Shown: positions 1-64,000 of the stretch, in pieces
Position numbering within the stretch: position 1 is the first letter of the stretch
How the letters are laid out: each line of letters begins with the position of its first letter
From: Methylobacterium brachythecii
Lineage (GTDB): Bacteria; Pseudomonadota; Alphaproteobacteria; Rhizobiales; Beijerinckiaceae
Assembly (NCBI RefSeq): GCF_014196345.1
Contig: NZ_JACIDN010000007.1
Span: 248,001 to 312,000, forward strand
Direction of reading: 5' to 3'
Length of the DNA stretch: 64,000 nucleotides
Position numbers and translations under genes: made by a program
The notes under the pieces: model-generated
The model's database searches: none
The model's input: the letters and a program-made list of their open reading frames with translations, nothing else
Told to the model about the DNA's origin: nothing

Positions 1-462
1 GAAGCCGTAGGGGTCGTAGCGGGGACGCTCGGCACCGTCCCAGAGCCCGACGGCAATCTCGTAGAGCGGCCGGCCCTGGCTCTCGATCGATGCCACGAAG
101 AAGCCGTCCGGATGCACCTTCTCGAAGAGGATGCGCCGATCGCCGATCAGCAGGGTCGCGCCCTTGGCCTCCGGCAGGATCGCGCGCACCTCCCAGCGGC
201 CCTCGGCGACCTGATGCGGCCCGAGGATCGCGAAGGGGTCGCCGTGGTTGGCGCCCATCGCGGCGGCGATGGCATCGGGATGGAGCGTCGAGCCACGCGC
301 CTTGCCGAGAGCCGGGCTTCCGGCCGGCGCCTTCACCGTCTCGGAGCCGGCTTGCGTCGCACCGGTCCTGGAGCCGACGTCACGAGACGCTCCCTCCGCG
401 GGCCGGCCGGTGCTCACCGGGGTGGCAACCTTGGTCGCGAGCTTCTCGTCGGCATCCGTCAT
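1..462 (-). CDS. glgB: 1,4-alpha-glucan branching enzyme, N-terminal part (runs off left edge)
   Basis: GlgB makes the alpha-1,6 branches of glycogen. Only the first 154 codons are present and the frame is open to base 1. After a low-complexity N-terminus of about 50 residues, the sequence around HGDPFAILGPH and the closing DGAERPRYDPYGF match the CBM48/E-set module that precedes the GH13 barrel in GlgB; the catalytic barrel lies outside the window. The ATG at 462 has a good ribosome site (AAGGAGAGG) about 8 bases upstream. It starts 15 bases after the treS-maltokinase stop, so it is the next gene of the same operon and the last step of the GlgE route: branching of the linear maltosyl polymer. 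Confidence 0.9.
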   Translation of the reverse strand, partial: MTDADEKLATKVATPVSTGRPAEGASRDVGSRTGATQAGSETVKAPAGSPALGKARGSTLHPDAIAAAMGANHGDPFAILGPHQVAEGRWEVRAILPEAKGATLLIGDRRILFEKVHPDGFFVASIESQGRPLYEIAVGLWDGAERPRYDPYGF

Positions 463-477
463 CCAGTGACCTCTCCT

Positions 478-3400
478 TCACGAACGCTTGGCTTCGTCCA
501 GAATGTTGAGAACCCCCCGGGCCGGGATTTCGATCCAATCCGGGCGGTTGTTGATCTCGTAATCGACCTCGTACAGCGCCTTCGTGACGAGGCTCAGCTT
601 GAGCAGCCGCTCGAAGGTCGGGCCGTCGGAGACGGCAGCGCGGCTGCCGGCGACGCCGTCGGCATAGCCTTCGAGGAACGAGGCATCGATCATGCCGCGC
701 CAGGCGATGGCCGCATTGCGGGCGCGCTCCTCGCTGTCGCCGAAGCGGCCCGAGATCTCGCGCACGACCGTCTCCGCACCGTAGGCGAAAGAGCGCAACA
801 TGCCCGCGACATCGCGCAGCGGCGTCGACTTAGCTCGGCGCACATCGACCGGACGCGACGGCTCGCCTTCGAAGTCGATGATGACGAGGTCGCCCTCGGA
901 GGCCAGCACCTGCCCGAGGTGGTAGTCGCCGTGGATGCGGGTCTTGTAGGCGCCGATCGGGGGCCGGTCGGACAATTCGTCGATCAGGGCCTCGACCTCG
1001 GCCCGGCGGCTGGCCAGAGCCTGGCTCGCAGGCCCCTGAGCCCAGGCCGCGACCGAGGCGAGGCCGCTAAAGGCGCGCTTCGCCTGGGCCTGCGCATCCG
1101 CGACGAGGGTGGCGAGGTCGTCCTCGCCGAACGGCTCGGCCGCGAAAGCCGGGTCGTCGGTCTTGATGGCGAAGGCCTTGTGCATCTCCGCGGTGCGACG
1201 CCCCAGAAGCTCGGCCCAGCGCAGGTGGTCCTTGAAGGCTTCCTGCGGGTTCGGCGCCTCGCTCTCGGGAGCGAGCACTACGGTGTCGAAGTCGCGGCGC
1301 AGGCCTTCCAGCATCAGCGTCCAGGCATCGCCCTGGTTGCGGACGAAACTCTGCAGCACGGCGAGTGCCGTATGCACCCCGTTCTCGTCGATATGCTCCA
1401 GCGTGCCGAGCAGCTGCGGCGTGTTCGGGAAATGCGCCTGCTCGGTGAGGAAGCGGCCGACCTCGACCTCCGGATGCGTGCCGGCCTGCAACCGGCGCAG
1501 GATCTTGAGCATCGCCTTGGAGCCGAGGGCGATGGAGGTGTTGCTCTGCTCAGCGGAGAGGCGGCGAACCTCCTCGGCCTCGATGACGACGTCGCGATCG
1601 AAAGCCGCCGTCGCCGAGAAGACGAGCTTGCCGCGCTCCGTCTTGATTTCGCGGCCGTCGCGCATGCCGTCGACCAGGCAGATCGCGAATTCGGACGAGG
1701 CGATGGCGCCGTAGAGCAGACCGGTGCGCGGACCGCGCCGGACGCGCGCCACCGCGTGGTCCATCAGATTCTCGTCCTCACGGCCCTCATCGACGCCGAC
1801 CGGCACGAAGTACGAATGCCGCTCGCCGTTCGAGAGCTGGACGTCGAGTTGTGGCAGCAGGAAGCGCGCCTCGCCCTTGGCGTCCAGCGTCGCGCAATCG
1901 GCGACCTGGACACCCTTGATGCGCGAGCCCTTGGCGCCGAACCAGCGGCGGGTCGCCAGGAAGGGCGGGATCACGGTGCGCTCGAAGGCTATGCGCTCCC
2001 GGCCCGCCATCAGCGTCTCGATGCCGCCGGTGAGGACAAGCGTGAACAGCTCGGGCGTCAGCGGCTGGGGGCCGACTTGGCCGGTATCGGCATAGCTCAG
2101 CGAGAACCAGTAGAAGCCGTAGGCCGGCAGGGTTAGCAGGTAGGGCAGATCACCGATGGCCGGAAATTCCGAGCCGCCGGTCAGCTCCACAGGGATGGCG
2201 CCGCGCAGGTCCGACAGATCGAGCTGCACGGCCTGGGGCGCGCGCGAGAGGTTGGCGACGCAGAGGATGCGCTCGTCCTCGAACTCGCGCAGCCAGGCCA
2301 GCACTTTGCGGTTCGACGGATACAGGAACTGGATCCCACCGCGGCCGAGCGCGACGGAGTTGTTGCGGATCGCGATCATGCGCCGCGTCCAGTTCAGAAG
2401 GGACGTCTGCGCCTGGGTCTGCGCCTCGACGTTGATCGCATCGAAGCCGTAGATCGGGTCCTGGATCGAGGGCAGGAACAGCCGCTGCGGGTTGGCACGC
2501 GAGAAGCCGCCATTGCGGTCCGGCGACCATTGCATCGGCGTGCGCACGCCGTCGCGGTCGCCGAGATAGATGTTGTCGCCCATGCCGATCTCGTCACCGT
2601 AATAGAGCACCGGCGTGCCAGGCATCGACAGCACGAGCGACTTCATCAGCTCGATCTTGCGGCGATCGTTCTCCAAGAGCGGCGCGAGGCGGCGGCGGAT
2701 GCCGAGATTGATGCGGGCGCGGCGCTCGGCAGCGTAGAACGACCAGAGGTAGTCACGCTCCTCCGCCGTCACCATTTCGAGCGTCAGCTCGTCGTGGTTG
2801 CGCAGGAAGATCGCCCATTGGCAGCCATCCGGGATTTCCGGCGTCTGGCGCATGATATCGGTGATCGGGTGCCGGTCCTCGCGGGCGATCGCCATGTACA
2901 TGCGCGGCATCAGCGGGAAGTGGAATGCCATGTGGCATTCGTCGCCATCGCCGAAATACTGCGCGGTTTCTTCGGGCCACTGGTTGGCCTCGGCGAGCAG
3001 CATGCGGTCGGGATAGCTGACATCGAGCGCCGCGCGGATCTTCTTGATGACCGTGTGGGTCTCGTGAAGGTTCTCGCAGTTCGTGCCCTCGCGCTCGACT
3101 AGGTAGGGGATCGCGTCGAGCCGCAGGCCATCGACGCCCATGTCGAGCCAATAGCGCATCGTCTCGATGACGGCGTCGAGCACCTTCGGATTGTCGAAGT
3201 TCAGGTCCGGCTGGTGCGAGTAGAAGCGGTGCCAGAAATACTGCTTGGCGACCGGATCCCAGGTCCAGTTCGAGGTCTCGGTGTCGAGGAAGATGATGCG
3301 CGTGTCGCCGTAGGGCTCGTCGGTGTCCGACCAGACGTAGAAGTCGCGCTCGGGGCTGCCGGGAGGCGCCTCACGGGCGGCCTGGAACCAGGGATGCTGA

Positions 3401-3729
3401 TCCGAGGTGTGGTTGATGACGAGCTCGGTGATGACGCGCAGGTCGCGCGCATGCGCTTCCTCGACGAACCGCTTGAAGTCCTCCATCGTGCCGTAGGAGG
3501 GGTTTATACCCTCGTAATCGGCGATGTCGTAGCCGTCGTCGCGCAGGGGCGACGGGTAGAACGGCATCACCCAGATCGCGGTGACGCCGAGGTCCCGCAC
3601 GTAGTCGAGCCGCTGGGTCAGCCCCTCGAAATCGCCGATCCCGTCATTGTTCGAGTCGAAAAACGACTTGACGTGGATCTGGTAGATGATGGCGTCGCGG
3701 TACCATTGGGGATCACTGCGATCGATCAT
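478..3729 (-). CDS. treS: Trehalose synthase / maltokinase fusion (TreS-Mak)
   Basis: Bifunctional cytoplasmic protein of 1083 residues. The N-terminal half is GH13 trehalose synthase (trehalose to maltose), with ELVINHTS (region I), GLRLDAIP (nucleophile Asp), LLAEANQWPEE (acid/base Glu) and FLRNHDEL (region IV). The C-terminal half, from about residue 640 (RRWFGAKG), is maltokinase, which makes maltose-1-phosphate; it has the aminoglycoside-phosphotransferase-like IHGDYHLGQVL and IDFEGEP motifs. TreS-Mak (Pep2) fusions are known in proteobacteria. A GTG at 3867 would add 46 residues, but that stretch is non-homologous and made of two hairpins, so I prefer ATG 3729 at MIDRSDPQWYRDAI. The ribosome site there is weak. 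The product feeds GlgE encoded just upstream. Confidence 0.95.
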   Translation of the reverse strand: MIDRSDPQWYRDAIIYQIHVKSFFDSNNDGIGDFEGLTQRLDYVRDLGVTAIWVMPFYPSPLRDDGYDIADYEGINPSYGTMEDFKRFVEEAHARDLRVITELVINHTSDQHPWFQAAREAPPGSPERDFYVWSDTDEPYGDTRIIFLDTETSNWTWDPVAKQYFWHRFYSHQPDLNFDNPKVLDAVIETMRYWLDMGVDGLRLDAIPYLVEREGTNCENLHETHTVIKKIRAALDVSYPDRMLLAEANQWPEETAQYFGDGDECHMAFHFPLMPRMYMAIAREDRHPITDIMRQTPEIPDGCQWAIFLRNHDELTLEMVTAEERDYLWSFYAAERRARINLGIRRRLAPLLENDRRKIELMKSLVLSMPGTPVLYYGDEIGMGDNIYLGDRDGVRTPMQWSPDRNGGFSRANPQRLFLPSIQDPIYGFDAINVEAQTQAQTSLLNWTRRMIAIRNNSVALGRGGIQFLYPSNRKVLAWLREFEDERILCVANLSRAPQAVQLDLSDLRGAIPVELTGGSEFPAIGDLPYLLTLPAYGFYWFSLSYADTGQVGPQPLTPELFTLVLTGGIETLMAGRERIAFERTVIPPFLATRRWFGAKGSRIKGVQVADCATLDAKGEARFLLPQLDVQLSNGERHSYFVPVGVDEGREDENLMDHAVARVRRGPRTGLLYGAIASSEFAICLVDGMRDGREIKTERGKLVFSATAAFDRDVVIEAEEVRRLSAEQSNTSIALGSKAMLKILRRLQAGTHPEVEVGRFLTEQAHFPNTPQLLGTLEHIDENGVHTALAVLQSFVRNQGDAWTLMLEGLRRDFDTVVLAPESEAPNPQEAFKDHLRWAELLGRRTAEMHKAFAIKTDDPAFAAEPFGEDDLATLVADAQAQAKRAFSGLASVAAWAQGPASQALASRRAEVEALIDELSDRPPIGAYKTRIHGDYHLGQVLASEGDLVIIDFEGEPSRPVDVRRAKSTPLRDVAGMLRSFAYGAETVVREISGRFGDSEERARNAAIAWRGMIDASFLEGYADGVAGSRAAVSDGPTFERLLKLSLVTKALYEVDYEINNRPDWIEIPARGVLNILDEAKRS

Positions 3730-3893
3730 CCGTCGCTGCCTCAGTCTCGGTTCGAGGGCATCTGTGTCGACCTTCCAGCCCGGATCTGAGACCGGGCACG
3801 AAGGCGGTGCGGCTTCGGCCGCATCTCTTGCCGGCGACGCGTTACCCGAAGGGCCCTGCGTCGCCACGGGGCAACCGGGTTACACGCCCGGTC
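3730..3893 (-). other. Structured spacer between glgE and treS-mak
   Basis: The 164-base spacer can form two hairpins. One has perfect 6-base arms (3874-3879 with 3887-3892) directly after the glgE stop. The other has perfect 8-base arms (3833-3840 with 3858-3865), extendable past a 4-base bulge by a further 5 pairs (3828-3832 with 3870-3874), which would compete with the first. There is no T-run, so a rho-independent terminator is unlikely. It may stabilise or partly stop the mRNA, or be an interspersed palindromic repeat. It is open in the treS frame, which creates an apparent N-terminal extension. Confidence 0.5.
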
Positions 3894-6800
3894 TCATTGC
3901 GCAACCCGCTGCGGCACCTTGAGCCGCCAGATCACGCAGGAGCGCTCGGCCGGATCGAGGGCGATGCGGTGGCCGCGCCCGCGCAGCTCGAAGGTGTAGC
4001 CTTCGAGCAGATCCTCGACCTCCAGCGCGCCATCGTCAGGCAGGCCGAACAGCCAGAGCGGGATCTCGTAAGAGCATTCCTGGCGGCTCTTCGGATCGAG
4101 GTTCACCATCGTGAAGACGCAGTTGTCGCCATCGGGCGTCATCTTGGCGTAGGCGATGACGTTGCCGTTGTCCGCGCCGGTGAAGGTCACGTTGCGGAAG
4201 TCGTGCAATGCCGGATTGTCCTGGCGAATCCGATTGAGCTTGATGATGTGCTCGCGGATGTTGCCGGGACGATCCTCGTCCCAGGCCTTCAGCTCGTATT
4301 TTTCCGAGTTCAGGTACTCTTCCTTGCCCGGATACGGCGCGGCCTCGCACAGCTCGAAGCCGGCATAGATGCCGTAAACCGAGGAGAGCGTCGCCGCGAG
4401 CGTGGCGCGCACGACGAAGCCTGGGCGCCCGCTGGTCTGCAGGTAATACGGGTTGATGTCCGGCGTATTGGCAAAGAAGTTCGGGCGGTAATACTCGCCC
4501 ATCTCGCCGGCCAACTCGACCGCATAGTCGATGAGCTCCTGCTTCGTATTGCGCCAGGTGAAGTAGGTGTAGCTCTGCTGGTAGCCGGCCTTGGCGAGCT
4601 TCTTCATCATCTTTGGCCGGGTGAAGGCCTCGGCCAGGAAGATCGCGTCGGGATAGCGGCCGTTCACTTCCGCCAGCATCCACTCCCAGAACGGGATCGG
4701 CTTGGTGTGCGGGTTGTCGACGCGGAAGATGCGCACGCCGAGCGCGCACCAGCCCATCACGATGTCGCGCAGCTCGGTCCAGAGCGAGGGCAGCGCGCCG
4801 CCGTAGAAATGGACGTTCGAGATGTCCTCGTATTTCTTGGGCGGATTCTCGGCGAATTTCAGGGTGCCGTCCGGCCGCCACTCGAACCACTCGGGATGGC
4901 TCTTAATCCAGGGATGATCGGGCGAGCACTGGATCGCGAAATCAAGGGCAATCTCCATGCCGTTGGCATGGCTCGCCGCGACGAGCTGCCGGAAGTCGGC
5001 CAGCGTGCCGAGGTCTGGGTGAACCGCCTCGTGGCCGCCCTCCTCCGTCCCGACGGCGTAGACCGAACCGACATCGCCGGGCTCGGCCTTCAGCGTGTTG
5101 TTCTTGCCCTTGCGGTTGGTGCGCCCGATCGGGTGGATCGGCGTGAAGTAAAGCACGTCGAAGCCGAGCTGGCGGATCCAGGGCAGGCGCCGGATCACGT
5201 CCTGGAAGGTGCCGTGCCGGTTCGGTTCGCCCGATTGCGAGCGAGGGAAGATCTCGTACCAGGCCGAGAACCGCGCCGCGAGGCGGTCGGCGATCACCGG
5301 GATCGACACCGGATAGCGAGAGAGGTTCACGCGCTCGGCATTGCGCCGGATCAGCGTGCTCGCCTCCGGTGCCAGCAGCTTGTCGAGCACCGCAGCCGAG
5401 CCTTCCTGCTCGGCCGACAGCGCCGAGACGAGCGCCGCGAGCCGCTCGCGATCACGCCCGACCGCGAGGCCGGTCGCGGTCTGGGCCAGCTTCACGCCCT
5501 CGATCGTCTCTAGGCGGACGTCGACGCCGGCATCGCGCTTCTTGAGCGTGTCGCGCACCCACGAGGAGAAGCCGTCGCGCCAGCCCTCAATGGTGAACTC
5601 GTAGCGGGCATTCCGCTCCAGCGGGAATTGGCCGGCCCAGCGATCGTTGTCGACGAAGACCATCGGATCACGACGCCATTCGGTCTCGCCGACGATGCGC
5701 GAGATGATCGCCGCGTCGATGATCTCGTGGCCATCCGAGAAGATGTCGGCCTCGACCCGCACCGACTCGCCGACGACCCGCTTCGCCGCCGAGCGGCCGC
5801 CATCGATCTCGGGCGTGACGGCCTCGATCACGACGCGGCCCTCGCCGGTCGGCTTCGTGGGCTTCGGCGCGGATTTCTCCTTCGGCGCATCGGCGGCGAG
5901 GATGCGCAGCTCGCCGGGCAGCAGGTCGATGCCCGCGCCCGGATGGAAGGCGATCGGGTCGGCCTCGGGCGTGCGGTCGACGAAGGCACCGAGCCGGCCG
6001 CCGGTCCGCGCGATCAGCCGCCCGGCATCCACCGGCACGGGGCGGTTGGACGGGTTGTAGAGCACGAGCGTGCCGTGGGTCGCCGAGGCCGGGTGGCCGG
6101 TATCGCTCCGGAACAGCGCGACGTAGGGCGCATCCGGCGAGGAGATCCGCGCCTGGAACCCCTCGACATTGGCCGAGAGCAGCTCGGCCTTGAGCGCGTT
6201 GATCGCCTTGATCGAGGCGGAGATGTCGATGCCGGTATCGTGCTCGCGGGAGCCCGGGGTAGTGTCGACGACGTGCAGGGCGCGGCGATAGCCCCATTCA
6301 TACCCGATCGGCATCAATACGCCGGCCGAGAAGAAGGCCGAGAGCGCATAGCGCGTCTTCAACTTCGCGGCGATCGCGCCCGCATCGCCGGGGATGCCGG
6401 CGGCAAGGCGCTGCATGTCGTGGTTTTCGGGGAAGGCGATCGAGGGCGCGATGACCCGCAGCCGATCGTACTGTTCCAGCGCCCAGGGTGCCTTCAGGTC
6501 CCACCAGGCGAAGGAGTTGAACAGGTAGTCGAAGCCGGCGCCGGCGGTCGATTGCGCCTCCTCGAAGGTGCAGCCGAGGGTCTCGGCGGCGAACAGCGTG
6601 TCCGGTTCACGCTTCTTGGCCGCGGCAATCAGCGCGCGCCAGACATCGGCCGGCACCTTGTAGGCGGCATCGCACCGGAAGCCGCGCACGCCGAGGCTCT
6701 GGAGCCGGCCGATATAGGCGTCGAAGATGCGCGTCAGCTCATGCCGGGCGTGATCGGAATGGTAGTCCAACTCGATCAGATCGCCCCAGACGGTCTTCTT

Positions 6801-7289
6801 CGACGGGTCGTCGGGATCGACCGCGCCCGGGCTGACCGGGTGGCCCTCGCCGTCGCGCAGGAACAGGTCCGGTCGCTCCTGCAGCAGGCGGGCATTGTCG
6901 GCGGTGTGGTTGACGACGAGGTCGGTCATCACCCCGACGCCCTGCGCCTCCGCAGCGCGGCAGAAGCGGGCGATCTGCTCGTCATCCGACGTGCCGTCGT
7001 GATCGCGAAACCGCTCGTCGAGCTTTTCGGGGTCCTGCACCGCGTAGAGGCTGCGCGAGCCGCCGGTCTGGTGGAACGGGTTCAGGTAGATCCAGTCGAA
7101 GCCGAGGCCGGCGATGCGCGGTAACTCCGCCGTCCAGGCCGAAACCGTCCCGACGAGCAGCGGAAACAGATTGTAGATCCGTGGCCCCTGGGCGCGCGGC
7201 GCCAGGTTGGCCGGCAGGGCGACGGAACCCGCGTCGGTCCGCGTCGCGGCGCCCGTCTGGGCGCCCTTGGGCGTCGTCGGTGCGTTCAT
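3894..7289 (-). CDS. glgE: Maltose-1-phosphate maltosyltransferase with an extra N-terminal GH13 domain
   Basis: GlgE extends alpha-1,4-glucan with maltosyl units from maltose-1-phosphate. This protein has 1131 residues, against about 660-700 for classical GlgE. Residues 484-1131 are a complete GlgE: the N-terminal domain (VVIEAVTPEIDGG), then GH13 with D858 in FRVDNPH, E887 in LAEAFTRP and D944 in NTPD. Residues about 36-468 are a second alpha-amylase-like domain with its own full set: DLVVNH (123-128), D207 in GFRCDAAY, E236 in AAETLG and NHD (289-291). A Pro/Lys linker (469-483) joins them. ATG 7289 is chosen because GAGGGAGG lies just upstream; a longer frame to 7508 overlaps the preceding gene. 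The role of the first domain is unknown; trimming or priming of glucan is possible. Confidence 0.93.
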   Translation of the reverse strand: MNAPTTPKGAQTGAATRTDAGSVALPANLAPRAQGPRIYNLFPLLVGTVSAWTAELPRIAGLGFDWIYLNPFHQTGGSRSLYAVQDPEKLDERFRDHDGTSDDEQIARFCRAAEAQGVGVMTDLVVNHTADNARLLQERPDLFLRDGEGHPVSPGAVDPDDPSKKTVWGDLIELDYHSDHARHELTRIFDAYIGRLQSLGVRGFRCDAAYKVPADVWRALIAAAKKREPDTLFAAETLGCTFEEAQSTAGAGFDYLFNSFAWWDLKAPWALEQYDRLRVIAPSIAFPENHDMQRLAAGIPGDAGAIAAKLKTRYALSAFFSAGVLMPIGYEWGYRRALHVVDTTPGSREHDTGIDISASIKAINALKAELLSANVEGFQARISSPDAPYVALFRSDTGHPASATHGTLVLYNPSNRPVPVDAGRLIARTGGRLGAFVDRTPEADPIAFHPGAGIDLLPGELRILAADAPKEKSAPKPTKPTGEGRVVIEAVTPEIDGGRSAAKRVVGESVRVEADIFSDGHEIIDAAIISRIVGETEWRRDPMVFVDNDRWAGQFPLERNARYEFTIEGWRDGFSSWVRDTLKKRDAGVDVRLETIEGVKLAQTATGLAVGRDRERLAALVSALSAEQEGSAAVLDKLLAPEASTLIRRNAERVNLSRYPVSIPVIADRLAARFSAWYEIFPRSQSGEPNRHGTFQDVIRRLPWIRQLGFDVLYFTPIHPIGRTNRKGKNNTLKAEPGDVGSVYAVGTEEGGHEAVHPDLGTLADFRQLVAASHANGMEIALDFAIQCSPDHPWIKSHPEWFEWRPDGTLKFAENPPKKYEDISNVHFYGGALPSLWTELRDIVMGWCALGVRIFRVDNPHTKPIPFWEWMLAEVNGRYPDAIFLAEAFTRPKMMKKLAKAGYQQSYTYFTWRNTKQELIDYAVELAGEMGEYYRPNFFANTPDINPYYLQTSGRPGFVVRATLAATLSSVYGIYAGFELCEAAPYPGKEEYLNSEKYELKAWDEDRPGNIREHIIKLNRIRQDNPALHDFRNVTFTGADNGNVIAYAKMTPDGDNCVFTMVNLDPKSRQECSYEIPLWLFGLPDDGALEVEDLLEGYTFELRGRGHRIALDPAERSCVIWRLKVPQRVAQ

Positions 7290-7345
7290 GATCGGCCTCC
7301 CTCGCGCGGTGTCGCGCGTCGTCCCATGAAGTAAGTCGGTGAGGC

Positions 7346-10300
7346 TCAGGCGGTTCGCCTGAGCACGGCAAAGGGCAGCGCCGCGAACAGCGCGCCGAGA
7401 TCCAGGTAGCCGTCCTCGTCCGAATGGCCGGCCCCCGAGAGGATGTCGGTCCAGCGGCTGCCTTCGGGCACCCCTAGGCGGGTGCCGCGGAAGGCATCGC
7501 CCGACCATGTCCGGTCGCCGAGGAGCCGCCCGACGAGGCGCGGAACGGCCACCAGCAGGTCGCCCTCCCCGTCTTCATCCGCAGAGCGCAGGAACGCGAC
7601 GACGTGGTTCGCACGCTCGCCCGACGCGTCGAGGGCCTGGTAGCCGGCATCGGCATAGAAGGACGGGTGCGCGGCCCGGTCCGCCAGCAGCCGCGCCAGC
7701 GTCGCCTGCTTGATGCGGCCATCCTGCCAGTTCGCGAGCAAGTCGGCCGGCGCAGCTTCCCCGGAGACGGCCTCGGCCCGCGCGCCGTAATCGACCGGGC
7801 GCCGGTTGTCGGGGTCGACGAAGGAGAAGTCCCAGAACTCGGTGCCCTGGTACACGTCCGGGATGCCCGGAAGCGTCGCCTTCAACACCGTGCGTCCGAG
7901 CCCGGCGATCATGCCGAGATGCGCGAGCCGCCGCGCGAAGGGGCGCACCCGGGCCAGGAAGTCCGAGCCCGGCGCGACGAGCTTTTCGAAAAGCGCGTGC
8001 ACCGCCCCCTCGTAGGCCTCGTCGACGTTCACCCAGCTCGAATAGCGCTTGGCTTCGCGCAGGGCCTTCTCGGCATAGGCGTCGAGGCGCTCGCGGAAGC
8101 TCTCGATGGCCGCGGCATCGTCGCCGTCGAGCAGTTCGAGCGGCCAGGCGCCGAGGATGGCCTGCAGGAACATCCACTGGTCGTTGCGGTCCGGTGCCGG
8201 CTCGTCTTCGATGGTGGCGAGATGCGGCTCGGCGGCGCGGCGCCAGGCGTCCCAGGCGCGAGCCCAGTCCTCAGGCAGCTCCGAGAGCACGAGCAGCCGC
8301 GAACGCGCATCCTCACCGCGCTTGGTGTCGTGCGTCGCCGTGGTGATCATGGCGTTCGGCCAGTCCCGGGCGCGGGCAGCCTGCAGCGCGTGGAAGTGGG
8401 GGATCTCGATGCCGTACTCGCCGGGATCGCCGCCGACCTCGTTGAGGGCCAACAGCTCGCTGAACCGGTAGAACAAGGTGTCTTCGAGGCTCTTGGCCAT
8501 GACCGGGCCGGTGAGCTGTTGGAAGCGGCGACGGAAGCGCAGGATCACCCGCGGCTCCGGGCCGCGTCCGGTCGTATCGATGCGGCCGAGCAGGGCGTCC
8601 GCGGCGAAGTCGTGCACCGACCGATCGGGCAGCACGCTCCAGCGCTTCGCCTTGCGCACGGTCTGCTCGACGAGCTGGATGTCCTCTTGATCGACGTCGC
8701 TCTCGTCGAGATCGGGCGGCAGGTAGGATCGATAGGTCGGGAAGCGCGCGACGATCTCGATCAGAGCGCGGCGGATCGCGTTCAGCGAGAAGTCGCGGGT
8801 GCGCCGGTCGGCATCGGCGATGGCCTTGAGGTCGCCGGTGAGCACTTCGAGCTCGCTGGCGAAGCTCGTCTCAAGGATCTCGGCCTTGGCCCCGCGCAGC
8901 TGGAACTTGTAGGGCTCGTCGACGCCCGTCGCCCACTGATAAAATTTCTGGATGCGCGGCTTGAGTGCCTGATCGACGAACAGGCCGTCGAGCTGGTTGA
9001 GCGCGTCGTAGCCGGTGGTGCCAGCGACGGGCCACGGCCGCAGCCGTTCGCCGGGCTCCAGGATCTTCTCGACGACCACGAAGAAGCCGGGACCGACGGC
9101 CGCCTGCAGGGCGCGGGCATAGCCGAGCGGGTCGGCGAGCCCGTCGATGTGATCGATGCGCAGGCCGTCGATGCGGCCCTCGCCGACCAGCCGGAACAGC
9201 AGCGCGTGCGACTTTCGGAAGATGTCCGACTTCTCGACGCGCAATCCGGCGAGCGAGTTCACGTCAAAGAAGCGCCGGTAATTGATGTCGCTCGACGCGA
9301 TCCGCCAATGAGCCAGCCGGTAGGACTGGCTCTCCAGCAGGCGATGCAGGGGCCCGAACGAGTCGGGATAGTCCTTGTTGCCGTTGAGCAGATGCAGCGC
9401 GCGGTAGATCGCAGCGGCGATCTGCGGCGAGGCGCGGACTGCGTCGGCAAGGTCCTGCTTCAAGGCCTCGGCCTCGGCGGGAAGAGCTCGGCGGCGCTCG
9501 GGGTTGGTCTCTTCGCCCATGCCCCGCAGGCGTTCGGAGACTTCGAGCACGTCGGCGGAAGGGTCGTCGCCGACCTCGCCGAGGGCCGCAAGCGCCCGGT
9601 TGAGGATCGCTGGGTAGTAGAGCGGGCAGATCGGGAACTCGTGCTCGTAGTGCCAGACGCTGAAGGCGCCCTTGGCCTCGTCGAACTTCAATTCCAGCGT
9701 GCCCTTCTCCAGGGCGTCGCCGTAGCGCTCGCCGAGGAAGGGGATGACGAGCTTGCCGTTGGCGCCGAGCCGCTCCCAATCGATGTCGAAAGCGTGCGCG
9801 AAGGGCGAGAGGCCGCCCCATTCGAGCACCGAGAGCCACCACGGGTTGTCGGCGCCGCCGACGCCCATGTGGTTCGGGACGATGTCGACGAGGAGCTTGA
9901 GGCCGTTGGCTTTGAGCGCATCGGAGAAGGCGATGAAGCCCGCCGCGCCGCCGATCTCGGGATTGATTTGCGAGTGGTCGACGATGTCGTAGCCATGGGT
10001 CGAGCCGGGCCGCGCCGTCTGCAGCGGTGAGGCGTAGACGTGGCTGATGCCGAGCTGGGCGAGATAGGGAACGATCGCCTCGGCATCCGCGAAGGTGAAG
10101 CCTTCGTAGAATTGCAGCCGATAGGTCGCCCGCGGCGGGGGCGAGTTGAGCCGGGCGGCACCCGAGCGCGGACCGCGATCCTCGCCCGCCAGCGACGCGG
10201 CGAGCTTGGCCAGTGGGCCTCCGGGAGCGGCGATCGCCTCCAGGGTGCGATCGAGCTTGCGCCGCCAGTTGGGATGACCCTCGGTCGAGCCCGGCACGTT

Positions 10301-12253
10301 GGCTTGCGCGAGTTCGGAGACGACGTCCTCGTACTGAACGGCCGTCAGGATCGAGGGTGCGCGGGCGAGGTAGCGCGCGGCGGCCTCGAACGGGGCTGCA
10401 TCGGGCGGCTCGGCACCCGGCAGAAGCTGCTCGGAATGGAGTGCCTCCGAGAGCCTGCGGCGCTCTGTGACGCGATCGGCACGCTCGGCATCGGCCCGGT
10501 CGGAATCGTAGAGTCCGAGCGACTGGCGCGTATCCGTATCGACGCCGCGCCACCAGCCGAGGAAGGTCGGGAGGTCGTGGGTGGTGATGGCGGTGAGTGC
10601 ATCGTGCGGATAGAGCGACGGCGGCTTGAAGGCGCCGCCGTGCTGTCGCTCGAAGGCGAGGATGCGGTAGCTGAGGATGCCCGCCGCCATCAGGGCATCG
10701 GAAAAGCCTTCCGGGGCGGTGCCGAGATCCTCTGCAATCACTAGGCATTTCGAGCGGTGGCTCTCCAGCCTCAGCACGGCCAGCATCGGCTCGAACGGCA
10801 TGGCGACGTAGGCGCCAGCCCGCGCCGATTGCCCGACGGGAATCAGGAACAAGCGCGCCAGCTGGAAGGCGTGGTCGATCCGGATCGCGCCGGCATGGCG
10901 CATGTTGGCCCGGACGAGATCGCGGAACGCCTTGAGCCCGTCGCGCTCCATCTCCAGCGGGTGGAAGGCCGGCAGCCCCCAATCCTGGCCCTTCGGCGCG
11001 AGTAGGTCAGGCGGCGCGCCGATGGAAACGCCGTTGGCGAAGCGCTCGGGGTGAGACCAGATTTCCGACCCGCCGCGATCGGCACCGACGGCGAGGTCCC
11101 GGTAGAGGCCCAGCCGCATACCGGTATTGAGGGCCGCCTGCGAGGCCTGCTGGAGTTGCCGGTCGGCGAGGTACTGAAGCCAGACATGGTAGCTGACGCG
11201 CCCGGCATTCGCCTCGGCGAAGGCGAGAACCTCCGGCGTGCCGGCCCGGCGGTAGGGCTCCGGCCACTCGCCAAGCCAGTGCGCGCCCTCGGCCTTGAAG
11301 TGCTCGGACAGCGTCTCGAAGATCGCGTGGGATTCGAGGTTTTCGCCACCCTCGGCCCGGAATTCCGCGAAGGCGGCATCAGCGCCGTTGCGCGCCGGCG
11401 CATCCAGCCAGAGCGCTTCCAAAACTGGTGAAAGCACTTCCCAGATGCCGGCATGATCGACCAGCGTGGCGTCGCGCAGAGCATCGAGGCGCGGGCGCAT
11501 GGCGTCGAGCAGCGACTCGGCACGGCTGCCGTTGAAACCGGGAAGCGTGCCGGGCTCGATGTAGAGCGTCTCCAGGAACAGGCGGGACGACGGCGAATAC
11601 GGAGAGATCTTCTCGCGGTCGGTTGGGAAGAGCGCGTGGACCGGGCTGAGGCCCAGGAACGACGCACCCCGCAGGCCGGCATCTGCGGCAGCGCGGCCGG
11701 CATCGGCGAAGGTGCCGATGCCGAGATTGTGCGGCGAGCGCAGGCCGTAGAGCTGGGCGGCGAGGCCCCAATCGCGGGCGCCTTCCTCGGCATAGGCGCG
11801 CGGGCGCCAGCAGCGCTGCGGCGCCGCGATGATCCAGGCCTGCGCGCGGCGCTCACCAAGCGTCGCGGTGAGGCGGTGATAGCCTGGCGTGAGCGGCGGC
11901 AGCTCGAAGCTCGGGCCAGTGCCCGCAACGTCGAGACTCGCCCGACCCTCGCTGGCATGGCCGCGCTCATCGACGAGGCGCCAGACGATCGAGCCAGCGG
12001 TGCCGTCGGCGAGAACCGGGACACGCAGGGAGCGACGGGCCTCCGCCGGCAGCAGCGGCGGGATCAGGCCGAGCCGCAACGCCTCGACGCTCGCGAGACT
12101 CCGCGCGACCTCGTCCTCGGTGCCGACGGCGAAGCCGAGGGCCGCGAGCATGCCGGCGCGGGTCTCTTCGGAGGTCTCGACGGGCGTGCCAAAGGCATCC
12201 GTATAGCCCTTGGCGATGCCGACGAGGTCGGCGAGGCGGGTCAGATCGCTCAT
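7346..12253 (-). CDS. treY: 4-alpha-glucanotransferase / maltooligosyltrehalose synthase fusion (MalQ-TreY)
   Basis: Fusion protein of 1635 residues. Residues 1 to about 690 are GH77 amylomaltase (MalQ): RIDHAFQLAR, CLVIAEDLGTAPEGF and AITTHDLPTFLGWWRG are the usual landmarks. From about residue 700 (RATYRLQFYEGFTFADA) to the end it is TreY, GH13, which turns the reducing end of maltooligosaccharides into a trehalosyl end: LLVDIVPNHMG, DGLRIDHIDGLADP, FFVVVEKILEPGE and TTATHDTKRGED. MalQ can lengthen short maltodextrins so that TreY can use them, so the fusion is metabolically sensible. The start codon overlaps the treZ stop (ATGA, 12250-12253), which suggests translational coupling. The glgE start follows 56 bases after the stop. 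Confidence 0.94.
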   Translation of the reverse strand: MSDLTRLADLVGIAKGYTDAFGTPVETSEETRAGMLAALGFAVGTEDEVARSLASVEALRLGLIPPLLPAEARRSLRVPVLADGTAGSIVWRLVDERGHASEGRASLDVAGTGPSFELPPLTPGYHRLTATLGERRAQAWIIAAPQRCWRPRAYAEEGARDWGLAAQLYGLRSPHNLGIGTFADAGRAAADAGLRGASFLGLSPVHALFPTDREKISPYSPSSRLFLETLYIEPGTLPGFNGSRAESLLDAMRPRLDALRDATLVDHAGIWEVLSPVLEALWLDAPARNGADAAFAEFRAEGGENLESHAIFETLSEHFKAEGAHWLGEWPEPYRRAGTPEVLAFAEANAGRVSYHVWLQYLADRQLQQASQAALNTGMRLGLYRDLAVGADRGGSEIWSHPERFANGVSIGAPPDLLAPKGQDWGLPAFHPLEMERDGLKAFRDLVRANMRHAGAIRIDHAFQLARLFLIPVGQSARAGAYVAMPFEPMLAVLRLESHRSKCLVIAEDLGTAPEGFSDALMAAGILSYRILAFERQHGGAFKPPSLYPHDALTAITTHDLPTFLGWWRGVDTDTRQSLGLYDSDRADAERADRVTERRRLSEALHSEQLLPGAEPPDAAPFEAAARYLARAPSILTAVQYEDVVSELAQANVPGSTEGHPNWRRKLDRTLEAIAAPGGPLAKLAASLAGEDRGPRSGAARLNSPPPRATYRLQFYEGFTFADAEAIVPYLAQLGISHVYASPLQTARPGSTHGYDIVDHSQINPEIGGAAGFIAFSDALKANGLKLLVDIVPNHMGVGGADNPWWLSVLEWGGLSPFAHAFDIDWERLGANGKLVIPFLGERYGDALEKGTLELKFDEAKGAFSVWHYEHEFPICPLYYPAILNRALAALGEVGDDPSADVLEVSERLRGMGEETNPERRRALPAEAEALKQDLADAVRASPQIAAAIYRALHLLNGNKDYPDSFGPLHRLLESQSYRLAHWRIASSDINYRRFFDVNSLAGLRVEKSDIFRKSHALLFRLVGEGRIDGLRIDHIDGLADPLGYARALQAAVGPGFFVVVEKILEPGERLRPWPVAGTTGYDALNQLDGLFVDQALKPRIQKFYQWATGVDEPYKFQLRGAKAEILETSFASELEVLTGDLKAIADADRRTRDFSLNAIRRALIEIVARFPTYRSYLPPDLDESDVDQEDIQLVEQTVRKAKRWSVLPDRSVHDFAADALLGRIDTTGRGPEPRVILRFRRRFQQLTGPVMAKSLEDTLFYRFSELLALNEVGGDPGEYGIEIPHFHALQAARARDWPNAMITTATHDTKRGEDARSRLLVLSELPEDWARAWDAWRRAAEPHLATIEDEPAPDRNDQWMFLQAILGAWPLELLDGDDAAAIESFRERLDAYAEKALREAKRYSSWVNVDEAYEGAVHALFEKLVAPGSDFLARVRPFARRLAHLGMIAGLGRTVLKATLPGIPDVYQGTEFWDFSFVDPDNRRPVDYGARAEAVSGEAAPADLLANWQDGRIKQATLARLLADRAAHPSFYADAGYQALDASGERANHVVAFLRSADEDGEGDLLVAVPRLVGRLLGDRTWSGDAFRGTRLGVPEGSRWTDILSGAGHSDEDGYLDLGALFAALPFAVLRRTA

Positions 12254-14055
12254 GCCGGCGCTCCGACCAGGAAAACGCCGGTCCAGGGCGGCAGGTGCAG
12301 CGATTGCCGCGACGAGGCGCTCGACCAGATCACCTGCTCGCCGTCGCTCGCAGCGTCGTATTCATCGGTCCCGACATTGGCGACGAAGCGCAGGGTGCCG
12401 GCCTCGAAGCGCCAGGTGCAGTCGATCACGCCCGGTGCGGGTATCGTCGCCTTCGCGCCGCGGAAGCTGGACTTGGTCAGTGGCACCACGGTCTGATGGC
12501 GGATCTGTAGGAGGTTGCGGGTGTCGGCCCAGACCCGGCGATGCGGTTCGCGCTCGGCCTCGCCCCAGTCGATCTTGGAGTCCAGGAAGGTCTTCTCCTC
12601 GGTGGGGTCGGGGATGACCGAGGTGTCGTCGGCGAAGGCCGCGAAGCTCTTGAACTCGCGGCGCCGGCCCTCACGGACCGCCTTGTTCAGGTCCTCGTCC
12701 GGCGCGAAGTCGACAAAGAACAGAAATGGCGCCGAGGCCGACCATTCCTCCCCCATCCAGAGCATCGGGATCTGCGGCGCGAGGAGCAGGCCGGCGCGGG
12801 CCAGGGCCAGCTTCTCCGGATCGGCGAGCTGGCTCAGCCGCTCGCCGAGCGCCCGGTTGCCGACCTGATCGTGGTTCTGCAGGAAGGTGACGAAGGCCGA
12901 GGGCGGCAGGTGGGCGGAAGGCTCGCCGCGCGGATGGTTGTCCAGCGTCTTGAAGGGCTCACCCTGGTAGGCAAAGCCTTCGGCGAGGCAGCGGGCGAGG
13001 TGCTCGACCGGCTTGTCGGAGAAGCTGGCGTAATAGCCGGCATCCTCGCCCGTCAGTAGGACGTGCCAGCAGTGGTGCAGATCGTCCGCCCATTGTGCGC
13101 TGTGCTGGACGGGCTGTCCCTCGCCGTCGCGCTCGAGCCAGCGGGCCTGGTTCGCCTCGTTCTCCAAAATCAGGTGGATGTGCCGCCCGGGCAGTTTTCC
13201 GCGCATGGTCTCGGCCAGTTCGCCGATGAAATGCTTTTCGGAATCGTCGAGGATGGCGTGGACCGCGTCGAAGCGGATGCCGTCGAAATGGTACTCTTCG
13301 AGCCAGTAGAGCGCGTTCTCGATAAAGTAGTCGCGGACGACGCGGCCGCTTTCCTTGCCGTCGAAGTTGATCCCGGCGCCCCACGGGGTCTGGTGGCGCT
13401 CGGTGAAGAAGGTTTTCGCGTAGGCATGGAGGTAGTTTCCGGCCGGCCCGAAGTGATTGTAGACGCAATCGATCAGTACCATCAGGCCCTTGCCGTGGGC
13501 GGTGTCGATCAGATTTTTGAGGTCTTCGGGCCGGCCATAGGCGGCATCCGGCGAGTAGGGCAGCACGCCGTCATAGCCCCAGTTACGCGTACCCTTGAAA
13601 TCAGCGAGCGGCAGCAGCTCGATGGCGGTGATGCCGAGATCGACGAGGTCGTCGAGCCTCGCCTCCAACGCCGCGTAGGTGCCCTCGGGCGTGGCGGTAC
13701 CGACATGCAGCTCGTAGATCACCGCCTCTTCCCAAGGCCGGCCGGTCCAGGCGCCATCGGACCAGACATAGGCGGCGGGGTCGATCAGCTCGCTGAGGCC
13801 GGAGACGTCGTCTGGCTGGAAGCGCGAGGCGGGATCGGGGACGGTCAGGTCGCCGCCGATGCGGAAGCCGTAGCGCGCGCCGGCCTGGACACCCGGTATT
13901 TCGGTGCGGCGCCAGCCGTCTCCCACTTCGGGGATCGCGTGGTCCGTGCCGTCGACGGCGAGGACCACGTCGGCCGCGCTCGGCGCCCAGATCGCGAAGC
14001 GGGCACCAACGTCGGTCAACTCGCTGCCGTAGACCATCGCATGGCTTCGCCGCAT
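12250..14055 (-). CDS. treZ: Malto-oligosyltrehalose trehalohydrolase
   Basis: TreZ cuts free trehalose from maltooligosyltrehalose made by TreY. It has 601 residues, the usual size. The N-terminal E-set/CBM48 domain (about 5-95, starting near GARFAIWAPSAADVVLAVDG) is followed by a GH13 barrel with VLIDCVYNHFGPAGNY, GIRFDAVHAI, LENEANQARW and FLQNHDQVGNRALGERL. ATG 14055 has GAGG about 8 bases upstream; a second ATG at 14037 is possible but has no ribosome site. It is the first gene of the glucan/trehalose operon; the promoter must lie between here and the terminator at 14216, but I could not identify it by eye. Confidence 0.95.
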   Translation of the reverse strand: MRRSHAMVYGSELTDVGARFAIWAPSAADVVLAVDGTDHAIPEVGDGWRRTEIPGVQAGARYGFRIGGDLTVPDPASRFQPDDVSGLSELIDPAAYVWSDGAWTGRPWEEAVIYELHVGTATPEGTYAALEARLDDLVDLGITAIELLPLADFKGTRNWGYDGVLPYSPDAAYGRPEDLKNLIDTAHGKGLMVLIDCVYNHFGPAGNYLHAYAKTFFTERHQTPWGAGINFDGKESGRVVRDYFIENALYWLEEYHFDGIRFDAVHAILDDSEKHFIGELAETMRGKLPGRHIHLILENEANQARWLERDGEGQPVQHSAQWADDLHHCWHVLLTGEDAGYYASFSDKPVEHLARCLAEGFAYQGEPFKTLDNHPRGEPSAHLPPSAFVTFLQNHDQVGNRALGERLSQLADPEKLALARAGLLLAPQIPMLWMGEEWSASAPFLFFVDFAPDEDLNKAVREGRRREFKSFAAFADDTSVIPDPTEEKTFLDSKIDWGEAEREPHRRVWADTRNLLQIRHQTVVPLTKSSFRGAKATIPAPGVIDCTWRFEAGTLRFVANVGTDEYDAASDGEQVIWSSASSRQSLHLPPWTGVFLVGAPA

Positions 14056-14215
14056 TCAGCCTCTGTCCTCAGCTCTCGCGAGATTTTGCCCGGCACGAGC
14101 GGGCACCTCCGGGAGAAGGCCTGCCGTCGCAACTGGTTCCGCGACCGCAACTATGGCGAAGGCGGCCTCCGGCAACCGCAGGGCAGCATGGATTCGCGCC
14201 GAATCTCGCACATGC

Positions 14216-14247
14216 AAAAAAGTCTCCCGCCATTTCTGGCGGGAGAC
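14216..14247 (-). terminator. Rho-independent terminator of the DUF2852 gene
   Basis: A perfect 10-base stem (14222-14231 with 14238-14247) with a 6-base loop is followed on the minus strand by six T (14221-14216). It lies 40 bases past the DUF2852 stop and separates that unit from the treZ operon on the same strand. Confidence 0.9.
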
Positions 14248-14286
14248 CCTACGCGAGACATTCCTTGAATGCCGGCGCCCGATAGA

Positions 14287-14769
14287 TCAGGCGTCGATCG
14301 TCGGGCCACCGCCCTCGGAGCGCTTCTTGGCCATGTAGGCGTCGAACTGCTCGCGGTCCTTGGCCCGCTTCAGCTCGTCCACGAATTGGGCGAAGGCGCG
14401 GCTCTCCTCCTGGAGGGCGCGACGACGCGCTTCGAGGCGCTCCAATTCGGCCTTCCGATACTCGTCGAAGGCCGAATTGCCGGTGCCGGACCGGTAGACG
14501 CCGCGGTCCTTCGCGGCCTCGAAGGCCTTGGCGAACCGCGAGGTGCCCCCCGCGGAGCCGACGTTCCACGAACCGCTTTGGGCGAACTCACGCATTTGGC
14601 CGAGCGCAGGATACCCCGCGATCTTCCACGCAACGTAGGCGAGCGCCGCCGGCCACCAATAGATGAAGCCGATGACGATGGCGCCGATCTCGAGAGAGCG
14701 GCGCGGGAATGGCCCGCCGTGACAGGCGCGGGCGCCCGACCAGGGGGAAGAGGCAGAGGTCGTGTTCAC
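14287..14769 (-). CDS. DUF2852 family membrane protein
   Basis: Protein of 160 residues of unknown function, matching the DUF2852 family common in Rhizobiales. A single membrane segment (about residues 25-50, RSLEIGAIVIGFIYWWPAALAYVAW) is followed by a soluble, charged, probably helical tail containing FDEYRKAELERLEARRRALQ, so it is likely membrane-anchored with a cytoplasmic coiled coil. I chose GTG 14769 because GGAG lies about 10 bases upstream; a start at 14823 would place a non-hydrophobic Cys/His-rich leader across the palindrome at 14786-14808. It follows the TetR gene by 60 bases on the same strand and ends at a strong terminator. Confidence 0.75.
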   Translation of the reverse strand: MNTTSASSPWSGARACHGGPFPRRSLEIGAIVIGFIYWWPAALAYVAWKIAGYPALGQMREFAQSGSWNVGSAGGTSRFAKAFEAAKDRGVYRSGTGNSAFDEYRKAELERLEARRRALQEESRAFAQFVDELKRAKDREQFDAYMAKKRSEGGGPTIDA

Positions 14770-14785
14770 GGATGTTCGCTCCGGG

Positions 14786-14808
14786 TGTGAATGTGAACAA
14801 CATTCACA
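14786..14808. promoter_or_regulatory. 23-base palindrome, candidate TetR operator
   Basis: Two perfect 9-base arms, TGTGAATGT and ACATTCACA, flank the 5-base centre GAACA. It lies between the tetR stop and the DUF2852 start, 17 bases before the GTG. Its size and symmetry fit a dimeric TetR-type repressor, but the binding protein is inferred only from adjacency. Confidence 0.5.
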
Positions 14809-14829
14809 TGCGCAACCGCACATCGCGTT

Positions 14830-15468
14830 TCAAGAGGCGGGATCGAAGCCGGCTTTCGGATTCGTATCTCCGGCTCCAGCGCCATGGACCAGCGCGAGCA
14901 CGCCGGCGCGCAACAGCTCGTATTTGTCCGGCCCGGTCTTCGGCAGCTGGCCCGAGGCGGCGAGGGTCGCGATGCCGTGCGAAAGCGCCCAGACCTCCAG
15001 CGCGATGAAGCGCGGGTCGACGCCGCCGAAACCGTCGGGAAAGGTCGCCTTCAGCGCCTCGACGAGCAGATCGAACGGATTGGGCCGGTCGGGGTTCGGC
15101 GCCGCGCTGCGCACCTCGAAGATCGCGGCGTAGTAGCCGGGCTCTTCCTCGGCGAAGGCGAGATAGGCCTCGCCCATGCGGGTGAAGCGTTCGAGCGGCG
15201 TGCCACGTCCGGTCAGTGCTCGCGCGAGGCGCCCCGCCAAGTCCTTGAAGCCGCGCCCGGCCACCTCTTCGAGCAGCGCCTCGCGGCCGCGGAAATGGCG
15301 ATAGAGCGCGGCCGGCGTCACGCCGACGAGCCGGGCGGCATCGACCAGGGTGAAGCCCCCGACACCACGTTCGGCAATGAAGCGGCGGGCCGCCTCGATC
15401 AGCGCCTCTTTCAGATTGCCGTGGTGGTAGCTGCGCCGGTCTTCCGGCCGCTCGCGCCAGGGTCGCAC
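14830..15468 (-). CDS. TetR/AcrR family transcriptional regulator, WHG-type C-terminal domain
   Basis: Regulator of 212 residues. The N-terminal helix-turn-helix spans about residues 13-60 (HHGNLKEALIEAARRFIAERG, then VDAARLVGVTPAALYRHFRGREALLEE). The C-terminal half (about 75-195) resembles the TetR_C_13/WHG ligand domain, with YLAFAEEEPGYYAAIFE. The start is GTG 15468, preceded by GAGGAGA at the right distance. It is followed by the DUF2852 gene after a palindrome that could be its operator. The ligand is unknown. It is divergent from the Zur-controlled unit at 15664. Confidence 0.88.
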   Translation of the reverse strand: MRPWRERPEDRRSYHHGNLKEALIEAARRFIAERGVGGFTLVDAARLVGVTPAALYRHFRGREALLEEVAGRGFKDLAGRLARALTGRGTPLERFTRMGEAYLAFAEEEPGYYAAIFEVRSAAPNPDRPNPFDLLVEALKATFPDGFGGVDPRFIALEVWALSHGIATLAASGQLPKTGPDKYELLRAGVLALVHGAGAGDTNPKAGFDPAS

Positions 15469-15629
15469 GAAAACCGTCTCCTCGGTTCGCCGGGCGCATG
15501 CCCGATCAGGAAAGCCGCTTGAAAGGGTGAGGTTGCACGTGATCGCAACGAACGGCCAGCGCTTTGCGGCCCCGATGTCGACAAGTGCACGCTTTCCGAC
15601 GCCAGCTGTTGACAGATCGGCACGTTAGC

Positions 15630-15648
15630 AATGTTATAGTATTACATT
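15630..15648 (+). promoter_or_regulatory. Zur box upstream of COG0523 gene
   Basis: The 19-base near-palindrome AATGTTATAGTATTACATT matches its own reverse complement at 16 of 19 positions and resembles the alphaproteobacterial Zur operator (ATGTTATAATATAACAT-like). It ends 15 bases before the ATG at 15664, so zinc-bound Zur would block this promoter. COG0523 genes are established Zur targets. Confidence 0.85.
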
Positions 15649-15663
15649 TTTGGTGAGACAGAC

Positions 15664-16881
15664 ATGGCATCGCCCGACACCCGCCTCCCGGTCACCGTGC
15701 TTTCGGGCTTTCTCGGAGCCGGGAAAACCACTCTGCTGAATCACGTTCTGGGCAACCGCGAGGGCCGGCGGGTCGCGGTGATCGTCAACGACATGAGCGA
15801 GGTGAACATCGACGCCGACCTAGTCCGCGGAGGCGACGCCAACCTGTCCCGCACGGACGAGCGGCTCGTGGAGATGACCAACGGTTGCATTTGCTGCACG
15901 CTGCGCGACGACCTGCTGGCCGAGGTGCGCCGACTCTCCGAGGAGGGCCGCTTCGACTACCTGCTGATCGAGGGCACGGGCATCGCCGAGCCGCTGCCCG
16001 TGGCCAGCACCTTCTCGTTTCGCGACGAGAACGACCGCGCGCTCAGCGACGTCGCCCGGCTCGACACCATGGTCACCGTCGTCGATGCGGTGAACCTGCT
16101 GCGCGACTACGGCTCCGCCGCCTTCCTGCGTGACCGCGGCGAGACGGCCGGCGAAGAGGACACCCGCACGCTGGTCGACCTCCTCGTCGAGCAGATAGAG
16201 TTCGCCGACGTAGTCGTGATCAACAAGGTCGAGGACGTCTCGGCGGAGCAACTCGCACTGGTGCGTTCGGTGGTGCGCGGGCTCAATGCCGATGCGCGGC
16301 TCGTCGAGACCTCGCATGGCCGGGCGCCGCTCGATGCCATTCTCGATACCGGCCTGTTCGACGAAGAGAATGCGCAGCGTCATCCGCTCTGGTTCAAGGA
16401 ACTCTACGGCGCGCACGAGCACGTGCCGGAGACCGAGGAATACGGCGTGTCGAGCTTCGTCTATCGGGCGCGCCGGCCATTCGACCCCGAAAAGTTCAAT
16501 GCCTTCGTCAATCAGACCTGGCCCGGACTGATCCGCGCCAAGGGGCATTTCTGGCTCGCGACGCGGCCGGACTGGGTGGGCGAGTTCTCACTGGCCGGCG
16601 CCGTTGCCCGCGTCTCCGCCATGGGCTTCTGGTGGGCTGCCGTGCCGCGCGGACGCTGGCCCGACGAGTCCTACTGGAAAAGCCATCTCGAGAAGAACTG
16701 GAGCGAGGTCTGGGGCGACCGCCGCCAGGAACTCGTCTTCATCGGCACCGGCATGGACCGGGACGCGATCACCGCCGCACTCGATGCCTGCCTGATCGGC
16801 TCGGAGCGGACGACGCGGTTCGACCCGAGCGCCTATCGGCGCCTGCCAGACCCTTTCCCCGAATGGCGCCGCGCGGCCTGA
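15664..16881 (+). CDS. COG0523 family GTPase, probable zinc metallochaperone (ZigA/ZagA type)
   Basis: GTPase of 405 residues that probably delivers zinc to client enzymes under zinc limitation. P-loop [16 protein letters not shown] is at about residues 14-30; the family metal site [11 protein letters not shown] (CxCC) is at about 75-85; GTGIAEP and the base-specificity motif NKVED follow; the C-terminal CobW_C domain starts near [11 protein letters not shown] Zur box sits just upstream, which separates it from cobalamin CobW and nitrile hydratase activators. The following 100-residue gene is 4 bases away and probably co-transcribed. The client protein cannot be read from the sequence. Confidence 0.92.
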
Positions 16882-16885
16882 GCCG

Positions 16886-17188
16886 GTGAGTTTCGTCAGC
16901 CTCAAAGCGTGGAGGCAGCGCAGCGCGGCCCAAGCGGAGATGCGGGCCACGCTGAAGGCCCGGGTGATCGGGGCCATCTGCCTCGGCCCCGACGATACCG
17001 TGGCGGTCAACGAGATTGCCTGCGCCGATCCGGGCTGCCCGGACATGGAGACGATCGTGCTGGTGATGCGCTCCGGCGAGCCGACACAGGCCTTCCAGAT
17101 CCGGAAGGCCATCGACGCCATCCAGGCGGACGATGTGTCGGAGTTGGTCGCACAGATGGGATCGGTGCTGCGCGATCCTCGCTCCTGA
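16886..17188 (+). CDS. Small hypothetical protein in the Zur unit
   Basis: Soluble protein of 100 residues starting at GTG 16886, four bases after the stop of the COG0523 GTPase, so it is very likely in the same zinc-regulated transcript. A conserved-looking CADPGCPDMET segment at about residues 46-56 has two Cys and acidic residues and could bind metal or a thiol partner. I do not recognise the family with certainty. No signal peptide or membrane segment is present. The context suggests a role in zinc starvation. Confidence 0.75.
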   Translation: MSFVSLKAWRQRSAAQAEMRATLKARVIGAICLGPDDTVAVNEIACADPGCPDMETIVLVMRSGEPTQAFQIRKAIDAIQADDVSELVAQMGSVLRDPRS

Positions 17189-17257
17189 CAGGATCTGTCA
17201 GTCCGGCCGCATAGGACGCCTCCGCCACGCGCTCAGGGCGCGATCCCGGAGAAACCC

Positions 17258-17656
17258 ATGAATTTCGTCTCAATCCGTCTCATCACCGACGACATCAAAC
17301 GGCTCGTCGCCTTCTACGAGCAGGCGACCGGCCTCGCGGCCACCTGGTACACCGACGATTTCGCAGAGATCGCCACACCTTCCTGCACGTTGGCGGTCTC
17401 AACCACGCGGCCGCTCGCGTTGTTCGGAAGCGACATCGCGCGGCCCGCCGCGAACCAATCCGTGATCATCGAGTTCCGGGTCGCAGACGTCGACGAGAGC
17501 CATCGCGCATTGGCCGGATTGCCGAAGTCCGTCGTCCAGGAGCCGACGACGATGCCGTGGGGCAATCGCTCGCTGCTCTTCCGTGATCCCGACGGCAACC
17601 TGGTCAACTTCTTCACACCGATCACGCCGGAGGCGATCGCGAGATTGGACAGGTAG
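17258..17656 (+). CDS. VOC (glyoxalase/dioxygenase) superfamily protein
   Basis: Protein of 132 residues with two beta-alpha-beta-beta-beta repeats: MNFVSIRLITDDIKRLVAFYE at the N-terminus and a C-terminal half ending FRDPDGNLVNFFTP, both typical of the vicinal oxygen chelate fold. GGAG lies about 8 bases before the ATG. The substrate is not predictable; such single-domain proteins include glyoxalase-like, resistance and epimerase members. It stands alone, 69 bases after the preceding gene, and a 273-base stretch after it holds nothing recognisable. Confidence 0.85.
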   Translation: MNFVSIRLITDDIKRLVAFYEQATGLAATWYTDDFAEIATPSCTLAVSTTRPLALFGSDIARPAANQSVIIEFRVADVDESHRALAGLPKSVVQEPTTMPWGNRSLLFRDPDGNLVNFFTPITPEAIARLDR

Positions 17657-17929
17657 CGGTCGCGCACCGTCGAGTGTAACTGCCGCGGCTCATGCAGTCT
17701 CGAAAACGACGGCTTCGGTAGCACTGCGCCACTCCCCGGACAGGTGGAGCGTCAGCGGAGCCTGATCCGGGGGCCAGCCAAAGGACGTCGCGAAGCGTCC
17801 GAACCGTGCACAACGAGCCGCTGACGCGGCCATTTTTCCGCTGTGTCCCGGATCACCTTTCGCTTCGCTCCAGGCGTCCGGGAAGAGGGCGGTATTGCCT
17901 ATCCGAGCAGCCGGAACCCGGGTCTGCTC

Positions 17930-19150
17930 TCAGCGCCAGCTCTGCCCTGCGCCGGCCTGCGCGATCCCGAGATGCCGCGCCACCGTCGCGCCGATATCTG
18001 CGAAGCTCTCCCGTCGCCCGATCGGACCGGTCGCGACCTTCGGCCCGAAGGCCAATATCGGCACCTGCTCGCGGGTGTGCTCCGTGCCGTGCCAGGTCGG
18101 GTCGTTGCCGTGGTCGGCAGTGATGACGCAGAGATCGCCCGTGCGCAGGGCCGCCCGGATCTCCGGGAGGCGGGCATCGAAGGCTTCGAGCTCGGCGGCG
18201 TAGCCGGGCACGTCGCGCCGGTGGCCGTGCTCGGTGTCGAAATCCACGAGGTTCACGAAGATGAAGCCGCCATCGTCGAGCGTCGCGAGCGAGGCGAGCG
18301 CCGCGTCGGTTCCTGCCGCGTTGCCGGCCGTCTTCACCTCGCGGCCAGTACCGCGGTGGGCGAAGATGTCGCCGATCTTGCCGACGGTCACCACTTCACG
18401 GCCGGCAGCCGTCAGCCGGTCGAGCAGGGTGTCGCTCGGTGGCGCGACCGAGAAATCCTTGCGGTTCGTCGTGCGGCGAAAGCCATCGGTGTCCGAGCCG
18501 ACGAAGGGCCGCGCGATCACCCGGCCCACGCGCCAGCGATCGCAGATGACACGCGCGATGCGGCAGACCTCATAGAGCCGCTCGAGCCCGAAGGCCTCTT
18601 CGTGCGCGGCGATCTGGAAGACGCTGTCCGCGGACGTGTAGCAGATCGGTTTGCCGGTCCGGACATGCTCGGCGCCGAGCTGTTCGATGATCGTGATGCC
18701 CGAGGCATGGCTGTCGCCGAGGATGCCCGGCAGCCCAGCCCGATCGACCAGGGCCGCGGTCAGCGCAGCCGGAAAGGCCGGCTGCGTATCGGGGAAGTGA
18801 CCCCAATCCTCCAGCATCGGCAATCCGGCGATCTCCCAGTGGCCGGAGGGCGTATCCTTGCCGGCCGCCGTCTCCACGGCATGGCCATAGGCGCCCTCGA
18901 CGGCGCCGACGGGTTCCAGCCCCGGCGGTACGCGGCCCGTCGCGCCGTCAGAGGCGAGGCCGAGACCGAGGGCGGTCAGGTTGGGAAGACGCAGCGGCCC
19001 CGAGCGCAGTCCGTCACGGTCGCCCTGCCCTCTCGCGCAAGCTTCGGCGATGTGGCCGATCGTGTCGGCGCCTTCGTCGCCATAGCGGGCGGCATCCGGG
19101 CCGCCGCCGATGCCGACGGAATCGAGAACGATCAGGAGTACGCGGGCCAT
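17930..19150 (-). CDS. deoB: Phosphopentomutase
   Basis: DeoB interconverts (deoxy)ribose-1-phosphate and -5-phosphate in nucleoside catabolism. It has 406 residues, the normal length. The alkaline-phosphatase-like metal sites are visible: [12 protein letters not shown] at the N-terminus, [16 protein letters not shown] in the middle and [22 protein letters not shown] near the C-terminus. The ATG lies 6 bases after the yejF stop, so the two genes form an operon, an unusual partnership. Other nucleoside catabolism genes are not in the window. Confidence 0.95.
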
Positions 19151-19156
19151 AGTCGC

Positions 19157-20809
<1,653 letters not shown>

Positions 20810-20923
20810 GAGCGCTCAGCAGGGTCGACGGAAGGCGATCGGCCTCACCGAGCGGCGGGCCTCGCCGGCGGGTTATAGCGCTCCCGCGTCCCAGAGCGAA
20901 CCGCATCGCGGGCGTGCAACGCC

Positions 20924-21919
20924 GTGATTGTCCGGCCCGATCCTGCTAGCAGGGCATTCGAAGCGGGCGTGATCGACCGGGTGAGCGTGCGAAGCATCCT
21001 TTGTCTTGCCATTGCCATGGCGATGTCCATGGCGACGGGCGCGGCCCAGGCGCAGGGCGACGGCGAGACCGTCACCCAGGCCCTCTGCCGGCTGATCGAG
21101 GGTTCGGCGAAGGCGCGGTCCATCCCGGTGCCCTTCCTGACCCGCCTGATCTTCCGTGAGAGCGCCTTTCGCGTGAATGCGGTCAGCCCCGTCGGCGCAC
21201 AGGGCGTGGCGCAGTTCATGCCGGGCACGGCCAAGGAGCGGGGCCTGCTCGACCCGTTCGATCCAGAGCAGGCCATCCCGCACGCAGCGCATCTCCTGGC
21301 CGATCTCCGCACCCAGTTCGGAAATCTCGGGCTCGCCGCGGCCGCCTATAATAGCGGGGCCGGCCGGGTCTCCTCCTGGCTCGCCGGCAAGGGCGGGCTG
21401 CCCTCCGAGACCCGCGCCTACGTCATCGCGCTGACCGGCCACCCGGCCGAAGATTGGCGGCCCTCCGGCGTCGAGATGGCGCCCGCGGAAGGCGATCCGA
21501 AGGCAGCGGATGCCGCCAAGCTTGGTGCAAAGCAGCCGGACACGGCCGGCGAGGCCGCGAAAGAGGTTGAGGCGGAATCGGCCCAGACTTGCCTCCAGGT
21601 CACGGCTCTCCTGCGCATCCCCTCGCGCGGCGACCGCTTCGCCCTTCCGGTCGAGGGCGGCGTGACGGCGCCCTGGGGCATCCAGCTCGCCGGCAACTTT
21701 TCCAAATCCCTCGCGCTCGCGAGCTTCTCGCGCACCCGCTCGCGCTATGCCGGGGTGATCGGCACGGTGCGCCCGATGATCATCGGCACGCGCCTACGGT
21801 CCCGCGGAACGCGGGCCTTCTACCGAATCCGCATCCCGGCCGAGACGCGCGCGGCCGGCGAAACCCTGTGCGGTCAAATCCGGAAGGCCGGAGGCGCCTG
21901 CATCGTCCTCAGAACATGA
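20924..21919 (+). CDS. Exported lytic transglycosylase, SLT family
   Basis: A soluble lytic transglycosylase domain follows a signal peptide (ILCLAIAMAMSMATGAAQAQ). The catalytic Glu is in RLIFRESAFR; GAQGVAQFMPGTA and GLAAAAYNSGAGRVSSWLAG complete the fold. After the domain comes an acidic/Ala linker and a C-terminal region of about 100 residues ending with paired Cys (TLCGQIRKAGGACIVL), which looks like a SPOR-like peptidoglycan-binding module. The start is uncertain: GTG 20924 gives 331 residues, but GTG codons at 20969 or later would leave a more standard signal peptide. A paralogue lies at 28826-29722. Confidence 0.88.
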   Translation: MIVRPDPASRAFEAGVIDRVSVRSILCLAIAMAMSMATGAAQAQGDGETVTQALCRLIEGSAKARSIPVPFLTRLIFRESAFRVNAVSPVGAQGVAQFMPGTAKERGLLDPFDPEQAIPHAAHLLADLRTQFGNLGLAAAAYNSGAGRVSSWLAGKGGLPSETRAYVIALTGHPAEDWRPSGVEMAPAEGDPKAADAAKLGAKQPDTAGEAAKEVEAESAQTCLQVTALLRIPSRGDRFALPVEGGVTAPWGIQLAGNFSKSLALASFSRTRSRYAGVIGTVRPMIIGTRLRSRGTRAFYRIRIPAETRAAGETLCGQIRKAGGACIVLRT

Positions 21920-22040
21920 TGTGCGTGCTCACCGGGAACATCACCGGGATGCGCACGGCGTCGCGCTCATTTCGCGACGGCCTTGAAACCGCCCAGTCTG
22001 CCCCATCTTCTGCGCTCTCACGCCAATCCCTTGGAGACGC

Positions 22041-22946
22041 ATGATCCGGGTCCTCGTCGCCGCGCTCTCGTTCGGCTGCCTTTTGCTCTCCGCGCTCGGC
22101 CTCTCGGGCTGCTCGCCACTGGCGCTGTTCGACGCGCTCGGCCCACGTGATGCCGGCGCCCGCCTCTCGCTGAAGGATGCCGCCTACGGCGAGGACCCGC
22201 GCCAGCGCCTCGACGTGTTCGCGCCGGTCGGCGACGTCACGAACGCTCCGGTGCTGGTTTTCTTCTACGGAGGCTCCTGGAAGAGCGGATCTAAAGAAGA
22301 TTATGCTTTCGTCGCGCAGGCCCTGGCTGCGCAGGGCTTCGTGACGGTGCTGCCGGATTACCGGCTCTACCCGCAGGTGCGTTTCCCCGATTTCCTCGAC
22401 GACGGCGCGCGGGCCATCGCCTGGGCCCGCGATCACATCGCGTCCTATGGCGGCGACCCGAAGAAGATCGTCCTCGCGGGCCATTCGGCCGGCGCCTACA
22501 ATGCCGTGATGCTCGCGCTAGACCCGACCTATCTGCGTCGTGCCGGCGTCGAGCCGCGCACCATCCGTGCCGTCGCCGGCCTTTCCGGCCCCTACGATTT
22601 CTTCCCCTTCGACCAGAGCACCTCGATCGACGTGTTCGGGCAGGCGCCTGATCCGAAGGCAACCCAGCCCATCAATTTCGCCGGCCCGAACTCGCCGCCG
22701 ACCTTCCTCGCCACAGGCGACGCCGACAAGACGGTCCGCCCGGCCAACACCAAGAACCTCGCGGCGCGGTTGCGCGACATGCGCGTCGGAGTGCAGGAGC
22801 GGATCTATCCCGGCCTCGACCATGCCGACACGCTGCTCGCGCTCTCGATCACCTTCCGCTCGAAGGCGCCCGAACTCTCCGAGATGGCGGCCTTCCTGCA
22901 CCAGCATGCCGAGCGCCGGCAGCTGAGCTCCGTGCGAATGCGCTAA
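22041..22946 (+). CDS. Alpha/beta-hydrolase lipoprotein, carboxylesterase (BD-FAE/HSL-like)
   Basis: Esterase of 301 residues anchored to a membrane as a lipoprotein: the signal peptide ends in the lipobox LSGC. The nucleophile is S149 in GHSAG; FFYGGSW takes the place of the HGGxW oxyanion loop; the acid and base are probably in GDADKTV and LDHADTL. Such enzymes cleave esters of aromatic or acyl compounds; the substrate cannot be told. Its stop codon overlaps the stop of the opposite-strand thioesterase (22943-22946), so there is no room for a terminator between them. Confidence 0.88.
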   Translation: MIRVLVAALSFGCLLLSALGLSGCSPLALFDALGPRDAGARLSLKDAAYGEDPRQRLDVFAPVGDVTNAPVLVFFYGGSWKSGSKEDYAFVAQALAAQGFVTVLPDYRLYPQVRFPDFLDDGARAIAWARDHIASYGGDPKKIVLAGHSAGAYNAVMLALDPTYLRRAGVEPRTIRAVAGLSGPYDFFPFDQSTSIDVFGQAPDPKATQPINFAGPNSPPTFLATGDADKTVRPANTKNLAARLRDMRVGVQERIYPGLDHADTLLALSITFRSKAPELSEMAAFLHQHAERRQLSSVRMR

Positions 22947-23365
22947 GGCACCTCGGGCGGCACTGGCCTCGGGCGACGATCCGGCCCGATCGCGACGAAG
23001 GTGAAGAGCGCCTGGGTCACCTTCATCGTCTCCTCGCTCTCGCGTTCGCGCCGCCAGACCTCGACCTGGATCTTGATCGATGTCCGCCCCACCGAGACGA
23101 TCCATGCGTAGAGACTGACCTCGTCGCCGACGAAGACCGGGTGGAGAAAGCTCATGGCCTCCGCCGAAATGGTGGCGCAGCGGCCCCGCGAGCGCCGTGC
23201 CGCGACGTTGCCGGCAGCGAGATCCATCTGCGCCATGAGCCAGCCGCCGAAGATGTCGCCGGCCGGGTTCGTGTCGGCCGGCATGGCGACGGTGCGGATC
23301 ACAGGCGCCCCCCGATCGACGGGCTGGCCACCGGCCCCATCCGCTCTTGCAACGTCGTGAGACAT
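22943..23365 (-). CDS. Hotdog-fold acyl-CoA thioesterase (YciA family)
   Basis: Protein of 140 residues that hydrolyses acyl-CoA esters. The segment PADTNPAGDIFGGWLMAQMD carries the family motif with the catalytic Asp; the hotdog helix is followed by FLHPVFVGDEVSLYAW and the C-terminal VTQALFTFVAIG. ATG 23365 is preceded by CGGAGA; a longer open frame to 23767 lacks homology. It is convergent with the lipoprotein esterase, overlapping its last four bases. Confidence 0.9.
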   Translation of the reverse strand: MSHDVARADGAGGQPVDRGAPVIRTVAMPADTNPAGDIFGGWLMAQMDLAAGNVAARRSRGRCATISAEAMSFLHPVFVGDEVSLYAWIVSVGRTSIKIQVEVWRRERESEETMKVTQALFTFVAIGPDRRPRPVPPEVP

Positions 23366-23475
23366 GGCTGTTCTCCGCAGGGCCCTCGCAGAATGGGGCC
23401 GCCCTGAGCGGTCAGCATGCCACGAGCGGTGCCGACTGCGACACGGTGAACGGCTCACTCTCCCGATGCGAATAT

Positions 23476-23685
23476 TCAAATCCGGCGCGTCTGAGGCTGA
23501 AAGAGCGCGGCGGACGGGCCGCCGGTGGTCGAGGCGACCGTCGCCGAGCTGGCAGCGCCCCTCGAGGAAGCCGGTCGTTCGCTGACGAACACGAAGATCA
23601 GGAACCCGACGCTCAGGAGCACGTGCGGCAGCACGAGCGGAATGCCCCAGCGGACTTTCGGTGAGGTGGTGAGAGACGGGACCAT
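23476..23685 (-). CDS. Small single-pass membrane protein, unknown
   Basis: 69 residues with one clear hydrophobic segment (about residues 13-34, WGIPLVLPHVLLSVGFLIFVFV) and a Ser/Ala-rich tail. The ATG at 23685 has GGAG 9-10 bases upstream, and the strand and orientation fit the thioesterase gene that follows, 110 bases away. I do not recognise a family. The hydrophobic segment supports a real gene, but the tail is low complexity, so it may be spurious. Confidence 0.5.
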   Translation of the reverse strand: MVPSLTTSPKVRWGIPLVLPHVLLSVGFLIFVFVSERPASSRGAASSATVASTTGGPSAALFQPQTRRI

Positions 23686-23927
23686 CGCTGCATCTCCATG
23701 GCCCGGCGAGGACGATCTCTCGGGGCGATGGTGGTGAGTCGCAGCGGCGGCGGGTGCGGTTCATCACGGATCGAGAAAAATCTGAAAGCCGCCCACTTCC
23801 GTCTCGGCATTGCTCTCACCAGTTCGCCTCGTGCCGACAGGCATGTCATCGGCGAAGTGCAGGATAATGTTCGCAGGATCGCGCTCCGCGTGGACGCGGG
23901 TTCATCCTTCGGACAAACTGCAGGCCT

Positions 23928-23952
23928 CTCGCCGAACTGCAGTTGCGGCGAG
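23928..23952. promoter_or_regulatory. Hairpin/palindrome upstream of the S8 protease
   Basis: Arms CTCGCCGAACTG and CAGTT-G-CGGCGAG pair over 12 bases with one bulged G. It ends about 40 bases before the protease ATG. The 308-base gap 23686-23993 otherwise shows no gene. It could be an operator or leader hairpin; no known regulator is assignable. Confidence 0.4.
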
Positions 23953-23993
23953 TCGAGACGGTCACATCGACGAAGTGTCCGGAGGTTTCCGTC

Positions 23994-25829
23994 ATGGCGG
24001 GGCGAGCGAGAGACGGCCTATTGGTCGCGTGGGCGGCTTTGTGCACGGCCCTCGTCCTGGCACCGCTTCCCGCCGATGCGCAGTATCGCGGAACGACCGG
24101 GGGGTACGGCGGCTACGGGGGGCGCGGCGGCTACGGCGGCGGTGGTCTCGGTGGCGGCGGGATCGGCCTCGGGATCGGCGGCGCAATTCTCGGCGGAGTC
24201 GTCGGCTCGATGGGCCGTCAGCCCCCTCAGGACGTCGAAGAGGATGACGAGCCGCCGCCACGCCGTCCGGGGCGCGTGGCGGAGCCGCCCGCTCCGCAGC
24301 GACCGCCCGGCGAGCGGCCTCAACCCGTCGCGGAAAAACCGCCACGGCATCGGCCGCCTATCGCGCGCCCCTCGGAACCACCAGTCCGTATCGCCCGGCC
24401 GCTGCGTCCGGCACCAACCCGCACGGTCAAAGCACCCTTGCATGCGGTCCCGGCGCGAACCGCAGCGAAGCCGCCGCCGCGCGTGCCGGCTCGCGTGCTG
24501 CCGCCCTCGCCGGCTCCCGTGCTTGCCGCCCAGGCCGAGGAGCCCGGCATTGTCCCCGGCGAAGTGCTGATCGAACTGAAGCCAGGCGGTCCGAGCGGCG
24601 CCCTGGCGCAGCTCGCTCGCCAGCAGCGCCTCGATGCCATCGAGAGCGAGACCTTCCGGCTGGTGCCGCTCACGCTGCACCGCTATCGTATCCGCGATGG
24701 GCGCACCGTGGCCGCCGTCGTGCGGGCCTTGCAGGCCGACCCACAGGTCGCCTCGGCCCAGGGGAACCACGTCTATTCCCTGGTCGGCGACGGCGCGCCG
24801 GCTTTGCCCTTTGCAAGCGCACAATACGTCGTGGCCAAGCTTCATCTCGATGAGGCGCACCGGGCTGCGACCGGCCGCGGCGTCGCGATCGCGGTGATCG
24901 ATTCAGGGGTCGACGCGACCCATCCCGCCCTGGCGGGCGCGCTGACGGAGAATTGGGACGCCATCGCCAAGGCCGCGCTGCCGTCGGCTGGCGGCGACGC
25001 CCATGGCACCGCCGTCGCCGGCATTGCCGGGGCACGTGCCCAACTCGCGAGCGCCGCGCCCGAAGCGCGCCTCGTCGCGATACGCGCTTTCACCGGCGGT
25101 GGCGCACAGAAGCCCGGCTCACAGGGCACGACAATCCACGTCCTGCGGGCGATCGACCGGGCTGCGGCCGCCGAAGCGCGTGTGGTCAACATGAGCTTCG
25201 CCGGACCGGCCGACGCGAAACTCTCGGAGTTCCTGGCAGCCGGCACCGCAAAGGGCATCGTCTACGTGGCTGCCGCCGGCAATGCCGGCCCGAACGCGCT
25301 GCCGCTCTACCCGGCCGCGGATCCCAACGTGATCGCCGTCACCGCCACCGATGCGGAGGACAAGCTGTTCCCCGCCGCCAATCGCGGGCCGCACGTGTTC
25401 GTCGCAGCGCCCGGCGTCGAGGTGTTCGTGGCGACGCCCGGCGGCGGCTACGGCTTCCTGAGCGGCACCTCGATGGCAGCCCCGCAGGTGGCGGGCATTG
25501 CCGCCATGATGCTTCAGATCCGACCCGACCTCACCCTCGCGACCCTGCGCGACGCCCTGAGGAAGAGCGCTCACGATCTCGGCCCGGCCGGGATAGACCC
25601 GGATTTCGGCGCGGGCACGGCCGATGCGCGGGACGCGCTGCAGACCATCGGCGCCTCGTTCGCGCCGGCGATGATCAGTGATGCGAGACCGCCCCTCGGC
25701 GCGGCCAAGATCGATGCGACCGAACCTGCGAAACGGAACTCCCCGAACGGCGCCAGTCAGGCGCTCCCGGAAACGAGCGTCGTACCGACGCTGTCTGCCA
25801 CCACTACAGACGATGCTCCCGCGAAATGA
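23994..25829 (+). CDS. Exported subtilisin-like serine protease (S8)
   Basis: Protein of 611 residues. A hydrophobic signal segment (about 8-30) is followed by a Gly/Tyr-rich stretch and a glycine-zipper-like segment (GIGLGIGGAILGGVVG), then a long Pro/Arg-rich linker. An I9-like prodomain (about 205-280, GEVLIELKPGG to ASAQGNHVYSL) precedes the S8 catalytic domain with D303 (VIDSGVD), H337 (GDAHGTAVAG) and S493 (SGTSMAAPQVAG). It therefore acts outside the cytoplasm, perhaps membrane-associated through the zipper. ATG 23994 is chosen because GGAGG lies 8 bases upstream. It is followed by ECF sigma and anti-sigma genes, which suggests that it either degrades the anti-sigma factor or is a product of the regulon. 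Confidence 0.9.
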   Translation: MAGRARDGLLVAWAALCTALVLAPLPADAQYRGTTGGYGGYGGRGGYGGGGLGGGGIGLGIGGAILGGVVGSMGRQPPQDVEEDDEPPPRRPGRVAEPPAPQRPPGERPQPVAEKPPRHRPPIARPSEPPVRIARPLRPAPTRTVKAPLHAVPARTAAKPPPRVPARVLPPSPAPVLAAQAEEPGIVPGEVLIELKPGGPSGALAQLARQQRLDAIESETFRLVPLTLHRYRIRDGRTVAAVVRALQADPQVASAQGNHVYSLVGDGAPALPFASAQYVVAKLHLDEAHRAATGRGVAIAVIDSGVDATHPALAGALTENWDAIAKAALPSAGGDAHGTAVAGIAGARAQLASAAPEARLVAIRAFTGGGAQKPGSQGTTIHVLRAIDRAAAAEARVVNMSFAGPADAKLSEFLAAGTAKGIVYVAAAGNAGPNALPLYPAADPNVIAVTATDAEDKLFPAANRGPHVFVAAPGVEVFVATPGGGYGFLSGTSMAAPQVAGIAAMMLQIRPDLTLATLRDALRKSAHDLGPAGIDPDFGAGTADARDALQTIGASFAPAMISDARPPLGAAKIDATEPAKRNSPNGASQALPETSVVPTLSATTTDDAPAK

Positions 25830-25905
25830 GACCGGCCGCAGGCATCGTCCGCGTGATGATTGAACCGAACCCCCGCCTGAAGCGACCCATGAGCAGCCCG
25901 TCCGC

Positions 25906-26466
25906 ATGACCGGGGCCTCCGACGAGGCGCTGGTGACGCGGATCGCGGGCGGCGACGCGCTCGCGATGCAGAGCCTCTACGCGCGGCATTCCACACGCGT
26001 GTACCGGTTCCTCGTGCGCCTCGTCCGGGATGCCACGCAGGCAGAGGACCTGATGAGCGACGTATTCTTCGATGTCTGGCAGCAGGCCGCCCGGTTCGAG
26101 GGCCGCTCCAGCGTGACGACCTGGATGCTGGGCATCGCCCGCTTCAAGGCGCTGTCTTACCTGCGCAAGCGCCCGCACGAGGCGCTCGAGCCAGAGATTG
26201 TCGAGGCGATCGAGGACGAGGCCGACACACCCGAGATCCTGCTGCAAAAGGTCGGCAAGGCTGAGGTAATCCGTCGCTGCCTCGCCGTGCTCTCCCTGGA
26301 GCATCGCGAGGTGATCGACCTCGTCTATTACCACGAGCGCAGCGTCGAGGAGGTCGCCGAAATCACCGGCGTTCCTGCGGGAACGGTGAAGACGCGGCTC
26401 TTCCACGCCCGGAAGCGGCTCTCGGAACAGCTCAACGCCATGGGTATCGATCGGGGCTGGCCATGA
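25906..26466 (+). CDS. ECF-type RNA polymerase sigma factor
   Basis: Sigma-70 family factor of 186 residues. Region 2 spans about residues 22-90 (DLMSDVFFDVWQQAARFEGRS, TWMLGIARFKAL) and region 4 about 125-178 (LSLEHREVIDLVYYHERS, AEITGVPAGTVKTRLFHARKRL). It should direct transcription of an envelope-related regulon. Its stop overlaps the anti-sigma start (ATGA at 26463-26466), the usual translational coupling of such pairs. It lies 76 bases after the S8 protease gene on the same strand. Confidence 0.95.
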   Translation: MTGASDEALVTRIAGGDALAMQSLYARHSTRVYRFLVRLVRDATQAEDLMSDVFFDVWQQAARFEGRSSVTTWMLGIARFKALSYLRKRPHEALEPEIVEAIEDEADTPEILLQKVGKAEVIRRCLAVLSLEHREVIDLVYYHERSVEEVAEITGVPAGTVKTRLFHARKRLSEQLNAMGIDRGWP

Positions 26467-27137
26467 CCGCGCGCGAGCCAGGCGAGGACCAGACACCCGA
26501 CGAGGTCGACCTGCTGCTGCCCTGGCATGCAGTAGAGCGGCTCTCGCACGAAGAGGCCGAACAAGTCGAGGCGGCCCTGCGCGCCGACCCCGAACGCGCC
26601 CGCCATCTCGAGATCGCCCGGGAGGAGCGCGCCGAGACCGTGGCGCTGAACCAAGGGCTTGGTACGCCCTCGCGGGCAGCGCGCGACGCGCTCTTCGCGC
26701 GGATCGCAGCAGAGGGCCGAGCACCCGCCAAGGGTTTTTCGGGTCGCTGGGGCGACTGGCTGGCGAGCCTGTCGCCGCACTCGCTCGCCTGGTCCGGCGC
26801 GGCCGCAGCCCTGGTGATCGCCGTGCAGGCCGGTCTGCTGACGAAGGCCTATCTCGGCACCGCGCCGGGTGCCTACGAGACGGCATCGGCACCCTCCCCG
26901 GCATCCCAACAGGGTGTCTTCGTGCTGATCGCTTTTGCGCCGGCAGCGCCCGCTGAGCGGATCGAGGCACTTCTGCGCGAGGCCCATGCCGTCATCGTCG
27001 ACGGTCCGCTGCCCGGCGGAGTGTATCGCTTGCGGATCGGGGAGCGTGGCGAGACGGCCACCAAGACGATCGAGCGGCTGCGCTCCGAAACCACGCTCGT
27101 GCGCCTCGTCGCGCCCGTGTCGCCAGCCGTCCGCTGA
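26463..27137 (+). CDS. Membrane anti-sigma factor
   Basis: 224 residues. The N-terminal part (about 15-60, VDLLLPWHAVERLSHEEAEQV) is an anti-sigma domain without the zinc-binding HxxxCxxC motif. A single membrane segment lies at about 107-125 (WSGAAAALVIAVQAGLL). The periplasmic C-terminal domain (about 150-220) has a beta-alpha-beta-beta-alpha-beta pattern (FVLIAF, RIEALLREA, HAVIVDG, GVYRLRI, TKTIERLRS, TLVRLVAP). The ATG overlaps the sigma factor stop. It should hold the sigma factor at the membrane until a periplasmic signal, possibly the neighbouring protease, acts on the C-terminal domain. Confidence 0.88.
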   Translation: MTAREPGEDQTPDEVDLLLPWHAVERLSHEEAEQVEAALRADPERARHLEIAREERAETVALNQGLGTPSRAARDALFARIAAEGRAPAKGFSGRWGDWLASLSPHSLAWSGAAAALVIAVQAGLLTKAYLGTAPGAYETASAPSPASQQGVFVLIAFAPAAPAERIEALLREAHAVIVDGPLPGGVYRLRIGERGETATKTIERLRSETTLVRLVAPVSPAVR

Positions 27138-27155
27138 CCGGCCTCAACAGCCCCG

Positions 27156-27170
27156 TTAACCGACCTTTAA
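27156..27170. promoter_or_regulatory. CtrA-type box 1 (TTAA-N7-TTAA)
   Basis: Exact match to the alphaproteobacterial CtrA consensus TTAA-N7-TTAA, with a C after each TTAA. It lies 72-86 bases before the ATG of the C93 peptidase gene. Binding is inferred from sequence alone. Confidence 0.7.
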
Positions 27171-27209
27171 CCGAATGATTGCGGCCGCCCCCCGCCTGTG
27201 AGACGTTCG

Positions 27210-27224
27210 TTAACAGAAGATTAA
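27210..27224. promoter_or_regulatory. CtrA-type box 2 (TTAA-N7-TTAA)
   Basis: A second exact TTAA-N7-TTAA, 54 bases from the first (about five helix turns), ending 17 bases before the ATG. Two exact copies in a 105-base GC-rich gap are unlikely by chance. The second could overlap the promoter and repress, while the first could activate. Confidence 0.7.
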
Positions 27225-27241
27225 CGAGGTTCTCCGAAGCC

Positions 27242-27895
27242 ATGCGTACCGGCGTTTCCATGCGGATCAAGGCTTTGGTTCGTGGTCTCGTTGCGGCGTC
27301 CGCCGCGATGGCGTCGCTGGCCTCCGGTCCGCTGGCCCAGGCTCAGACCATTGCCTCGCTGCCCGCCTCCGGGCTGGCCGCCTCGATCACCGGCTCGGCG
27401 CGTCCGATCGCGGCCTGGACCGAGTTCTGCGAGCGCTACGCCAGCGAGTGCGCCGTCAACCGCAGCGAGTCCGCCTCGATCACCCTTACCCCGGCGATCT
27501 GGCAGACCATCAACACCGTGAACCGCCGCGTGAACAAGGCGATCCACGCCGTCACCGACCAGGATCACTGGAACGTCGCCGACCGCTGGGACCTCGCCGA
27601 GGACGGCCAGGGCGATTGCGAGGACTTCCAGCTGCGCAAACGCGCGATGCTCGTCGAGGCCGGCCTGCCCCGCCGCGCCATGCGCATGACCGTCGTGATC
27701 GACGAGAAGGGCGAGGGCCACGCGGTGCTCACCCTGATCACCGACCGCGGCGACCTCGTCCTCGACAACAAGACCAGCGCCGTGCTGCCCTGGCGCCAGA
27801 CCGGCTACACCTTCATTAAGCGCGAGAGCCAGGACGCGGTCGCCTGGGTCGGTCTCGGCGTCGCCATCTCGCCGACGACCACTGCCAACCGCTGA
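27242..27895 (+). CDS. Transglutaminase-like cysteine peptidase (C93/BTLCP, LapG-like family)
   Basis: Exported protein of 217 residues. After a signal peptide (RIKALVRGLVAASAAMASL...LAQAQ) the catalytic triad of the family is visible: C126 in GDCEDFQLRK, H160 in GHAVLT and D175 in LVLDN. The family includes LapG, the periplasmic protease that frees RTX adhesins from the cell surface, but rhizobial members are numerous and mostly uncharacterised. No LapD-type receptor gene is in the window. Two CtrA-type boxes precede it. ATG 27242 is chosen over GTG/ATG alternatives; the ribosome site (CGAGG) is weak. Confidence 0.88.
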   Translation: MRTGVSMRIKALVRGLVAASAAMASLASGPLAQAQTIASLPASGLAASITGSARPIAAWTEFCERYASECAVNRSESASITLTPAIWQTINTVNRRVNKAIHAVTDQDHWNVADRWDLAEDGQGDCEDFQLRKRAMLVEAGLPRRAMRMTVVIDEKGEGHAVLTLITDRGDLVLDNKTSAVLPWRQTGYTFIKRESQDAVAWVGLGVAISPTTTANR

Positions 27896-28075
27896 GCGTC
27901 CGACGGCCCAGCCCAACGGGCTTTCCCGAAACGGGACTCTTCGGCAAGCCGATCGTTGCAGACGTTTAAGACTTTCGACGCAAGGGTTACCGGAGCGTTT
28001 CGCCAACCCGGCGAATTCGCCCCGTTCACGTCCAGCGCGCCTCTCCAGTGGCGCGATGGAGGCCCGGAGGTCCCG

Positions 28076-28408
28076 ATGGTCTCGGTCGGCACGATCGCCC
28101 GCCTCGTCATCCTCGCCGGATCGCTCGCGACGGCGGCTCCCGCCCTCGCCGGAGGCAGCGTGGGCGATCGGCACGACGCCTGGCGCGCCTGCCTCTCCGA
28201 CGCCTTCAAGCTGCGCGCCGCCCTCTCCGGCAAGGCGCTGGCCGCCGAATCCGCGATCCGCGAATGCCGCGACAGCGAGACCGCCTACCTTTCGGCCCTC
28301 GCGACCTCGCCGCTCGTCGACGACGAGGACGTCACGCGCGTCCGTCCTGCCCTTCTCGTGCGGGCTCGGACCTGGCTGCTCTCGGGAAAGATCAGCCGAA
28401 ACCTGTAA
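28076..28408 (+). CDS. Small exported hypothetical protein
   Basis: 110 residues with a signal peptide (about 1-25, ending APALAGG), then a probably helical domain with two Cys (about residues 40 and 65) that could form a disulfide. The strong ribosome site CGGAGG lies 6 bases before ATG 28076; the longer frame from 27956 has no such support. I do not recognise the family. It lies 180 bases after the C93 peptidase on the same strand. Confidence 0.65.
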   Translation: MVSVGTIARLVILAGSLATAAPALAGGSVGDRHDAWRACLSDAFKLRAALSGKALAAESAIRECRDSETAYLSALATSPLVDDEDVTRVRPALLVRARTWLLSGKISRNL

Positions 28409-28825
28409 TCTGTAATCCTGCAAGCAGCCTTCGGCGCGCTCGCTCATGCTGGATTTTGAAGGAAGCGGGCTCACGCTCCGATCGGTCGCGCTCATCGCGG
28501 CTCTCTCGACCTCCAACCAGGTCAGGCCGGCGTTTCGCGGATGAGCGTTACGAGGCAGATTGCGAACCGTCTTGCCGCAATGCCACTGACGGCCATGCGA
28601 CGGTCTCACCGATCGAACGATCGGGCTCCTGGATCAAATGTGGGTGAGAGACGTCGAGAAATTGGCTGGGGGACGAGGATGCGGACGTTCGACGATCGGC
28701 AGGAGCTGGCCGACTGGACGGCTTAAGCCACACAACGAGAGAAAGCAGACGTCGCAGCTCTCGCAAATGCGGAGCCAACTCAGTCATACGTGATCTATAT
28801 TACCTTTATTGCACTTTAATGTTTT
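28409..28825. other. Intergenic stretch without a convincing gene
   Basis: The 417 bases hold only short open frames (28541-28726 plus, 28548-28787 minus) with no homology or good ribosome site. The last 60 bases are markedly AT-rich. This may be a gene remnant, but I cannot assign it. Confidence 0.4.
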
Positions 28826-29722
28826 CTAATATGTTTTTTGAACCAAACATGTTGGGCATAAACTCAACTCTGCAGCCGTTCGCGTCGACCGGTAGGACGC
28901 CTTGGTCGAGCGCCTTGCGGACGCCGAATCTGCGACCACATCCGTCGCGACTTTGGACGTCGAGCCCGTCAGCGATGCGAGCAACTCCAGTTCCCAGTTC
29001 TTGAGCTTGATGGTCTGAGCTTTCTTCGGGACGCTTGCACCATGAGCAAAGTGCACCTTGGTCGTGAGAAGGCGCGCTCCCGGGGGGGCCCATTCTTCGG
29101 CAGTGCGGCCCGTAATGGCGATGACATAACTGCGGGTTTCGAGAGGCAAAGTACCAATGCCTGCAAGCCAGCTCGAGACGCGTTGGGGGCCCGCATTGTA
29201 GGCCGCTGCGGCCAGCCCGATATTGCCGAATTGCTTCCTGAGATCACTGAGGAAGGCTGCCGATTTCGGAAGAGCCTCGACCGGATCGAAGGGATCCTTG
29301 AGGCCGCGCAAGGTCGCGGTGCCCGGCATGAATTGCGCAACGCCCTGGGCTCCGGCACGGCTGACGGCGCGATGGTTGAACCCGCTCTCCTGCTTGATCA
29401 GCCGCAGGAAGTAATCGACCGGAAGCGCGTGCGCGGTGGCGGCGTCTCTGGCCAGTCGCTGCATCTCAGCCTTGTCGGTCGCGGGCCCATCGGGCGGATT
29501 GTTCAGGGACGTGCGATGCAGGGCCTTGAGCACGAGAGGCATCGTGGTGCCTTCGCGGAACTGCTCGGTCAGGACCTCCCTGGCTGTGTCACGATCGGCG
29601 CCGTTCGACGGAGAATGAGGTTGCGCGGCCACGGCCGTGCAGAGCACCGCGCCCCAGAGGGCGCCAAACAAGATGCGCCTGGATACGGTCACGCTATGCA
29701 TATTCGGAATGAGCGAGAACAT
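28826..29722 (-). CDS. Exported lytic transglycosylase, SLT family (second copy)
   Basis: 298 residues. A signal peptide (about 8-33) and an N-terminal helical region precede an SLT domain at about 95-215: catalytic Glu in RLIKQESGFNHR, GAQGVAQFMPGTA and GLAAAAYNAGPQRVSSWLAG. The domain closely resembles that at 20924-21919, but the C-terminal tail is different and Ser/Thr-rich, ending in a Cys pair (SLCPTCLV). It is the divergent neighbour of a small exported protein and lies close to the curli operon. ATG 29722 or 29701 could be used. Confidence 0.88.
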   Translation of the reverse strand: MFSLIPNMHSVTVSRRILFGALWGAVLCTAVAAQPHSPSNGADRDTAREVLTEQFREGTTMPLVLKALHRTSLNNPPDGPATDKAEMQRLARDAATAHALPVDYFLRLIKQESGFNHRAVSRAGAQGVAQFMPGTATLRGLKDPFDPVEALPKSAAFLSDLRKQFGNIGLAAAAYNAGPQRVSSWLAGIGTLPLETRSYVIAITGRTAEEWAPPGARLLTTKVHFAHGASVPKKAQTIKLKNWELELLASLTGSTSKVATDVVADSASARRSTKASYRSTRTAAELSLCPTCLVQKTY

Positions 29723-29753
29723 CAGCCAAAACTCGCGGCATGTGCATCGACTT

Positions 29754-29771
29754 GAATAAATGGTTTTATTC
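29754..29771. promoter_or_regulatory. AT-rich inverted repeat between divergent genes
   Basis: GAATAAA and TTTATTC form perfect 7-base arms around TGGT, in the 101-base divergent region between the transglycosylase (start 29722) and the small exported protein (start 29824). It could be an operator for either gene. No regulator is assignable. Confidence 0.35.
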
Positions 29772-29823
29772 TGAGGAGTTTTTCGCTAGACGCTTGTATT
29801 GATCAGTATCGAAAGGATTTGTC

Positions 29824-30126
29824 GTGCTTCGTCTCGCCGTAACTCTTCTCGTTCTGTCTTTGCCCTCGATCGCCCTGGCCGCCGAAGCAGGGCATGCCCG
29901 TTCGCACCATTCGAAGCGCGCGCCGGCTGCCTTCGACCCTGCATCGGAGGCCCGGATCAGCCAGGTGCCGGACCGTCGCTCGGCACCGGCCCGTCCGATC
30001 CCCGAGGGGGAAGCGAAGAATGCGACGGTTCAGGGCCCGACCGCGCCTGTGACCTGCAACGGGCAGAATGCATCCTCCCCTGCCTGTTACACCGCGACGC
30101 AGCAATCTCGTCCTGTCACGCGTTGA
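29824..30126 (+). CDS. Small secreted protein, unknown
   Basis: 100 residues with a clear signal peptide (MLRLAVTLLVLSLPSIALAAEA), then a Pro/Ser/Arg-rich, probably disordered mature part with two Cys near the C-terminus. Start is GTG 29824 with AAAGGA about 8 bases upstream. It is convergent with csgG, whose stop lies 13 bases beyond. I do not recognise a family; its position and export suggest a possible link to the curli locus, which is inference only. Confidence 0.65.
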   Translation: MLRLAVTLLVLSLPSIALAAEAGHARSHHSKRAPAAFDPASEARISQVPDRRSAPARPIPEGEAKNATVQGPTAPVTCNGQNASSPACYTATQQSRPVTR

Positions 30127-30139
30127 AATCGAAGGTGGT

Positions 30140-31066
30140 TCAACCTTTGCTGGAGAGGGTGTCTGGAACCTGGGAGAAAGCGCCGGGCGGCGCCGGGGTC
30201 ACCACGAAGTCGACAGCTCGCCGCTGCTCGTCGAGCGCACGCAAGAAGGCTTCACCGGCGACGACGTCGCGGAATTTCCAGAGCTTGTTCCGAGCGCCTT
30301 CGAAGATCAGCGAGTAGACGGCGAGTTGCACGCCCTCACGCACGGCGAGTGTCGTCGGTGAGTTCTTGGTGAAGCCAGCCTCGGCCTGCAGCAACTGGTC
30401 GACCGCCGCGAATTTGAACGCAGTTCCGTTGACCAGGATCGAGTAGATCGTCTTGGTGGTCGTCACCGAAGCGAGGACACGTCCGGTCTGGACGCTGACC
30501 GCGCGAAGGGCGACGGTGACGATGTCCTGGCGATACTGGGTATTGCCGCCGATGCCGAGATAGTTGGCGCCGATCCCGCCCGTGGTCTCGTTGGAATCGT
30601 AACCGATGATGCCGCCCTGCAGGGCGATGCCCGCGAAGCGCAGCGGCGGCAGGCCGGCGGCTTTCTCGCCCTGGACGGCCGTTCGGGTGTTCTGGATGAT
30701 CTGCCGCTCCTGCAGGAGCGAGGCGAGTTCGTTGCGCTCGACGACGTTGAACCAGCGGCCTGCGCCGGCCTTGACCAGCACGTCCGTCAGGATCGCCGCG
30801 CCGCCCTGGGTGGTGGCACGCGAGAACTCCGCGAAATTGTCGTTCGGCTTGTTCTGCCCGGTCAGGTCCGGAAAGCTGTAGACGGCGACGTCGAGAGCTT
30901 GAACGGGCGGCGGAAGCTTGTCGAGGATGACGCCCGACTTGGTTTCGGGCACGAGCGTCGCAGGCTGCGTTGCGGGGTCCAGGACCGTCCCCGTCGCGGC
31001 GATGCACCCACTCAGGGCAAAGCAGAAGATTGCTGCCACGGCAGCGCGTGCCATCACCGTCATCAT
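30140..31066 (-). CDS. csgG: Curli secretion channel lipoprotein
   Basis: CsgG forms the nonameric outer-membrane pore that exports curli subunits. The protein has 308 residues; the lipobox LSGC is at residues 18-21 after a short signal peptide. The CsgG-family core follows: LDVAVYSFPDLTGQ, AGRWFNVVERNELASLLQERQII, LRFAGIALQGGIIGYDSNET and YRQDIVTVALRAVSVQTGRVL. The start is the first of two tandem ATG codons near 31066, after a G-run; a TTG at 31168 would add an unrelated leader overlapping csgF. It is the last gene of the curli operon here, 49 bases after csgF. Confidence 0.95.
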   Translation of the reverse strand: MMTVMARAAVAAIFCFALSGCIAATGTVLDPATQPATLVPETKSGVILDKLPPPVQALDVAVYSFPDLTGQNKPNDNFAEFSRATTQGGAAILTDVLVKAGAGRWFNVVERNELASLLQERQIIQNTRTAVQGEKAAGLPPLRFAGIALQGGIIGYDSNETTGGIGANYLGIGGNTQYRQDIVTVALRAVSVQTGRVLASVTTTKTIYSILVNGTAFKFAAVDQLLQAEAGFTKNSPTTLAVREGVQLAVYSLIFEGARNKLWKFRDVVAGEAFLRALDEQRRAVDFVVTPAPPGAFSQVPDTLSSKG

Positions 31067-31115
31067 GTCGAGCCCCCCTGAAACCTTCTTGTCTTCTTGA
31101 CCGAGCGGCGTTGGC

Positions 31116-31400
31116 TCAGGGATTGGTCGGGATGGTCGTTCCGTTGATGATGATCGTAGGCGTCGCAACGCTCGTGGAGTCGCCGAGCTTGCTCAGGGCC
31201 GCGTTGAGGCCGGACAGGTCGGGGGAGTTCTGCCCCGATTTGGCGCCGTACCCTTGAGCCTGCGCTGTCGAGAGGAGGAAGGTGCCATTCAGCGCGTTGC
31301 CGCCGAAGGTCGGGCTGACCGGCCGGTAGACCTGCTCGGTGGCCGAAGCGGGGATGACGCCTCCGAGGAGGCCGGCGAGAGCTAATGCCGAAAGTTTCAT
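31116..31400 (-). CDS. csgF: Curli assembly protein CsgF
   Basis: CsgF sits on the outer face of the CsgG pore and passes fibre subunits to the nucleator. The protein has 94 residues, against about 138 in E. coli, so it is short. After the signal peptide (LALAGLLGGVIPASA) comes the diagnostic N-terminal segment YRPVSPTFGGNALNGTFLLS followed by TAQAQ, which in E. coli inserts into the CsgG channel. AGGAG lies about 8 bases before the ATG. It sits between the CsgB-like gene (44 bases) and csgG (49 bases). Confidence 0.93.
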   Translation of the reverse strand: MKLSALALAGLLGGVIPASATEQVYRPVSPTFGGNALNGTFLLSTAQAQGYGAKSGQNSPDLSGLNAALSKLGDSTSVATPTIIINGTTIPTNP

Positions 31401-31444
31401 TCCCCAACTCCTATACTTATTTATGGCATCTTGCGCTCTGCTTA

Positions 31445-31960
31445 TTAACGCTTGATCAATAGGCCTCCATTCGGAAGGCGTGCGATCAACATATTAATCG
31501 GAGCAGAACCCTGAGGCTGGATTACACCGACATTTAAGCCTTGGGTTCCCAGTAGCACGACGTTCGAGCGAAGATTGTCACCAGCTTGCAACACGCCGGC
31601 TCGATTGCGGCTTCCGATCATTCCGACCGTAGATTCATTGTTGAAACCTGCCTGCACGTGCAGAGCTTGATTGTTGATCCCGACCTGCAACGTCTGCGCG
31701 AGGTTGTGCCCGGACCCGCGCATGGCGGCCATTTCGGGCGTCTGTGGAGGGGTATAGGCCGTCGGCGTGCGCGAGACGGCCGGCGCCGGCGGGGCGTTCA
31801 GCAGCGTCGCGGCGGCTTGAAGCGGCACCGCGGTCCCGCTCGCCATCTGTGGAATATACGCCGACTCGGCGCGCGCGATGGACGGTGACAGCGCGACCAG
31901 GGCGGCCAGCGCGAATGAGGCCCGGAGGGCCTTGGCACGTGAAGTCACGGAGATTGGCAT
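31445..31960 (-). CDS. Short curlin-repeat protein, CsgB-like
   Basis: 171 residues with a signal peptide (about 9-32, ending ARA), a Pro/Ala-rich spacer and a C-terminal half with four to five degenerate curlin repeats: TLQVGINNQALHVQ, STVGMIGSRNRAGVLQ and SNVVLLGTQGLNVGVIQPQ. The small number and poor regularity of repeats fit a nucleator (CsgB) rather than the main fibre subunit, but that is inferred. The start at 31960 has AAGGAAG upstream and lies inside the end of csgH (16-base overlap), so the two are translationally linked. Confidence 0.85.
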   Translation of the reverse strand: MPISVTSRAKALRASFALAALVALSPSIARAESAYIPQMASGTAVPLQAAATLLNAPPAPAVSRTPTAYTPPQTPEMAAMRGSGHNLAQTLQVGINNQALHVQAGFNNESTVGMIGSRNRAGVLQAGDNLRSNVVLLGTQGLNVGVIQPQGSAPINMLIARLPNGGLLIKR

Positions 31961-32331
31961 GACGTGCTTCCTTGATCCCATTCCAGAATCAGCTTGGCTT
32001 CGTAGTGACCGCGCGCAGAGCCATCCAAGGCTAGGCTCGAGAGGGTCGTCTCGGTGCCGGAGGTCAGCGAGAAGTCACCGCTCTGGACGTTCTGGCTGGT
32101 TCCGGTCTCACTTCGTTTGAGGACGAAGAGCCGGTACCGGCCTTGGAGATCCGCATCGGATCGGGCGACGGCCTGGAGGCGAAGGAGGCCTGCGGCCGAG
32201 TCGGAGCGGATCTGACACGACACGCCCATGACTGGATCCTTCGGAGGGGCAGCGGGCGTCAGGGCCGCGGCGGTCCCCAGGCTGCCGGCGAAACCGGCGA
32301 GGGCCACGATCGACGAGAGAGAGCGGCGCAT
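31945..32331 (-). CDS. csgH: Curli amyloid inhibitor chaperone CsgH
   Basis: 128 residues: a signal peptide (about 1-23) and a single immunoglobulin-like domain with VSCQIRSDSAAGLLRLQAVARS, GRYRLFVLKRSE, NVQSGDFSLTSG and a C-terminal Cys. This is the alphaproteobacterial counterpart of CsgC, a periplasmic chaperone that stops curlin from forming amyloid before export. Its location between the large curlin and the CsgB-like gene, overlapping the latter by 16 bases, supports the call. The two Cys residues could form a disulfide. Confidence 0.88.
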   Translation of the reverse strand: MRRSLSSIVALAGFAGSLGTAAALTPAAPPKDPVMGVSCQIRSDSAAGLLRLQAVARSDADLQGRYRLFVLKRSETGTSQNVQSGDFSLTSGTETTLSSLALDGSARGHYEAKLILEWDQGSTSCQSP

Positions 32332-32365
32332 GGCCGGTCTGCCTTGGCAGGAGCTCGAAAAGGGG

Positions 32366-32393
32366 AAGCGGCGGACCCGAGGGTCCGCCGCTT
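32366..32393 (-). terminator. Strong hairpin after the major curlin gene
   Basis: Perfect 13-base arms (32366-32378 and 32381-32393) flank a two-base centre, 9 bases after the stop of the 791-residue curlin. On the minus strand it is followed by CCCCTTTTC, a weak U-tract. It overlaps the gap before csgH (start 32331), so it could be a leaky terminator or a 3-prime stabiliser giving more subunit mRNA than chaperone and secretion mRNA. Confidence 0.75.
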
Positions 32394-32402
32394 CGTTTTG
32401 GC

Positions 32403-34778
32403 TTAGCGCTGCACCGTGATGGCCGCGTTGCGGTAGCCGAACTGCGCGGTGACCGAGCTGTTGGTCACGTTGCCGCCGGTCGACTGCGACGTCAGGGCGT
32501 AGTTGTTCGCACCGACCTGCACGGTGGCCTGCGTGTTGGCGCCGATCATAGCCTGCGGGCCGGTCTGCTGGAACGCGTTGGCCGTGTTGTTGTAGCCGAC
32601 CTGCGTGATCAGCGAGCCGTTGGCACCGATGGCGCCGAGCGGGTTGGCGACCGTGCCGGCGAGGCTGGTCCGCTGGACCGTCAGCGCCGTGTTCTTGACG
32701 CCGAGCTGGGCCGTCACCGAGCCGTTGAGGTTGGCCGAGAGCTGGCCGTTGGTCTGGCTGGTGATGGCCGTGTTCCGCGCACCGATCTGCAGGGTGCCCT
32801 GCAGGTTCGAGCCGTTCTCCTGACCGACGACCGCGTTGTTCCTCGAGCCGATCTGAGCGACGGTCGAGTTGTTGGAGGTCGGAAGGATGCTGGAGCCCTT
32901 TTGCGAGGTCAGGGCGACGTTTTTGCTGCCGATCTGGACCACGGAAGAGTTGTTGTCGACGCCGTTGAGCGGAACAAAGTCCGGAGTAACAACGGTCGTT
33001 GTTGCCGTCTGTTGCGCGACGCCGGACCCGAACGATGGGCCATTATAGGCAACGAAGACTGGGAACTTGCTGCCAAGAATTGGCGTCTTGATGGACGGTA
33101 GCGTGACTGAGCTGCCGCCAACACGCGTGCCGACGGAGCTCTGGCTCGTCAACGCCGAGTTGCCGTTACCGATCTGCAAGGTGGAAGCCGAGTTGATGCC
33201 ACCGCTGTAGGCCGGAAGCGTTACTGGTAAACTGGACGTAGAAGTTTGGTCGATTGCAGCGTGAGTTTTCCAGGTGTCAGGCCCAAACAACACAAACTTC
33301 AGGCCCTCCCACGTGGAGTAAGAGTTGGATGTTGTATGGGTGGTCGCCGTGATGGAGCCGGTCTGGCGCGGCGCTCCCGACGACACCTGAGCGGTCACGG
33401 CGCTATTCCCGCGACCGATCTGCACGGTCGACGCGTCGTTGGTGAGCCCTTGCAGATTGCTCGCCTGGTCGGTCGCCGAGAAGTTGCGAGCGCCGATCTG
33501 CAGCGTGCCCTGGCCGTTGTTGCCGCCGTCCTGTGCGACGAGAGACACGTTGCCGACACCGAACTGGGCGGTGGTCGAGTCGTTCGTGCGGTTGCCGGAG
33601 GCGCCCTTCTGAGCCGTGACGGCGAAGTTGCCAGCGCCGACCTGCAGGGTGTCCTGAGTGTTGTTGCCGCCCGTCTGGCCGACCAGCGCGAAGTTCTTCA
33701 CGCCGAACTGCGCGACGTTCGAGTCGTTGTGCCCAGCCGTCGCCTTGTCCTGCGCGGTCACGGCGACATTGCCGGCACCGACCTGAAGCGTGCGCTGGTT
33801 GTTGTTGCCGCCGTCCTGGCCGACGAGGGAGCTGTTCCCGACGCCGAATTGGGCGGTGGTCGAGTCGTTCTTGCCATTGGAGCCGCCGGCCTGAGCGGTG
33901 ACCGCACCGTTCTTCGCGCCGACCTGCAGGGTGTCCTGGGTGTTGGCGCCGCCCTTCTGGCCGACCAGCGCGAAGTTCTTCACGCCGAACTGAGCGATGT
34001 TCGAGTCGTTCGACCCGTGCGTTGCCTTATCCTGCGCGGTCACAGCGATGTTGCCGGCACCGACCTGCAGCGTGCGTTGGTCGTTGTTGCCGCCGTCCTG
34101 GCCGACGAGGGAGCTGTTCGCGATGCCGAACTGAGCGGTGGTCGAGTCGTTGGGGCCGTGCGAGCCGCCGGACTGACCCGTGACGGCCTGGTTCTTCACG
34201 CCAACCTGAAGCGTGCGCTGATCGTTCTCGCCGCCCGTCTGGCCGACCAGCGCGCCGTTCTTGACGCCGAACTGGCTGGTGGTCGAGCTGTTGCTGCCGA
34301 GGGCCGCATCCTTCTGGCCGGTCAAGGCGAAGTTGCCGGCGCCGACCTGGAGGGTGCGCTGGCCGTTGCCGCCGCCGTCCTGGCCGACGAGGGAGACGTT
34401 GGCGACACCAAACTGCGCGGTGGTCGACTCGTTCGTGCCGCGCGTTCCACCGGTCTGGCCGGTGACGGCGAGGTTCTTCGCGCCGACCTGGAGCGTGGTC
34501 TGATTGTTGCCGCCGACGCTCTGGCCGACGACGGCGCTGTTCCTCGCGCCGAGCTGGACGGTGCCCGAATTGTTCTTCTTGGTGCCCGAGGTCTTCTGGG
34601 TGGTGAGCGCCTGATTGCGCGCGCCCGCCTGGAACGTGGTCTGCTTGTTGTTGCCGCCGGTCTGATCGGCGACAGCACCGTTGAAAGCGCCAATCTGCGC
34701 AATGAACGACTCGTTTTCGGCAGCAGAAAGCGCCGTGGTGCTCGCGAGAACGAGCGCCAGTGCTACTGACGTCTTCAT
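32403..34778 (-). CDS. csgA: Very long curlin (CsgA-like) amyloid subunit with 27 repeats
   Basis: 791 residues, about five times E. coli CsgA. A signal peptide (MKTSVALALVLASTTALSA) is followed by 27 units that I can count of the form xQxGxxNxAxxxQ, for example TLQVGAGNFALTGQ alternating with TAQFGVGNSSLVGQ. Linkers between units are rich in Gly, Asn, Asp and Ser. Two non-repeat inserts interrupt the array, after units 19 and 20 (the first contains WEGLKFVLFGPDTW, the second FPVFVAYNGPSFG). Each unit should form one strand-turn-strand rung of a beta-solenoid amyloid. It is the first gene of the curli operon; a CtrA-type box lies 85 bases upstream and a strong hairpin just downstream. Confidence 0.93.
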   Translation of the reverse strand: MKTSVALALVLASTTALSAAENESFIAQIGAFNGAVADQTGGNNKQTTFQAGARNQALTTQKTSGTKKNNSGTVQLGARNSAVVGQSVGGNNQTTLQVGAKNLAVTGQTGGTRGTNESTTAQFGVANVSLVGQDGGGNGQRTLQVGAGNFALTGQKDAALGSNSSTTSQFGVKNGALVGQTGGENDQRTLQVGVKNQAVTGQSGGSHGPNDSTTAQFGIANSSLVGQDGGNNDQRTLQVGAGNIAVTAQDKATHGSNDSNIAQFGVKNFALVGQKGGANTQDTLQVGAKNGAVTAQAGGSNGKNDSTTAQFGVGNSSLVGQDGGNNNQRTLQVGAGNVAVTAQDKATAGHNDSNVAQFGVKNFALVGQTGGNNTQDTLQVGAGNFAVTAQKGASGNRTNDSTTAQFGVGNVSLVAQDGGNNGQGTLQIGARNFSATDQASNLQGLTNDASTVQIGRGNSAVTAQVSSGAPRQTGSITATTHTTSNSYSTWEGLKFVLFGPDTWKTHAAIDQTSTSSLPVTLPAYSGGINSASTLQIGNGNSALTSQSSVGTRVGGSSVTLPSIKTPILGSKFPVFVAYNGPSFGSGVAQQTATTTVVTPDFVPLNGVDNNSSVVQIGSKNVALTSQKGSSILPTSNNSTVAQIGSRNNAVVGQENGSNLQGTLQIGARNTAITSQTNGQLSANLNGSVTAQLGVKNTALTVQRTSLAGTVANPLGAIGANGSLITQVGYNNTANAFQQTGPQAMIGANTQATVQVGANNYALTSQSTGGNVTNSSVTAQFGYRNAAITVQR

Positions 34779-35468
34779 GAGAGGATGCCTACTCTATCCG
34801 GGCGGGCCGCTTAATTTGCAGCCACTGTGGGGCTCACGACGATTCGCTGCCCTCGGAACGAGTTAATGCATTTTTAACAATATCGACGCAAGAGATTTGA
34901 TTAAAATTCAGTCAATCTGACGTCCGTATGAAATACCCATCGGCACAAGACTTATCAACAGATGCGAGCCGGACTCATCAAAATAGTATATTGCTACAGA
35001 GTGTGAGCCTCGGATCTGGATCCGCACCGCGATCGGCTGCCGTAAATTCGGTGAAAATGGATGGAATCTTTATATCCACATGCCGCAATGTGGCGATTCA
35101 GAATAGGTACGAATAGGACAATCCATTACACCAAAAGGAGTATTTGATGCGATTTTCTCAAATGCTAGCGTCCGGTCCTCAGCACCGAAACGGCTTTCCA
35201 AAAGTCGCTGCAGTCGTAAGATGATCCACTATACAATCGCGCAGAGTTAATAAATTTGACCAAGTAAGCGCAGTGCATAGTTCTCTAAAAATGCTTGTCC
35301 TCGACTCCAGCAAACGACATCGAAATCAGTCACTCTCAGGCTGATCGTGACATTACCCTTCAAGTAACGGGCGCCGAGTTTCGTGATCTCGCGAACGGGC
35401 GCCTCAGGTCTTGTAAGTGCATCCAGGTGGCGTGTGCTCTGAAGAAGCGCGCGAGGGGGAAACGTCAG
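34779..35468. other. AT-rich divergent promoter region of curli and XRE genes
   Basis: These 690 bases are far more AT-rich than the surroundings. No convincing gene is seen; an open frame at 34928-35116 lacks a ribosome site and homology. It must hold the curlin promoter (left) and the XRE gene promoter (right). Besides the CtrA-type box at 34863-34877 there is a near match, TTAA-N7-TCAA, at 34901-34915. Confidence 0.6.
34863..34877. promoter_or_regulatory. CtrA-type box upstream of the curli operon
   Basis: Exact TTAA-N7-TTAA, 85 bases before the ATG of the long curlin. The local AT-richness makes a chance match more likely than at 27156, but the same motif precedes the C93 peptidase gene, and the near match at 34901 would make a pair here too. 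Confidence 0.55.
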
Positions 35469-35894
35469 ATGAAGTCCTACCGGTTCAGCATCGGTGCGCG
35501 ATCGCAAGGCGTCGGCCGCTTCATCGGGCAGGTTCGGAGCGAGTTGACGAATGCCTTGCAGGAAGAGCGCGCCGCATCGAGCGCCTCGGTCCAGGCCATC
35601 GCGGACAAGCTCCAGGTTCAGCGTTCTGCGATCAACCGTCAGCTGGCGGGGCTTCAACACCTCACGCTTCGGACCGTCGCAGAGCTGGCTTGGGCGCTGG
35701 ATCGGGAGATCGTCTTCGAAGTTCGCCGTCCGCAGGCCTTTGCCGGACAGAACAACCTGGCCGACGTCTCGACCCTGGCCTCGCCGGCCCCGCTCACGAT
35801 GTCGGCAACCTACTCGCCGGCAACGACCCTGCCGCCGGCGCGCCAGATCCATGTGCAGCCGCGGCAGATGCACAGGAAGAGCGCCTCGGCATGA
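35469..35894 (+). CDS. XRE-like helix-turn-helix protein
   Basis: 141 residues. A helix-turn-helix spans about residues 40-85 (SVQAIADKLQVQRSAINRQL, then LTLRTVAELAWALD), of the lambda-repressor/Cro type. The C-terminal part is Pro/Ala/Thr-rich and probably disordered. ATG 35469 has AGGGGG upstream; an open frame from 35295 adds an unsupported leader. Its stop overlaps the start of the DUF6941 gene (ATGA, 35891-35894), so the two form a coupled operon. Confidence 0.8.
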   Translation: MKSYRFSIGARSQGVGRFIGQVRSELTNALQEERAASSASVQAIADKLQVQRSAINRQLAGLQHLTLRTVAELAWALDREIVFEVRRPQAFAGQNNLADVSTLASPAPLTMSATYSPATTLPPARQIHVQPRQMHRKSASA

Positions 35895-36334
35895 GCAGGT
35901 ATGGCTACTCGATCTTCTGTGATGACGTCCGCAACGAGGTCGGAGGGAAGCTGAGCTTCGTCGGATGTTACAATTCGGTGATGTTCATTCCGCGCGAAAC
36001 TTCATTCTTTCTACCCAAATTCTGCATTCACACGCATGTCGTTTCTCCCGCGACGGAACCGTTCAGATCGGTCTACATTCGGTGCTATGCGCCCGGGAGC
36101 ACGGAACCGATCGTCGAAGAGTTGATCGATACGCCCGCGCTGAGTGACCAGAAGAAGCTCGTATCGGAGCTGGAAGCAGGACAGGAAGCGCCGAAGATCA
36201 TCGTCGCGGCAGCGAGCATCATCCTGTCTCCTTTCGAAATCCGGGGACCTGGTCTGATCAGCATGCGCGCCGTCGTCGACAACGTCCAAGCCGAGGTGAG
36301 CCTCGGATCCCTGCGCGTCGTGGTTGCCGATTAG
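35891..36334 (+). CDS. DUF6941 family protein
   Basis: 147 residues of unknown function. The N-terminus YSIFCDDVRNEVGGKLSFVGCY is the hallmark of the DUF6941 family, a small beta-rich protein with no known reaction. The rest alternates beta-type strands (SVYIRCYAPG, KIIVAAASIILSPFEIRGPG, SLRVVVAD). It has no signal peptide and so is cytoplasmic. It is translationally coupled to the XRE protein, which suggests a regulator-effector or regulator-partner pair. Confidence 0.8.
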   Translation: MSRYGYSIFCDDVRNEVGGKLSFVGCYNSVMFIPRETSFFLPKFCIHTHVVSPATEPFRSVYIRCYAPGSTEPIVEELIDTPALSDQKKLVSELEAGQEAPKIIVAAASIILSPFEIRGPGLISMRAVVDNVQAEVSLGSLRVVVAD

Positions 36335-36390
36335 AGCGCATTCCGTGGACGTCGCGAGTCCGGCGGCCGACCTGGCCGCGCTACTACCGC

Positions 36391-36876
36391 CTACGGAGAC
36401 AGGACGTCGTTGGGCACGCTGCCCTCGCCGTAGAGGCTTTCCTCGACACCCATCTCACGACGGATGCGTCTGACTTCGAGGCGGTAGCCGCGATAGAGGT
36501 CGTGGTCCTTCACGCGGTCGGCCGAGTCACCATAGACCGCGACGAAGCAATCCTTCATCGGGAACCAACCGAAAATCCGCACATCGGGAGTCTTGAATTC
36601 CCAGACAGGGTTTTTCTCGACTTTGACGCAGCGAAATTCCCTGCGGTGTGTCAGCGTTCGTCCAGCAACGTAACGGTAGAACAGGTCGTCGATCTGCTCG
36701 AGAGGCGTCGTATCGGAATCGATGCTCGACGGTTCTTGCCCTCGGGCGCGTTCGTCGAGCCATGCGAGGAAGCCTCGGGTTCCGTACAGCTGTCGCATCG
36801 GCAGCTCTCTCGGCCCCAGCTCGATCTCGATCCGCGTAATCGCGCCATCGCGTAGCGGTTTGGATAGAGCTTCCAC
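36391..36876 (-). CDS. Hypothetical protein with a RelE/Gp49-like central segment
   Basis: 161 residues starting at GTG 36876 with GGGAGA upstream. The centre (about 90-130: VWEFKTPDVRIFGWFPMKDCFVAVYGD) resembles the beta-sheet of RelE/HigB-type toxins or phage Gp49-like proteins, where a similar pattern ends in a basic helix (here YRLEVRRIRREMG). No antitoxin-like partner lies next to it on the same strand, so a toxin role is only a guess. It is downstream of the giant gene and convergent with the DUF6941 gene. Confidence 0.65.
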   Translation of the reverse strand: MEALSKPLRDGAITRIEIELGPRELPMRQLYGTRGFLAWLDERARGQEPSSIDSDTTPLEQIDDLFYRYVAGRTLTHRREFRCVKVEKNPVWEFKTPDVRIFGWFPMKDCFVAVYGDSADRVKDHDLYRGYRLEVRRIRREMGVEESLYGEGSVPNDVLSP

Positions 36877-37214
36877 TCGTCTCCCGCCTCAGTCCGTCAC
36901 ACGCTGAGCCGCTGGAGCCCGCATAGAGGTCGCGCCCTCTGCGTCGGCCAATGGTGATGCATGTGCGCAAGCGATAGCGCTTTACGCAACGGGCGACATA
37001 CCAGATCCAATGCCATGCGCGGCGGTATACATCAACGACGTCTAAAGCCTGTGGCGACCGCGTGCCCAGTCGCCCGCAACGCCCCTCACACGCACAAGCT
37101 GGGGCGCCACCGCGTCCAAGCCGAATTGCTCAGTCGGGAAGGCCGCCCCCACGCCAGGAGCCCGACAGCCTGCCTATGACGAGCCTCCGCAGCTCCGTGC
37201 TGCTGGCTCATCGA
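36877..37214. other. Intergenic stretch after the giant gene
   Basis: 338 bases between the giant gene stop and the GTG at 36876. I see no gene, no stem followed by a T-run on the minus strand, and no repeat. The promoter of the downstream hypothetical gene probably lies here. Confidence 0.4.
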
Positions 37215-40200
37215 TCACCTCGCAGTTCGCACCAGGTTGCCGAAGCGATTGGCGAGAAACAGGATGTCCTCTTCCTCCGGCGCCTTCTGCTCCAGGCTCC
37301 CCTTCGCCTCGTCAAAGTACCATGTCGTGTATTTCGGCGGGCTCGCGGCCGCGACGGGCTTGGCGCGCAGCACGATCTCGCTTCCCTGGACGGCCCTGAT
37401 CACATCGCTGTCGAGCAGCGGCCGGTGAGCAACGGCCTGGATCACCGACGGACGAGTGGCAACAGCGCTCGGCGAGAGCGTGTCGGCCATCGCGGACGAC
37501 AGCGACGGAAGCGTAACGCCCGCGTCGAAGGACCAGATCGGCCCCTTGTTGTAGCCAAGGAAGCTCAAGCCGCCGCCGCCCGAGATCTGATCGGGTCCCG
37601 TCGATTGCGATGCGCCGAACAGTTGCCCCCGGATTCCGTACGGTGAAAGCCCGTACAGGCCAGGGTACCCGAGCTGTGCGTAGGGCAAGCCGTATCCTTG
37701 CGCCCACGACTGATACGTCGGCGCGCCATAGGACGAGAGATACGAGAGGAAGTTGGCGGTTGTGTACTTTCCGGCCACCGGCACGCCGTAGTGGAAAGTG
37801 AGCGCCCGGCTCGGGATGCCATTCGTCGTCAGGACCCCGGTGCTGTTCGCATAGGCGCCTGGATCGAAGCTTCCCTGCGACAGGCCGATCACCGTCGGGT
37901 TGAGAGCGGTGAGTGCATTCGGACCGACCATCTGGCCCGACGCGTCGAGAGCCGGGACCAAGGTCGCAGTCGCGCCGAAGATGCGGTTATCACCCGCGCC
38001 GCCAGTGATGATGTCCTCCCCGGCCTTTACCGAGCCTGCATAGATCCCTGAGGTCGACGCTGGAGCTGCCTGCGCGAAGGGGTAGATGCCATACCCCAGG
38101 CCGTAGCCGAGAATGCCCAGGCCATAAGGCTGCGCCAGGAGACCCCTGGCCAACACAGCACCGTATCCGAACGGGTAGTTGCCAGTGTTTGCCAAGTAAG
38201 ACAGCGCGTAATTCGGCTGAACAAGTCCGGAGTAGCCCAAGAAGTGCGAGTACAACGGCGAGTACATGCCACTCAGCACATTTCCATAAGCGGGATACGG
38301 CGAGCTCAAGCCGTAATACGGGTAGCCGTATCCGAGCATGGAGTTCCCGGCGCCTGACAGATACCTCAAGAATGGCGCGTAGAAAGGAGAGTAGATGCCG
38401 TTCAGCACGCTACCATAGGCAGGAGTGAGTGCGCCCAATCCATAGAATGGAGCGAACAACTCAGTGTTGTAGAGAGGAGGATAGTAGGCGCCGAAGTACG
38501 ACGACGCCAATGTATTCCGATACCCGTTCGTCCACGGCAGAGCGGGGGAGCCGAGGCCGGTCGAGCCGTAGTTCAACACGCGCGCGCTCACCTGCGCCCG
38601 ATCTTCGGCGAGGCTCGCTGCCGTCACGCCGATCGCTTCTGCCGCGTTCGCAGCCGGCTTCTGGATCAGGGCCGTATCCCCGATGAGGGTATCGTTGCCC
38701 TCGCCGCCCAAGATCGTGTCGTTCCCGATTTCGAGGCGGTCGCCCCGCGATGCGGCGCTGACGAGCCAGCTGAGAGCGATGTTTCCAAAGTCGGGAGTGA
38801 AGTTCGCGGAGACGTTCCCAATCAGCTCGTAGGCCCGGTTCACAGCGCGCCCATAGTGGTTCGCGTCGATTGCGGCTGCATCGGGATGATTGGGATCGAA
38901 GGCAGCAAGACCATGCGCGACGCCTGGCTGGAGCATGACAAGCGTGTCGCCGACCACGAGGTCGTTGCCCGCACCCGCATCGATCGTATCGTTGCCGATC
39001 GATATGATGTGGTTCGACAACGTCTGGACGGGCAACTCCGGTGACCAGAACAGGCCGTTGGAGAAGCCTAAGCCCTGATCCGGCGCACTCTGTAGAACTG
39101 CACTGACCTTCGACCCGGCGAACTGTGCGGTCGCGTTGAGACCGCTCAGCACGCCAGTCATGTCCGAGAGGAAGTCGCCCAGCGCCTGGGCGGCGTCACT
39201 CGACAGGCTGCGGAGCGGGCCTTGGCCGCGGACGATGGTGCGCGCGGCATCACCGACGATCAGGTCGTCGCCCTCGCCACCAGTGATGGTGTCGTTGCCG
39301 TAGGAGATCGTGGATGGCGAGGCCTTCCCCTGGAGGGCATTCTGCAGATCGACGCCACGGCTCAGGGTTGCAAACACGTTCAACAGGTTCTGCATCGATG
39401 CCGAAACGGTATCGATCTGCTGGTTCAGCGTCGCATAGGCGGTCACATCGAGCACGTAGGTCTCGCCGCTATCGCCATAGATCGTGTCGTTGCCTGCGCC
39501 TCCGTCGATGGTGTCGTTGCCGGCCAGAACACCGTTGGTGTTGTAGAGGCTCGGCACGAGAGACGCGTAGACCGTCCAGCTGCTGCCGTCGTTGCGCCGG
39601 AGAGGGCCGGCGCCAGCGATGTCGTTCGCGACCCCGCTCATCGCCGGGTAGACCTCGATGCGAGGCGTTCCGACGCTGAGAGCCTGGGGCACGAGGTTTG
39701 CGGCCGGAACCACCACCTCGCCGCCCATCGGCAGCGTGACCCCGGTATCGGCGGCGGCGCCGATCAGGCGGATCGCATTCACGATCCCAGGCTGATCCGA
39801 GAGGCTCTCGGACAGGTTCGAAGCACGGTCGCCGAAGATCAGATCGTCACCAGCGCCGCCGCGGAGCGTATCGTTGCCGCGCTGACCGAAGATCACGTCG
39901 TTACCGTCGCCACCTTCGATCAGGTCGTCATCGGCGGCAGCCAGCTGCACTGCGAGCGCCGCCGTCGTCCAGGCGCCGTTTGCGCCCTGCAGGATGCGCG
40001 CTCCGGAGGCGTCCTTCGCGCCGACGGCGAGGATGAGGTCTGCGTTCCCGAGCTTGGCAGCGAGATCAGAGGTGTTGTCGGCACTGGCCTGAGCGTCCGT
40101 GGCGATGGTCGCGGTAACCCAGCCGATTTCCTCGAGCACCACGTCGCGGTGCCAGGTCCCGTCGCTGTTCAGGACGGCCGATCCGTCGGCATTGTAGGCG

Positions 40201-43200
40201 CGCACGATGCGGCCCTCGTCGCCGAGCAGGATGTCGTTGGCCGCCCCGCCGTCGATGAAATCACGGCCGAGTCCACCCACGATTTCGTCGGATCCGTCTC
40301 CGCCGAACAGCCGGTCGTCGCCGAGCTGGCCGAACAGGCGATCGTCGCCGGCACCGCCATAGATCGTGTCGTTGCCGCCGATGAAGTCGATCAGGTCGAA
40401 GCGCAGCACGTCGCGCATCACCGTATCGGCGAAAGGCGCCGGGTTGCGCTGCCAGGCAACGCCCTTGACGTCGTCGACCAGCACATTGCGCGTGATGATG
40501 CCGTTGTCGCCCAGGATCACGTCGGCACCGTCACCGCCGTAGATCGTGTCGTTGCCGTCGGCGCCGCCGAGGACGTTGTGGCCGCCGGTGATGTCGTCGT
40601 CACCGGCATCGCCGTAGAGCGTGTCGTCGCCCTGCTGACCGTAGATGAAGTCGTCGCCGTCACCGCCGTGGATGACGTCGTTGCCGCCGCCGTCATTGGC
40701 GCCGGTGAAGATCGAGACCGCACGCTGGTTCGCCGGGAGCGCGAGATCGTAGAGCATGTGGTCGCCGAACAGGACGTCGTGGCCGGCGCCGCCGAAGATC
40801 GTGTCCGCGCCGGTGCCGCCGGCCAAGTAATCGTTGCCGTCGCCGGCATCGATGGTGTCGTCACCGCCCGCGAGCGGATCGGTCGAAGCGGCCCGACGGA
40901 TCACGGCGCGGCCGCCGACCACGCTGAGGTCGGCATGCGCGTTGTCGCCGAAGATCATGTCTGCACCGGCGCCGGTCAGGATGCGATCCGCACCGATCCC
41001 GCCGAAGACCAGGTTGTCGCCGTCGCCGGCATTGATGACGTCGTCGCCGCCGATCGTCGGATCGATGGTCTCGAGCATCGTCAGCACGCCGCCGGTGAAG
41101 AGCGCGCGGCCGGCATCGCCGAGGATTGCATCGTCGCCACTGCCGGTGGTGATCGTGTCGCCGCCGAAGCCGCCGAAGACGATGTTGCGGCCGTCGCCCG
41201 CGACGATCATGTCGTCGCCGCCAATGGCCGTATCGGTCGAGAGCACCTGTGCGAGGAGACCAGCCGCGTCGAAACCGACGCTGCCGTTGTCGCCAAGGAT
41301 CACATCGGAGCCCGAACCGGTGGTGATCGTGTCGCCGCCCGCACCGCCGAGCACGACATTGTCGCCGTCGCCGGCCTTGATCACGTCCGCGCCGCCCACC
41401 GAGGGGCTCGTCGTGCGCACCAGGATCGGCACGTAGGCCGACAGCGTCACCTCGCCGTTGTCGCCAAGGACGATGTCGTTGCCCGAGCCCGTCGTGATCG
41501 TGTCGGCACCGGCGCCCCCGATCACCACCGAGCCGCCGTCACCCACGACGATCGTGTCGTTGCCGCCGATCTCGGGCGCCAGCGAGACGATCGCGGTCGG
41601 ACGCGCGAGCGAGTCCAGCTCGACCCTGCCGTTATCGCCCAGGACCACCGAGCGGCCTGCGCCTAAGGTCAGCCGGTCTGCGCCCGAGCCGCCCAGCACC
41701 ACGCTGTTGCCGGCGCCGAGCGTCAGCACGTCGTCGCCCGCGACGTCGAAATCCGTGCTCTCGACATGGACCGGGCTGCCGTTGACCAGGGTCACCAGGC
41801 CGGCATCGCCGAGCACCACGCTGTCACCGTCCCCGGCCGTCAGCGTGTCGTTGCCGGCACCGCCGATCACCAGGCGGATGCCGTTGCCGAGCTCGATCGT
41901 GTCCGCATCGCCGATCTTGGCATCCAGGCTGCGCGCCTGGGTCAGCACGCCGGCCGCGAAGTCCAGCTGGCCGCTGTCGCCCAGAACGACCTTGGCACCG
42001 TTACCGGCCTTGATCTTGTCGGCACCGAAGCCGCCCACGATCACGTCGTATCCATCGCCGGTCGAGATGACGTCGTTGCCGCCGATCGCGGTGTCGGTCG
42101 AGAGCACCTGCGCCAGCAGGCCAGCCTCGTCGAAGCTGACGCTGCCGTGGTCGCCGAGCATTACGTCCGAACCCGAGCCCGTCGTGATCGTATCGCCACC
42201 CGCACCGCCGAGCACGACATTGTTGCCGTCGCCGAGGTTCAGCGTGTCGGCACTGCCGATCGTCGAATCGGTGGTCTGGACGATGATGCGTTTGCCGTCC
42301 TTCCGGAAGGTGGCGAAGCCGTTGTCGCCGATGACGAGATCGGCGCCCTTGCCAGCCGTGATCGTGTCGCTGCCGAAGCCGCCGATGATGACGTTGTCGC
42401 CATCGGCCGCATTGATGAGGTCGTCACCGCCGCGGTCCGGGTAAAGCGTGGCGATCCGGGTCAGGTGGCCGTCGGTGAAGGTTGCCTCGCCGAAGTCGCC
42501 GACGATCACATTTGAGCCGGAGCCCGTGGTGATGTCGTCCGAGCCGGCGCCGCCGAAGACAATGTTGTCGCCATCGCCGGCCTTGATCACGTCGCGCGCG
42601 CCAAGGCGTTCGTCGGTCGTGTAGATGCTGCTGAGCAGGCCGTTCTCGTACCGAACGAGGCCGAAATCGCCGAGGATCACGTCGGCACCGTTCCCGGTGG
42701 CGATGTCGTCCGAACCCACACCGCCGATGACGATGTTGTCGCCATCGCCGGCCTTGATCACGTCGCGGGCACCATCGCTGGTATCCGTCGACGCGAACTC
42801 GGCGCGGATGCCTTGCTCGAACAAGGCGTAGCCATCGTCGCCCAGGATCACCGACGAGCCCTCGCCGGTGGTGATCGTATCGGAGCCGGTGCCGCCAATG
42901 ACGATGTTGTCGCCGCCGCCCGCATCGATCTCGTCGCCGCCGCCCATGCCCGGATCGAGGCTCTCGGCGCGCTTCACGCGGCCGAGGGCATCGAAGCTCA
43001 CGCGGCCGTTGTCACCGAACACGATGTCGGCGTCGCTGTCGTTCTTGCCGGCATCGATCGAGTCCGAACCGACGCCGCCGATCACGATGTCGGCGCCCGC
43101 GCCGGTCTTGATGATGTCGCGCGCACCGCCGTTACGGTCGCTCTGGACAAGGGAGATGACGCCGAGCTCGTAGGCGATGAGACCGTTATCGCCGAGGACG

Positions 43201-46200
43201 ATGTCGGCACCCTTGCCGGTGGTGATCGTGTCGCTGCCAGAGCCGCCGATGACGATGTTGTCGCCGTCACCCGCATCGATCACGTCGTTGCCGGCATTGG
43301 TGGTGTCGGTCGACTCGAACTGGACGCGCACGCCCTTGTCGAACAACGCGTAGCCGTTGTCGCCGATGATGACGTCGTTGCCGCCGCGCGCCGTGATCGT
43401 TTCGGAGCCGGTACCGCCGACGACGATGTTGTCACCGCCGCCGACCTCGATGATGTCGTCGCCGCCGAAGCCCGGGTCGAGGCTCTCGGCGCGCTTCACG
43501 CGGCCGAGGGCATCGAAGGTGATGTGACCGTTATCGCCGAAGACGATGTCGGCATCGGTGTCGTCCTTGCCCGCGTCGATGGTGTCTGCGCCGAGGCCGC
43601 CGATCACGATGTCGGCGCCCGCGCCGGTCTTGATCGTATCCCCTGCACCACCGGTCCGGTCGCTGATCACCTCCAGACGGATTCCGCCTGAGAAAGTGAT
43701 CGAACCGTTGTCGCCGAGCACGATGTCGTTGCCGGCACCCGTGGTGATGTCGTCGGAACCCGCGCCGCCGAAGACGATGTTGTCGCCGCCACCCGCGAGG
43801 ATGATGTCGTCGCCGCCCAGCGTCGGGTCGACGGTCTCCGCATACTGAACGCGGCCGAGCACGTCGAACAGGACGTGGCCGTCGTCACCGAACACGATGT
43901 CGGCGTCGGCGTCGTCCTTGCCCGCGTCGATGAAGTCCGCGCCGAGACCGCCGAAGACGAGGTCCGCACCGACACCCGTGACGATGGTGTCACGACCGCC
44001 GCCGCCGGCGCGCTCGCTGAGCGCCTCGGAGCGGATGCCGTTGACGAAGTCAACCGCACCGTTGTCGCCGAACACGATGTCGGCGCCGGAGCCCGTGGTG
44101 ATGGTGTCGTTGCCCGAGCCGCCGAGCACGACGTTGTCGCCGTCACCCGCGCGGATCGTGTCGTCGCCGGCAACGCTGTCGTTCTTCGTCGAGACCCGAA
44201 CGAGCTTGCCGTTCTCGAACGTGGCGTAGCCGTCGTCGCCGACGATCACGTCCTTGCCGGAACCGGTGGTAATGTCGTCGCCACCGACACCGCCGAACAC
44301 GACGTTGTCGCCCTCGCCTGCATCGATCAGGTCGGCCGCGCCGAAGGTCGATTCCAGCGTCTCGATGGAGACGAGCACGCCGTTCTCGAAGACGGCGCTG
44401 CCGTTGTCGCCGATGATGACGTCGGCGCCGCTGCCGGTGGTGATCGTGTCGCTGCCGACACCGCCGATGACGACGCTGCCGCCGTTACCGAGGATGATCA
44501 CGTCGCCGGCACCGGAGGTCGCGGCAGTGGTCGCTGCCTGCAGCACGCGGCCGAGGCTGTCGAAGGTGGCCTTGCCGTTGTCGCCGAGCACGACGCTGCG
44601 GCCGTTCCCAGCGGTGATCGTGTCGCTGCCGGAGCCACCGAGGATGACGCTGTTGCCGTCTCCCACGGTGATCTCGTCGGCGCCGCCGACGTTGTCGTAG
44701 AGCGTCTCGACCAGGATCGGCAGGCCAGCCGCCGTGAAGGTGGCATGACCGGCATCGCCGATGATCACGTCGGCACCGTCGCCGGCCTTGATCACGTCGC
44801 CACCGGCGCCGCCGATGACGGTGTTGCGACCTGCGCCGAGCGTGATCGTATCCTTGTCACCGATCTCCGGGCTGGTGCTCGTGATCTCGACGAGCGCACC
44901 GGCCACGAAATCGGCCTGGCCGCTGTCGCCGAGCACGACGTTGTTGCCGTTGCCGGCGCTGATGGTGTCGCGGCCGAAGCCACCGATGATGATGTTGTCG
45001 CCGTCGCCGACGGAGACGGTGTCGTTGCCGCCGATCTTCTCGTCGATCGAGACCGCCTGCAGGATCAGGCCGTTCTCGTCGAAGGTGACGATGCCGTTGT
45101 CGCCGAGGATCACCGCGCCACGGTCGCCGCCGATGATCGTGTCGCCGCCTGCGCCGCCGAGCACGACGTTCGTGCCGCTGCCGAAGGTGATCTTGTCCGC
45201 TCCGCCGATCGCGGTTGCCGTGGTGGCGATGCGCGCGAGCAGACTGGTCGTTGTGTTGCCGCTCACGGTGACGGTGAAGTCGGCTTCGCCGTTGTCACCG
45301 AGGATGACGTGGTTGCCCGCGCCGGTTTCGATCGTATCGGAGCCTGCGCCACCGATGATCGTGTCGTTGCCGTCGGCGGCGATGATGATGTCGTCGCCGC
45401 CTATGTCCGGCGTGACCGACTCGACGCGCTGGGCGCGACCGTTCCGGAATGTGGCTTTGCCGCTATCACCCAGGATGACGTGGTTGCCGGCACCGACCGT
45501 GATCCGGTCCGCACCTCCGCCGCCGATGATGGTGACGTCGCCGTCTTTGGCCTTGATGGTGTCGTTGCCGCCGATATCCGTGGCGATCGAGATGATCGTC
45601 GCGATCACGCCGTCGACGAAGGTCGCGGAACCGCTGTCGCCGAGCACGACCTGCGTGCCCGCGCCGAGGGTGATCGTGTCGTCACCCGCACCGCCGATCG
45701 CCGTCACGTTGCCGTCGGCGGCAGTGATGGTGTCGTTGCCGCCGACACCCGGATCGATGCTGTCGATCGAGACGAGCTCGCCCGCGCTGAAGACGGCCTT
45801 GCCGCTGTCGCCCAAAATGACGTGATTACCCTTCCCAACCGTGATCGTGTCCGCTCCGGCGCCGCCGATGATGGTGGTGTTGCCGTCAGCCGCGACGATG
45901 GTGTCGTTGCCGCCGATGTCGGTCGCGGTCGACGTGATGGTCGCGAGCTTACCGTCGACGTAGGTCGCAGAGCCGCTATCGCCGAGCACGACCTGCGTTC
46001 CGGCGCCGAGCGTGATCTTGTCGTCGCCTGCACCACCGATCACCGTCACGTCGCCATCGGCCGCAGTGATGATGTCGTTGCCGCCGACGCCCGCGTCGAT
46101 GCTCTCGATTGAAACGAGCTTACCGTTGCGGAAGGTGGCCTTGCCGCTATCGCCCAGGATGACGTGATTGCCGGCACCGACCGTGATCTGGTCCGCGCCT

Positions 46201-49200
46201 GCGCCGCCGATGATGGTGGTGTCGCCGTCCTTGGCCTCGATGATGTCGTTACCGCCGATGCTGGTGGCGACCGAGGTGACGGTCTCAATCAGGCCGTCGA
46301 CGAACGTGGCCGAGCCGCTGTCGCCGAGAATGGTCTGACGACCCTTGCCGACCTTGATCGTGTCGGAACCGGCGCCACCGAGGATGGTGACGTTGCCGTC
46401 GGCTGCAGTGATCGTGTCGTCGCCACCGATGGCGGCTTCGCCATCAGCCGTCTTGATCGCGATCAGCACCGGAACCGGAACCGTCACGTTGTTGAGCGTG
46501 ACCGAACCGACGACGAAGGCTGCCTCACCGGTATCGCCGAGGATGACGTGGTTGCCCACGCCGACCTTGATCTCGTCGGCGCCGGCGCCACCGATGATCG
46601 TGGTATTGCCGTCCGCTGCGGTGATCGTGTCGTTGCCGCCGATGGCTCCGTCGATGCTGCGCAGGCTTGTCAGAATGCCGCCGACGAAGAGGGCTTCGCC
46701 GCTGTCGCCGAGGATGACGTGGTTGCCCTTGCCGACCGTGATCTGGTCCGCGCCGTAGCCGCCGATGATGATGTTGTTGCCGTCCGTCGCGGTGATGATG
46801 TCGTCGCCGCCGACGCCCGTGTTGGTGGACACCACCCGGCTGATCACCTGCGTGCCTTCGAGCGCGATCTGCGCGACCGACGAGCCATCCTGATAGATCT
46901 GACCGTGATCGCCGACGATGACGTTGTCGCCGCCGAGCGCGTTGATCGTATCCTTCCCGTTCGCACGCGCCTCGCCGATGCCGGGATCGGCGATCGTCAG
47001 GATGCGGCGCACGTCGTCGAGGTTGAAGCGCGAGTCTCCGAGAATGATGTCCGCGCCGGGGCCGCCCCAGATCGTGTCGTTGCCGCTGCCGCCCGCGATG
47101 ATGTTGCGGCCCTGGCCACCCCAGATGGTGTCGTTGCCAGCACCGCCGTCGATGATCACGAGGCCGGTCGCACCTCTGGCGTCGATGGTGTCGTCGAGAC
47201 TGATAACCTTGCCGTCGGGTCCGATCGTGCCTTCGTCGCCGAAGGCGTAGCCACGGCCGGTCGGCTTCGTCGGTGTCGAGTCGTAGCGGCTGTTGTCTGC
47301 CGTGGTGTCGCCGAACAGGGCGAGAATGCCCTCGGATCCGGTGACTGTGATGCGGTCGGCGCCGCCGCCGCCATGGATCGCCGTGATCGTCTTCGTATCC
47401 GTGCCCGTGACGAACACGGTGTCGTTTCCGGAGCCGAGCAACAGCTCGACAGAGCTCATGCCGCGATAAGTGGCGCCGCCCAGGAATGTGCCCTTGGTGC
47501 TCACGACGTCGTTCATCGACATGCCGAAATCGTCGACATGGCTGAAGCCGGTTGCCGCGTCGTAGCTGAACGTACCGGAAACCCCGGCGGTCGTGGTGTC
47601 GTTGTAGAACGTCACCTTGTCGAAGTCCGGCTTACCGCTGTTGGCGATCGTTCGATCGACGGTCGGGTTTTTCTCGCCCGGCAGCACGACGGCCGGGGTC
47701 AGCGAGCGGTTCGCGGTACCGACGCCGCCCTCGAGCACCAGCGGCCCTTGGATCCGGCTGAGATCGTGCGGCTGACGCGAGAAGGTCTTGATGTCGGAGG
47801 TGGCGTTCGACGCGTTCGGATTGCGCTTGACGATCACGTGAACCGCCTGGTCCCAGTTCGTCGCGTCGAACGTCACGGTGGCGGGGTTGTTGCCCGAGGC
47901 CGCCGTGAAGCGGGGGTCGCTGCTCGATTGGATGGTCAGGCCGTCATTGGCGAGCGCGATCGTCACCGGCGCGGTCGGCGCGGTGCTCAGGACGAGGTCG
48001 TATGAGGAATTCTGGGTCGGGGTCACTGCGACGCCGCCGGCAGCCGGCGTCACCACCACGCCGGCCGTGTTGCCGTCCGTGACCTGCACGCGCACGATCT
48101 GCTTGGCGACGAGCGACGACTTGAAGAAGCCTTCGGCGCCAGTGCCGTCGACGCTGCTCGTCACGACATGCGTGATCTCGGCGACGTAACGGTTCTCGGC
48201 GACGCCGTCGGCCGGAGAGGACACCACCACGGTCTGAGCCACATTCCAATTCGCGGCGGTGAAGACGAGGTAAGGCAGGCCCGAGACCGCATCCCGCGGC
48301 AGCGCGTTGCCCGAGGCATTGGCGAAGGCGAGCTGTGCGAGCTGCGCGGCGGGCACGTCGAGGGTGACGCGGACCGTCTCGTTCGCCAGCGGGGCGTTGT
48401 TGAGGACGACCGTATAGCTGTCCTTGTTCTGGTCCTTCAGCGGCACGCCGCTGGCGGCCTCGATCACGGCGGTGCCGCCGCCACTCTCGGTGATGATCAG
48501 GCCCGGCTTGTCGTTGTCGATCACCTTGACGAGCGCGGTACGGACGTAGGTGCCGTTCACATCGGAATTGGTGCTGAGCACCGAGTGGCCGATCGCCACG
48601 TTCTGGTCGCCCTCCAGCACCGTGTCCGACTTGGCACGGACGTAGACGGTCTGCGCAGGGCTCCACTTGTAGCCGCCGTTGCCGTCGGAGACGGCAGTGA
48701 AGGTCAGTGTGATGATGTCCGCGTAGGTGCCGTTGTCTTTCGAGAGCTCGATCGTGCCTGCGGTGCCGAGCTTGCCGTCGGCGTCCGGAAGGCCACGCAT
48801 CTGCGACGAGGCTTGGGCGGCCGAGACCGTGATCACCGCCTTGTCGATCGCCGTCAGCGGCTTTGCACTCGACGGCAGCGGGGGCTCGATCGTGTAGCTG
48901 CCAACGCGGCTGCCTTCCGCGTTGACTGTCGTGATGACGGAATCCTCGCGCAGCGTGATCCCGCCGCCGTCGCTGACGGCGCCCGCATCGGCAGCCGAGA
49001 CCGAGGCATTGACGCCCTGGACGAACAGGCCGTCGAAGCGCTTGTCCAGGCTGGTGACGGAGTGGTTGATGACCGCCGAGTTACCCTTGGCATCGCGCGC
49101 CACGACCTCGCCGCTCACGTCGCCCGCGATGTTGAAGGTATCGCTGCCGAGGCCGCCGATCAGGGTGGTGACCACGCCGGCCGGCGTGGACAGCACGTAG

Positions 49201-52200
49201 AACGTGTCGTTGCCTTCCAAGCCGTCGACCTCGACCGCCTGAATGTTGGTGAAGCGGATCGACAGGCCGGCGCCATAGATGCCGTCGCTGGTGATGACGA
49301 ACACGTCGTCGAACTCGGTGCCGAGGGCGACAATGGTGTTGAATCCGGAGCCGCCGTCGATGTCGAGCGGCGCGTTGATGTTGTACTCGATCCGGTCGTT
49401 ACCCGTGCCGGCGTTGATCTTGATCTTGTTTTCTTGGGCGGTCGCGAAGGCGCGCACGATGAAGGTGTCGTCGCCGTCCTCGCCTTCGAGGCGCAGATCC
49501 GCCTTGTTCGAGTAGATCTGGAACGTGTCATCACCAGTGCCGCCGTAGATCACGGTCGGGATCGAGATACCGCGCGACAGGTATCCGCCGAAGGACAGCT
49601 TGGTGGTCTCGAACACATCCTCCGCCAGCAGGCCGTTGGCCACATCGCGGGGCGTCGCGAAGACCTGACCGACCTGGAAGAAGTCCTTGCCGGCGCCGCC
49701 GTCGATGGTCATCAGCGCGGCGTTGTCGTCCATGTAGAAGCGATCGTCGCCGTCACCGCCTTCGACGATGACGCGGCCGTTCATGGACATGTCGTAGTTG
49801 ATGCGTTCGACTTTGCTGTCGGCCGGGTCGGTCCCGTCAGCGTCCGGATGCACGAGTGCGACGAAGTTCTTCCGCATCAGGAACGTGTCGTCGGCGGTCG
49901 TGCCGGTGATCGTCAGCGTGTCGACGCCGTTATCTGGCCGGCCGGAATCCGTGACGTTGATCCGGTAGGTCGAGTTTCCGTTGACCTGGAGCCGGATCGT
50001 GTCCGTGTCCTCGCCACCGTCGATGTCGAGCGTGTCGGTGCGAGCCGAGCTGTTCTGAGGCGTCGGCTCCGCGCCACTTTTTGTCAGGAGATTCGGCAGG
50101 CGGTCGACGTTGATCGTGTCCGCGCCATCCTCACCGTAGATCTTCGTGTTGCCCGCGATCGCGACGGGCACCAGGTCGAGGAGGTCGTCACCCGCCCCGA
50201 GGCGGATCGTCGTGGTCGACGCGCGGAGGGTACCGCGCAGGGCGAAGCGGTCGCGCCCGGCACCGCTGGTCAGGGCGATCGTCGAGGTCGCGACGGCCGT
50301 GCCGAGAAGCGTCAGGGCGTTGTTGCCATCGCCGAGATCGAACCCGATCGTATTCGCCGTGATCGTCGCGGTCTTGATGGCCGTGTCGCCGACCAGGGCC
50401 GCGTCGACGATCGTGTCGTCTCCGGTACCGGTGGTCAGAGTGAAGCCGTTCGTCGCGCTCAGATTGCCGGCGAGCGCGACGCGATTCTTGCCGTTCCCGA
50501 GCGCGAGCGTGATCGTCGCAGCCTGCAGATCGACGGAATCCGTCACGATCCCACCGAAGAAGCGATGATCGGTCAGCATGTCGTCGCCGGAGCCGGCCGT
50601 CAGCGAGAAGGTGTTTCCGATCCGGTACTTGCCCACGAGCGTCGCCGTGTTGGCGCCGTCGCCGAGGTTGATCGTCATCGTCGTCGCTTCGACGTCGGCT
50701 TTCGACACGACGCCGCCCGTCACGCGCAGGTCGGTCAGCGTATCGCTGCCGCTGGCACCGGTGATCGAGAAGGTATCGGTGATCCGGTATACCCCGGTCA
50801 GCGTGACGTCGTTCTGGCCGCCGCCCGCATACACCGCCATCGAAGCCGCATCGTAGCTGCCCTGCAGGTCGATGACGTCGCGGTCCGCGCCCGTGGTGAT
50901 CGTGAGCGCGCCCCGGACCTTGTAGTCGCCGGTCAGGGTGAGCGTGTTTGCCCCGTCGCCCAGGTTCAACGAGAGCGAACCCGCCGTCACGTCGGCTCGG
51001 CTGGTCGTACCGCTGGACGTCCGTGTGTCGGTGACGGTGTCGAGGCCCGAGCCGCCGGTGATCGAGAACGCGTCGGCGATCTTGTAGAGGCCGGTATAGG
51101 TGACGTCGTTGCGGCCGTCGCCCGCGTTCACAGTCATGGAGCCAGCTGTGTAGCTGCCCTGGAGATCGACGATGTCGCGGCCGGTGCCCGTGCGGATCGA
51201 CAGCGCGCCGTTCGGATCGCTGCCCTTCGTGGTGTCGTAGCTGCCCGAGAGCGTGATGGTGTTGTCGCCATCGCCCAGATCGATCGTCAGCGAGTCCGCC
51301 GTCACATTGGCGGGGCTATCGTTGTTGCGGGAGTCGGTCAGGGTGTCGACGCCGGAGCCGCCGGTAATCTTGAAGGCGTTTGCGACCGCGTAGGTGCCGG
51401 TCAGCGTCAGGTCATTCAAGCCTCCGCCCGCGCCCAGATCCATCGAGCGGGCGGTGTAGCTGCCGCGGAGGTCGAAGTGGTCGGCATCCTTGCCGCCCTT
51501 GAGCGTCACCGCGTTGTCGACGCCGTAGGTGCCGGCGAGCTTCAGCGTGTTCTCGCCGTCCGCCAGATCGATGCCGAGCGAGGAGAGCGTGTAGCTGCCG
51601 CCGAGGTTGGCGGCGTTCTTGCCTGCGCCGCCCGTGATGGTCAGCGCGCCAGTGGCGTAGCTGCCCGCGAGCATAAAGGTGGTGTCTCCCGCGCCACCCG
51701 TGATGGTGGTCGCTCCGCTTCGCGTGAGCGTGCCTTCGCTGATCCCGGCAACGGTGAGGTTGCCCCCCGCGTCGCGCGTGGCCGTGATCGTCCGGTCGCC
51801 GGTCTTGAAGGTACCGTCGAGCGCGATGTTGCCGCCCTTGGTGCTGCCCAGGATCGTGATCGAGGCACCGACGAAGTTGCCCTGGAGGGTGATGTCGGCC
51901 GCAGCATCGTTCGAGGAGAGCTGCTTGTCCTTGTCCCAATCGGCCCGCAGCGTGATTGCGCCGTTGGCCTTCACCGTCGCGCCCGCCTCGACCGTGAGGT
52001 AGTCGCCGGCGTTCAGGGTAACCGTGCTGCCCGTCGAGAAGATCGTCGTGCCGCTTTTTACGACGACATCGTCCTGGGTGCTCTTGATGTTGGGATCGCG
52101 CGGGATCGGCTGACCGTTGGCGTCCTTGCCTTCGCCAGACTCGATCAGGATCGCGCCTTCCGCGATCATGTCGTTGGCGATCTCGACCGGGCTCGATGTG

Positions 52201-55200
52201 CGGATGTTGATCGCCTTGCCGGCCTGGACGCCGAACTTCGCGGCAGCGACGACGCCGCCGACGCGTAGTCCGCCGACGTTCCAGAGGTAGAAGTCCTGAT
52301 CGGCCTTGCCCTCGATGCCGCCGAAGCCGTCGGCATCCGAGCTCTGCATCTTGGCGACGATGCGCTTGTCGGCCGTGCCGACGCTGCCGCCGGCCGCGAT
52401 GAGGTAGGCCTTGCCGGAGGTGAGGTTGGTATCGGTGTTGAAGGGGTCGAGCGTGTCGTACTTCGCGGCCCCGTTGAGGATGCTGCCCGCAACGGTGCTG
52501 ATGAAGGCGATGTGGCTCACATCCGTGCCAACCGTGGCCAGGCGCAGGTCGCCCGACTGCTCGATCACATAGATGTTGCCCGCGCCACCCTTCAGGGTGA
52601 CGGTGCCGTCCATGGTGTTGCCGACGTTGCTGTCGATCTCGAGCTCGTTGCCCGAGGCGCCGATCCCGGCGCTGGCTTCGAGTTGGACGGAGTGGCCGCT
52701 GATGTTGGTGTTGCCGCGGCCGGAAGCGGGCGTGGAATCGATGTCGCGCGGGTTGGTCAGATCACCCGCGTCGAGGATCGAGGCCATGGCGTCGACGGCG
52801 CGCAGAACGACGTTGCCCTGCGTGGTGATCGCGATCACCCGCATGTCGCCGGTGGTCGCGGTCAGGACGATGTCGCCCACGGCGCTTGCGCGGATGCCGC
52901 CATTCGTCTGATCGGTGAGCTTCACTTCGAGGGCGTCGGCCTTGGTGCCGATCGAGCCGCCCGCCTTGAGATAGATGTTGTGGGCGCTGATCTTCGTCGT
53001 GTCCGTATGGACGCCGTCGAGGATGCTGCCCTTGGCCACGAAGAACGCGTCGCCGTTCTGCGAGTAGGCAGATTCCAGGTTCAGGTCGCCATTCGGCGCG
53101 GTGACGTAGAGGCTCCCGGCCGAGCGCACTGCGAGCGCGCCGGTCAGGTCCACGGTAACGGACTTGGTCGCGGTGCCGACGGTGCCGGTTCCGCCCTCGA
53201 GCACGGTGTCGCCGCCGACAACGGAAGCGGCGCCATCGCTGCGGCCGTTGAAGATGCCGCTATCAGTCTTGAGGCGGATCTCCTTGCCGTCCGTAGACTT
53301 GATGAGACCGATCGTCGCCGGGCCGGGCGTGGTGACGTAGATCTGCCCGGCGGCCGTCACATCGAGTGTGCCGCTGCTCTGCAGAACCATCGCCTTGCGC
53401 TTCTGGATCAGCAGCTGGGTGACGGAGTTGAGCGGATTGTTGGGATCCTGCCGGGACTGCGACACGACGATGTTAGTCGCGTTCTGCAGACTGGGCTTCG
53501 CGGCGGTCGAGTTGCCGAGGTCGAGCACCAGGGTCGCGGCGCTCGCCTTGGCGATCTGGTAGTAGGCCGACCCGCCGGTGGAGTTGGCGTAGGACGCGCC
53601 GAAGGCGCCGCCGACACCGATCCGCATTCCATCGCGGAAACCGTCGGTGAGGAAGCTGTCCGATGCGTAGGCCAGGTCGCGCTCGATGACGTAGACGCCG
53701 CCGACGGTGCTGCTCGACAGCCGCACGCCGACATCCATCGTCGCGTCGAGACGGCCGTTGCTGCCCGCGCTGAGATCGAAGATCTGGCCGACCTCGAGCT
53801 TGATCGTGCCGCCGGAGATCGCGGCGATCCGGTAGACCTTCGTTGCGTCGGCGCTGGAGTTTCCGACGACGCCGGCGAGGTAGAGCGTATCGCCAACCTT
53901 GAAGTTCGCCGTGTTCCACGCCCCTGACTTGAGTGTCAGTACGCCCTGGTTGGCCGCGGTGTCGTTGGTCAGAGTCACGTCTGCGGTGACCGGCGGCGCC
54001 TTCAGGTAGTCGACGGCCATGCTGCCGGTCGAGAGCGGCGTGTCGCCGTTGACCGCGATGCTGACGCCGAAGCTGATGTTGCGGGCGATCCCCTCCTGCG
54101 CGAACGCCCGGCCATTGGTGAAGGCAACGGTGAGCACGCCGCCCGAGACGCTGAGCACCTTCATGGACGCACCGGTCTCGCCCGTCGCGTTCGAGGTCAG
54201 TCCGCCGATGTAGAGGGTGCCGTCGAAGAGCTTGCCTGTCTTGTCGAAGAAGGTGTCGTGGTCCCAGCTGCCGCTCGTCAGCGTCACGGTGCCGGTGCTG
54301 CTCGACACGTTCGTGAAGACGACGTTGGCGGTGACTGGCGCCTTGGTCAGGAAGACCAAGTCGCTGCGCTCGGCCGCGGCCAGGTCGACGAGTTCGTCCT
54401 TCGTGAATTGATGAGCATTGCCGACGGGGATCAGCGTCGTGCCGCTGGTCGAGCCGACGTCGCCCGTCGTGGTGGTGATCGAGACCGAACGGCCCTTGAT
54501 GACCGGAGACTGGACGTCGACGATCGTGCTCGGGGTCTCCTTGAGGAGGCCTTGGCTGACCGCGCTCATCAGCTCGGCGGACGTCCAGCGCTTGATGCTC
54601 TTGTTGATGGTGTCGGCGGTCTTCCCGTCGACGAAGAAGGTGGCGTTGGCCTGCCTCGTCGCCGTGAGCTGACCGGTCTCGCCGTTCAGGCCGGTCGACC
54701 CCGGCAGCGCGTTGAAGAACGTGTTCAGCGCCGCGTATTGCTGCGTGAGCTTCGTCTGCCGCGCCGTCTGAGCCGACTGCAGGGCAGCGGTGATGGCGTC
54801 GGAGCCGGCATTTGCGGCAACCGCATCCGCACGGGCCGTCGCGACGGCATCGGCTAGCGCCTGCCCGGTGAGGCGCGGCGCGAAGGCGGCGTCGTAGCGG
54901 CTCGGGTCGACCTGCTGGTTCCGGTAGCTCCAATAGGTGTCGTAGGCCGCCCTGTCGGCAGTCGCGACCAGATCGGGGGTGTAGACGTCGCCGAGCGCCT
55001 TGAAGCGATCGTTGAGGGCGGCGTACTTGGCATTCAGCCCAGCCTCGGCGGCAGCGACGGCCGTGGAGGTCGCCGTGCGAAGGGCGGCCTCGCCCAGCGT
55101 CAGCGACATCGCGTCCACCGCGAGCTGCGCCCGGAGGTTGACGAGTTCGGATCCGGTAATCGTCGCGCTGTAACTGCTGTATGTCGCGTACGCGGTCGCG

Positions 55201-58200
55201 AGGTTCGGAAGGTAGCGGTTACCGAAGCCGGCGAAGGCTGCGTCCAGACGCTGGTACTCGGTGGACGTCGCGGGATCGACACCGAGATCGCGCAGCTCCC
55301 AATACCGGTTGTACTGCGTTCCGAAATCGCCGCCCTGAAGCTTTGTCCTGTCGAAATTCGCGAAGGTCGCCTTGACGTTGTTGTAGTCGATCGTGCGCGA
55401 CGCCTGGACCTGCGCAACCTGCGCGTCGATGTACTTGCCGAACTCGCCCGTGATGGTCTGGCTCTGGTTCGTCTGGAAGGCGGCGGTATAGAGCGCCGAG
55501 GTCTCAGCTTTACTCAGGCGAACCTTGCCGGCCGTCGCGTCGAACGCGTTCCGGTAGCTCCAATAGGTGTCGTAATCCGCCTTGTCCGCGGTCGAGACCT
55601 TTGTCGCGTCATAGCTGTTGCCGAGGCTGTCGAACCGCACCCGAAGCCCGGTATAGGCCGTCGTGCGGGCGGATTCCGCCTGTGAGACCTGCTGGGCGAC
55701 CGTCGCGTTGATCGCGGCAAGGCGATCGCTGCCGATCAGCAGCGTGTTGCGCGCCTCCGCCTGAAACGCCGCGGTGTAGAGGTCCGTGATCTCGGCCTGG
55801 GTCAGACGACGATTGCGGTCGCTTTCCATCTGCGCGATCTGCGCCGTGACGTTGGCGATCACGGCGTCGCCCGACACGGGCGCGGCATGCGTCGCAGACT
55901 GGATCGCTGCGAGCGCCGCGGCCGTCGCCTGCACCGTGTAGGTCGCGCTATACGCGCCCGCGCCCTGCTGGCTGCGGAACGCCCAGTAGGTCGCGTAGTC
56001 GCCGGCGAGATCGGCGTGATAGACGTCACCGTACTGGCCGTACTGGGCGTTCAGTGCCCGGTACTGCAGCGTGCGGCTCTGCTCGAGCGCGCCGATCGCG
56101 TCGCTGACATATGCGTCGACACGGTTGGCAGCGACGTTCTCCGCAGCAGCTTGGTTCCTGTAGAGCTGCTGGTAGTAGGCCAGCTCGCCGTTGGCGGCAT
56201 TGAGCTTGACCACAAAGTTCGCGTCGAAGCGGCTCGGGTCGGCCTGCTGGTTCCGGAACGACCAATAGGTGTTGTAGTCGCGCTCGAGCTTGCTCTCATA
56301 GGCGTTGAGCGTGTCCAGGTATTTCTGGTTGGCCGCAGCGTCCGTGAGGGCAAGGTCCTTCCAGACACCGCCCGCCAGTTCATCCGCCCTGCGTTCGTCG
56401 CGCACGACCACGTTGTTGACGTTGAGCAGGTTGCCGCTGTCGACGACGATGGCGACGTCGCCACCCGCCGTCAGGCTGTTGAGACGCAGATCGCCCGACG
56501 CCTGCCGGATCCCGACATTGCCGCCAGCGAGGATGTCGACCCGGTCGCGCTGTGTCTGGCCCGCATTAAGGGCGAGCTTGGTTGTCGCGCCGACGGCGCC
56601 AATGTCGCCAGACTTCGCAACGAGCGTGATGATGCCGCCGCCCACGGAGCCCGCCTTGTTGGCAGCCTTCGCGATACCGGGGTTCGAGACGACCGTGACG
56701 TCGCCGCCGGCCGAGATGGCGTCCACGCCGAGCGCGTTCGCGCCGGCGTTCTGGACATAGATCGAGCCCGCAGCTGTCGCCTTCAGCACCGTCGGCAGGT
56801 AGCCGGTAACGACGCCCTGGCTGTCCTTGACTGCGACGCCATCGACCTTGATGGCCTGCATGTTCGCGTTCTCGACCAGGGTGCCCTTCACAGCGTCGAG
56901 GGTAGCCGTGCCCGTGCCGATGCTGCCGCGCGTCGAGGTCAGTACGATCGACTGGCTCTGGATCCCGGTGGCGTTGGCCTCCTGGACGATCGAGCCGACA
57001 GCATTGATCGTCGTCGTTCCCGACGTGTTGATGATGCCATCCTTGATGATGACCTTGCCGGCACCGGTCGCGTTGACGGTGATGTTGCCGGTGTCCGAGC
57101 CGAAGAACGAGACGTGGATACGGTTGTCGGCCTGGATGCTGGCAGTCGCGGTCTTCTCCTGAGGCTGCTCGCGGATCCACTCCTGGTAGTAGGTCTTCTT
57201 TCCGTACCAGGTGCTATCGACCCAGCTTTCGCCCTTCCGAACCGGGCTGAACCCACCGCTGGCGACGGTCTTCGGGTTGTCGTTGGTCGGGAAGAAGTAG
57301 ACGTCGTTCGCAGACGTCACGCTGAGGCTGTTGGTGTAGTAGGTGCCTTCCGGCAGGTTGCGGACGTCGCCGGTCGTGACGGGCTTGAAGCCCGTGATCG
57401 TGTCCGGATCCTTGGCGAATGCGTCGATGCCCAGCCAGGAGGCGCTGCCCGTCGTCGTCGTCTCGATCAGGGTCTGGCTCTGGCCGACCGCGTAGACGTA
57501 GCGCCAGCCGCTGACCGGATCGTACTCAGCCGTGCGGCCGGCGACCGTCTTATCCGTGCCGACCACCGTCGGAGCTCGGTTGGTGTCGTTGTAGAAGTTG
57601 CGCACGATCGTCGAGACCGCGTCCGCACCGCCGGACGTCTTCGTCGCGGTCATGATCGTGGTGCGGTACTTCACGTCGTTCGTCGCGTAGGCGAGGTCGT
57701 TCAGCACCACGCTGCCGGACCCACGACTGCTGTTGTCGAGCTTCTCCAGGACGAGGTCGTATTTCGACGTGTTCGTGATCGTGATGTTGGAATAGCCTGC
57801 CAGTGCCTGGAGGCGTCCGGTGTCGTAGCCGGTGTTCAGGATCGTGCCAGTGATGGCGATCGAACCGCCGTAGGTGGTGAGTTCATGCACGATCAGCCGC
57901 TCGTTGATCGTGTCGAGCTCGGTCGTGACGAGGCTGTTCGAGAGAGCCGCGATCGTCATGTACGGCCCGGTCTTGTTCCGGAGCGCAGCTTCGATCTGAG
58001 AGATCGCGGTCGCGTCGACGTTGAGCGTATAGTCCGAGTAGCCGCTCTGCACGAGACCGTTAATGTTCACGTATTGAGCGTTGATCGACACCTCTTTGGC
58101 GACGAGGTTCGGCGTGCTCGAAGCTCTCGACAGGGCTGCCTGGATGTCGGCTGGGCTCGAGGCTGAGAATCCATCGTTCCTCAGCGCGATCTTGATCTGC

Positions 58201-61200
58201 GCGTAAGGCGAGCCCGCGATTTCATAGACGGTCTTGTCGCTGATCCCGCCGGCCACGGAAGCGGAACCCGCGACCGTCGTGTGGTTCTCGTAGACCGCGA
58301 CTTGGCCGTCGACGAAGTAGTCGCCCTTGGTGTTCGCGGTGAAGATCGCGTTGAGGGCGCGGATGCTGCCATCGATGATCAGGTTGGGAGCCGGGATCCT
58401 GAAATCCCCGCTGCCGGTCGCGACGGTAGTCACGCCGCGTGTGTTGTTGATGGACAGCGTGCTGCGCGCCGCGTTGGTGAAGCTGCCGCCGCCGGAGATG
58501 GCGCTGAAGGCCGGATTGGTCGGGGTGAACTTGTCTTCTGCCGCGTTCGCGACGTTGATGTTGGTGATTGCTCTCAAGCTATCGGCAAAGTTGCCGGCTT
58601 CCGAGACCTTGATACCGTTGTAGGTCAGACCGCCGGACGCCTCCGGCATGTTGATGCCGTTGATCCGCAACGATGCGGTCGAGTTGTTCTGAATGTCGAC
58701 CGTGCCCTTCGGGGCAGCAGTGAACGCGCCCGAGCCGGACAACTCGTCGGCGAACACGGCGATGCGTCCGGCGCCTGCCGTGAAGGCGCCGAGGGTAACG
58801 ACCTGGACCTGCTGACGGGTCGCGCCGACGCCGGCGATGCTCCCGTCGCTGTTATAGAAGATTTCCGCGAGGCCCTGAGAGGTCAGGATGCCGGCGATGC
58901 GCAGGATCTCGCTCTGGTAGAACGCGACGAGACCGGCATCGCGCGCATAAAGCTGCTTCTTGGCCATCGCATCGTTCATCGCGTCGATGAGGCCGCTGCG
59001 CTGGTACTCGGTGCCCATCGCAATCACGATCGGCAGTTTCGGGGCAACGACCGAGGCGGTCGCTCCGCCTGTCGCCTGAGTCACCGTGAAGGAGGCCGGT
59101 GTCGCGCCGGGCGCCGCGAAGGTGCCGTCGGAGTTGATCGCCTGGCCGCCGAGATAGATCGTGCCGGTGAGCACGGTCGATCCGGCGGCGCCTCCTGCGC
59201 CTTCCGAGTAGCCGAGATCGTTCAGGACGATCTTGATGTCACTGATGATTCCGGTGCGGATCGTGCCGTCCATGACGACACGGCCGATCGAGGACTGCTT
59301 GGCATCGCCCGTCTGGACGGATTCTGGGTTGCCGCCGAGCAGGCTGTCGACTGCGCCGGCCGCCTGCGTCGCCCAGTTCGTGCCCTTCGCCTTGGCGTCG
59401 GTGCCCGCGAACCCGATGAAGTTGGTGTTGAGCACGGCGTCTCCGCCGGTCTCGAGAAGCGCCGACCCACTCACAGTGATGGTGTTGGCCTGCTTCAGGT
59501 CGATGTTCGCGCTGATCGACTGGATCGGGATCGCGGCACCGGCGAAGGTGTCGGTCTTCGCCGACAGGTCGTAGTGATCGTCGCGCTGGTCAGCCTGCTT
59601 GCCGGCGATCAGCGTGAGATCGCCGTACGCGGTGATGTGCGCGCCCGTTCCCACGGTCACGGAGTTGTCCGGCCGCAGGGTGATGTCGGTCTTGCCGAAG
59701 GCCACCGTAGCGAGGCCGAAGGTCTCCGTGTTCGAGACGAGCTGGGCGGTGACCTGCGTGTTGGCGCTCGCCGTCAGCTTGCCGAGGGTCAGCAACTGGG
59801 CGTTGTTGCCGATCGTGACCTGCGCCTTGAGGCCGGCGCCGTTCCGGCCAGCCAGTGAGGTCGAGGCACCGGCGCCCGCGAGCCCGCCATAGGTGTGCAG
59901 CACGACCTTGTCCGAGACGTCGACGACGTTCAGGGCCGAGAAGCTGATGTTGCCGTAGGCCCCGACATAGCCCGTGGTCTCGAGATTGGCGTTCTGGCCG
60001 ACCGTAACCTTCGTCGAGAGGTCGAGCACGGTCTGGCTCAGCGCGGCGGCGCCCGTCACGACGGCCGCGGTGCTGCCCTGGATATGGCCGCCATCGAGCA
60101 TCGGCTTCTGCACGGCGTTCCGCGCGTTGCTGGTGATGTCGTAGGCGAGGATCCCGGCATTGTTGCCGATGGCGGCTTCCGCCGCATGCGTCACGGTATT
60201 CAGGACCAGCGCGCCGCTGCCCGAGAGGGCTCCGTAGGCGTTGGTGATGACCTGCCCGTTCGTGGTCGTGGTGTGGTCGGCCGACAGGTAGAACAGGCCG
60301 GTGCCGGCCTTGCCCGTGATGAGGTCAACCTTCGCGCCGGTGCCGAACGTTGCCGTCGTGCTGCCGCCGGTCGTCGTCTCGACGAGCGCGGCCGCACCCG
60401 CGGCGACGCCGCCCGAGCCGGCAGTCGCGACGCCGGCATTGTCGTCCGAGCCGGTGGCCGTGACCGACAGCGAACCGGCGCTGATCTTGTCCGTGGTGGC
60501 CACACGGGCCGACGTCACCGTCGCCGACGTCGCCCGCGCGATCGTCGCACCCGCGGCCACGAGGCCGACGGAGGCGCTGCTGGCGTTGGAGCGCTGCTGC
60601 GTCGCGCTCGAGGCCGCCAGAGACACTGCACCGGCGATGTTCAGGACGGTTCCCGTGTCGAACAGGGCCGAGACAGAACTGACGTTTTCGGCGTTGGTCA
60701 CCGTCGCGTTGAGGCCGATCAGGCCGCCGACCGCGCCGAGCGCCTCTGCGGTGTTCGAGCCGTTGGCGAGAGAAGCCAGCACAGTCAGGGTATTGGCTGT
60801 GACATTGCTCGTGCTGGTGCTCGCGCCGACATTCGCCTTGACGCTCGTCAGGGCCGTCGAGGTGCCGACAGCGGCCGTGCCGGCATTGATGCCGGTCGCC
60901 CTGGCATAGGCCGTCGGGGTTGCGGTGGCCGTCACGAGGACGTCGTCGGCCTTGATCGTGCTGCCCGACAGCGAAACCGTGACCGTCGGCTGGACGTTCA
61001 CACTGGCGACCGAACCGCCGGCGGCAAGGGCGAGCAGGCCTCCCGCCACGGAGATGCCGAGCACCTGCGAGTCGACGTTGGTCGTGTCGGAGGCGCGCAC
61101 CGCGACGTCACCCGCCGCGGTAACGGTGCTCGCAGTGATCGCGGCGGTCGTCCGGCTGCTGACGGTGTCGCCCGTACCGGCGCCGCCGCCCGCGACGGAC

Positions 61201-64000
61201 AGGCCGGCCGGCGAGAAGTTCGCTGCGAAGGCGCCGGTACGCGCCCGGCTCGTCAGGCTCGCATTCTCGGTCGCGGTCACATTGACCGCAGCTTTGGTCG
61301 TGAGGCCACCGCTGAGATTGGCGATCGAGGCTTTCAGGCTGTTGGCGATGACGTTGTCGGCCGCCGCAACGGCGAGGGAGAACGCGTCCCCGCTGCCGCC
61401 GAAGCCGACGGCGGCAGCGAGCGATGCCGCACCGGTCTCGACGTACAGCGAGGAGGTGTCGCTCGCCGCGACGGTGACGTTGTTGGCCGAGACCTTGGCG
61501 TTCGTGCCGTTGCCGTCGATCTGGGCGTTGATTGTCGCGCCGATGCGGTTATGGGCGCCAGCGCCTGCGCCGGCCGCGCTGAAGGCAATCGCACCTGCCG
61601 AAATCGCAACGGAGCCGGCCGCGACATTCGCACGGATCGTCTGGCCCGACGTGGCGGTGACCGACAGGTCGCTGTCCGTCTTGACCGCGGCACCCGTCGC
61701 GAGCGCCTCAACGACCATGGCGCCCGAGCGCGTCGTCTTGTCCTTGCCGTCGACGAGTTGGGTGATCTCGCTGCCGATCAGGTTCGTCGCGACACCTGCG
61801 CCGATGCTGGCGCTAACGGCAACGCCGCCGATGCTGACGCCGGCCGCGATCGCCGCGACTTCAGCTTCGATCTTGCTGTTGTTGGCCGCATTGACCGCGA
61901 CGTTGCCGGTGGCGGAGAGGTTGGCGTTGTTGAGCTTCGCCCGCGTCGTGCCACCGATCAGGTTCGTGGCGATCGCTCCGCCGCCGCTCACCGCAACGCC
62001 GACGAGACCGCCCGCCACCGCCGCCGAAGCAGCCGCGACTTTGGCGTGGATGCTCGCACCATCGAAGCCGGCAGTGGCCGGATCGTCTGCCGGAACGAGC
62101 GCTTCGACGGTGATGCCGCCGGACCTTGCGGTCACGGATGCACCATCGACCGTCGCGGTCACGGCGTTCTGGATCACGTTCAGCGCGGTCGCCACGCCGA
62201 TCGAAGGCGCCACACCGACGAGGCCGCCGGCGGCGGCGATGGCAGAGGTGCCAACATCGGTGTCGATCGAAGACTGATCTTTGGCACGCACGGTGACGTT
62301 GGCGGCCTTCACGTCGGTGGTGCCGCCGGTGATCGCCGCGTTCGTCGCGAAGCCGATCGCGTTTCCGGAATAGCTTCCCGACGACGCGACGCCGACGCCG
62401 ACGAGCGCGCCGGTGATGACGACGGAGGCTGCCGCGACCTGCGAGGTGATGGCGCTGTTCGAAGTCGCCGTCACCGCGACGCTGCTCGTCGCATCGACGG
62501 TCGTATCGCTGATCACGGCCTCGACCTTGGCGCCGCCGTTCTGGGCGAGCGTCGGCTGATCCGAATTACGATCCGTCGACCAGGTGCCGATGATGTTCTG
62601 GGCGCCCGAGAGGCCGATCGCGACTGGAACGCTGGCGATGCCGGCGCCGCCACCGGCCACGGAGGCCGACACGACCTTGGCGTCGATGGTCTGCGTGCTC
62701 GAAGCCGCGACGCGCACACCGCCCTTGCTGGTAATCTTATTGTTGCCCGACTGGCCGGTTGCCCGTTCGATCGCGGCGCGGGTGCTGGTCGTGATGATGT
62801 TGACGGCCGTGGCGCCGCCGCCCGCGACCTGCACGTTGGCGATGCCGGCACCGCCGACGCTCACCGTCGCCGCAGCCGCGATCGCCTTGATTGAACCGCC
62901 GCTGATCGCCTCGACAGACACGTCGCCGGAGATCGAATTCACGCCGGTTCCCGCGTTACGGATCGCGGCTTCGATCGTGTTGCCGATCTTGTTCGTGGCA
63001 ACCGTAGCGGCGACCGTGACGCCGACGCTGGCGACGCCCGCACCGCTACCGGCGATGCCGGCCGCAGCGACGGTCGCCGAGATCGCCGAAGAGTCTTCGG
63101 CTGACACGCCGATCTGCTTCGCCGTGACACCACCGGTTCCCGTGCCGTCGATCGTCGCGACCGTCTTGACAGCGATCACGTTTGAAGCGCCGACACCTGC
63201 GCCCGCGACGCTGACGGCAGCCGTGCCGCCACCCTGGAACGAGGCGGAGATCGCCCCGACATCGGCAGTGATCGTCTGTTTGGACTGTGCCGCGACCGTC
63301 AGCGCGTCGTCGGAATCAACGCTCGTCCGCGCCAGGGTCGCCTGAACCTCGGCTCCGTCGCCGATCTTGTTCACGGCAATGCCGGCACCGATCGAGACGC
63401 CGACACCGGCGGAGCCCCCGCCGCCAGCCGCGATGGATGCGGCGACGATCAGAGCTTGGATGTCCGACGTGCCACTGGCCGATATGGTCGAGGCACCGCC
63501 GCGCACCGTCAGCTTGCTGTCGGTGACGCGGGCATTCGTCTTGGTGGTGATGATGTTGGCCGCAGCCGCACCGCCGCCGCTGACTGCGACGCCGGCCGAG
63601 CCGCCGGCACCGAGCGATACGGCCGCAGCCGACGAGAGCGCCCGAATGCGGGCATTGCTCGTTGCACCGACGGAAACGCCGCCGCTGCGCGTGGTCAGGC
63701 TGGCCGAGACGCCGGTGATCCCTGCATCGACCGAGCCGCCGATCGTGTTGATCGCCAGGGCGAAACCGACCGCCACCGCGACACCCGCCGAGCCGCCGAC
63801 CGCGCCCGCGAGGGTGGCCGCGCCGGCCACCGCATCGATCTTCGAGGTATCGGCCGCGCTGACCGTGACGCTTCCCGCAGTCACGGTCTTGTTCGTGCCG
63901 CCGGAGATCGTGGCGCTTGTTGCCACCGCAATGGCGTTCGAAACCACTGAGCCGGCCGCCGCCACACCCACGCCGGCAGAGCCGCCGCCGCCGACCGCAG
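37215..64000 (-). CDS. Giant repetitive RTX-like surface protein (N-terminus outside window)
   Basis: A single uninterrupted frame of about 8,928 codons, still open at base 64000, so the gene is larger still. No N-terminal signal is visible. From the N-terminal side the order is: about 65-residue Val/Ala/Gly repeats (64000-60830), haemagglutinin-like beta repeats (60830-56400), a helical block (56400-54690), more beta repeats (54690-51720), GxY strand repeats (51720-50180), RTX-like and Calx-beta-like modules (50180-47420), an RTX array (47420-38600) and Tyr-rich ends. Acidic, low in Lys and apparently Cys-free, it looks like a secreted adhesin of the large calcium-binding type. The C-terminal end (LANRFGNLVRTAR) may carry a type I secretion signal, but no secretion genes are here. 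Long opposite-strand frames over it are shadows. Confidence 0.9.
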   Translation of the reverse strand, partial: AVGGGGSAGVGVAAAGSVVSNAIAVATSATISGGTNKTVTAGSVTVSAADTSKIDAVAGAATLAGAVGGSAGVAVAVGFALAINTIGGSVDAGITGVSASLTTRSGGVSVGATSNARIRALSSAAAVSLGAGGSAGVAVSGGGAAAANIITTKTNARVTDSKLTVRGGASTISASGTSDIQALIVAASIAAGGGGSAGVGVSIGAGIAVNKIGDGAEVQATLARTSVDSDDALTVAAQSKQTITADVGAISASFQGGGTAAVSVAGAGVGASNVIAVKTVATIDGTGTGGVTAKQIGVSAEDSSAISATVAAAGIAGSGAGVASVGVTVAATVATNKIGNTIEAAIRNAGTGVNSISGDVSVEAISGGSIKAIAAAATVSVGGAGIANVQVAGGGATAVNIITTSTRAAIERATGQSGNNKITSKGGVRVAASSTQTIDAKVVSASVAGGGAGIASVPVAIGLSGAQNIIGTWSTDRNSDQPTLAQNGGAKVEAVISDTTVDATSSVAVTATSNSAITSQVAAASVVITGALVGVGVASSGSYSGNAIGFATNAAITGGTTDVKAANVTVRAKDQSSIDTDVGTSAIAAAGGLVGVAPSIGVATALNVIQNAVTATVDGASVTARSGGITVEALVPADDPATAGFDGASIHAKVAAASAAVAGGLVGVAVSGGGAIATNLIGGTTRAKLNNANLSATGNVAVNAANNSKIEAEVAAIAAGVSIGGVAVSASIGAGVATNLIGSEITQLVDGKDKTTRSGAMVVEALATGAAVKTDSDLSVTATSGQTIRANVAAGSVAISAGAIAFSAAGAGAGAHNRIGATINAQIDGNGTNAKVSANNVTVAASDTSSLYVETGAASLAAAVGFGGSGDAFSLAVAAADNVIANSLKASIANLSGGLTTKAAVNVTATENASLTSRARTGAFAANFSPAGLSVAGGGAGTGDTVSSRTTAAITASTVTAAGDVAVRASDTTNVDSQVLGISVAGGLLALAAGGSVASVNVQPTVTVSLSGSTIKADDVLVTATATPTAYARATGINAGTAAVGTSTALTSVKANVGASTSTSNVTANTLTVLASLANGSNTAEALGAVGGLIGLNATVTNAENVSSVSALFDTGTVLNIAGAVSLAASSATQQRSNASSASVGLVAAGATIARATSATVTSARVATTDKISAGSLSVTATGSDDNAGVATAGSGGVAAGAAALVETTTGGSTTATFGTGAKVDLITGKAGTGLFYLSADHTTTTNGQVITNAYGALSGSGALVLNTVTHAAEAAIGNNAGILAYDITSNARNAVQKPMLDGGHIQGSTAAVVTGAAALSQTVLDLSTKVTVGQNANLETTGYVGAYGNISFSALNVVDVSDKVVLHTYGGLAGAGASTSLAGRNGAGLKAQVTIGNNAQLLTLGKLTASANTQVTAQLVSNTETFGLATVAFGKTDITLRPDNSVTVGTGAHITAYGDLTLIAGKQADQRDDHYDLSAKTDTFAGAAIPIQSISANIDLKQANTITVSGSALLETGGDAVLNTNFIGFAGTDAKAKGTNWATQAAGAVDSLLGGNPESVQTGDAKQSSIGRVVMDGTIRTGIISDIKIVLNDLGYSEGAGGAAGSTVLTGTIYLGGQAINSDGTFAAPGATPASFTVTQATGGATASVVAPKLPIVIAMGTEYQRSGLIDAMNDAMAKKQLYARDAGLVAFYQSEILRIAGILTSQGLAEIFYNSDGSIAGVGATRQQVQVVTLGAFTAGAGRIAVFADELSGSGAFTAAPKGTVDIQNNSTASLRINGINMPEASGGLTYNGIKVSEAGNFADSLRAITNINVANAAEDKFTPTNPAFSAISGGGSFTNAARSTLSINNTRGVTTVATGSGDFRIPAPNLIIDGSIRALNAIFTANTKGDYFVDGQVAVYENHTTVAGSASVAGGISDKTVYEIAGSPYAQIKIALRNDGFSASSPADIQAALSRASSTPNLVAKEVSINAQYVNINGLVQSGYSDYTLNVDATAISQIEAALRNKTGPYMTIAALSNSLVTTELDTINERLIVHELTTYGGSIAITGTILNTGYDTGRLQALAGYSNITITNTSKYDLVLEKLDNSSRGSGSVVLNDLAYATNDVKYRTTIMTATKTSGGADAVSTIVRNFYNDTNRAPTVVGTDKTVAGRTAEYDPVSGWRYVYAVGQSQTLIETTTTGSASWLGIDAFAKDPDTITGFKPVTTGDVRNLPEGTYYTNSLSVTSANDVYFFPTNDNPKTVASGGFSPVRKGESWVDSTWYGKKTYYQEWIREQPQEKTATASIQADNRIHVSFFGSDTGNITVNATGAGKVIIKDGIINTSGTTTINAVGSIVQEANATGIQSQSIVLTSTRGSIGTGTATLDAVKGTLVENANMQAIKVDGVAVKDSQGVVTGYLPTVLKATAAGSIYVQNAGANALGVDAISAGGDVTVVSNPGIAKAANKAGSVGGGIITLVAKSGDIGAVGATTKLALNAGQTQRDRVDILAGGNVGIRQASGDLRLNSLTAGGDVAIVVDSGNLLNVNNVVVRDERRADELAGGVWKDLALTDAAANQKYLDTLNAYESKLERDYNTYWSFRNQQADPSRFDANFVVKLNAANGELAYYQQLYRNQAAAENVAANRVDAYVSDAIGALEQSRTLQYRALNAQYGQYGDVYHADLAGDYATYWAFRSQQGAGAYSATYTVQATAAALAAIQSATHAAPVSGDAVIANVTAQIAQMESDRNRRLTQAEITDLYTAAFQAEARNTLLIGSDRLAAINATVAQQVSQAESARTTAYTGLRVRFDSLGNSYDATKVSTADKADYDTYWSYRNAFDATAGKVRLSKAETSALYTAAFQTNQSQTITGEFGKYIDAQVAQVQASRTIDYNNVKATFANFDRTKLQGGDFGTQYNRYWELRDLGVDPATSTEYQRLDAAFAGFGNRYLPNLATAYATYSSYSATITGSELVNLRAQLAVDAMSLTLGEAALRTATSTAVAAAEAGLNAKYAALNDRFKALGDVYTPDLVATADRAAYDTYWSYRNQQVDPSRYDAAFAPRLTGQALADAVATARADAVAANAGSDAITAALQSAQTARQTKLTQQYAALNTFFNALPGSTGLNGETGQLTATRQANATFFVDGKTADTINKSIKRWTSAELMSAVSQGLLKETPSTIVDVQSPVIKGRSVSITTTTGDVGSTSGTTLIPVGNAHQFTKDELVDLAAAERSDLVFLTKAPVTANVVFTNVSSSTGTVTLTSGSWDHDTFFDKTGKLFDGTLYIGGLTSNATGETGASMKVLSVSGGVLTVAFTNGRAFAQEGIARNISFGVSIAVNGDTPLSTGSMAVDYLKAPPVTADVTLTNDTAANQGVLTLKSGAWNTANFKVGDTLYLAGVVGNSSADATKVYRIAAISGGTIKLEVGQIFDLSAGSNGRLDATMDVGVRLSSSTVGGVYVIERDLAYASDSFLTDGFRDGMRIGVGGAFGASYANSTGGSAYYQIAKASAATLVLDLGNSTAAKPSLQNATNIVVSQSRQDPNNPLNSVTQLLIQKRKAMVLQSSGTLDVTAAGQIYVTTPGPATIGLIKSTDGKEIRLKTDSGIFNGRSDGAASVVGGDTVLEGGTGTVGTATKSVTVDLTGALAVRSAGSLYVTAPNGDLNLESAYSQNGDAFFVAKGSILDGVHTDTTKISAHNIYLKAGGSIGTKADALEVKLTDQTNGGIRASAVGDIVLTATTGDMRVIAITTQGNVVLRAVDAMASILDAGDLTNPRDIDSTPASGRGNTNISGHSVQLEASAGIGASGNELEIDSNVGNTMDGTVTLKGGAGNIYVIEQSGDLRLATVGTDVSHIAFISTVAGSILNGAAKYDTLDPFNTDTNLTSGKAYLIAAGGSVGTADKRIVAKMQSSDADGFGGIEGKADQDFYLWNVGGLRVGGVVAAAKFGVQAGKAINIRTSSPVEIANDMIAEGAILIESGEGKDANGQPIPRDPNIKSTQDDVVVKSGTTIFSTGSTVTLNAGDYLTVEAGATVKANGAITLRADWDKDKQLSSNDAAADITLQGNFVGASITILGSTKGGNIALDGTFKTGDRTITATRDAGGNLTVAGISEGTLTRSGATTITGGAGDTTFMLAGSYATGALTITGGAGKNAANLGGSYTLSSLGIDLADGENTLKLAGTYGVDNAVTLKGGKDADHFDLRGSYTARSMDLGAGGGLNDLTLTGTYAVANAFKITGGSGVDTLTDSRNNDSPANVTADSLTIDLGDGDNTITLSGSYDTTKGSDPNGALSIRTGTGRDIVDLQGSYTAGSMTVNAGDGRNDVTYTGLYKIADAFSITGGSGLDTVTDTRTSSGTTSRADVTAGSLSLNLGDGANTLTLTGDYKVRGALTITTGADRDVIDLQGSYDAASMAVYAGGGQNDVTLTGVYRITDTFSITGASGSDTLTDLRVTGGVVSKADVEATTMTINLGDGANTATLVGKYRIGNTFSLTAGSGDDMLTDHRFFGGIVTDSVDLQAATITLALGNGKNRVALAGNLSATNGFTLTTGTGDDTIVDAALVGDTAIKTATITANTIGFDLGDGNNALTLLGTAVATSTIALTSGAGRDRFALRGTLRASTTTIRLGAGDDLLDLVPVAIAGNTKIYGEDGADTINVDRLPNLLTKSGAEPTPQNSSARTDTLDIDGGEDTDTIRLQVNGNSTYRINVTDSGRPDNGVDTLTITGTTADDTFLMRKNFVALVHPDADGTDPADSKVERINYDMSMNGRVIVEGGDGDDRFYMDDNAALMTIDGGAGKDFFQVGQVFATPRDVANGLLAEDVFETTKLSFGGYLSRGISIPTVIYGGTGDDTFQIYSNKADLRLEGEDGDDTFIVRAFATAQENKIKINAGTGNDRIEYNINAPLDIDGGSGFNTIVALGTEFDDVFVITSDGIYGAGLSIRFTNIQAVEVDGLEGNDTFYVLSTPAGVVTTLIGGLGSDTFNIAGDVSGEVVARDAKGNSAVINHSVTSLDKRFDGLFVQGVNASVSAADAGAVSDGGGITLREDSVITTVNAEGSRVGSYTIEPPLPSSAKPLTAIDKAVITVSAAQASSQMRGLPDADGKLGTAGTIELSKDNGTYADIITLTFTAVSDGNGGYKWSPAQTVYVRAKSDTVLEGDQNVAIGHSVLSTNSDVNGTYVRTALVKVIDNDKPGLIITESGGGTAVIEAASGVPLKDQNKDSYTVVLNNAPLANETVRVTLDVPAAQLAQLAFANASGNALPRDAVSGLPYLVFTAANWNVAQTVVVSSPADGVAENRYVAEITHVVTSSVDGTGAEGFFKSSLVAKQIVRVQVTDGNTAGVVVTPAAGGVAVTPTQNSSYDLVLSTAPTAPVTIALANDGLTIQSSSDPRFTAASGNNPATVTFDATNWDQAVHVIVKRNPNASNATSDIKTFSRQPHDLSRIQGPLVLEGGVGTANRSLTPAVVLPGEKNPTVDRTIANSGKPDFDKVTFYNDTTTAGVSGTFSYDAATGFSHVDDFGMSMNDVVSTKGTFLGGATYRGMSSVELLLGSGNDTVFVTGTDTKTITAIHGGGGADRITVTGSEGILALFGDTTADNSRYDSTPTKPTGRGYAFGDEGTIGPDGKVISLDDTIDARGATGLVIIDGGAGNDTIWGGQGRNIIAGGSGNDTIWGGPGADIILGDSRFNLDDVRRILTIADPGIGEARANGKDTINALGGDNVIVGDHGQIYQDGSSVAQIALEGTQVISRVVSTNTGVGGDDIITATDGNNIIIGGYGADQITVGKGNHVILGDSGEALFVGGILTSLRSIDGAIGGNDTITAADGNTTIIGGAGADEIKVGVGNHVILGDTGEAAFVVGSVTLNNVTVPVPVLIAIKTADGEAAIGGDDTITAADGNVTILGGAGSDTIKVGKGRQTILGDSGSATFVDGLIETVTSVATSIGGNDIIEAKDGDTTIIGGAGADQITVGAGNHVILGDSGKATFRNGKLVSIESIDAGVGGNDIITAADGDVTVIGGAGDDKITLGAGTQVVLGDSGSATYVDGKLATITSTATDIGGNDTIVAADGNTTIIGGAGADTITVGKGNHVILGDSGKAVFSAGELVSIDSIDPGVGGNDTITAADGNVTAIGGAGDDTITLGAGTQVVLGDSGSATFVDGVIATIISIATDIGGNDTIKAKDGDVTIIGGGGADRITVGAGNHVILGDSGKATFRNGRAQRVESVTPDIGGDDIIIAADGNDTIIGGAGSDTIETGAGNHVILGDNGEADFTVTVSGNTTTSLLARIATTATAIGGADKITFGSGTNVVLGGAGGDTIIGGDRGAVILGDNGIVTFDENGLILQAVSIDEKIGGNDTVSVGDGDNIIIGGFGRDTISAGNGNNVVLGDSGQADFVAGALVEITSTSPEIGDKDTITLGAGRNTVIGGAGGDVIKAGDGADVIIGDAGHATFTAAGLPILVETLYDNVGGADEITVGDGNSVILGGSGSDTITAGNGRSVVLGDNGKATFDSLGRVLQAATTAATSGAGDVIILGNGGSVVIGGVGSDTITTGSGADVIIGDNGSAVFENGVLVSIETLESTFGAADLIDAGEGDNVVFGGVGGDDITTGSGKDVIVGDDGYATFENGKLVRVSTKNDSVAGDDTIRAGDGDNVVLGGSGNDTITTGSGADIVFGDNGAVDFVNGIRSEALSERAGGGGRDTIVTGVGADLVFGGLGADFIDAGKDDADADIVFGDDGHVLFDVLGRVQYAETVDPTLGGDDIILAGGGDNIVFGGAGSDDITTGAGNDIVLGDNGSITFSGGIRLEVISDRTGGAGDTIKTGAGADIVIGGLGADTIDAGKDDTDADIVFGDNGHITFDALGRVKRAESLDPGFGGDDIIEVGGGDNIVVGGTGSETITARGGNDVIIGDNGYALFDKGVRVQFESTDTTNAGNDVIDAGDGDNIVIGGSGSDTITTGKGADIVLGDNGLIAYELGVISLVQSDRNGGARDIIKTGAGADIVIGGVGSDSIDAGKNDSDADIVFGDNGRVSFDALGRVKRAESLDPGMGGGDEIDAGGGDNIVIGGTGSDTITTGEGSSVILGDDGYALFEQGIRAEFASTDTSDGARDVIKAGDGDNIVIGGVGSDDIATGNGADVILGDFGLVRYENGLLSSIYTTDERLGARDVIKAGDGDNIVFGGAGSDDITTGSGSNVIVGDFGEATFTDGHLTRIATLYPDRGGDDLINAADGDNVIIGGFGSDTITAGKGADLVIGDNGFATFRKDGKRIIVQTTDSTIGSADTLNLGDGNNVVLGGAGGDTITTGSGSDVMLGDHGSVSFDEAGLLAQVLSTDTAIGGNDVISTGDGYDVIVGGFGADKIKAGNGAKVVLGDSGQLDFAAGVLTQARSLDAKIGDADTIELGNGIRLVIGGAGNDTLTAGDGDSVVLGDAGLVTLVNGSPVHVESTDFDVAGDDVLTLGAGNSVVLGGSGADRLTLGAGRSVVLGDNGRVELDSLARPTAIVSLAPEIGGNDTIVVGDGGSVVIGGAGADTITTGSGNDIVLGDNGEVTLSAYVPILVRTTSPSVGGADVIKAGDGDNVVLGGAGGDTITTGSGSDVILGDNGSVGFDAAGLLAQVLSTDTAIGGDDMIVAGDGRNIVFGGFGGDTITTGSGDDAILGDAGRALFTGGVLTMLETIDPTIGGDDVINAGDGDNLVFGGIGADRILTGAGADMIFGDNAHADLSVVGGRAVIRRAASTDPLAGGDDTIDAGDGNDYLAGGTGADTIFGGAGHDVLFGDHMLYDLALPANQRAVSIFTGANDGGGNDVIHGGDGDDFIYGQQGDDTLYGDAGDDDITGGHNVLGGADGNDTIYGGDGADVILGDNGIITRNVLVDDVKGVAWQRNPAPFADTVMRDVLRFDLIDFIGGNDTIYGGAGDDRLFGQLGDDRLFGGDGSDEIVGGLGRDFIDGGAANDILLGDEGRIVRAYNADGSAVLNSDGTWHRDVVLEEIGWVTATIATDAQASADNTSDLAAKLGNADLILAVGAKDASGARILQGANGAWTTAALAVQLAAADDDLIEGGDGNDVIFGQRGNDTLRGGAGDDLIFGDRASNLSESLSDQPGIVNAIRLIGAAADTGVTLPMGGEVVVPAANLVPQALSVGTPRIEVYPAMSGVANDIAGAGPLRRNDGSSWTVYASLVPSLYNTNGVLAGNDTIDGGAGNDTIYGDSGETYVLDVTAYATLNQQIDTVSASMQNLLNVFATLSRGVDLQNALQGKASPSTISYGNDTITGGEGDDLIVGDAARTIVRGQGPLRSLSSDAAQALGDFLSDMTGVLSGLNATAQFAGSKVSAVLQSAPDQGLGFSNGLFWSPELPVQTLSNHIISIGNDTIDAGAGNDLVVGDTLVMLQPGVAHGLAAFDPNHPDAAAIDANHYGRAVNRAYELIGNVSANFTPDFGNIALSWLVSAASRGDRLEIGNDTILGGEGNDTLIGDTALIQKPAANAAEAIGVTAASLAEDRAQVSARVLNYGSTGLGSPALPWTNGYRNTLASSYFGAYYPPLYNTELFAPFYGLGALTPAYGSVLNGIYSPFYAPFLRYLSGAGNSMLGYGYPYYGLSSPYPAYGNVLSGMYSPLYSHFLGYSGLVQPNYALSYLANTGNYPFGYGAVLARGLLAQPYGLGILGYGLGYGIYPFAQAAPASTSGIYAGSVKAGEDIITGGAGDNRIFGATATLVPALDASGQMVGPNALTALNPTVIGLSQGSFDPGAYANSTGVLTTNGIPSRALTFHYGVPVAGKYTTANFLSYLSSYGAPTYQSWAQGYGLPYAQLGYPGLYGLSPYGIRGQLFGASQSTGPDQISGGGGLSFLGYNKGPIWSFDAGVTLPSLSSAMADTLSPSAVATRPSVIQAVAHRPLLDSDVIRAVQGSEIVLRAKPVAAASPPKYTTWYFDEAKGSLEQKAPEEEDILFLANRFGNLVRTAR
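38060..38600 (-). other. Tyr/Gly/Pro-rich segment near the C-terminus of the giant protein
   Basis: About 180 residues with Tyr at roughly one in six, for example LGYGYPYYGLSSPYPAYGN and SGMYSPLYSHFLGYSGL, in loose repeats (GNVLSGMYSPLYSHFLGYS and GSVLNGIYSPFYAPFLRYL). A second shorter Tyr-rich stretch lies at 37612-37760. Such composition is seen in self-associating or structural extracellular proteins. Confidence 0.75.
40850..46960 (-). repeat. Tandem array of about 35 RTX-like units of 57 residues
   Basis: The unit begins GGNDTI, continues with an IGGAGxDxI RTX turn and V(I/V)LGDxG, and ends with a strand such as ATFVDG-LxSIxSI. It is 57 residues (171 bases) in its commonest form. I counted 36 LGDxG/FGDxG-type occurrences, the last two irregular. 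The alternation of N/D and G fits calcium binding by RTX nonapeptides, but each unit carries only two nonapeptide-like turns plus an extra beta-hairpin, which differs from plain RTX blocks. Less regular RTX segments flank it (38600-40850 and 46960-47420). Confidence 0.85.
47660..48890 (-). other. Calx-beta-like modules in the giant protein
   Basis: Segments such as TALVKVIDNDKPGLIITESGG, SYTVVLNNAPLANETVRVTL, VFTAANWNVAQTVVVSSPADG and VTFDATNWDQAVHVIVKRN match the repeated Calx-beta/Ig-like pattern found in large adhesins and calcium-binding surface proteins. About three modules are visible. Confidence 0.7.
50180..51720 (-). repeat. GxY strand repeats in the giant protein
   Basis: Short units of about 22-25 residues alternate: NTLTLTGDYKVRGALTITTG, RDVIDLQGSYDAASMAVYAG and QNDVTLTGVYRITDTFSITG. 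A hydrophobic strand followed by Gly-x-Tyr recurs roughly 20 times. The form suggests a right-handed beta-helix related to the RTX array that follows. Confidence 0.75.
54690..56400 (-). repeat. Helical YW-aromatic repeat block inside the giant protein
   Basis: About 570 residues, rich in Ala, Gln, Tyr and Arg, with few Gly. Five copies of a motif like YDTYWSYRNQQVDPSRYDAAF occur near 56250, 55975, 55550, 55300 and 54920, with a degenerate one near 55180. Between them lie amphipathic segments such as ATVAQQVSQAESARTTAYTG. This is a helix-type composition in an otherwise all-beta protein. Confidence 0.75.
60830..64000 (-). repeat. Val/Ala/Gly-rich repeats of about 65 residues in the giant protein
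   Basis: Segments such as GGSAGVAVSGGGAAAANII recur about every 190-200 bases (near 63960, 63770, 63570, 63390, 63200, 63000, 62800, 62600, 62360, 62190 and 61960) and continue with weaker spacing to about 61000. Each is followed by strands like VTVSAADTSKIDAVAG. The pattern predicts a beta-solenoid or stalk with a small-residue core, and it continues out of the window. Confidence 0.8.

Follow-up and report, generated by a model that had tools for sequence, protein, structure and literature searches.

Why does a transmembrane anti-sigma factor, encoded in one cluster with an exported subtilase, carry a domain that looks like a subtilase prodomain? The question arises from a 64,000-nucleotide stretch of the Methylobacterium brachythecii genome (contig NZ_JACIDN010000007.1, hereafter the window), for which an earlier note had described genes for an S8 protease, an extracytoplasmic function (ECF) sigma factor and an anti-sigma factor, and had suggested that the protease might bind and cut the anti-sigma domain, or be held by it. 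All three genes are co-directional and lie where the note had placed them, each with matching domains (Table 1).

Table 1. Features of the cluster, in positions of the window
Feature	Position	Strand	Description
Putative 69-aa single-TM protein gene	23476..23685	-	Behind divergent promoter
Second exact promoter-motif copy	23738..23763	-	Divergent, upstream of S8 gene
S8 subtilase gene, 611 aa	23994..25829	+	Order: signal peptide, Gly-/Pro-rich region, prodomain, catalytic domain
S8 signal peptide, aa 1-29			Cleavage between PADA and QY, assigned by eye
S8 prodomain, aa 187-263	24552..24782	+	Pfam PF22148 (Fervidolysin_NPro-like), 4.4e-5, match over aa 176-258; model E-H-E-E-H-H-E
S8 catalytic domain	24873..25616	+	Pfam PF00082 (Peptidase_S8), 1.7e-43, aa 294-541
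Predicted autoregulated ECF promoter	25861..25886	+	TGAACCGAACCCCCGCCTGAAGCGAC; 19 nt before sigma start codon
ECF sigma factor gene, 186 aa	25906..26466	+	Pfam Sigma70_r2, 2.2e-16; r4_2, 4.2e-14
Anti-sigma factor gene, 224 aa	26463..27137	+	4-nt overlap with sigma gene
Anti-sigma cytoplasmic domain, aa 1-86	26463..26720	+	NCBIfam NF052375, weak match (1.5e-6, aa 18-135); LLPW motif
Single transmembrane segment, aa 108-131	26784..26855	+	Hydropathy
Linker motif YETAS, aa 138-142	26874..26888	+	Candidate site-1 cleavage site; [YF]xT[AL][STG] conservation
Prodomain-like periplasmic domain, aa 152-219	26916..27119	+	Sequence profiles, predicted fold

The catalytic residues Asp303, His337 and Ser493 of the subtilase and its oxyanion residue Asn430 could all be located, and its prodomain ends in NHVYSL, the stretch that should enter the active site. 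It is the only S8 protease encoded in the 5.4 Mb genome, which also encodes an M50 peptidase (site-2 protease; 1.5e-66). The LLPW motif of the cytoplasmic anti-sigma domain is conserved across the family (alignment A1), and the anti-sigma factor of one gammaproteobacterial member matches zf-HC2; the C-terminal part beyond the membrane segment presumably faces the periplasm. At this locus the nearest named relative is M. gnaphalii. The anti-sigma gene is followed by a BTLCP cysteine proteinase-like gene (PF06035, 8e-59; 27179-27895, + strand), and two similar lytic-transglycosylase-like proteins sharing a GAQGVAQFMPGTA motif flank the cluster (20924-21919, + strand; 28826-29722, - strand). Nearby, at 30140-31981 on the - strand, lies what by eye resembles a curli-type export cluster, with CsgG-like, CsgF-like and repeat proteins.

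Taken alone, the anti-sigma factor of the window gave no Pfam match and no useful sequence match in the PDB. We therefore collected its family, and the prodomain signal appears only at that level. With profiles of the family, members were found in 134 of the 397 genomes sampled from the order and in 25 of 385 from the class; a domain-only profile found them in 37 of 398 genomes across the phylum. A handful of the lowest-scoring matches are spurious or represent generic anti-sigma factors, and four loci (L184, L187, L266 and L284) were removed as false positives. One profile scan of genome contigs matched M. gnaphalii only, and a scan of viral contigs for the family found nothing.

When the domains of 65 family members were scanned singly against 24,736 Pfam models, 24 matched PF22148, the Fervidolysin prodomain (best 1e-9), far ahead of every other Pfam family; these comprised 15 of the 41 alphaproteobacterial domains (best 4.8e-5) and nine of the 24 others (best 1e-9). 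A SPOR identity was dropped, as the same scan gave four weak matches with a best value of 0.027. Aligned with hhalign to S8 prodomains, the anti-sigma domains scored 34-37 (Prob 91, E about 1e-6), compared with 9.2 +/- 1.7 and a maximum of 14.3 for 200 column-permuted profiles and 12.7 for a reversed profile. Against the prodomains of the neighboring proteases, profile-profile E values were 1.1e-6 and 3.2e-7. The alignment is colinear, with YRLRI of the anti-sigma factor in register with HRYRI of the prodomain, and in a window-by-window scan of the S8 alignment the domain matched prodomain windows only. The resemblance proposed in the note thus stands far above both permuted and other-region controls, and is explained by homology: the periplasmic domain is, judged from these profiles, almost certainly a sequence homologue of S8 subtilase prodomains. 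As it sits at the C-terminus of the anti-sigma factor, and is not followed by an S8 catalytic domain within one polypeptide, we class it as a prodomain homologue and not as a prodomain. A search of solved structures with the domain profile retrieved no prodomain.

The note had also read the same order of strand, helix, strand, strand, helix and strand in the two domains, and had named different predicted folds as the outcome that would speak against it. In AlphaFold models built from two-row alignments of the window and M. gnaphalii sequences, both domains are predicted to have this order: E6-12 H18-27 E30-37 E41-46 H51-62 E67-73 for the anti-sigma domain (mean pLDDT 79), a ferredoxin-like beta-alpha-beta-beta-alpha-beta fold, and E9-14 H20-29 E32-40 E45-52 H58-67 H69-72 E78-83 for the S8 prodomain (mean pLDDT 76). 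Foldseek with the anti-sigma model returned the PC1/3 (furin/PC1) prodomain (9fid) and prosubtilisin (3cnq_P) intermixed with further ferredoxin-like folds, whereas the S8 prodomain model gave generic matches and no prodomain in its top 50. The models are consistent with prodomain kinship, yet unspecific among ferredoxin-like folds; since Foldseek fails to discriminate within this class, the claim of homology rests on the sequence profiles.

The family keeps close company with subtilases. The surroundings of 118 proteobacterial members were read, and for 102 of these an S8 protease gene lies no more than about 4 kb away, although members are mutually related and these counts are not independent events. 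Nine members were listed as protease-less, two of them at contig ends and one (L188) with a caspase relative; a nearby protease was not found for six of the 118 (L127, L137, L248, L252, L253 and L278), and an adjacent ECF match was absent too at L137, L248 and L252. In a sample of 61 related genomes, 47 carry S8 genes, in one to seven copies each, and wherever a genome contains a strong family member, an S8 gene lies next to it. The trio occurs in two gene orders, S8-ECF-anti and ECF-anti-S8, and their adjacency, conserved in both, makes it very likely that the protease and the anti-sigma factor encoded with it are functionally linked. Conservation of the trio excludes a chance neighborhood. 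At one locus (L024, 1540-2915) the S8 gene of the trio is split over two overlapping frames, by a frameshift or a sequencing error.

Between membrane segment and domain, the motif [YF]xT[AL][STG] occurs in 68 of 110 members outside the caspase loci described below, compared with a mean of 1.0 and a maximum of 6 for shuffled linkers; in the other 42 the strict motif is missing or altered. It lies a median of nine residues from the membrane segment. It is absent from the linkers of eight anti-sigma factors without the prodomain-like domain, one of which has a match elsewhere. As a candidate cut site, this conserved motif is preferable to the prodomain-like domain itself. In subtilases, the prodomain tail occupies the active site and blocks the substrate (PMC10580911), contributing to inhibition without always being essential for it (PMC10580911). 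Most alphaproteobacterial anti-sigma factors of the family are devoid of most of this active-site tail: beyond the strand-4 proline column, a median of two residues remains in alphaproteobacteria and six in the window, with more in gammaproteobacteria.

At six loci, all from non-alphaproteobacterial genomes (L180, L182, L185, L188, L249 and L262), a caspase-like C14 peptidase replaces the S8 protease, and two of these (L180 and L185) encode two prodomain-like anti-sigma-like proteins each. The domains of four caspase loci (alignment A6) clearly belong to the same family (E 5e-14). The prodomain-like domain therefore has some function independent of S8, and it cannot be only an S8-binding mimic. 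This swap is the strongest counter-evidence to the switch model set out below, and argues against strictly S8-specific docking. The linkers differ as well: [YF]xT[AL][STG] is found in none of the eight caspase-locus linkers, and [TM]RG[AG] in five. Metacaspase-type enzymes cleave after Arg or Lys, so the Arg-Gly linkers, small as the numbers are, fit a cut site that changes with the protease. We tentatively suggest, as a proposal somewhat more likely to be wrong than right, a protease-swappable site-1 module consisting of a captured prodomain and a linker cut site matched to the adjacent protease. On such a reading the linker would spell out the identity of the protease, with YxT[AL]S-type sequences in subtilase units and Arg-Gly in caspase units.

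A generic GGAAC/CGT promoter pattern failed, and TGAACC-N15-GCGWC emerged instead; in 43 of 114 loci this motif immediately precedes the sigma gene, compared with 48 copies over 1.87 Mb of other sequence, a number that may include genuine targets. The conserved promoter is probably read by the ECF sigma factor of the same locus. Proteins like the 69-residue one of the window, together with the promoter site, are also found in M. gnaphalii (L015) and at L087. A genome-wide regulon was not resolvable, with 19 exact sites compared with nine for the reversed control, most within coding sequence. At four loci (L103, L113, L117 and L119), the motif precedes divergent genes for large exported proteins of about 680-1070 residues, which share a TGF[SP]G start and in two cases have Cys-rich C-terminal repeats; similar Cys repeats (CPRGYRGRYPDCKR) are seen in the N-terminal region of the S8 protein at L021.

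These observations can be assembled into a model of a self-contained envelope signaling unit, whose membrane-spanning anti-sigma factor has taken over a subtilase prodomain as its periplasmic part. The exported S8 protease, once freed of its own prodomain, would dock on the prodomain-like domain of the anti-sigma factor and, acting as a site-1 protease, cut the linker at [YF]xT[AL][STG], about nine residues outside the membrane; RseP, the site-2 protease, would next process what remains in the membrane and so release the sigma factor to switch on its own operon and exported proteins. We propose that in most members, whose domain has no C-terminal tail to plug it, the active site would be left open for cutting the linker. 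The linker runs into strand 1, the beginning of which neighbors the end of strand 4 in a ferredoxin-like sheet, and would thereby be brought near the active site. The docking, cutting and release steps are all inferred, and our confidence in them differs. Direct action of the protease on the anti-sigma factor is likely, and the linker motif is marginally favored as the cut site; docking through the prodomain-like surface could equally well prove right or wrong, and the chain as a whole, from docking to activation of the operon, falls just short of even.

The most serious rival is one in which the domain, though of prodomain ancestry, is now a gate or sensor for some other ligand, and the linker is cut by whichever protease is encoded, S8 or caspase, without prodomain-like protease binding. 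It would explain why one and the same domain persists next to proteases of two unrelated families, whereas the linker motif changes. In other S8-linked pairs of ECF and anti-sigma factors, moreover, the periplasmic domain is an unrelated one (CRxY...ACRxxDGxW) and the prodomain-like domain is missing (L138, L141 and L144, at least one of whose genomes also carries the main trio). We nevertheless regard it as fairly unlikely, in that it would make a coincidence of the 102 members of 118 that lie beside an S8 protease, the very family whose prodomain the domain resembles.

An inhibitor, chaperone or tether that captures free S8 would signal through release or saturation of the domain and not through cutting of the linker by S8. 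Such a role has precedent, since prodomains and the stand-alone proteins POIA1, yeast proteinase B inhibitor 2 and the malaria SUB1 propeptide-like protein inhibit subtilases (PMC10580911, PMC6993865), and the six-residue tail in the window has sufficient length to extend toward the active site. Most members, however, lack these tail residues (median 2), and both the conserved linker motif and the caspase swap would be left unexplained; we consider this role unlikely. The protease might, finally, be an output of the sigma factor only and never act on the anti-sigma factor; it could, for instance, process proteins that the regulon exports. The promoter motif does also precede genes for large exported proteins, which are possible substrates, and the ECF-anti-S8 order would co-transcribe the protease with the sigma gene. 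In the window, however, the sigma promoter lies 3' of the S8 gene, and neither the prodomain homology inside the anti-sigma factor nor the protease-dependent linker motif would be accounted for, which makes a pure output role quite improbable.

RseA, DegS and RseP constitute a system of regulated intramembrane proteolysis, and the present unit is similar in having a single-TM anti-sigma factor with a periplasmic domain, and an M50 site-2 protease encoded in the genome. It differs in that a dedicated adjacent S8 or caspase-like protease takes the place of DegS, and in that the periplasmic domain is prodomain-like. The domain shares with PF22148, whose fold is related to Inhibitor_I9, both the profile match and the predicted fold; unlike PF22148 prodomains, it is carried by a transmembrane anti-sigma factor, not at a protease N-terminus, and is mostly devoid of the C-terminal tail. 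Like POIA1, yeast proteinase B inhibitor 2 and the malaria SUB1 propeptide-like protein, it is a prodomain-type domain apart from its protease (PMC10580911, PMC6993865), but in contrast to soluble inhibitors of the POIA1 type it forms part of an anti-sigma factor and has a single protease as its conserved neighbor. Subtilase or CHAT genes have been described near ECF54 and other ECF groups (PMC8999054), and the linkage of an ECF gene to a subtilase or caspase-like protein is common to those groups and ours; ECF54, however, is reported to function in the absence of an anti-sigma factor (PMC8999054), whereas one is always present here. ECF sigma factors, membrane anti-sigma factors, regulated proteolysis and prodomain-like inhibitors are thus all known. 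The literature searched was mostly open-access and did not include the main ECF classification paper; within it we came across neither an account of an anti-sigma factor with a prodomain homologue, nor an experiment on binding or cleavage of such a factor by the protease, nor a record of a defined trigger for this ECF family.

If the model is correct, a subtilase, or in some cases a relative of caspases, would serve many proteobacteria as a dedicated site-1 protease that reads a prodomain homologue in the anti-sigma factor, and a new use would be added to those of protease prodomains. The model would also supply exact residues to test (YETAS, S493 and the domain surface) and a reporter promoter.

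Follow-up and report, generated by a model that had tools for sequence, protein, structure and literature searches.

A long curlin in the csgH-type operon of Methylobacterium brachythecii with two predicted lateral loops, probably an exchanged hypervariable cassette

The window analysed, 64,000 bp of Methylobacterium brachythecii (contig NZ_JACIDN010000007.1, positions 248,001 to 312,000), carries a curli operon on the minus strand in the order csgA-csgH-csgB-csgF-csgG, with csgA as first gene and the products all above the Pfam cut-offs. The csgA-like gene for the major curlin occupied exactly the open reading frame of the original prediction (32403-34778, minus strand, 791 aa), and its product was assigned to CsgA by the Curlin_rpt model (PF07012) with 42.3 bits against a cut-off of 20.7. 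Downstream on the same strand follow genes for CsgH, a CsgC-like amyloid inhibitor (31945-32331; PF21112, 50.6 bits), a short curlin that is likely CsgB with a presumed nucleator role (31445-31981; PF07012, 23.6 bits versus 20.7), a CsgF of 94 aa covering only positions 2-49 of the 132 positions of PF10614 (31116-31400), and the secretion channel CsgG (30140-31168; PF03783, 170.7 bits), whose frame is listed from a TTG and probably starts further in. csgA is thus encoded together with csgG and a second curlin gene. A csgE product had no match anywhere in the genome, while the E. coli control was positive; with csgH beside csgA and csgB and csgE absent, the operon fits the alphaproteobacterial csgH type as far as it is laid out by Dueholm et al. 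(PMC3521004). Large Shewanella adhesins contain curlin-like repeats as well (PMC3521004), such repeats are also described from outside csg operons (PMC10192328), and the protein might accordingly be a solenoid adhesin or another surface protein instead of a curli subunit; with csgH, csgB, csgF and csgG directly downstream on the same strand, and CsgH, CsgF and CsgG also present in two relatives (loci L028 and L027; CsgB by Pfam in L028 only), this is highly improbable. The short CsgF is much alike in L028 and L027. Its C-terminal part seems to be absent, thus the anchoring of the nucleator may differ. A second short curlin of 122-123 aa is located near csgA in G011 and G110 (L027:10400-10768 and L006:1627-1998, both plus strand; G110 and L006 are the same entry); a role as second nucleator in M. 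brachythecii was rejected, there being no clear copy in this genome.

Two further gene groups in the window were recorded. Upstream of csgA lies an open frame of 8,918 codons (37215-63971, minus strand; start codon uncertain), whose C-terminal 2,918 residues scored 498 bits for RTX calcium-binding repeats; by its sequence it looks like a giant adhesin. A gene for an ECF-type sigma factor is followed by an overlapping gene without a Pfam match, possibly encoding its anti-sigma factor (25906-27137, plus strand). A plasmid origin was discarded: matches occurred in 7 of 72,556 plasmid records, all below 60 % identity and none named Methylobacterium.

A parse with the rung motif N-x5-Q-x-G-x2-N-x5-Q reproduced the predicted 27 curlin repeats and the non-repeat inserts after repeats 19 and 20. 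The N-terminal 20 residues resemble a signal peptide as judged by eye (34719-34778). Rung 1 (NESFI) begins at residue 22, almost directly after this leader, without an N22-like segment; N22 is termed an outlier (PMC10192328) and so does not serve to define CsgA in general. In the N-terminal array of rungs 1-19 (33387-34715), residue spacings of 22 and 25 alternate, precisely 22 with 25-26 up to rung 18. Rung-to-rung identity was higher at even lags (0.61 at lag 2 and 0.63 at lag 4) than at odd lags (0.46 at lag 1 and 0.47 at lag 3), thus the repeat unit is a pair of rungs and the array grows pairwise. An even number of rungs (18, 20, 14 and 14) precedes the first loop-bearing rung in the four orthologues of the genus. 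Rungs 9-12 (33870-34151) and rungs 13-16 (33585-33869) look like a recent four-rung tandem duplication (33585-34151), with core nucleotide identities of 0.93, 0.89, 0.96 and 0.81. Such a close duplication, in a draft of 28 contigs and in tandem repeats that are prone to misassembly, could also reflect repeats collapsed or expanded during assembly; yet the reading frame is uninterrupted, the phase of two rungs is intact, and independent genomes have 23-30 rungs with the same inserts, so that an artefact is very unlikely. The array continues with the core of rung 20 (33141-33194), the sole rung separating the two inserts, and with the C-terminal rungs 21-27 (32406-32954), in which the ANPLG and MIGA arcs are kept in position.

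Both inserts are located in the second arc of their rung, downstream of motif b: insert 1 with 64 aa in rung 19 (33195-33386) and insert 2 with 62 aa in rung 20 (32955-33140), extending the spacings at these rungs to 82 and 80 residues. They are rich in aromatic residues (8.7 % versus 3.2 % in the rungs) and proline (7.9 % versus 0.6 %). Tryptophan, phenylalanine and proline had been ascribed to both; insert 1 contains both tryptophans of the protein, whereas insert 2 has phenylalanine, tyrosine and proline, but no tryptophan. Known domains were dismissed for the inserts, as a search of the two peptides against Pfam (E up to 1) gave a single match, to NPCBM_assoc (E 0.071), which was below threshold with 13.7 versus 24.4 bits. 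Insertions in arc 2 of a curlin-rung solenoid are also a feature of the D-class curlins, which are degenerate or insert-bearing (Sleutel et al. 2023, PMC10192328). The inserts of the window differ from these in their size of about 60 aa, in their confinement to two neighbouring rungs of a regular array and in their hypervariability between sister species, while insert variability is not treated in the available part of that study.

Structure prediction of the full protein had been proposed as a check, and AlphaFold2 returned stacked strands throughout, a predicted solenoid of about 27 rungs of the strand-arc-strand type (mean pLDDT 80.5 and pTM 0.70 for the mature chain with 11 sequences; 84.4 and 0.78 for the C-terminal 441 residues with 9 sequences). 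In a VIA-align comparison the best match was CsgA R15.5 of Pontibacter korlensis (8c50) with Z 37.8 and an rmsd of 1.3 Å over 292 aligned residues spanning construct residues 1-441, followed by a row with Z 17.8; E. coli CsgA (8enq) aligned over all 111 residues with Z 11.4 and an rmsd of 1.4. Foldseek also ranked an 8c50 chain first (E 2.2e-8), but with low TM values (0.27/0.32), and the whole protein had no match among the PDB sequences at 0.01. Since the alignment to 8c50 spans construct residues 1-441, the predicted solenoid runs through the inserts. The inserts had been thought to break the array; in the model the solenoid is continuous through both, and the alternative suggestion that they form a loop agrees with the prediction, in which each insert is a side loop in the second turn of its rung, the two rungs being neighbours. 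The bases of the loops are predicted strands (construct residues 122-134, 159-171, 201-209 and 239-256), the tips are of low confidence with a pLDDT below 50 (construct residues 143-148 and 219-235).

The original prediction had regarded the number of repeats as exceptional. In the account of Sleutel et al. (PMC10192328) the repeat number of CsgA homologues ranges from 4 to 62, and its distribution has secondary maxima near 15 and 22; a review of 2025 gives a range of 3-52 (PMC12822426), and the orthologues compared here have 14-30, thus 27 is within the known range. The other genus orthologues have 30 rungs in Methylobacterium sp. C25 (G110), 23 in G011 and 23 in G070. The number falls to 15-20 in more distant members of the family and to 14 in Rhizobium; for the family member G326 the motif parse gives 19, one rung too few (by eye, the missed rung has a Q to S change). 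The gene is patchy: the long csgA ortholog was present in 4 of 111 genus genomes, CsgH in 24 of 111. At a threshold of 1e-20 and with its own genome counted, csgA had matches in 8 of 298 genomes of the family sample and in 2 of 397 of the order sample. The ortholog counts omit G023 (E 5.1e-5), a fifth hit in the genus, and G041 (E 8.7e-6), both weak matches to short, different curlins; Rhizobium G760 and locus L009 are one entry and were counted once. The 20 other CsgH loci of the genus (L053-L072) carry quite different curlins, whose rungs are separated by irregular and often long gaps; they were parsed by the motif only, which undercounts their rungs.

The position of the loops is conserved. 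Counted from the C-terminal end, the loop site is at eight rungs in the genus orthologues and at nine in G110, which has one extra C-terminal rung (4 of 4), and the insert lengths are similar with 64/62, 72/62, 66/57 and 60/58 residues. The closing motifs are kept as well, GG ahead of rung 20 and LNGVD ahead of rung 21. In all of five other family genomes the corresponding turns, at the same C-terminal register, have 38/34, 23/18, 17/12, 16/12 and 16/11 residues, the genomes G142, G182 and G205 providing weak support as their loops are no longer than 11-17 residues and an arc of 14 occurs in another rung too; the motif parse errs at rung 1 of G142, which leaves the positions counted from the C-terminal end unaffected. 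In Rhizobium these turns have 7 and 4 residues (4 of 4), i.e., the loops are absent. The smaller loops at the same site outside the genus indicate that the site predates the genus and that the loops are largest within it.

In sequence the loops diverge strongly. Between the sister species G011 and G070 the amino acid identity was 92 % in the rungs just before the inserts and 97 % in the four rungs after them, but 36 % and 39 % in the inserts. The silent sites followed this pattern: pS in windows of 30 codons was 0.42-0.88 inside the cassette of both loops and the rung between them, and 0.00-0.25 outside, with the values in the inserts inflated and soft because of poor alignment. As background, pS was 0.14 for alaS, 0.19 for rpoB and 0.05-0.28 for the other csg genes. 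The synonymous differences were clustered, with 54.75 in the densest 100 codons compared with at most 32.7 in 2,000 shuffles. Where both genomes encode an identical amino acid, the codons differed at 42 of 500 positions outside the cassette, but at 25 of 43 in the inserts (Fisher p 2.7e-14) and at 6 of 14 in the middle rung (p 8e-4), where the alignment is cleaner but usable codons are limited to these 14. The comparison of the window csgA with G110 gave inserts of 52-55 % identity next to 100 % in the last three rungs; same-amino-acid codons differed in 38 of 65 cases in the inserts, 5 of 10 in the middle rung (again all its usable codons) and 108 of 516 in the rest (p 1e-9 and 0.04). For this pair the background pS was 0.35 for alaS and 0.22 for rpoB, while the ends of csgA were below it with 0.00-0.05 (N end) and 0.04-0.14 (C end), a hint of flanks homogenised around old blocks. 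Part of the contrast between the window and G110 may therefore come from homogenised flanks and not from imported loops. Overall, the divergence at silent sites exceeds what faster amino acid change alone would give and points to the exchange of a divergent block, or to flanks homogenised around old blocks. These comparisons cover four cassette alleles from one genome per species. Positive selection on the loops is not proposed, since pN/pS was below 1 and pS near saturation.

Alternatively, the inserts may be linkers under no constraint, former rungs that have degenerated or decayed and now drift without exchange and without function. Several observations would agree with such a drift: the low pLDDT of the insert tips, a GC3 of 0.67-0.68 in the window inserts versus 0.90-0.95 in the arrays, an insert pN/pS of 0.42-0.87, above most flanks, and the long inter-rung spacings that are common where other CsgAs of the genus are linked to CsgH. 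Drift of loop residues, however, would not raise the divergence at silent sites of the middle rung, which aligns well, between G011 and G070, nor would it be expected to keep the loop site, similar lengths and the closing motifs in all four orthologues, with bases predicted as strands. We consider free drift unlikely. The probable reading is a secreted major CsgA of 27 stacked rungs with a conserved amyloid core and a hypervariable two-loop cassette that is exchanged between divergent alleles and has a role in contact.

By analogy to known curli systems, CsgH, which resembles CsgC and inhibits the nucleation of curli (PMC4838910), would keep CsgA unfolded in the periplasm, CsgG with the short CsgF would export it, and the CsgB-like protein would nucleate its polymerisation into a beta-solenoid fibre. 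The two loops of about 60 residues, each in the second turn of one of two adjacent rungs, would stand next to each other and share one edge. With head-to-tail stacking of the subunits, the fibre would carry a lateral knob at intervals of about 13 nm (27 rungs x 4.8 Å). Loop pair and middle rung would be traded as one cassette among divergent alleles, with the amyloid core remaining conserved. Exposed at the fibre face, the loops would likely serve lineage-specific contacts with surfaces, partners or enemies, and their conserved position together with a hypervariable sequence makes them a possible recognition site. The best structural match, P. korlensis CsgA, has the same regular stacked rungs, but 15.5 of them, and large lateral inserts are not mentioned in the accessible sections of its description (PMC10192328), compared with 27 rungs and two inserts here. 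E. coli CsgA shares the fold and a csg operon; it has 5 rungs and the N22 targeting segment, whereas the CsgA of the window is without N22 and its operon has CsgH and no detected CsgE. In flagellin the polymerising core is conserved and the exposed central domain is hypervariable. The combination of conserved core and variable exposed middle is common to both proteins, yet fold and system are unrelated and the likeness is an analogy only.

On sequence grounds, the protein is a long curlin with a repeat number in the known range; new is the evolution of its loops, an unusual hypervariable cassette predicted to be lateral. If the proposed reading is true, this would be a functional amyloid with an antigen-like variable region, for which no report was found in the open-licence literature (most subscription journals are outside of it). 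Curli fibres are described as having no low-resolution features for alignment, added fiducials were of no help, and an ambiguity of handedness and head-to-head stacking have been discussed (PMC10192328); a lateral knob every 13 nm or so, about 11 nm in the 23-rung orthologues, would reveal the polarity of the fibre and the register of its subunits. In Methylobacterium, csgG has been put forward as a candidate gene for plant colonisation (PMC5017803). For this Methylobacterium clade we tentatively propose, as a possibility on the doubtful side, a modular amyloid with an invariant core and a recombining two-loop cassette displayed periodically along the fibre, which may serve the binding to host surfaces or the evasion of phages or grazers.
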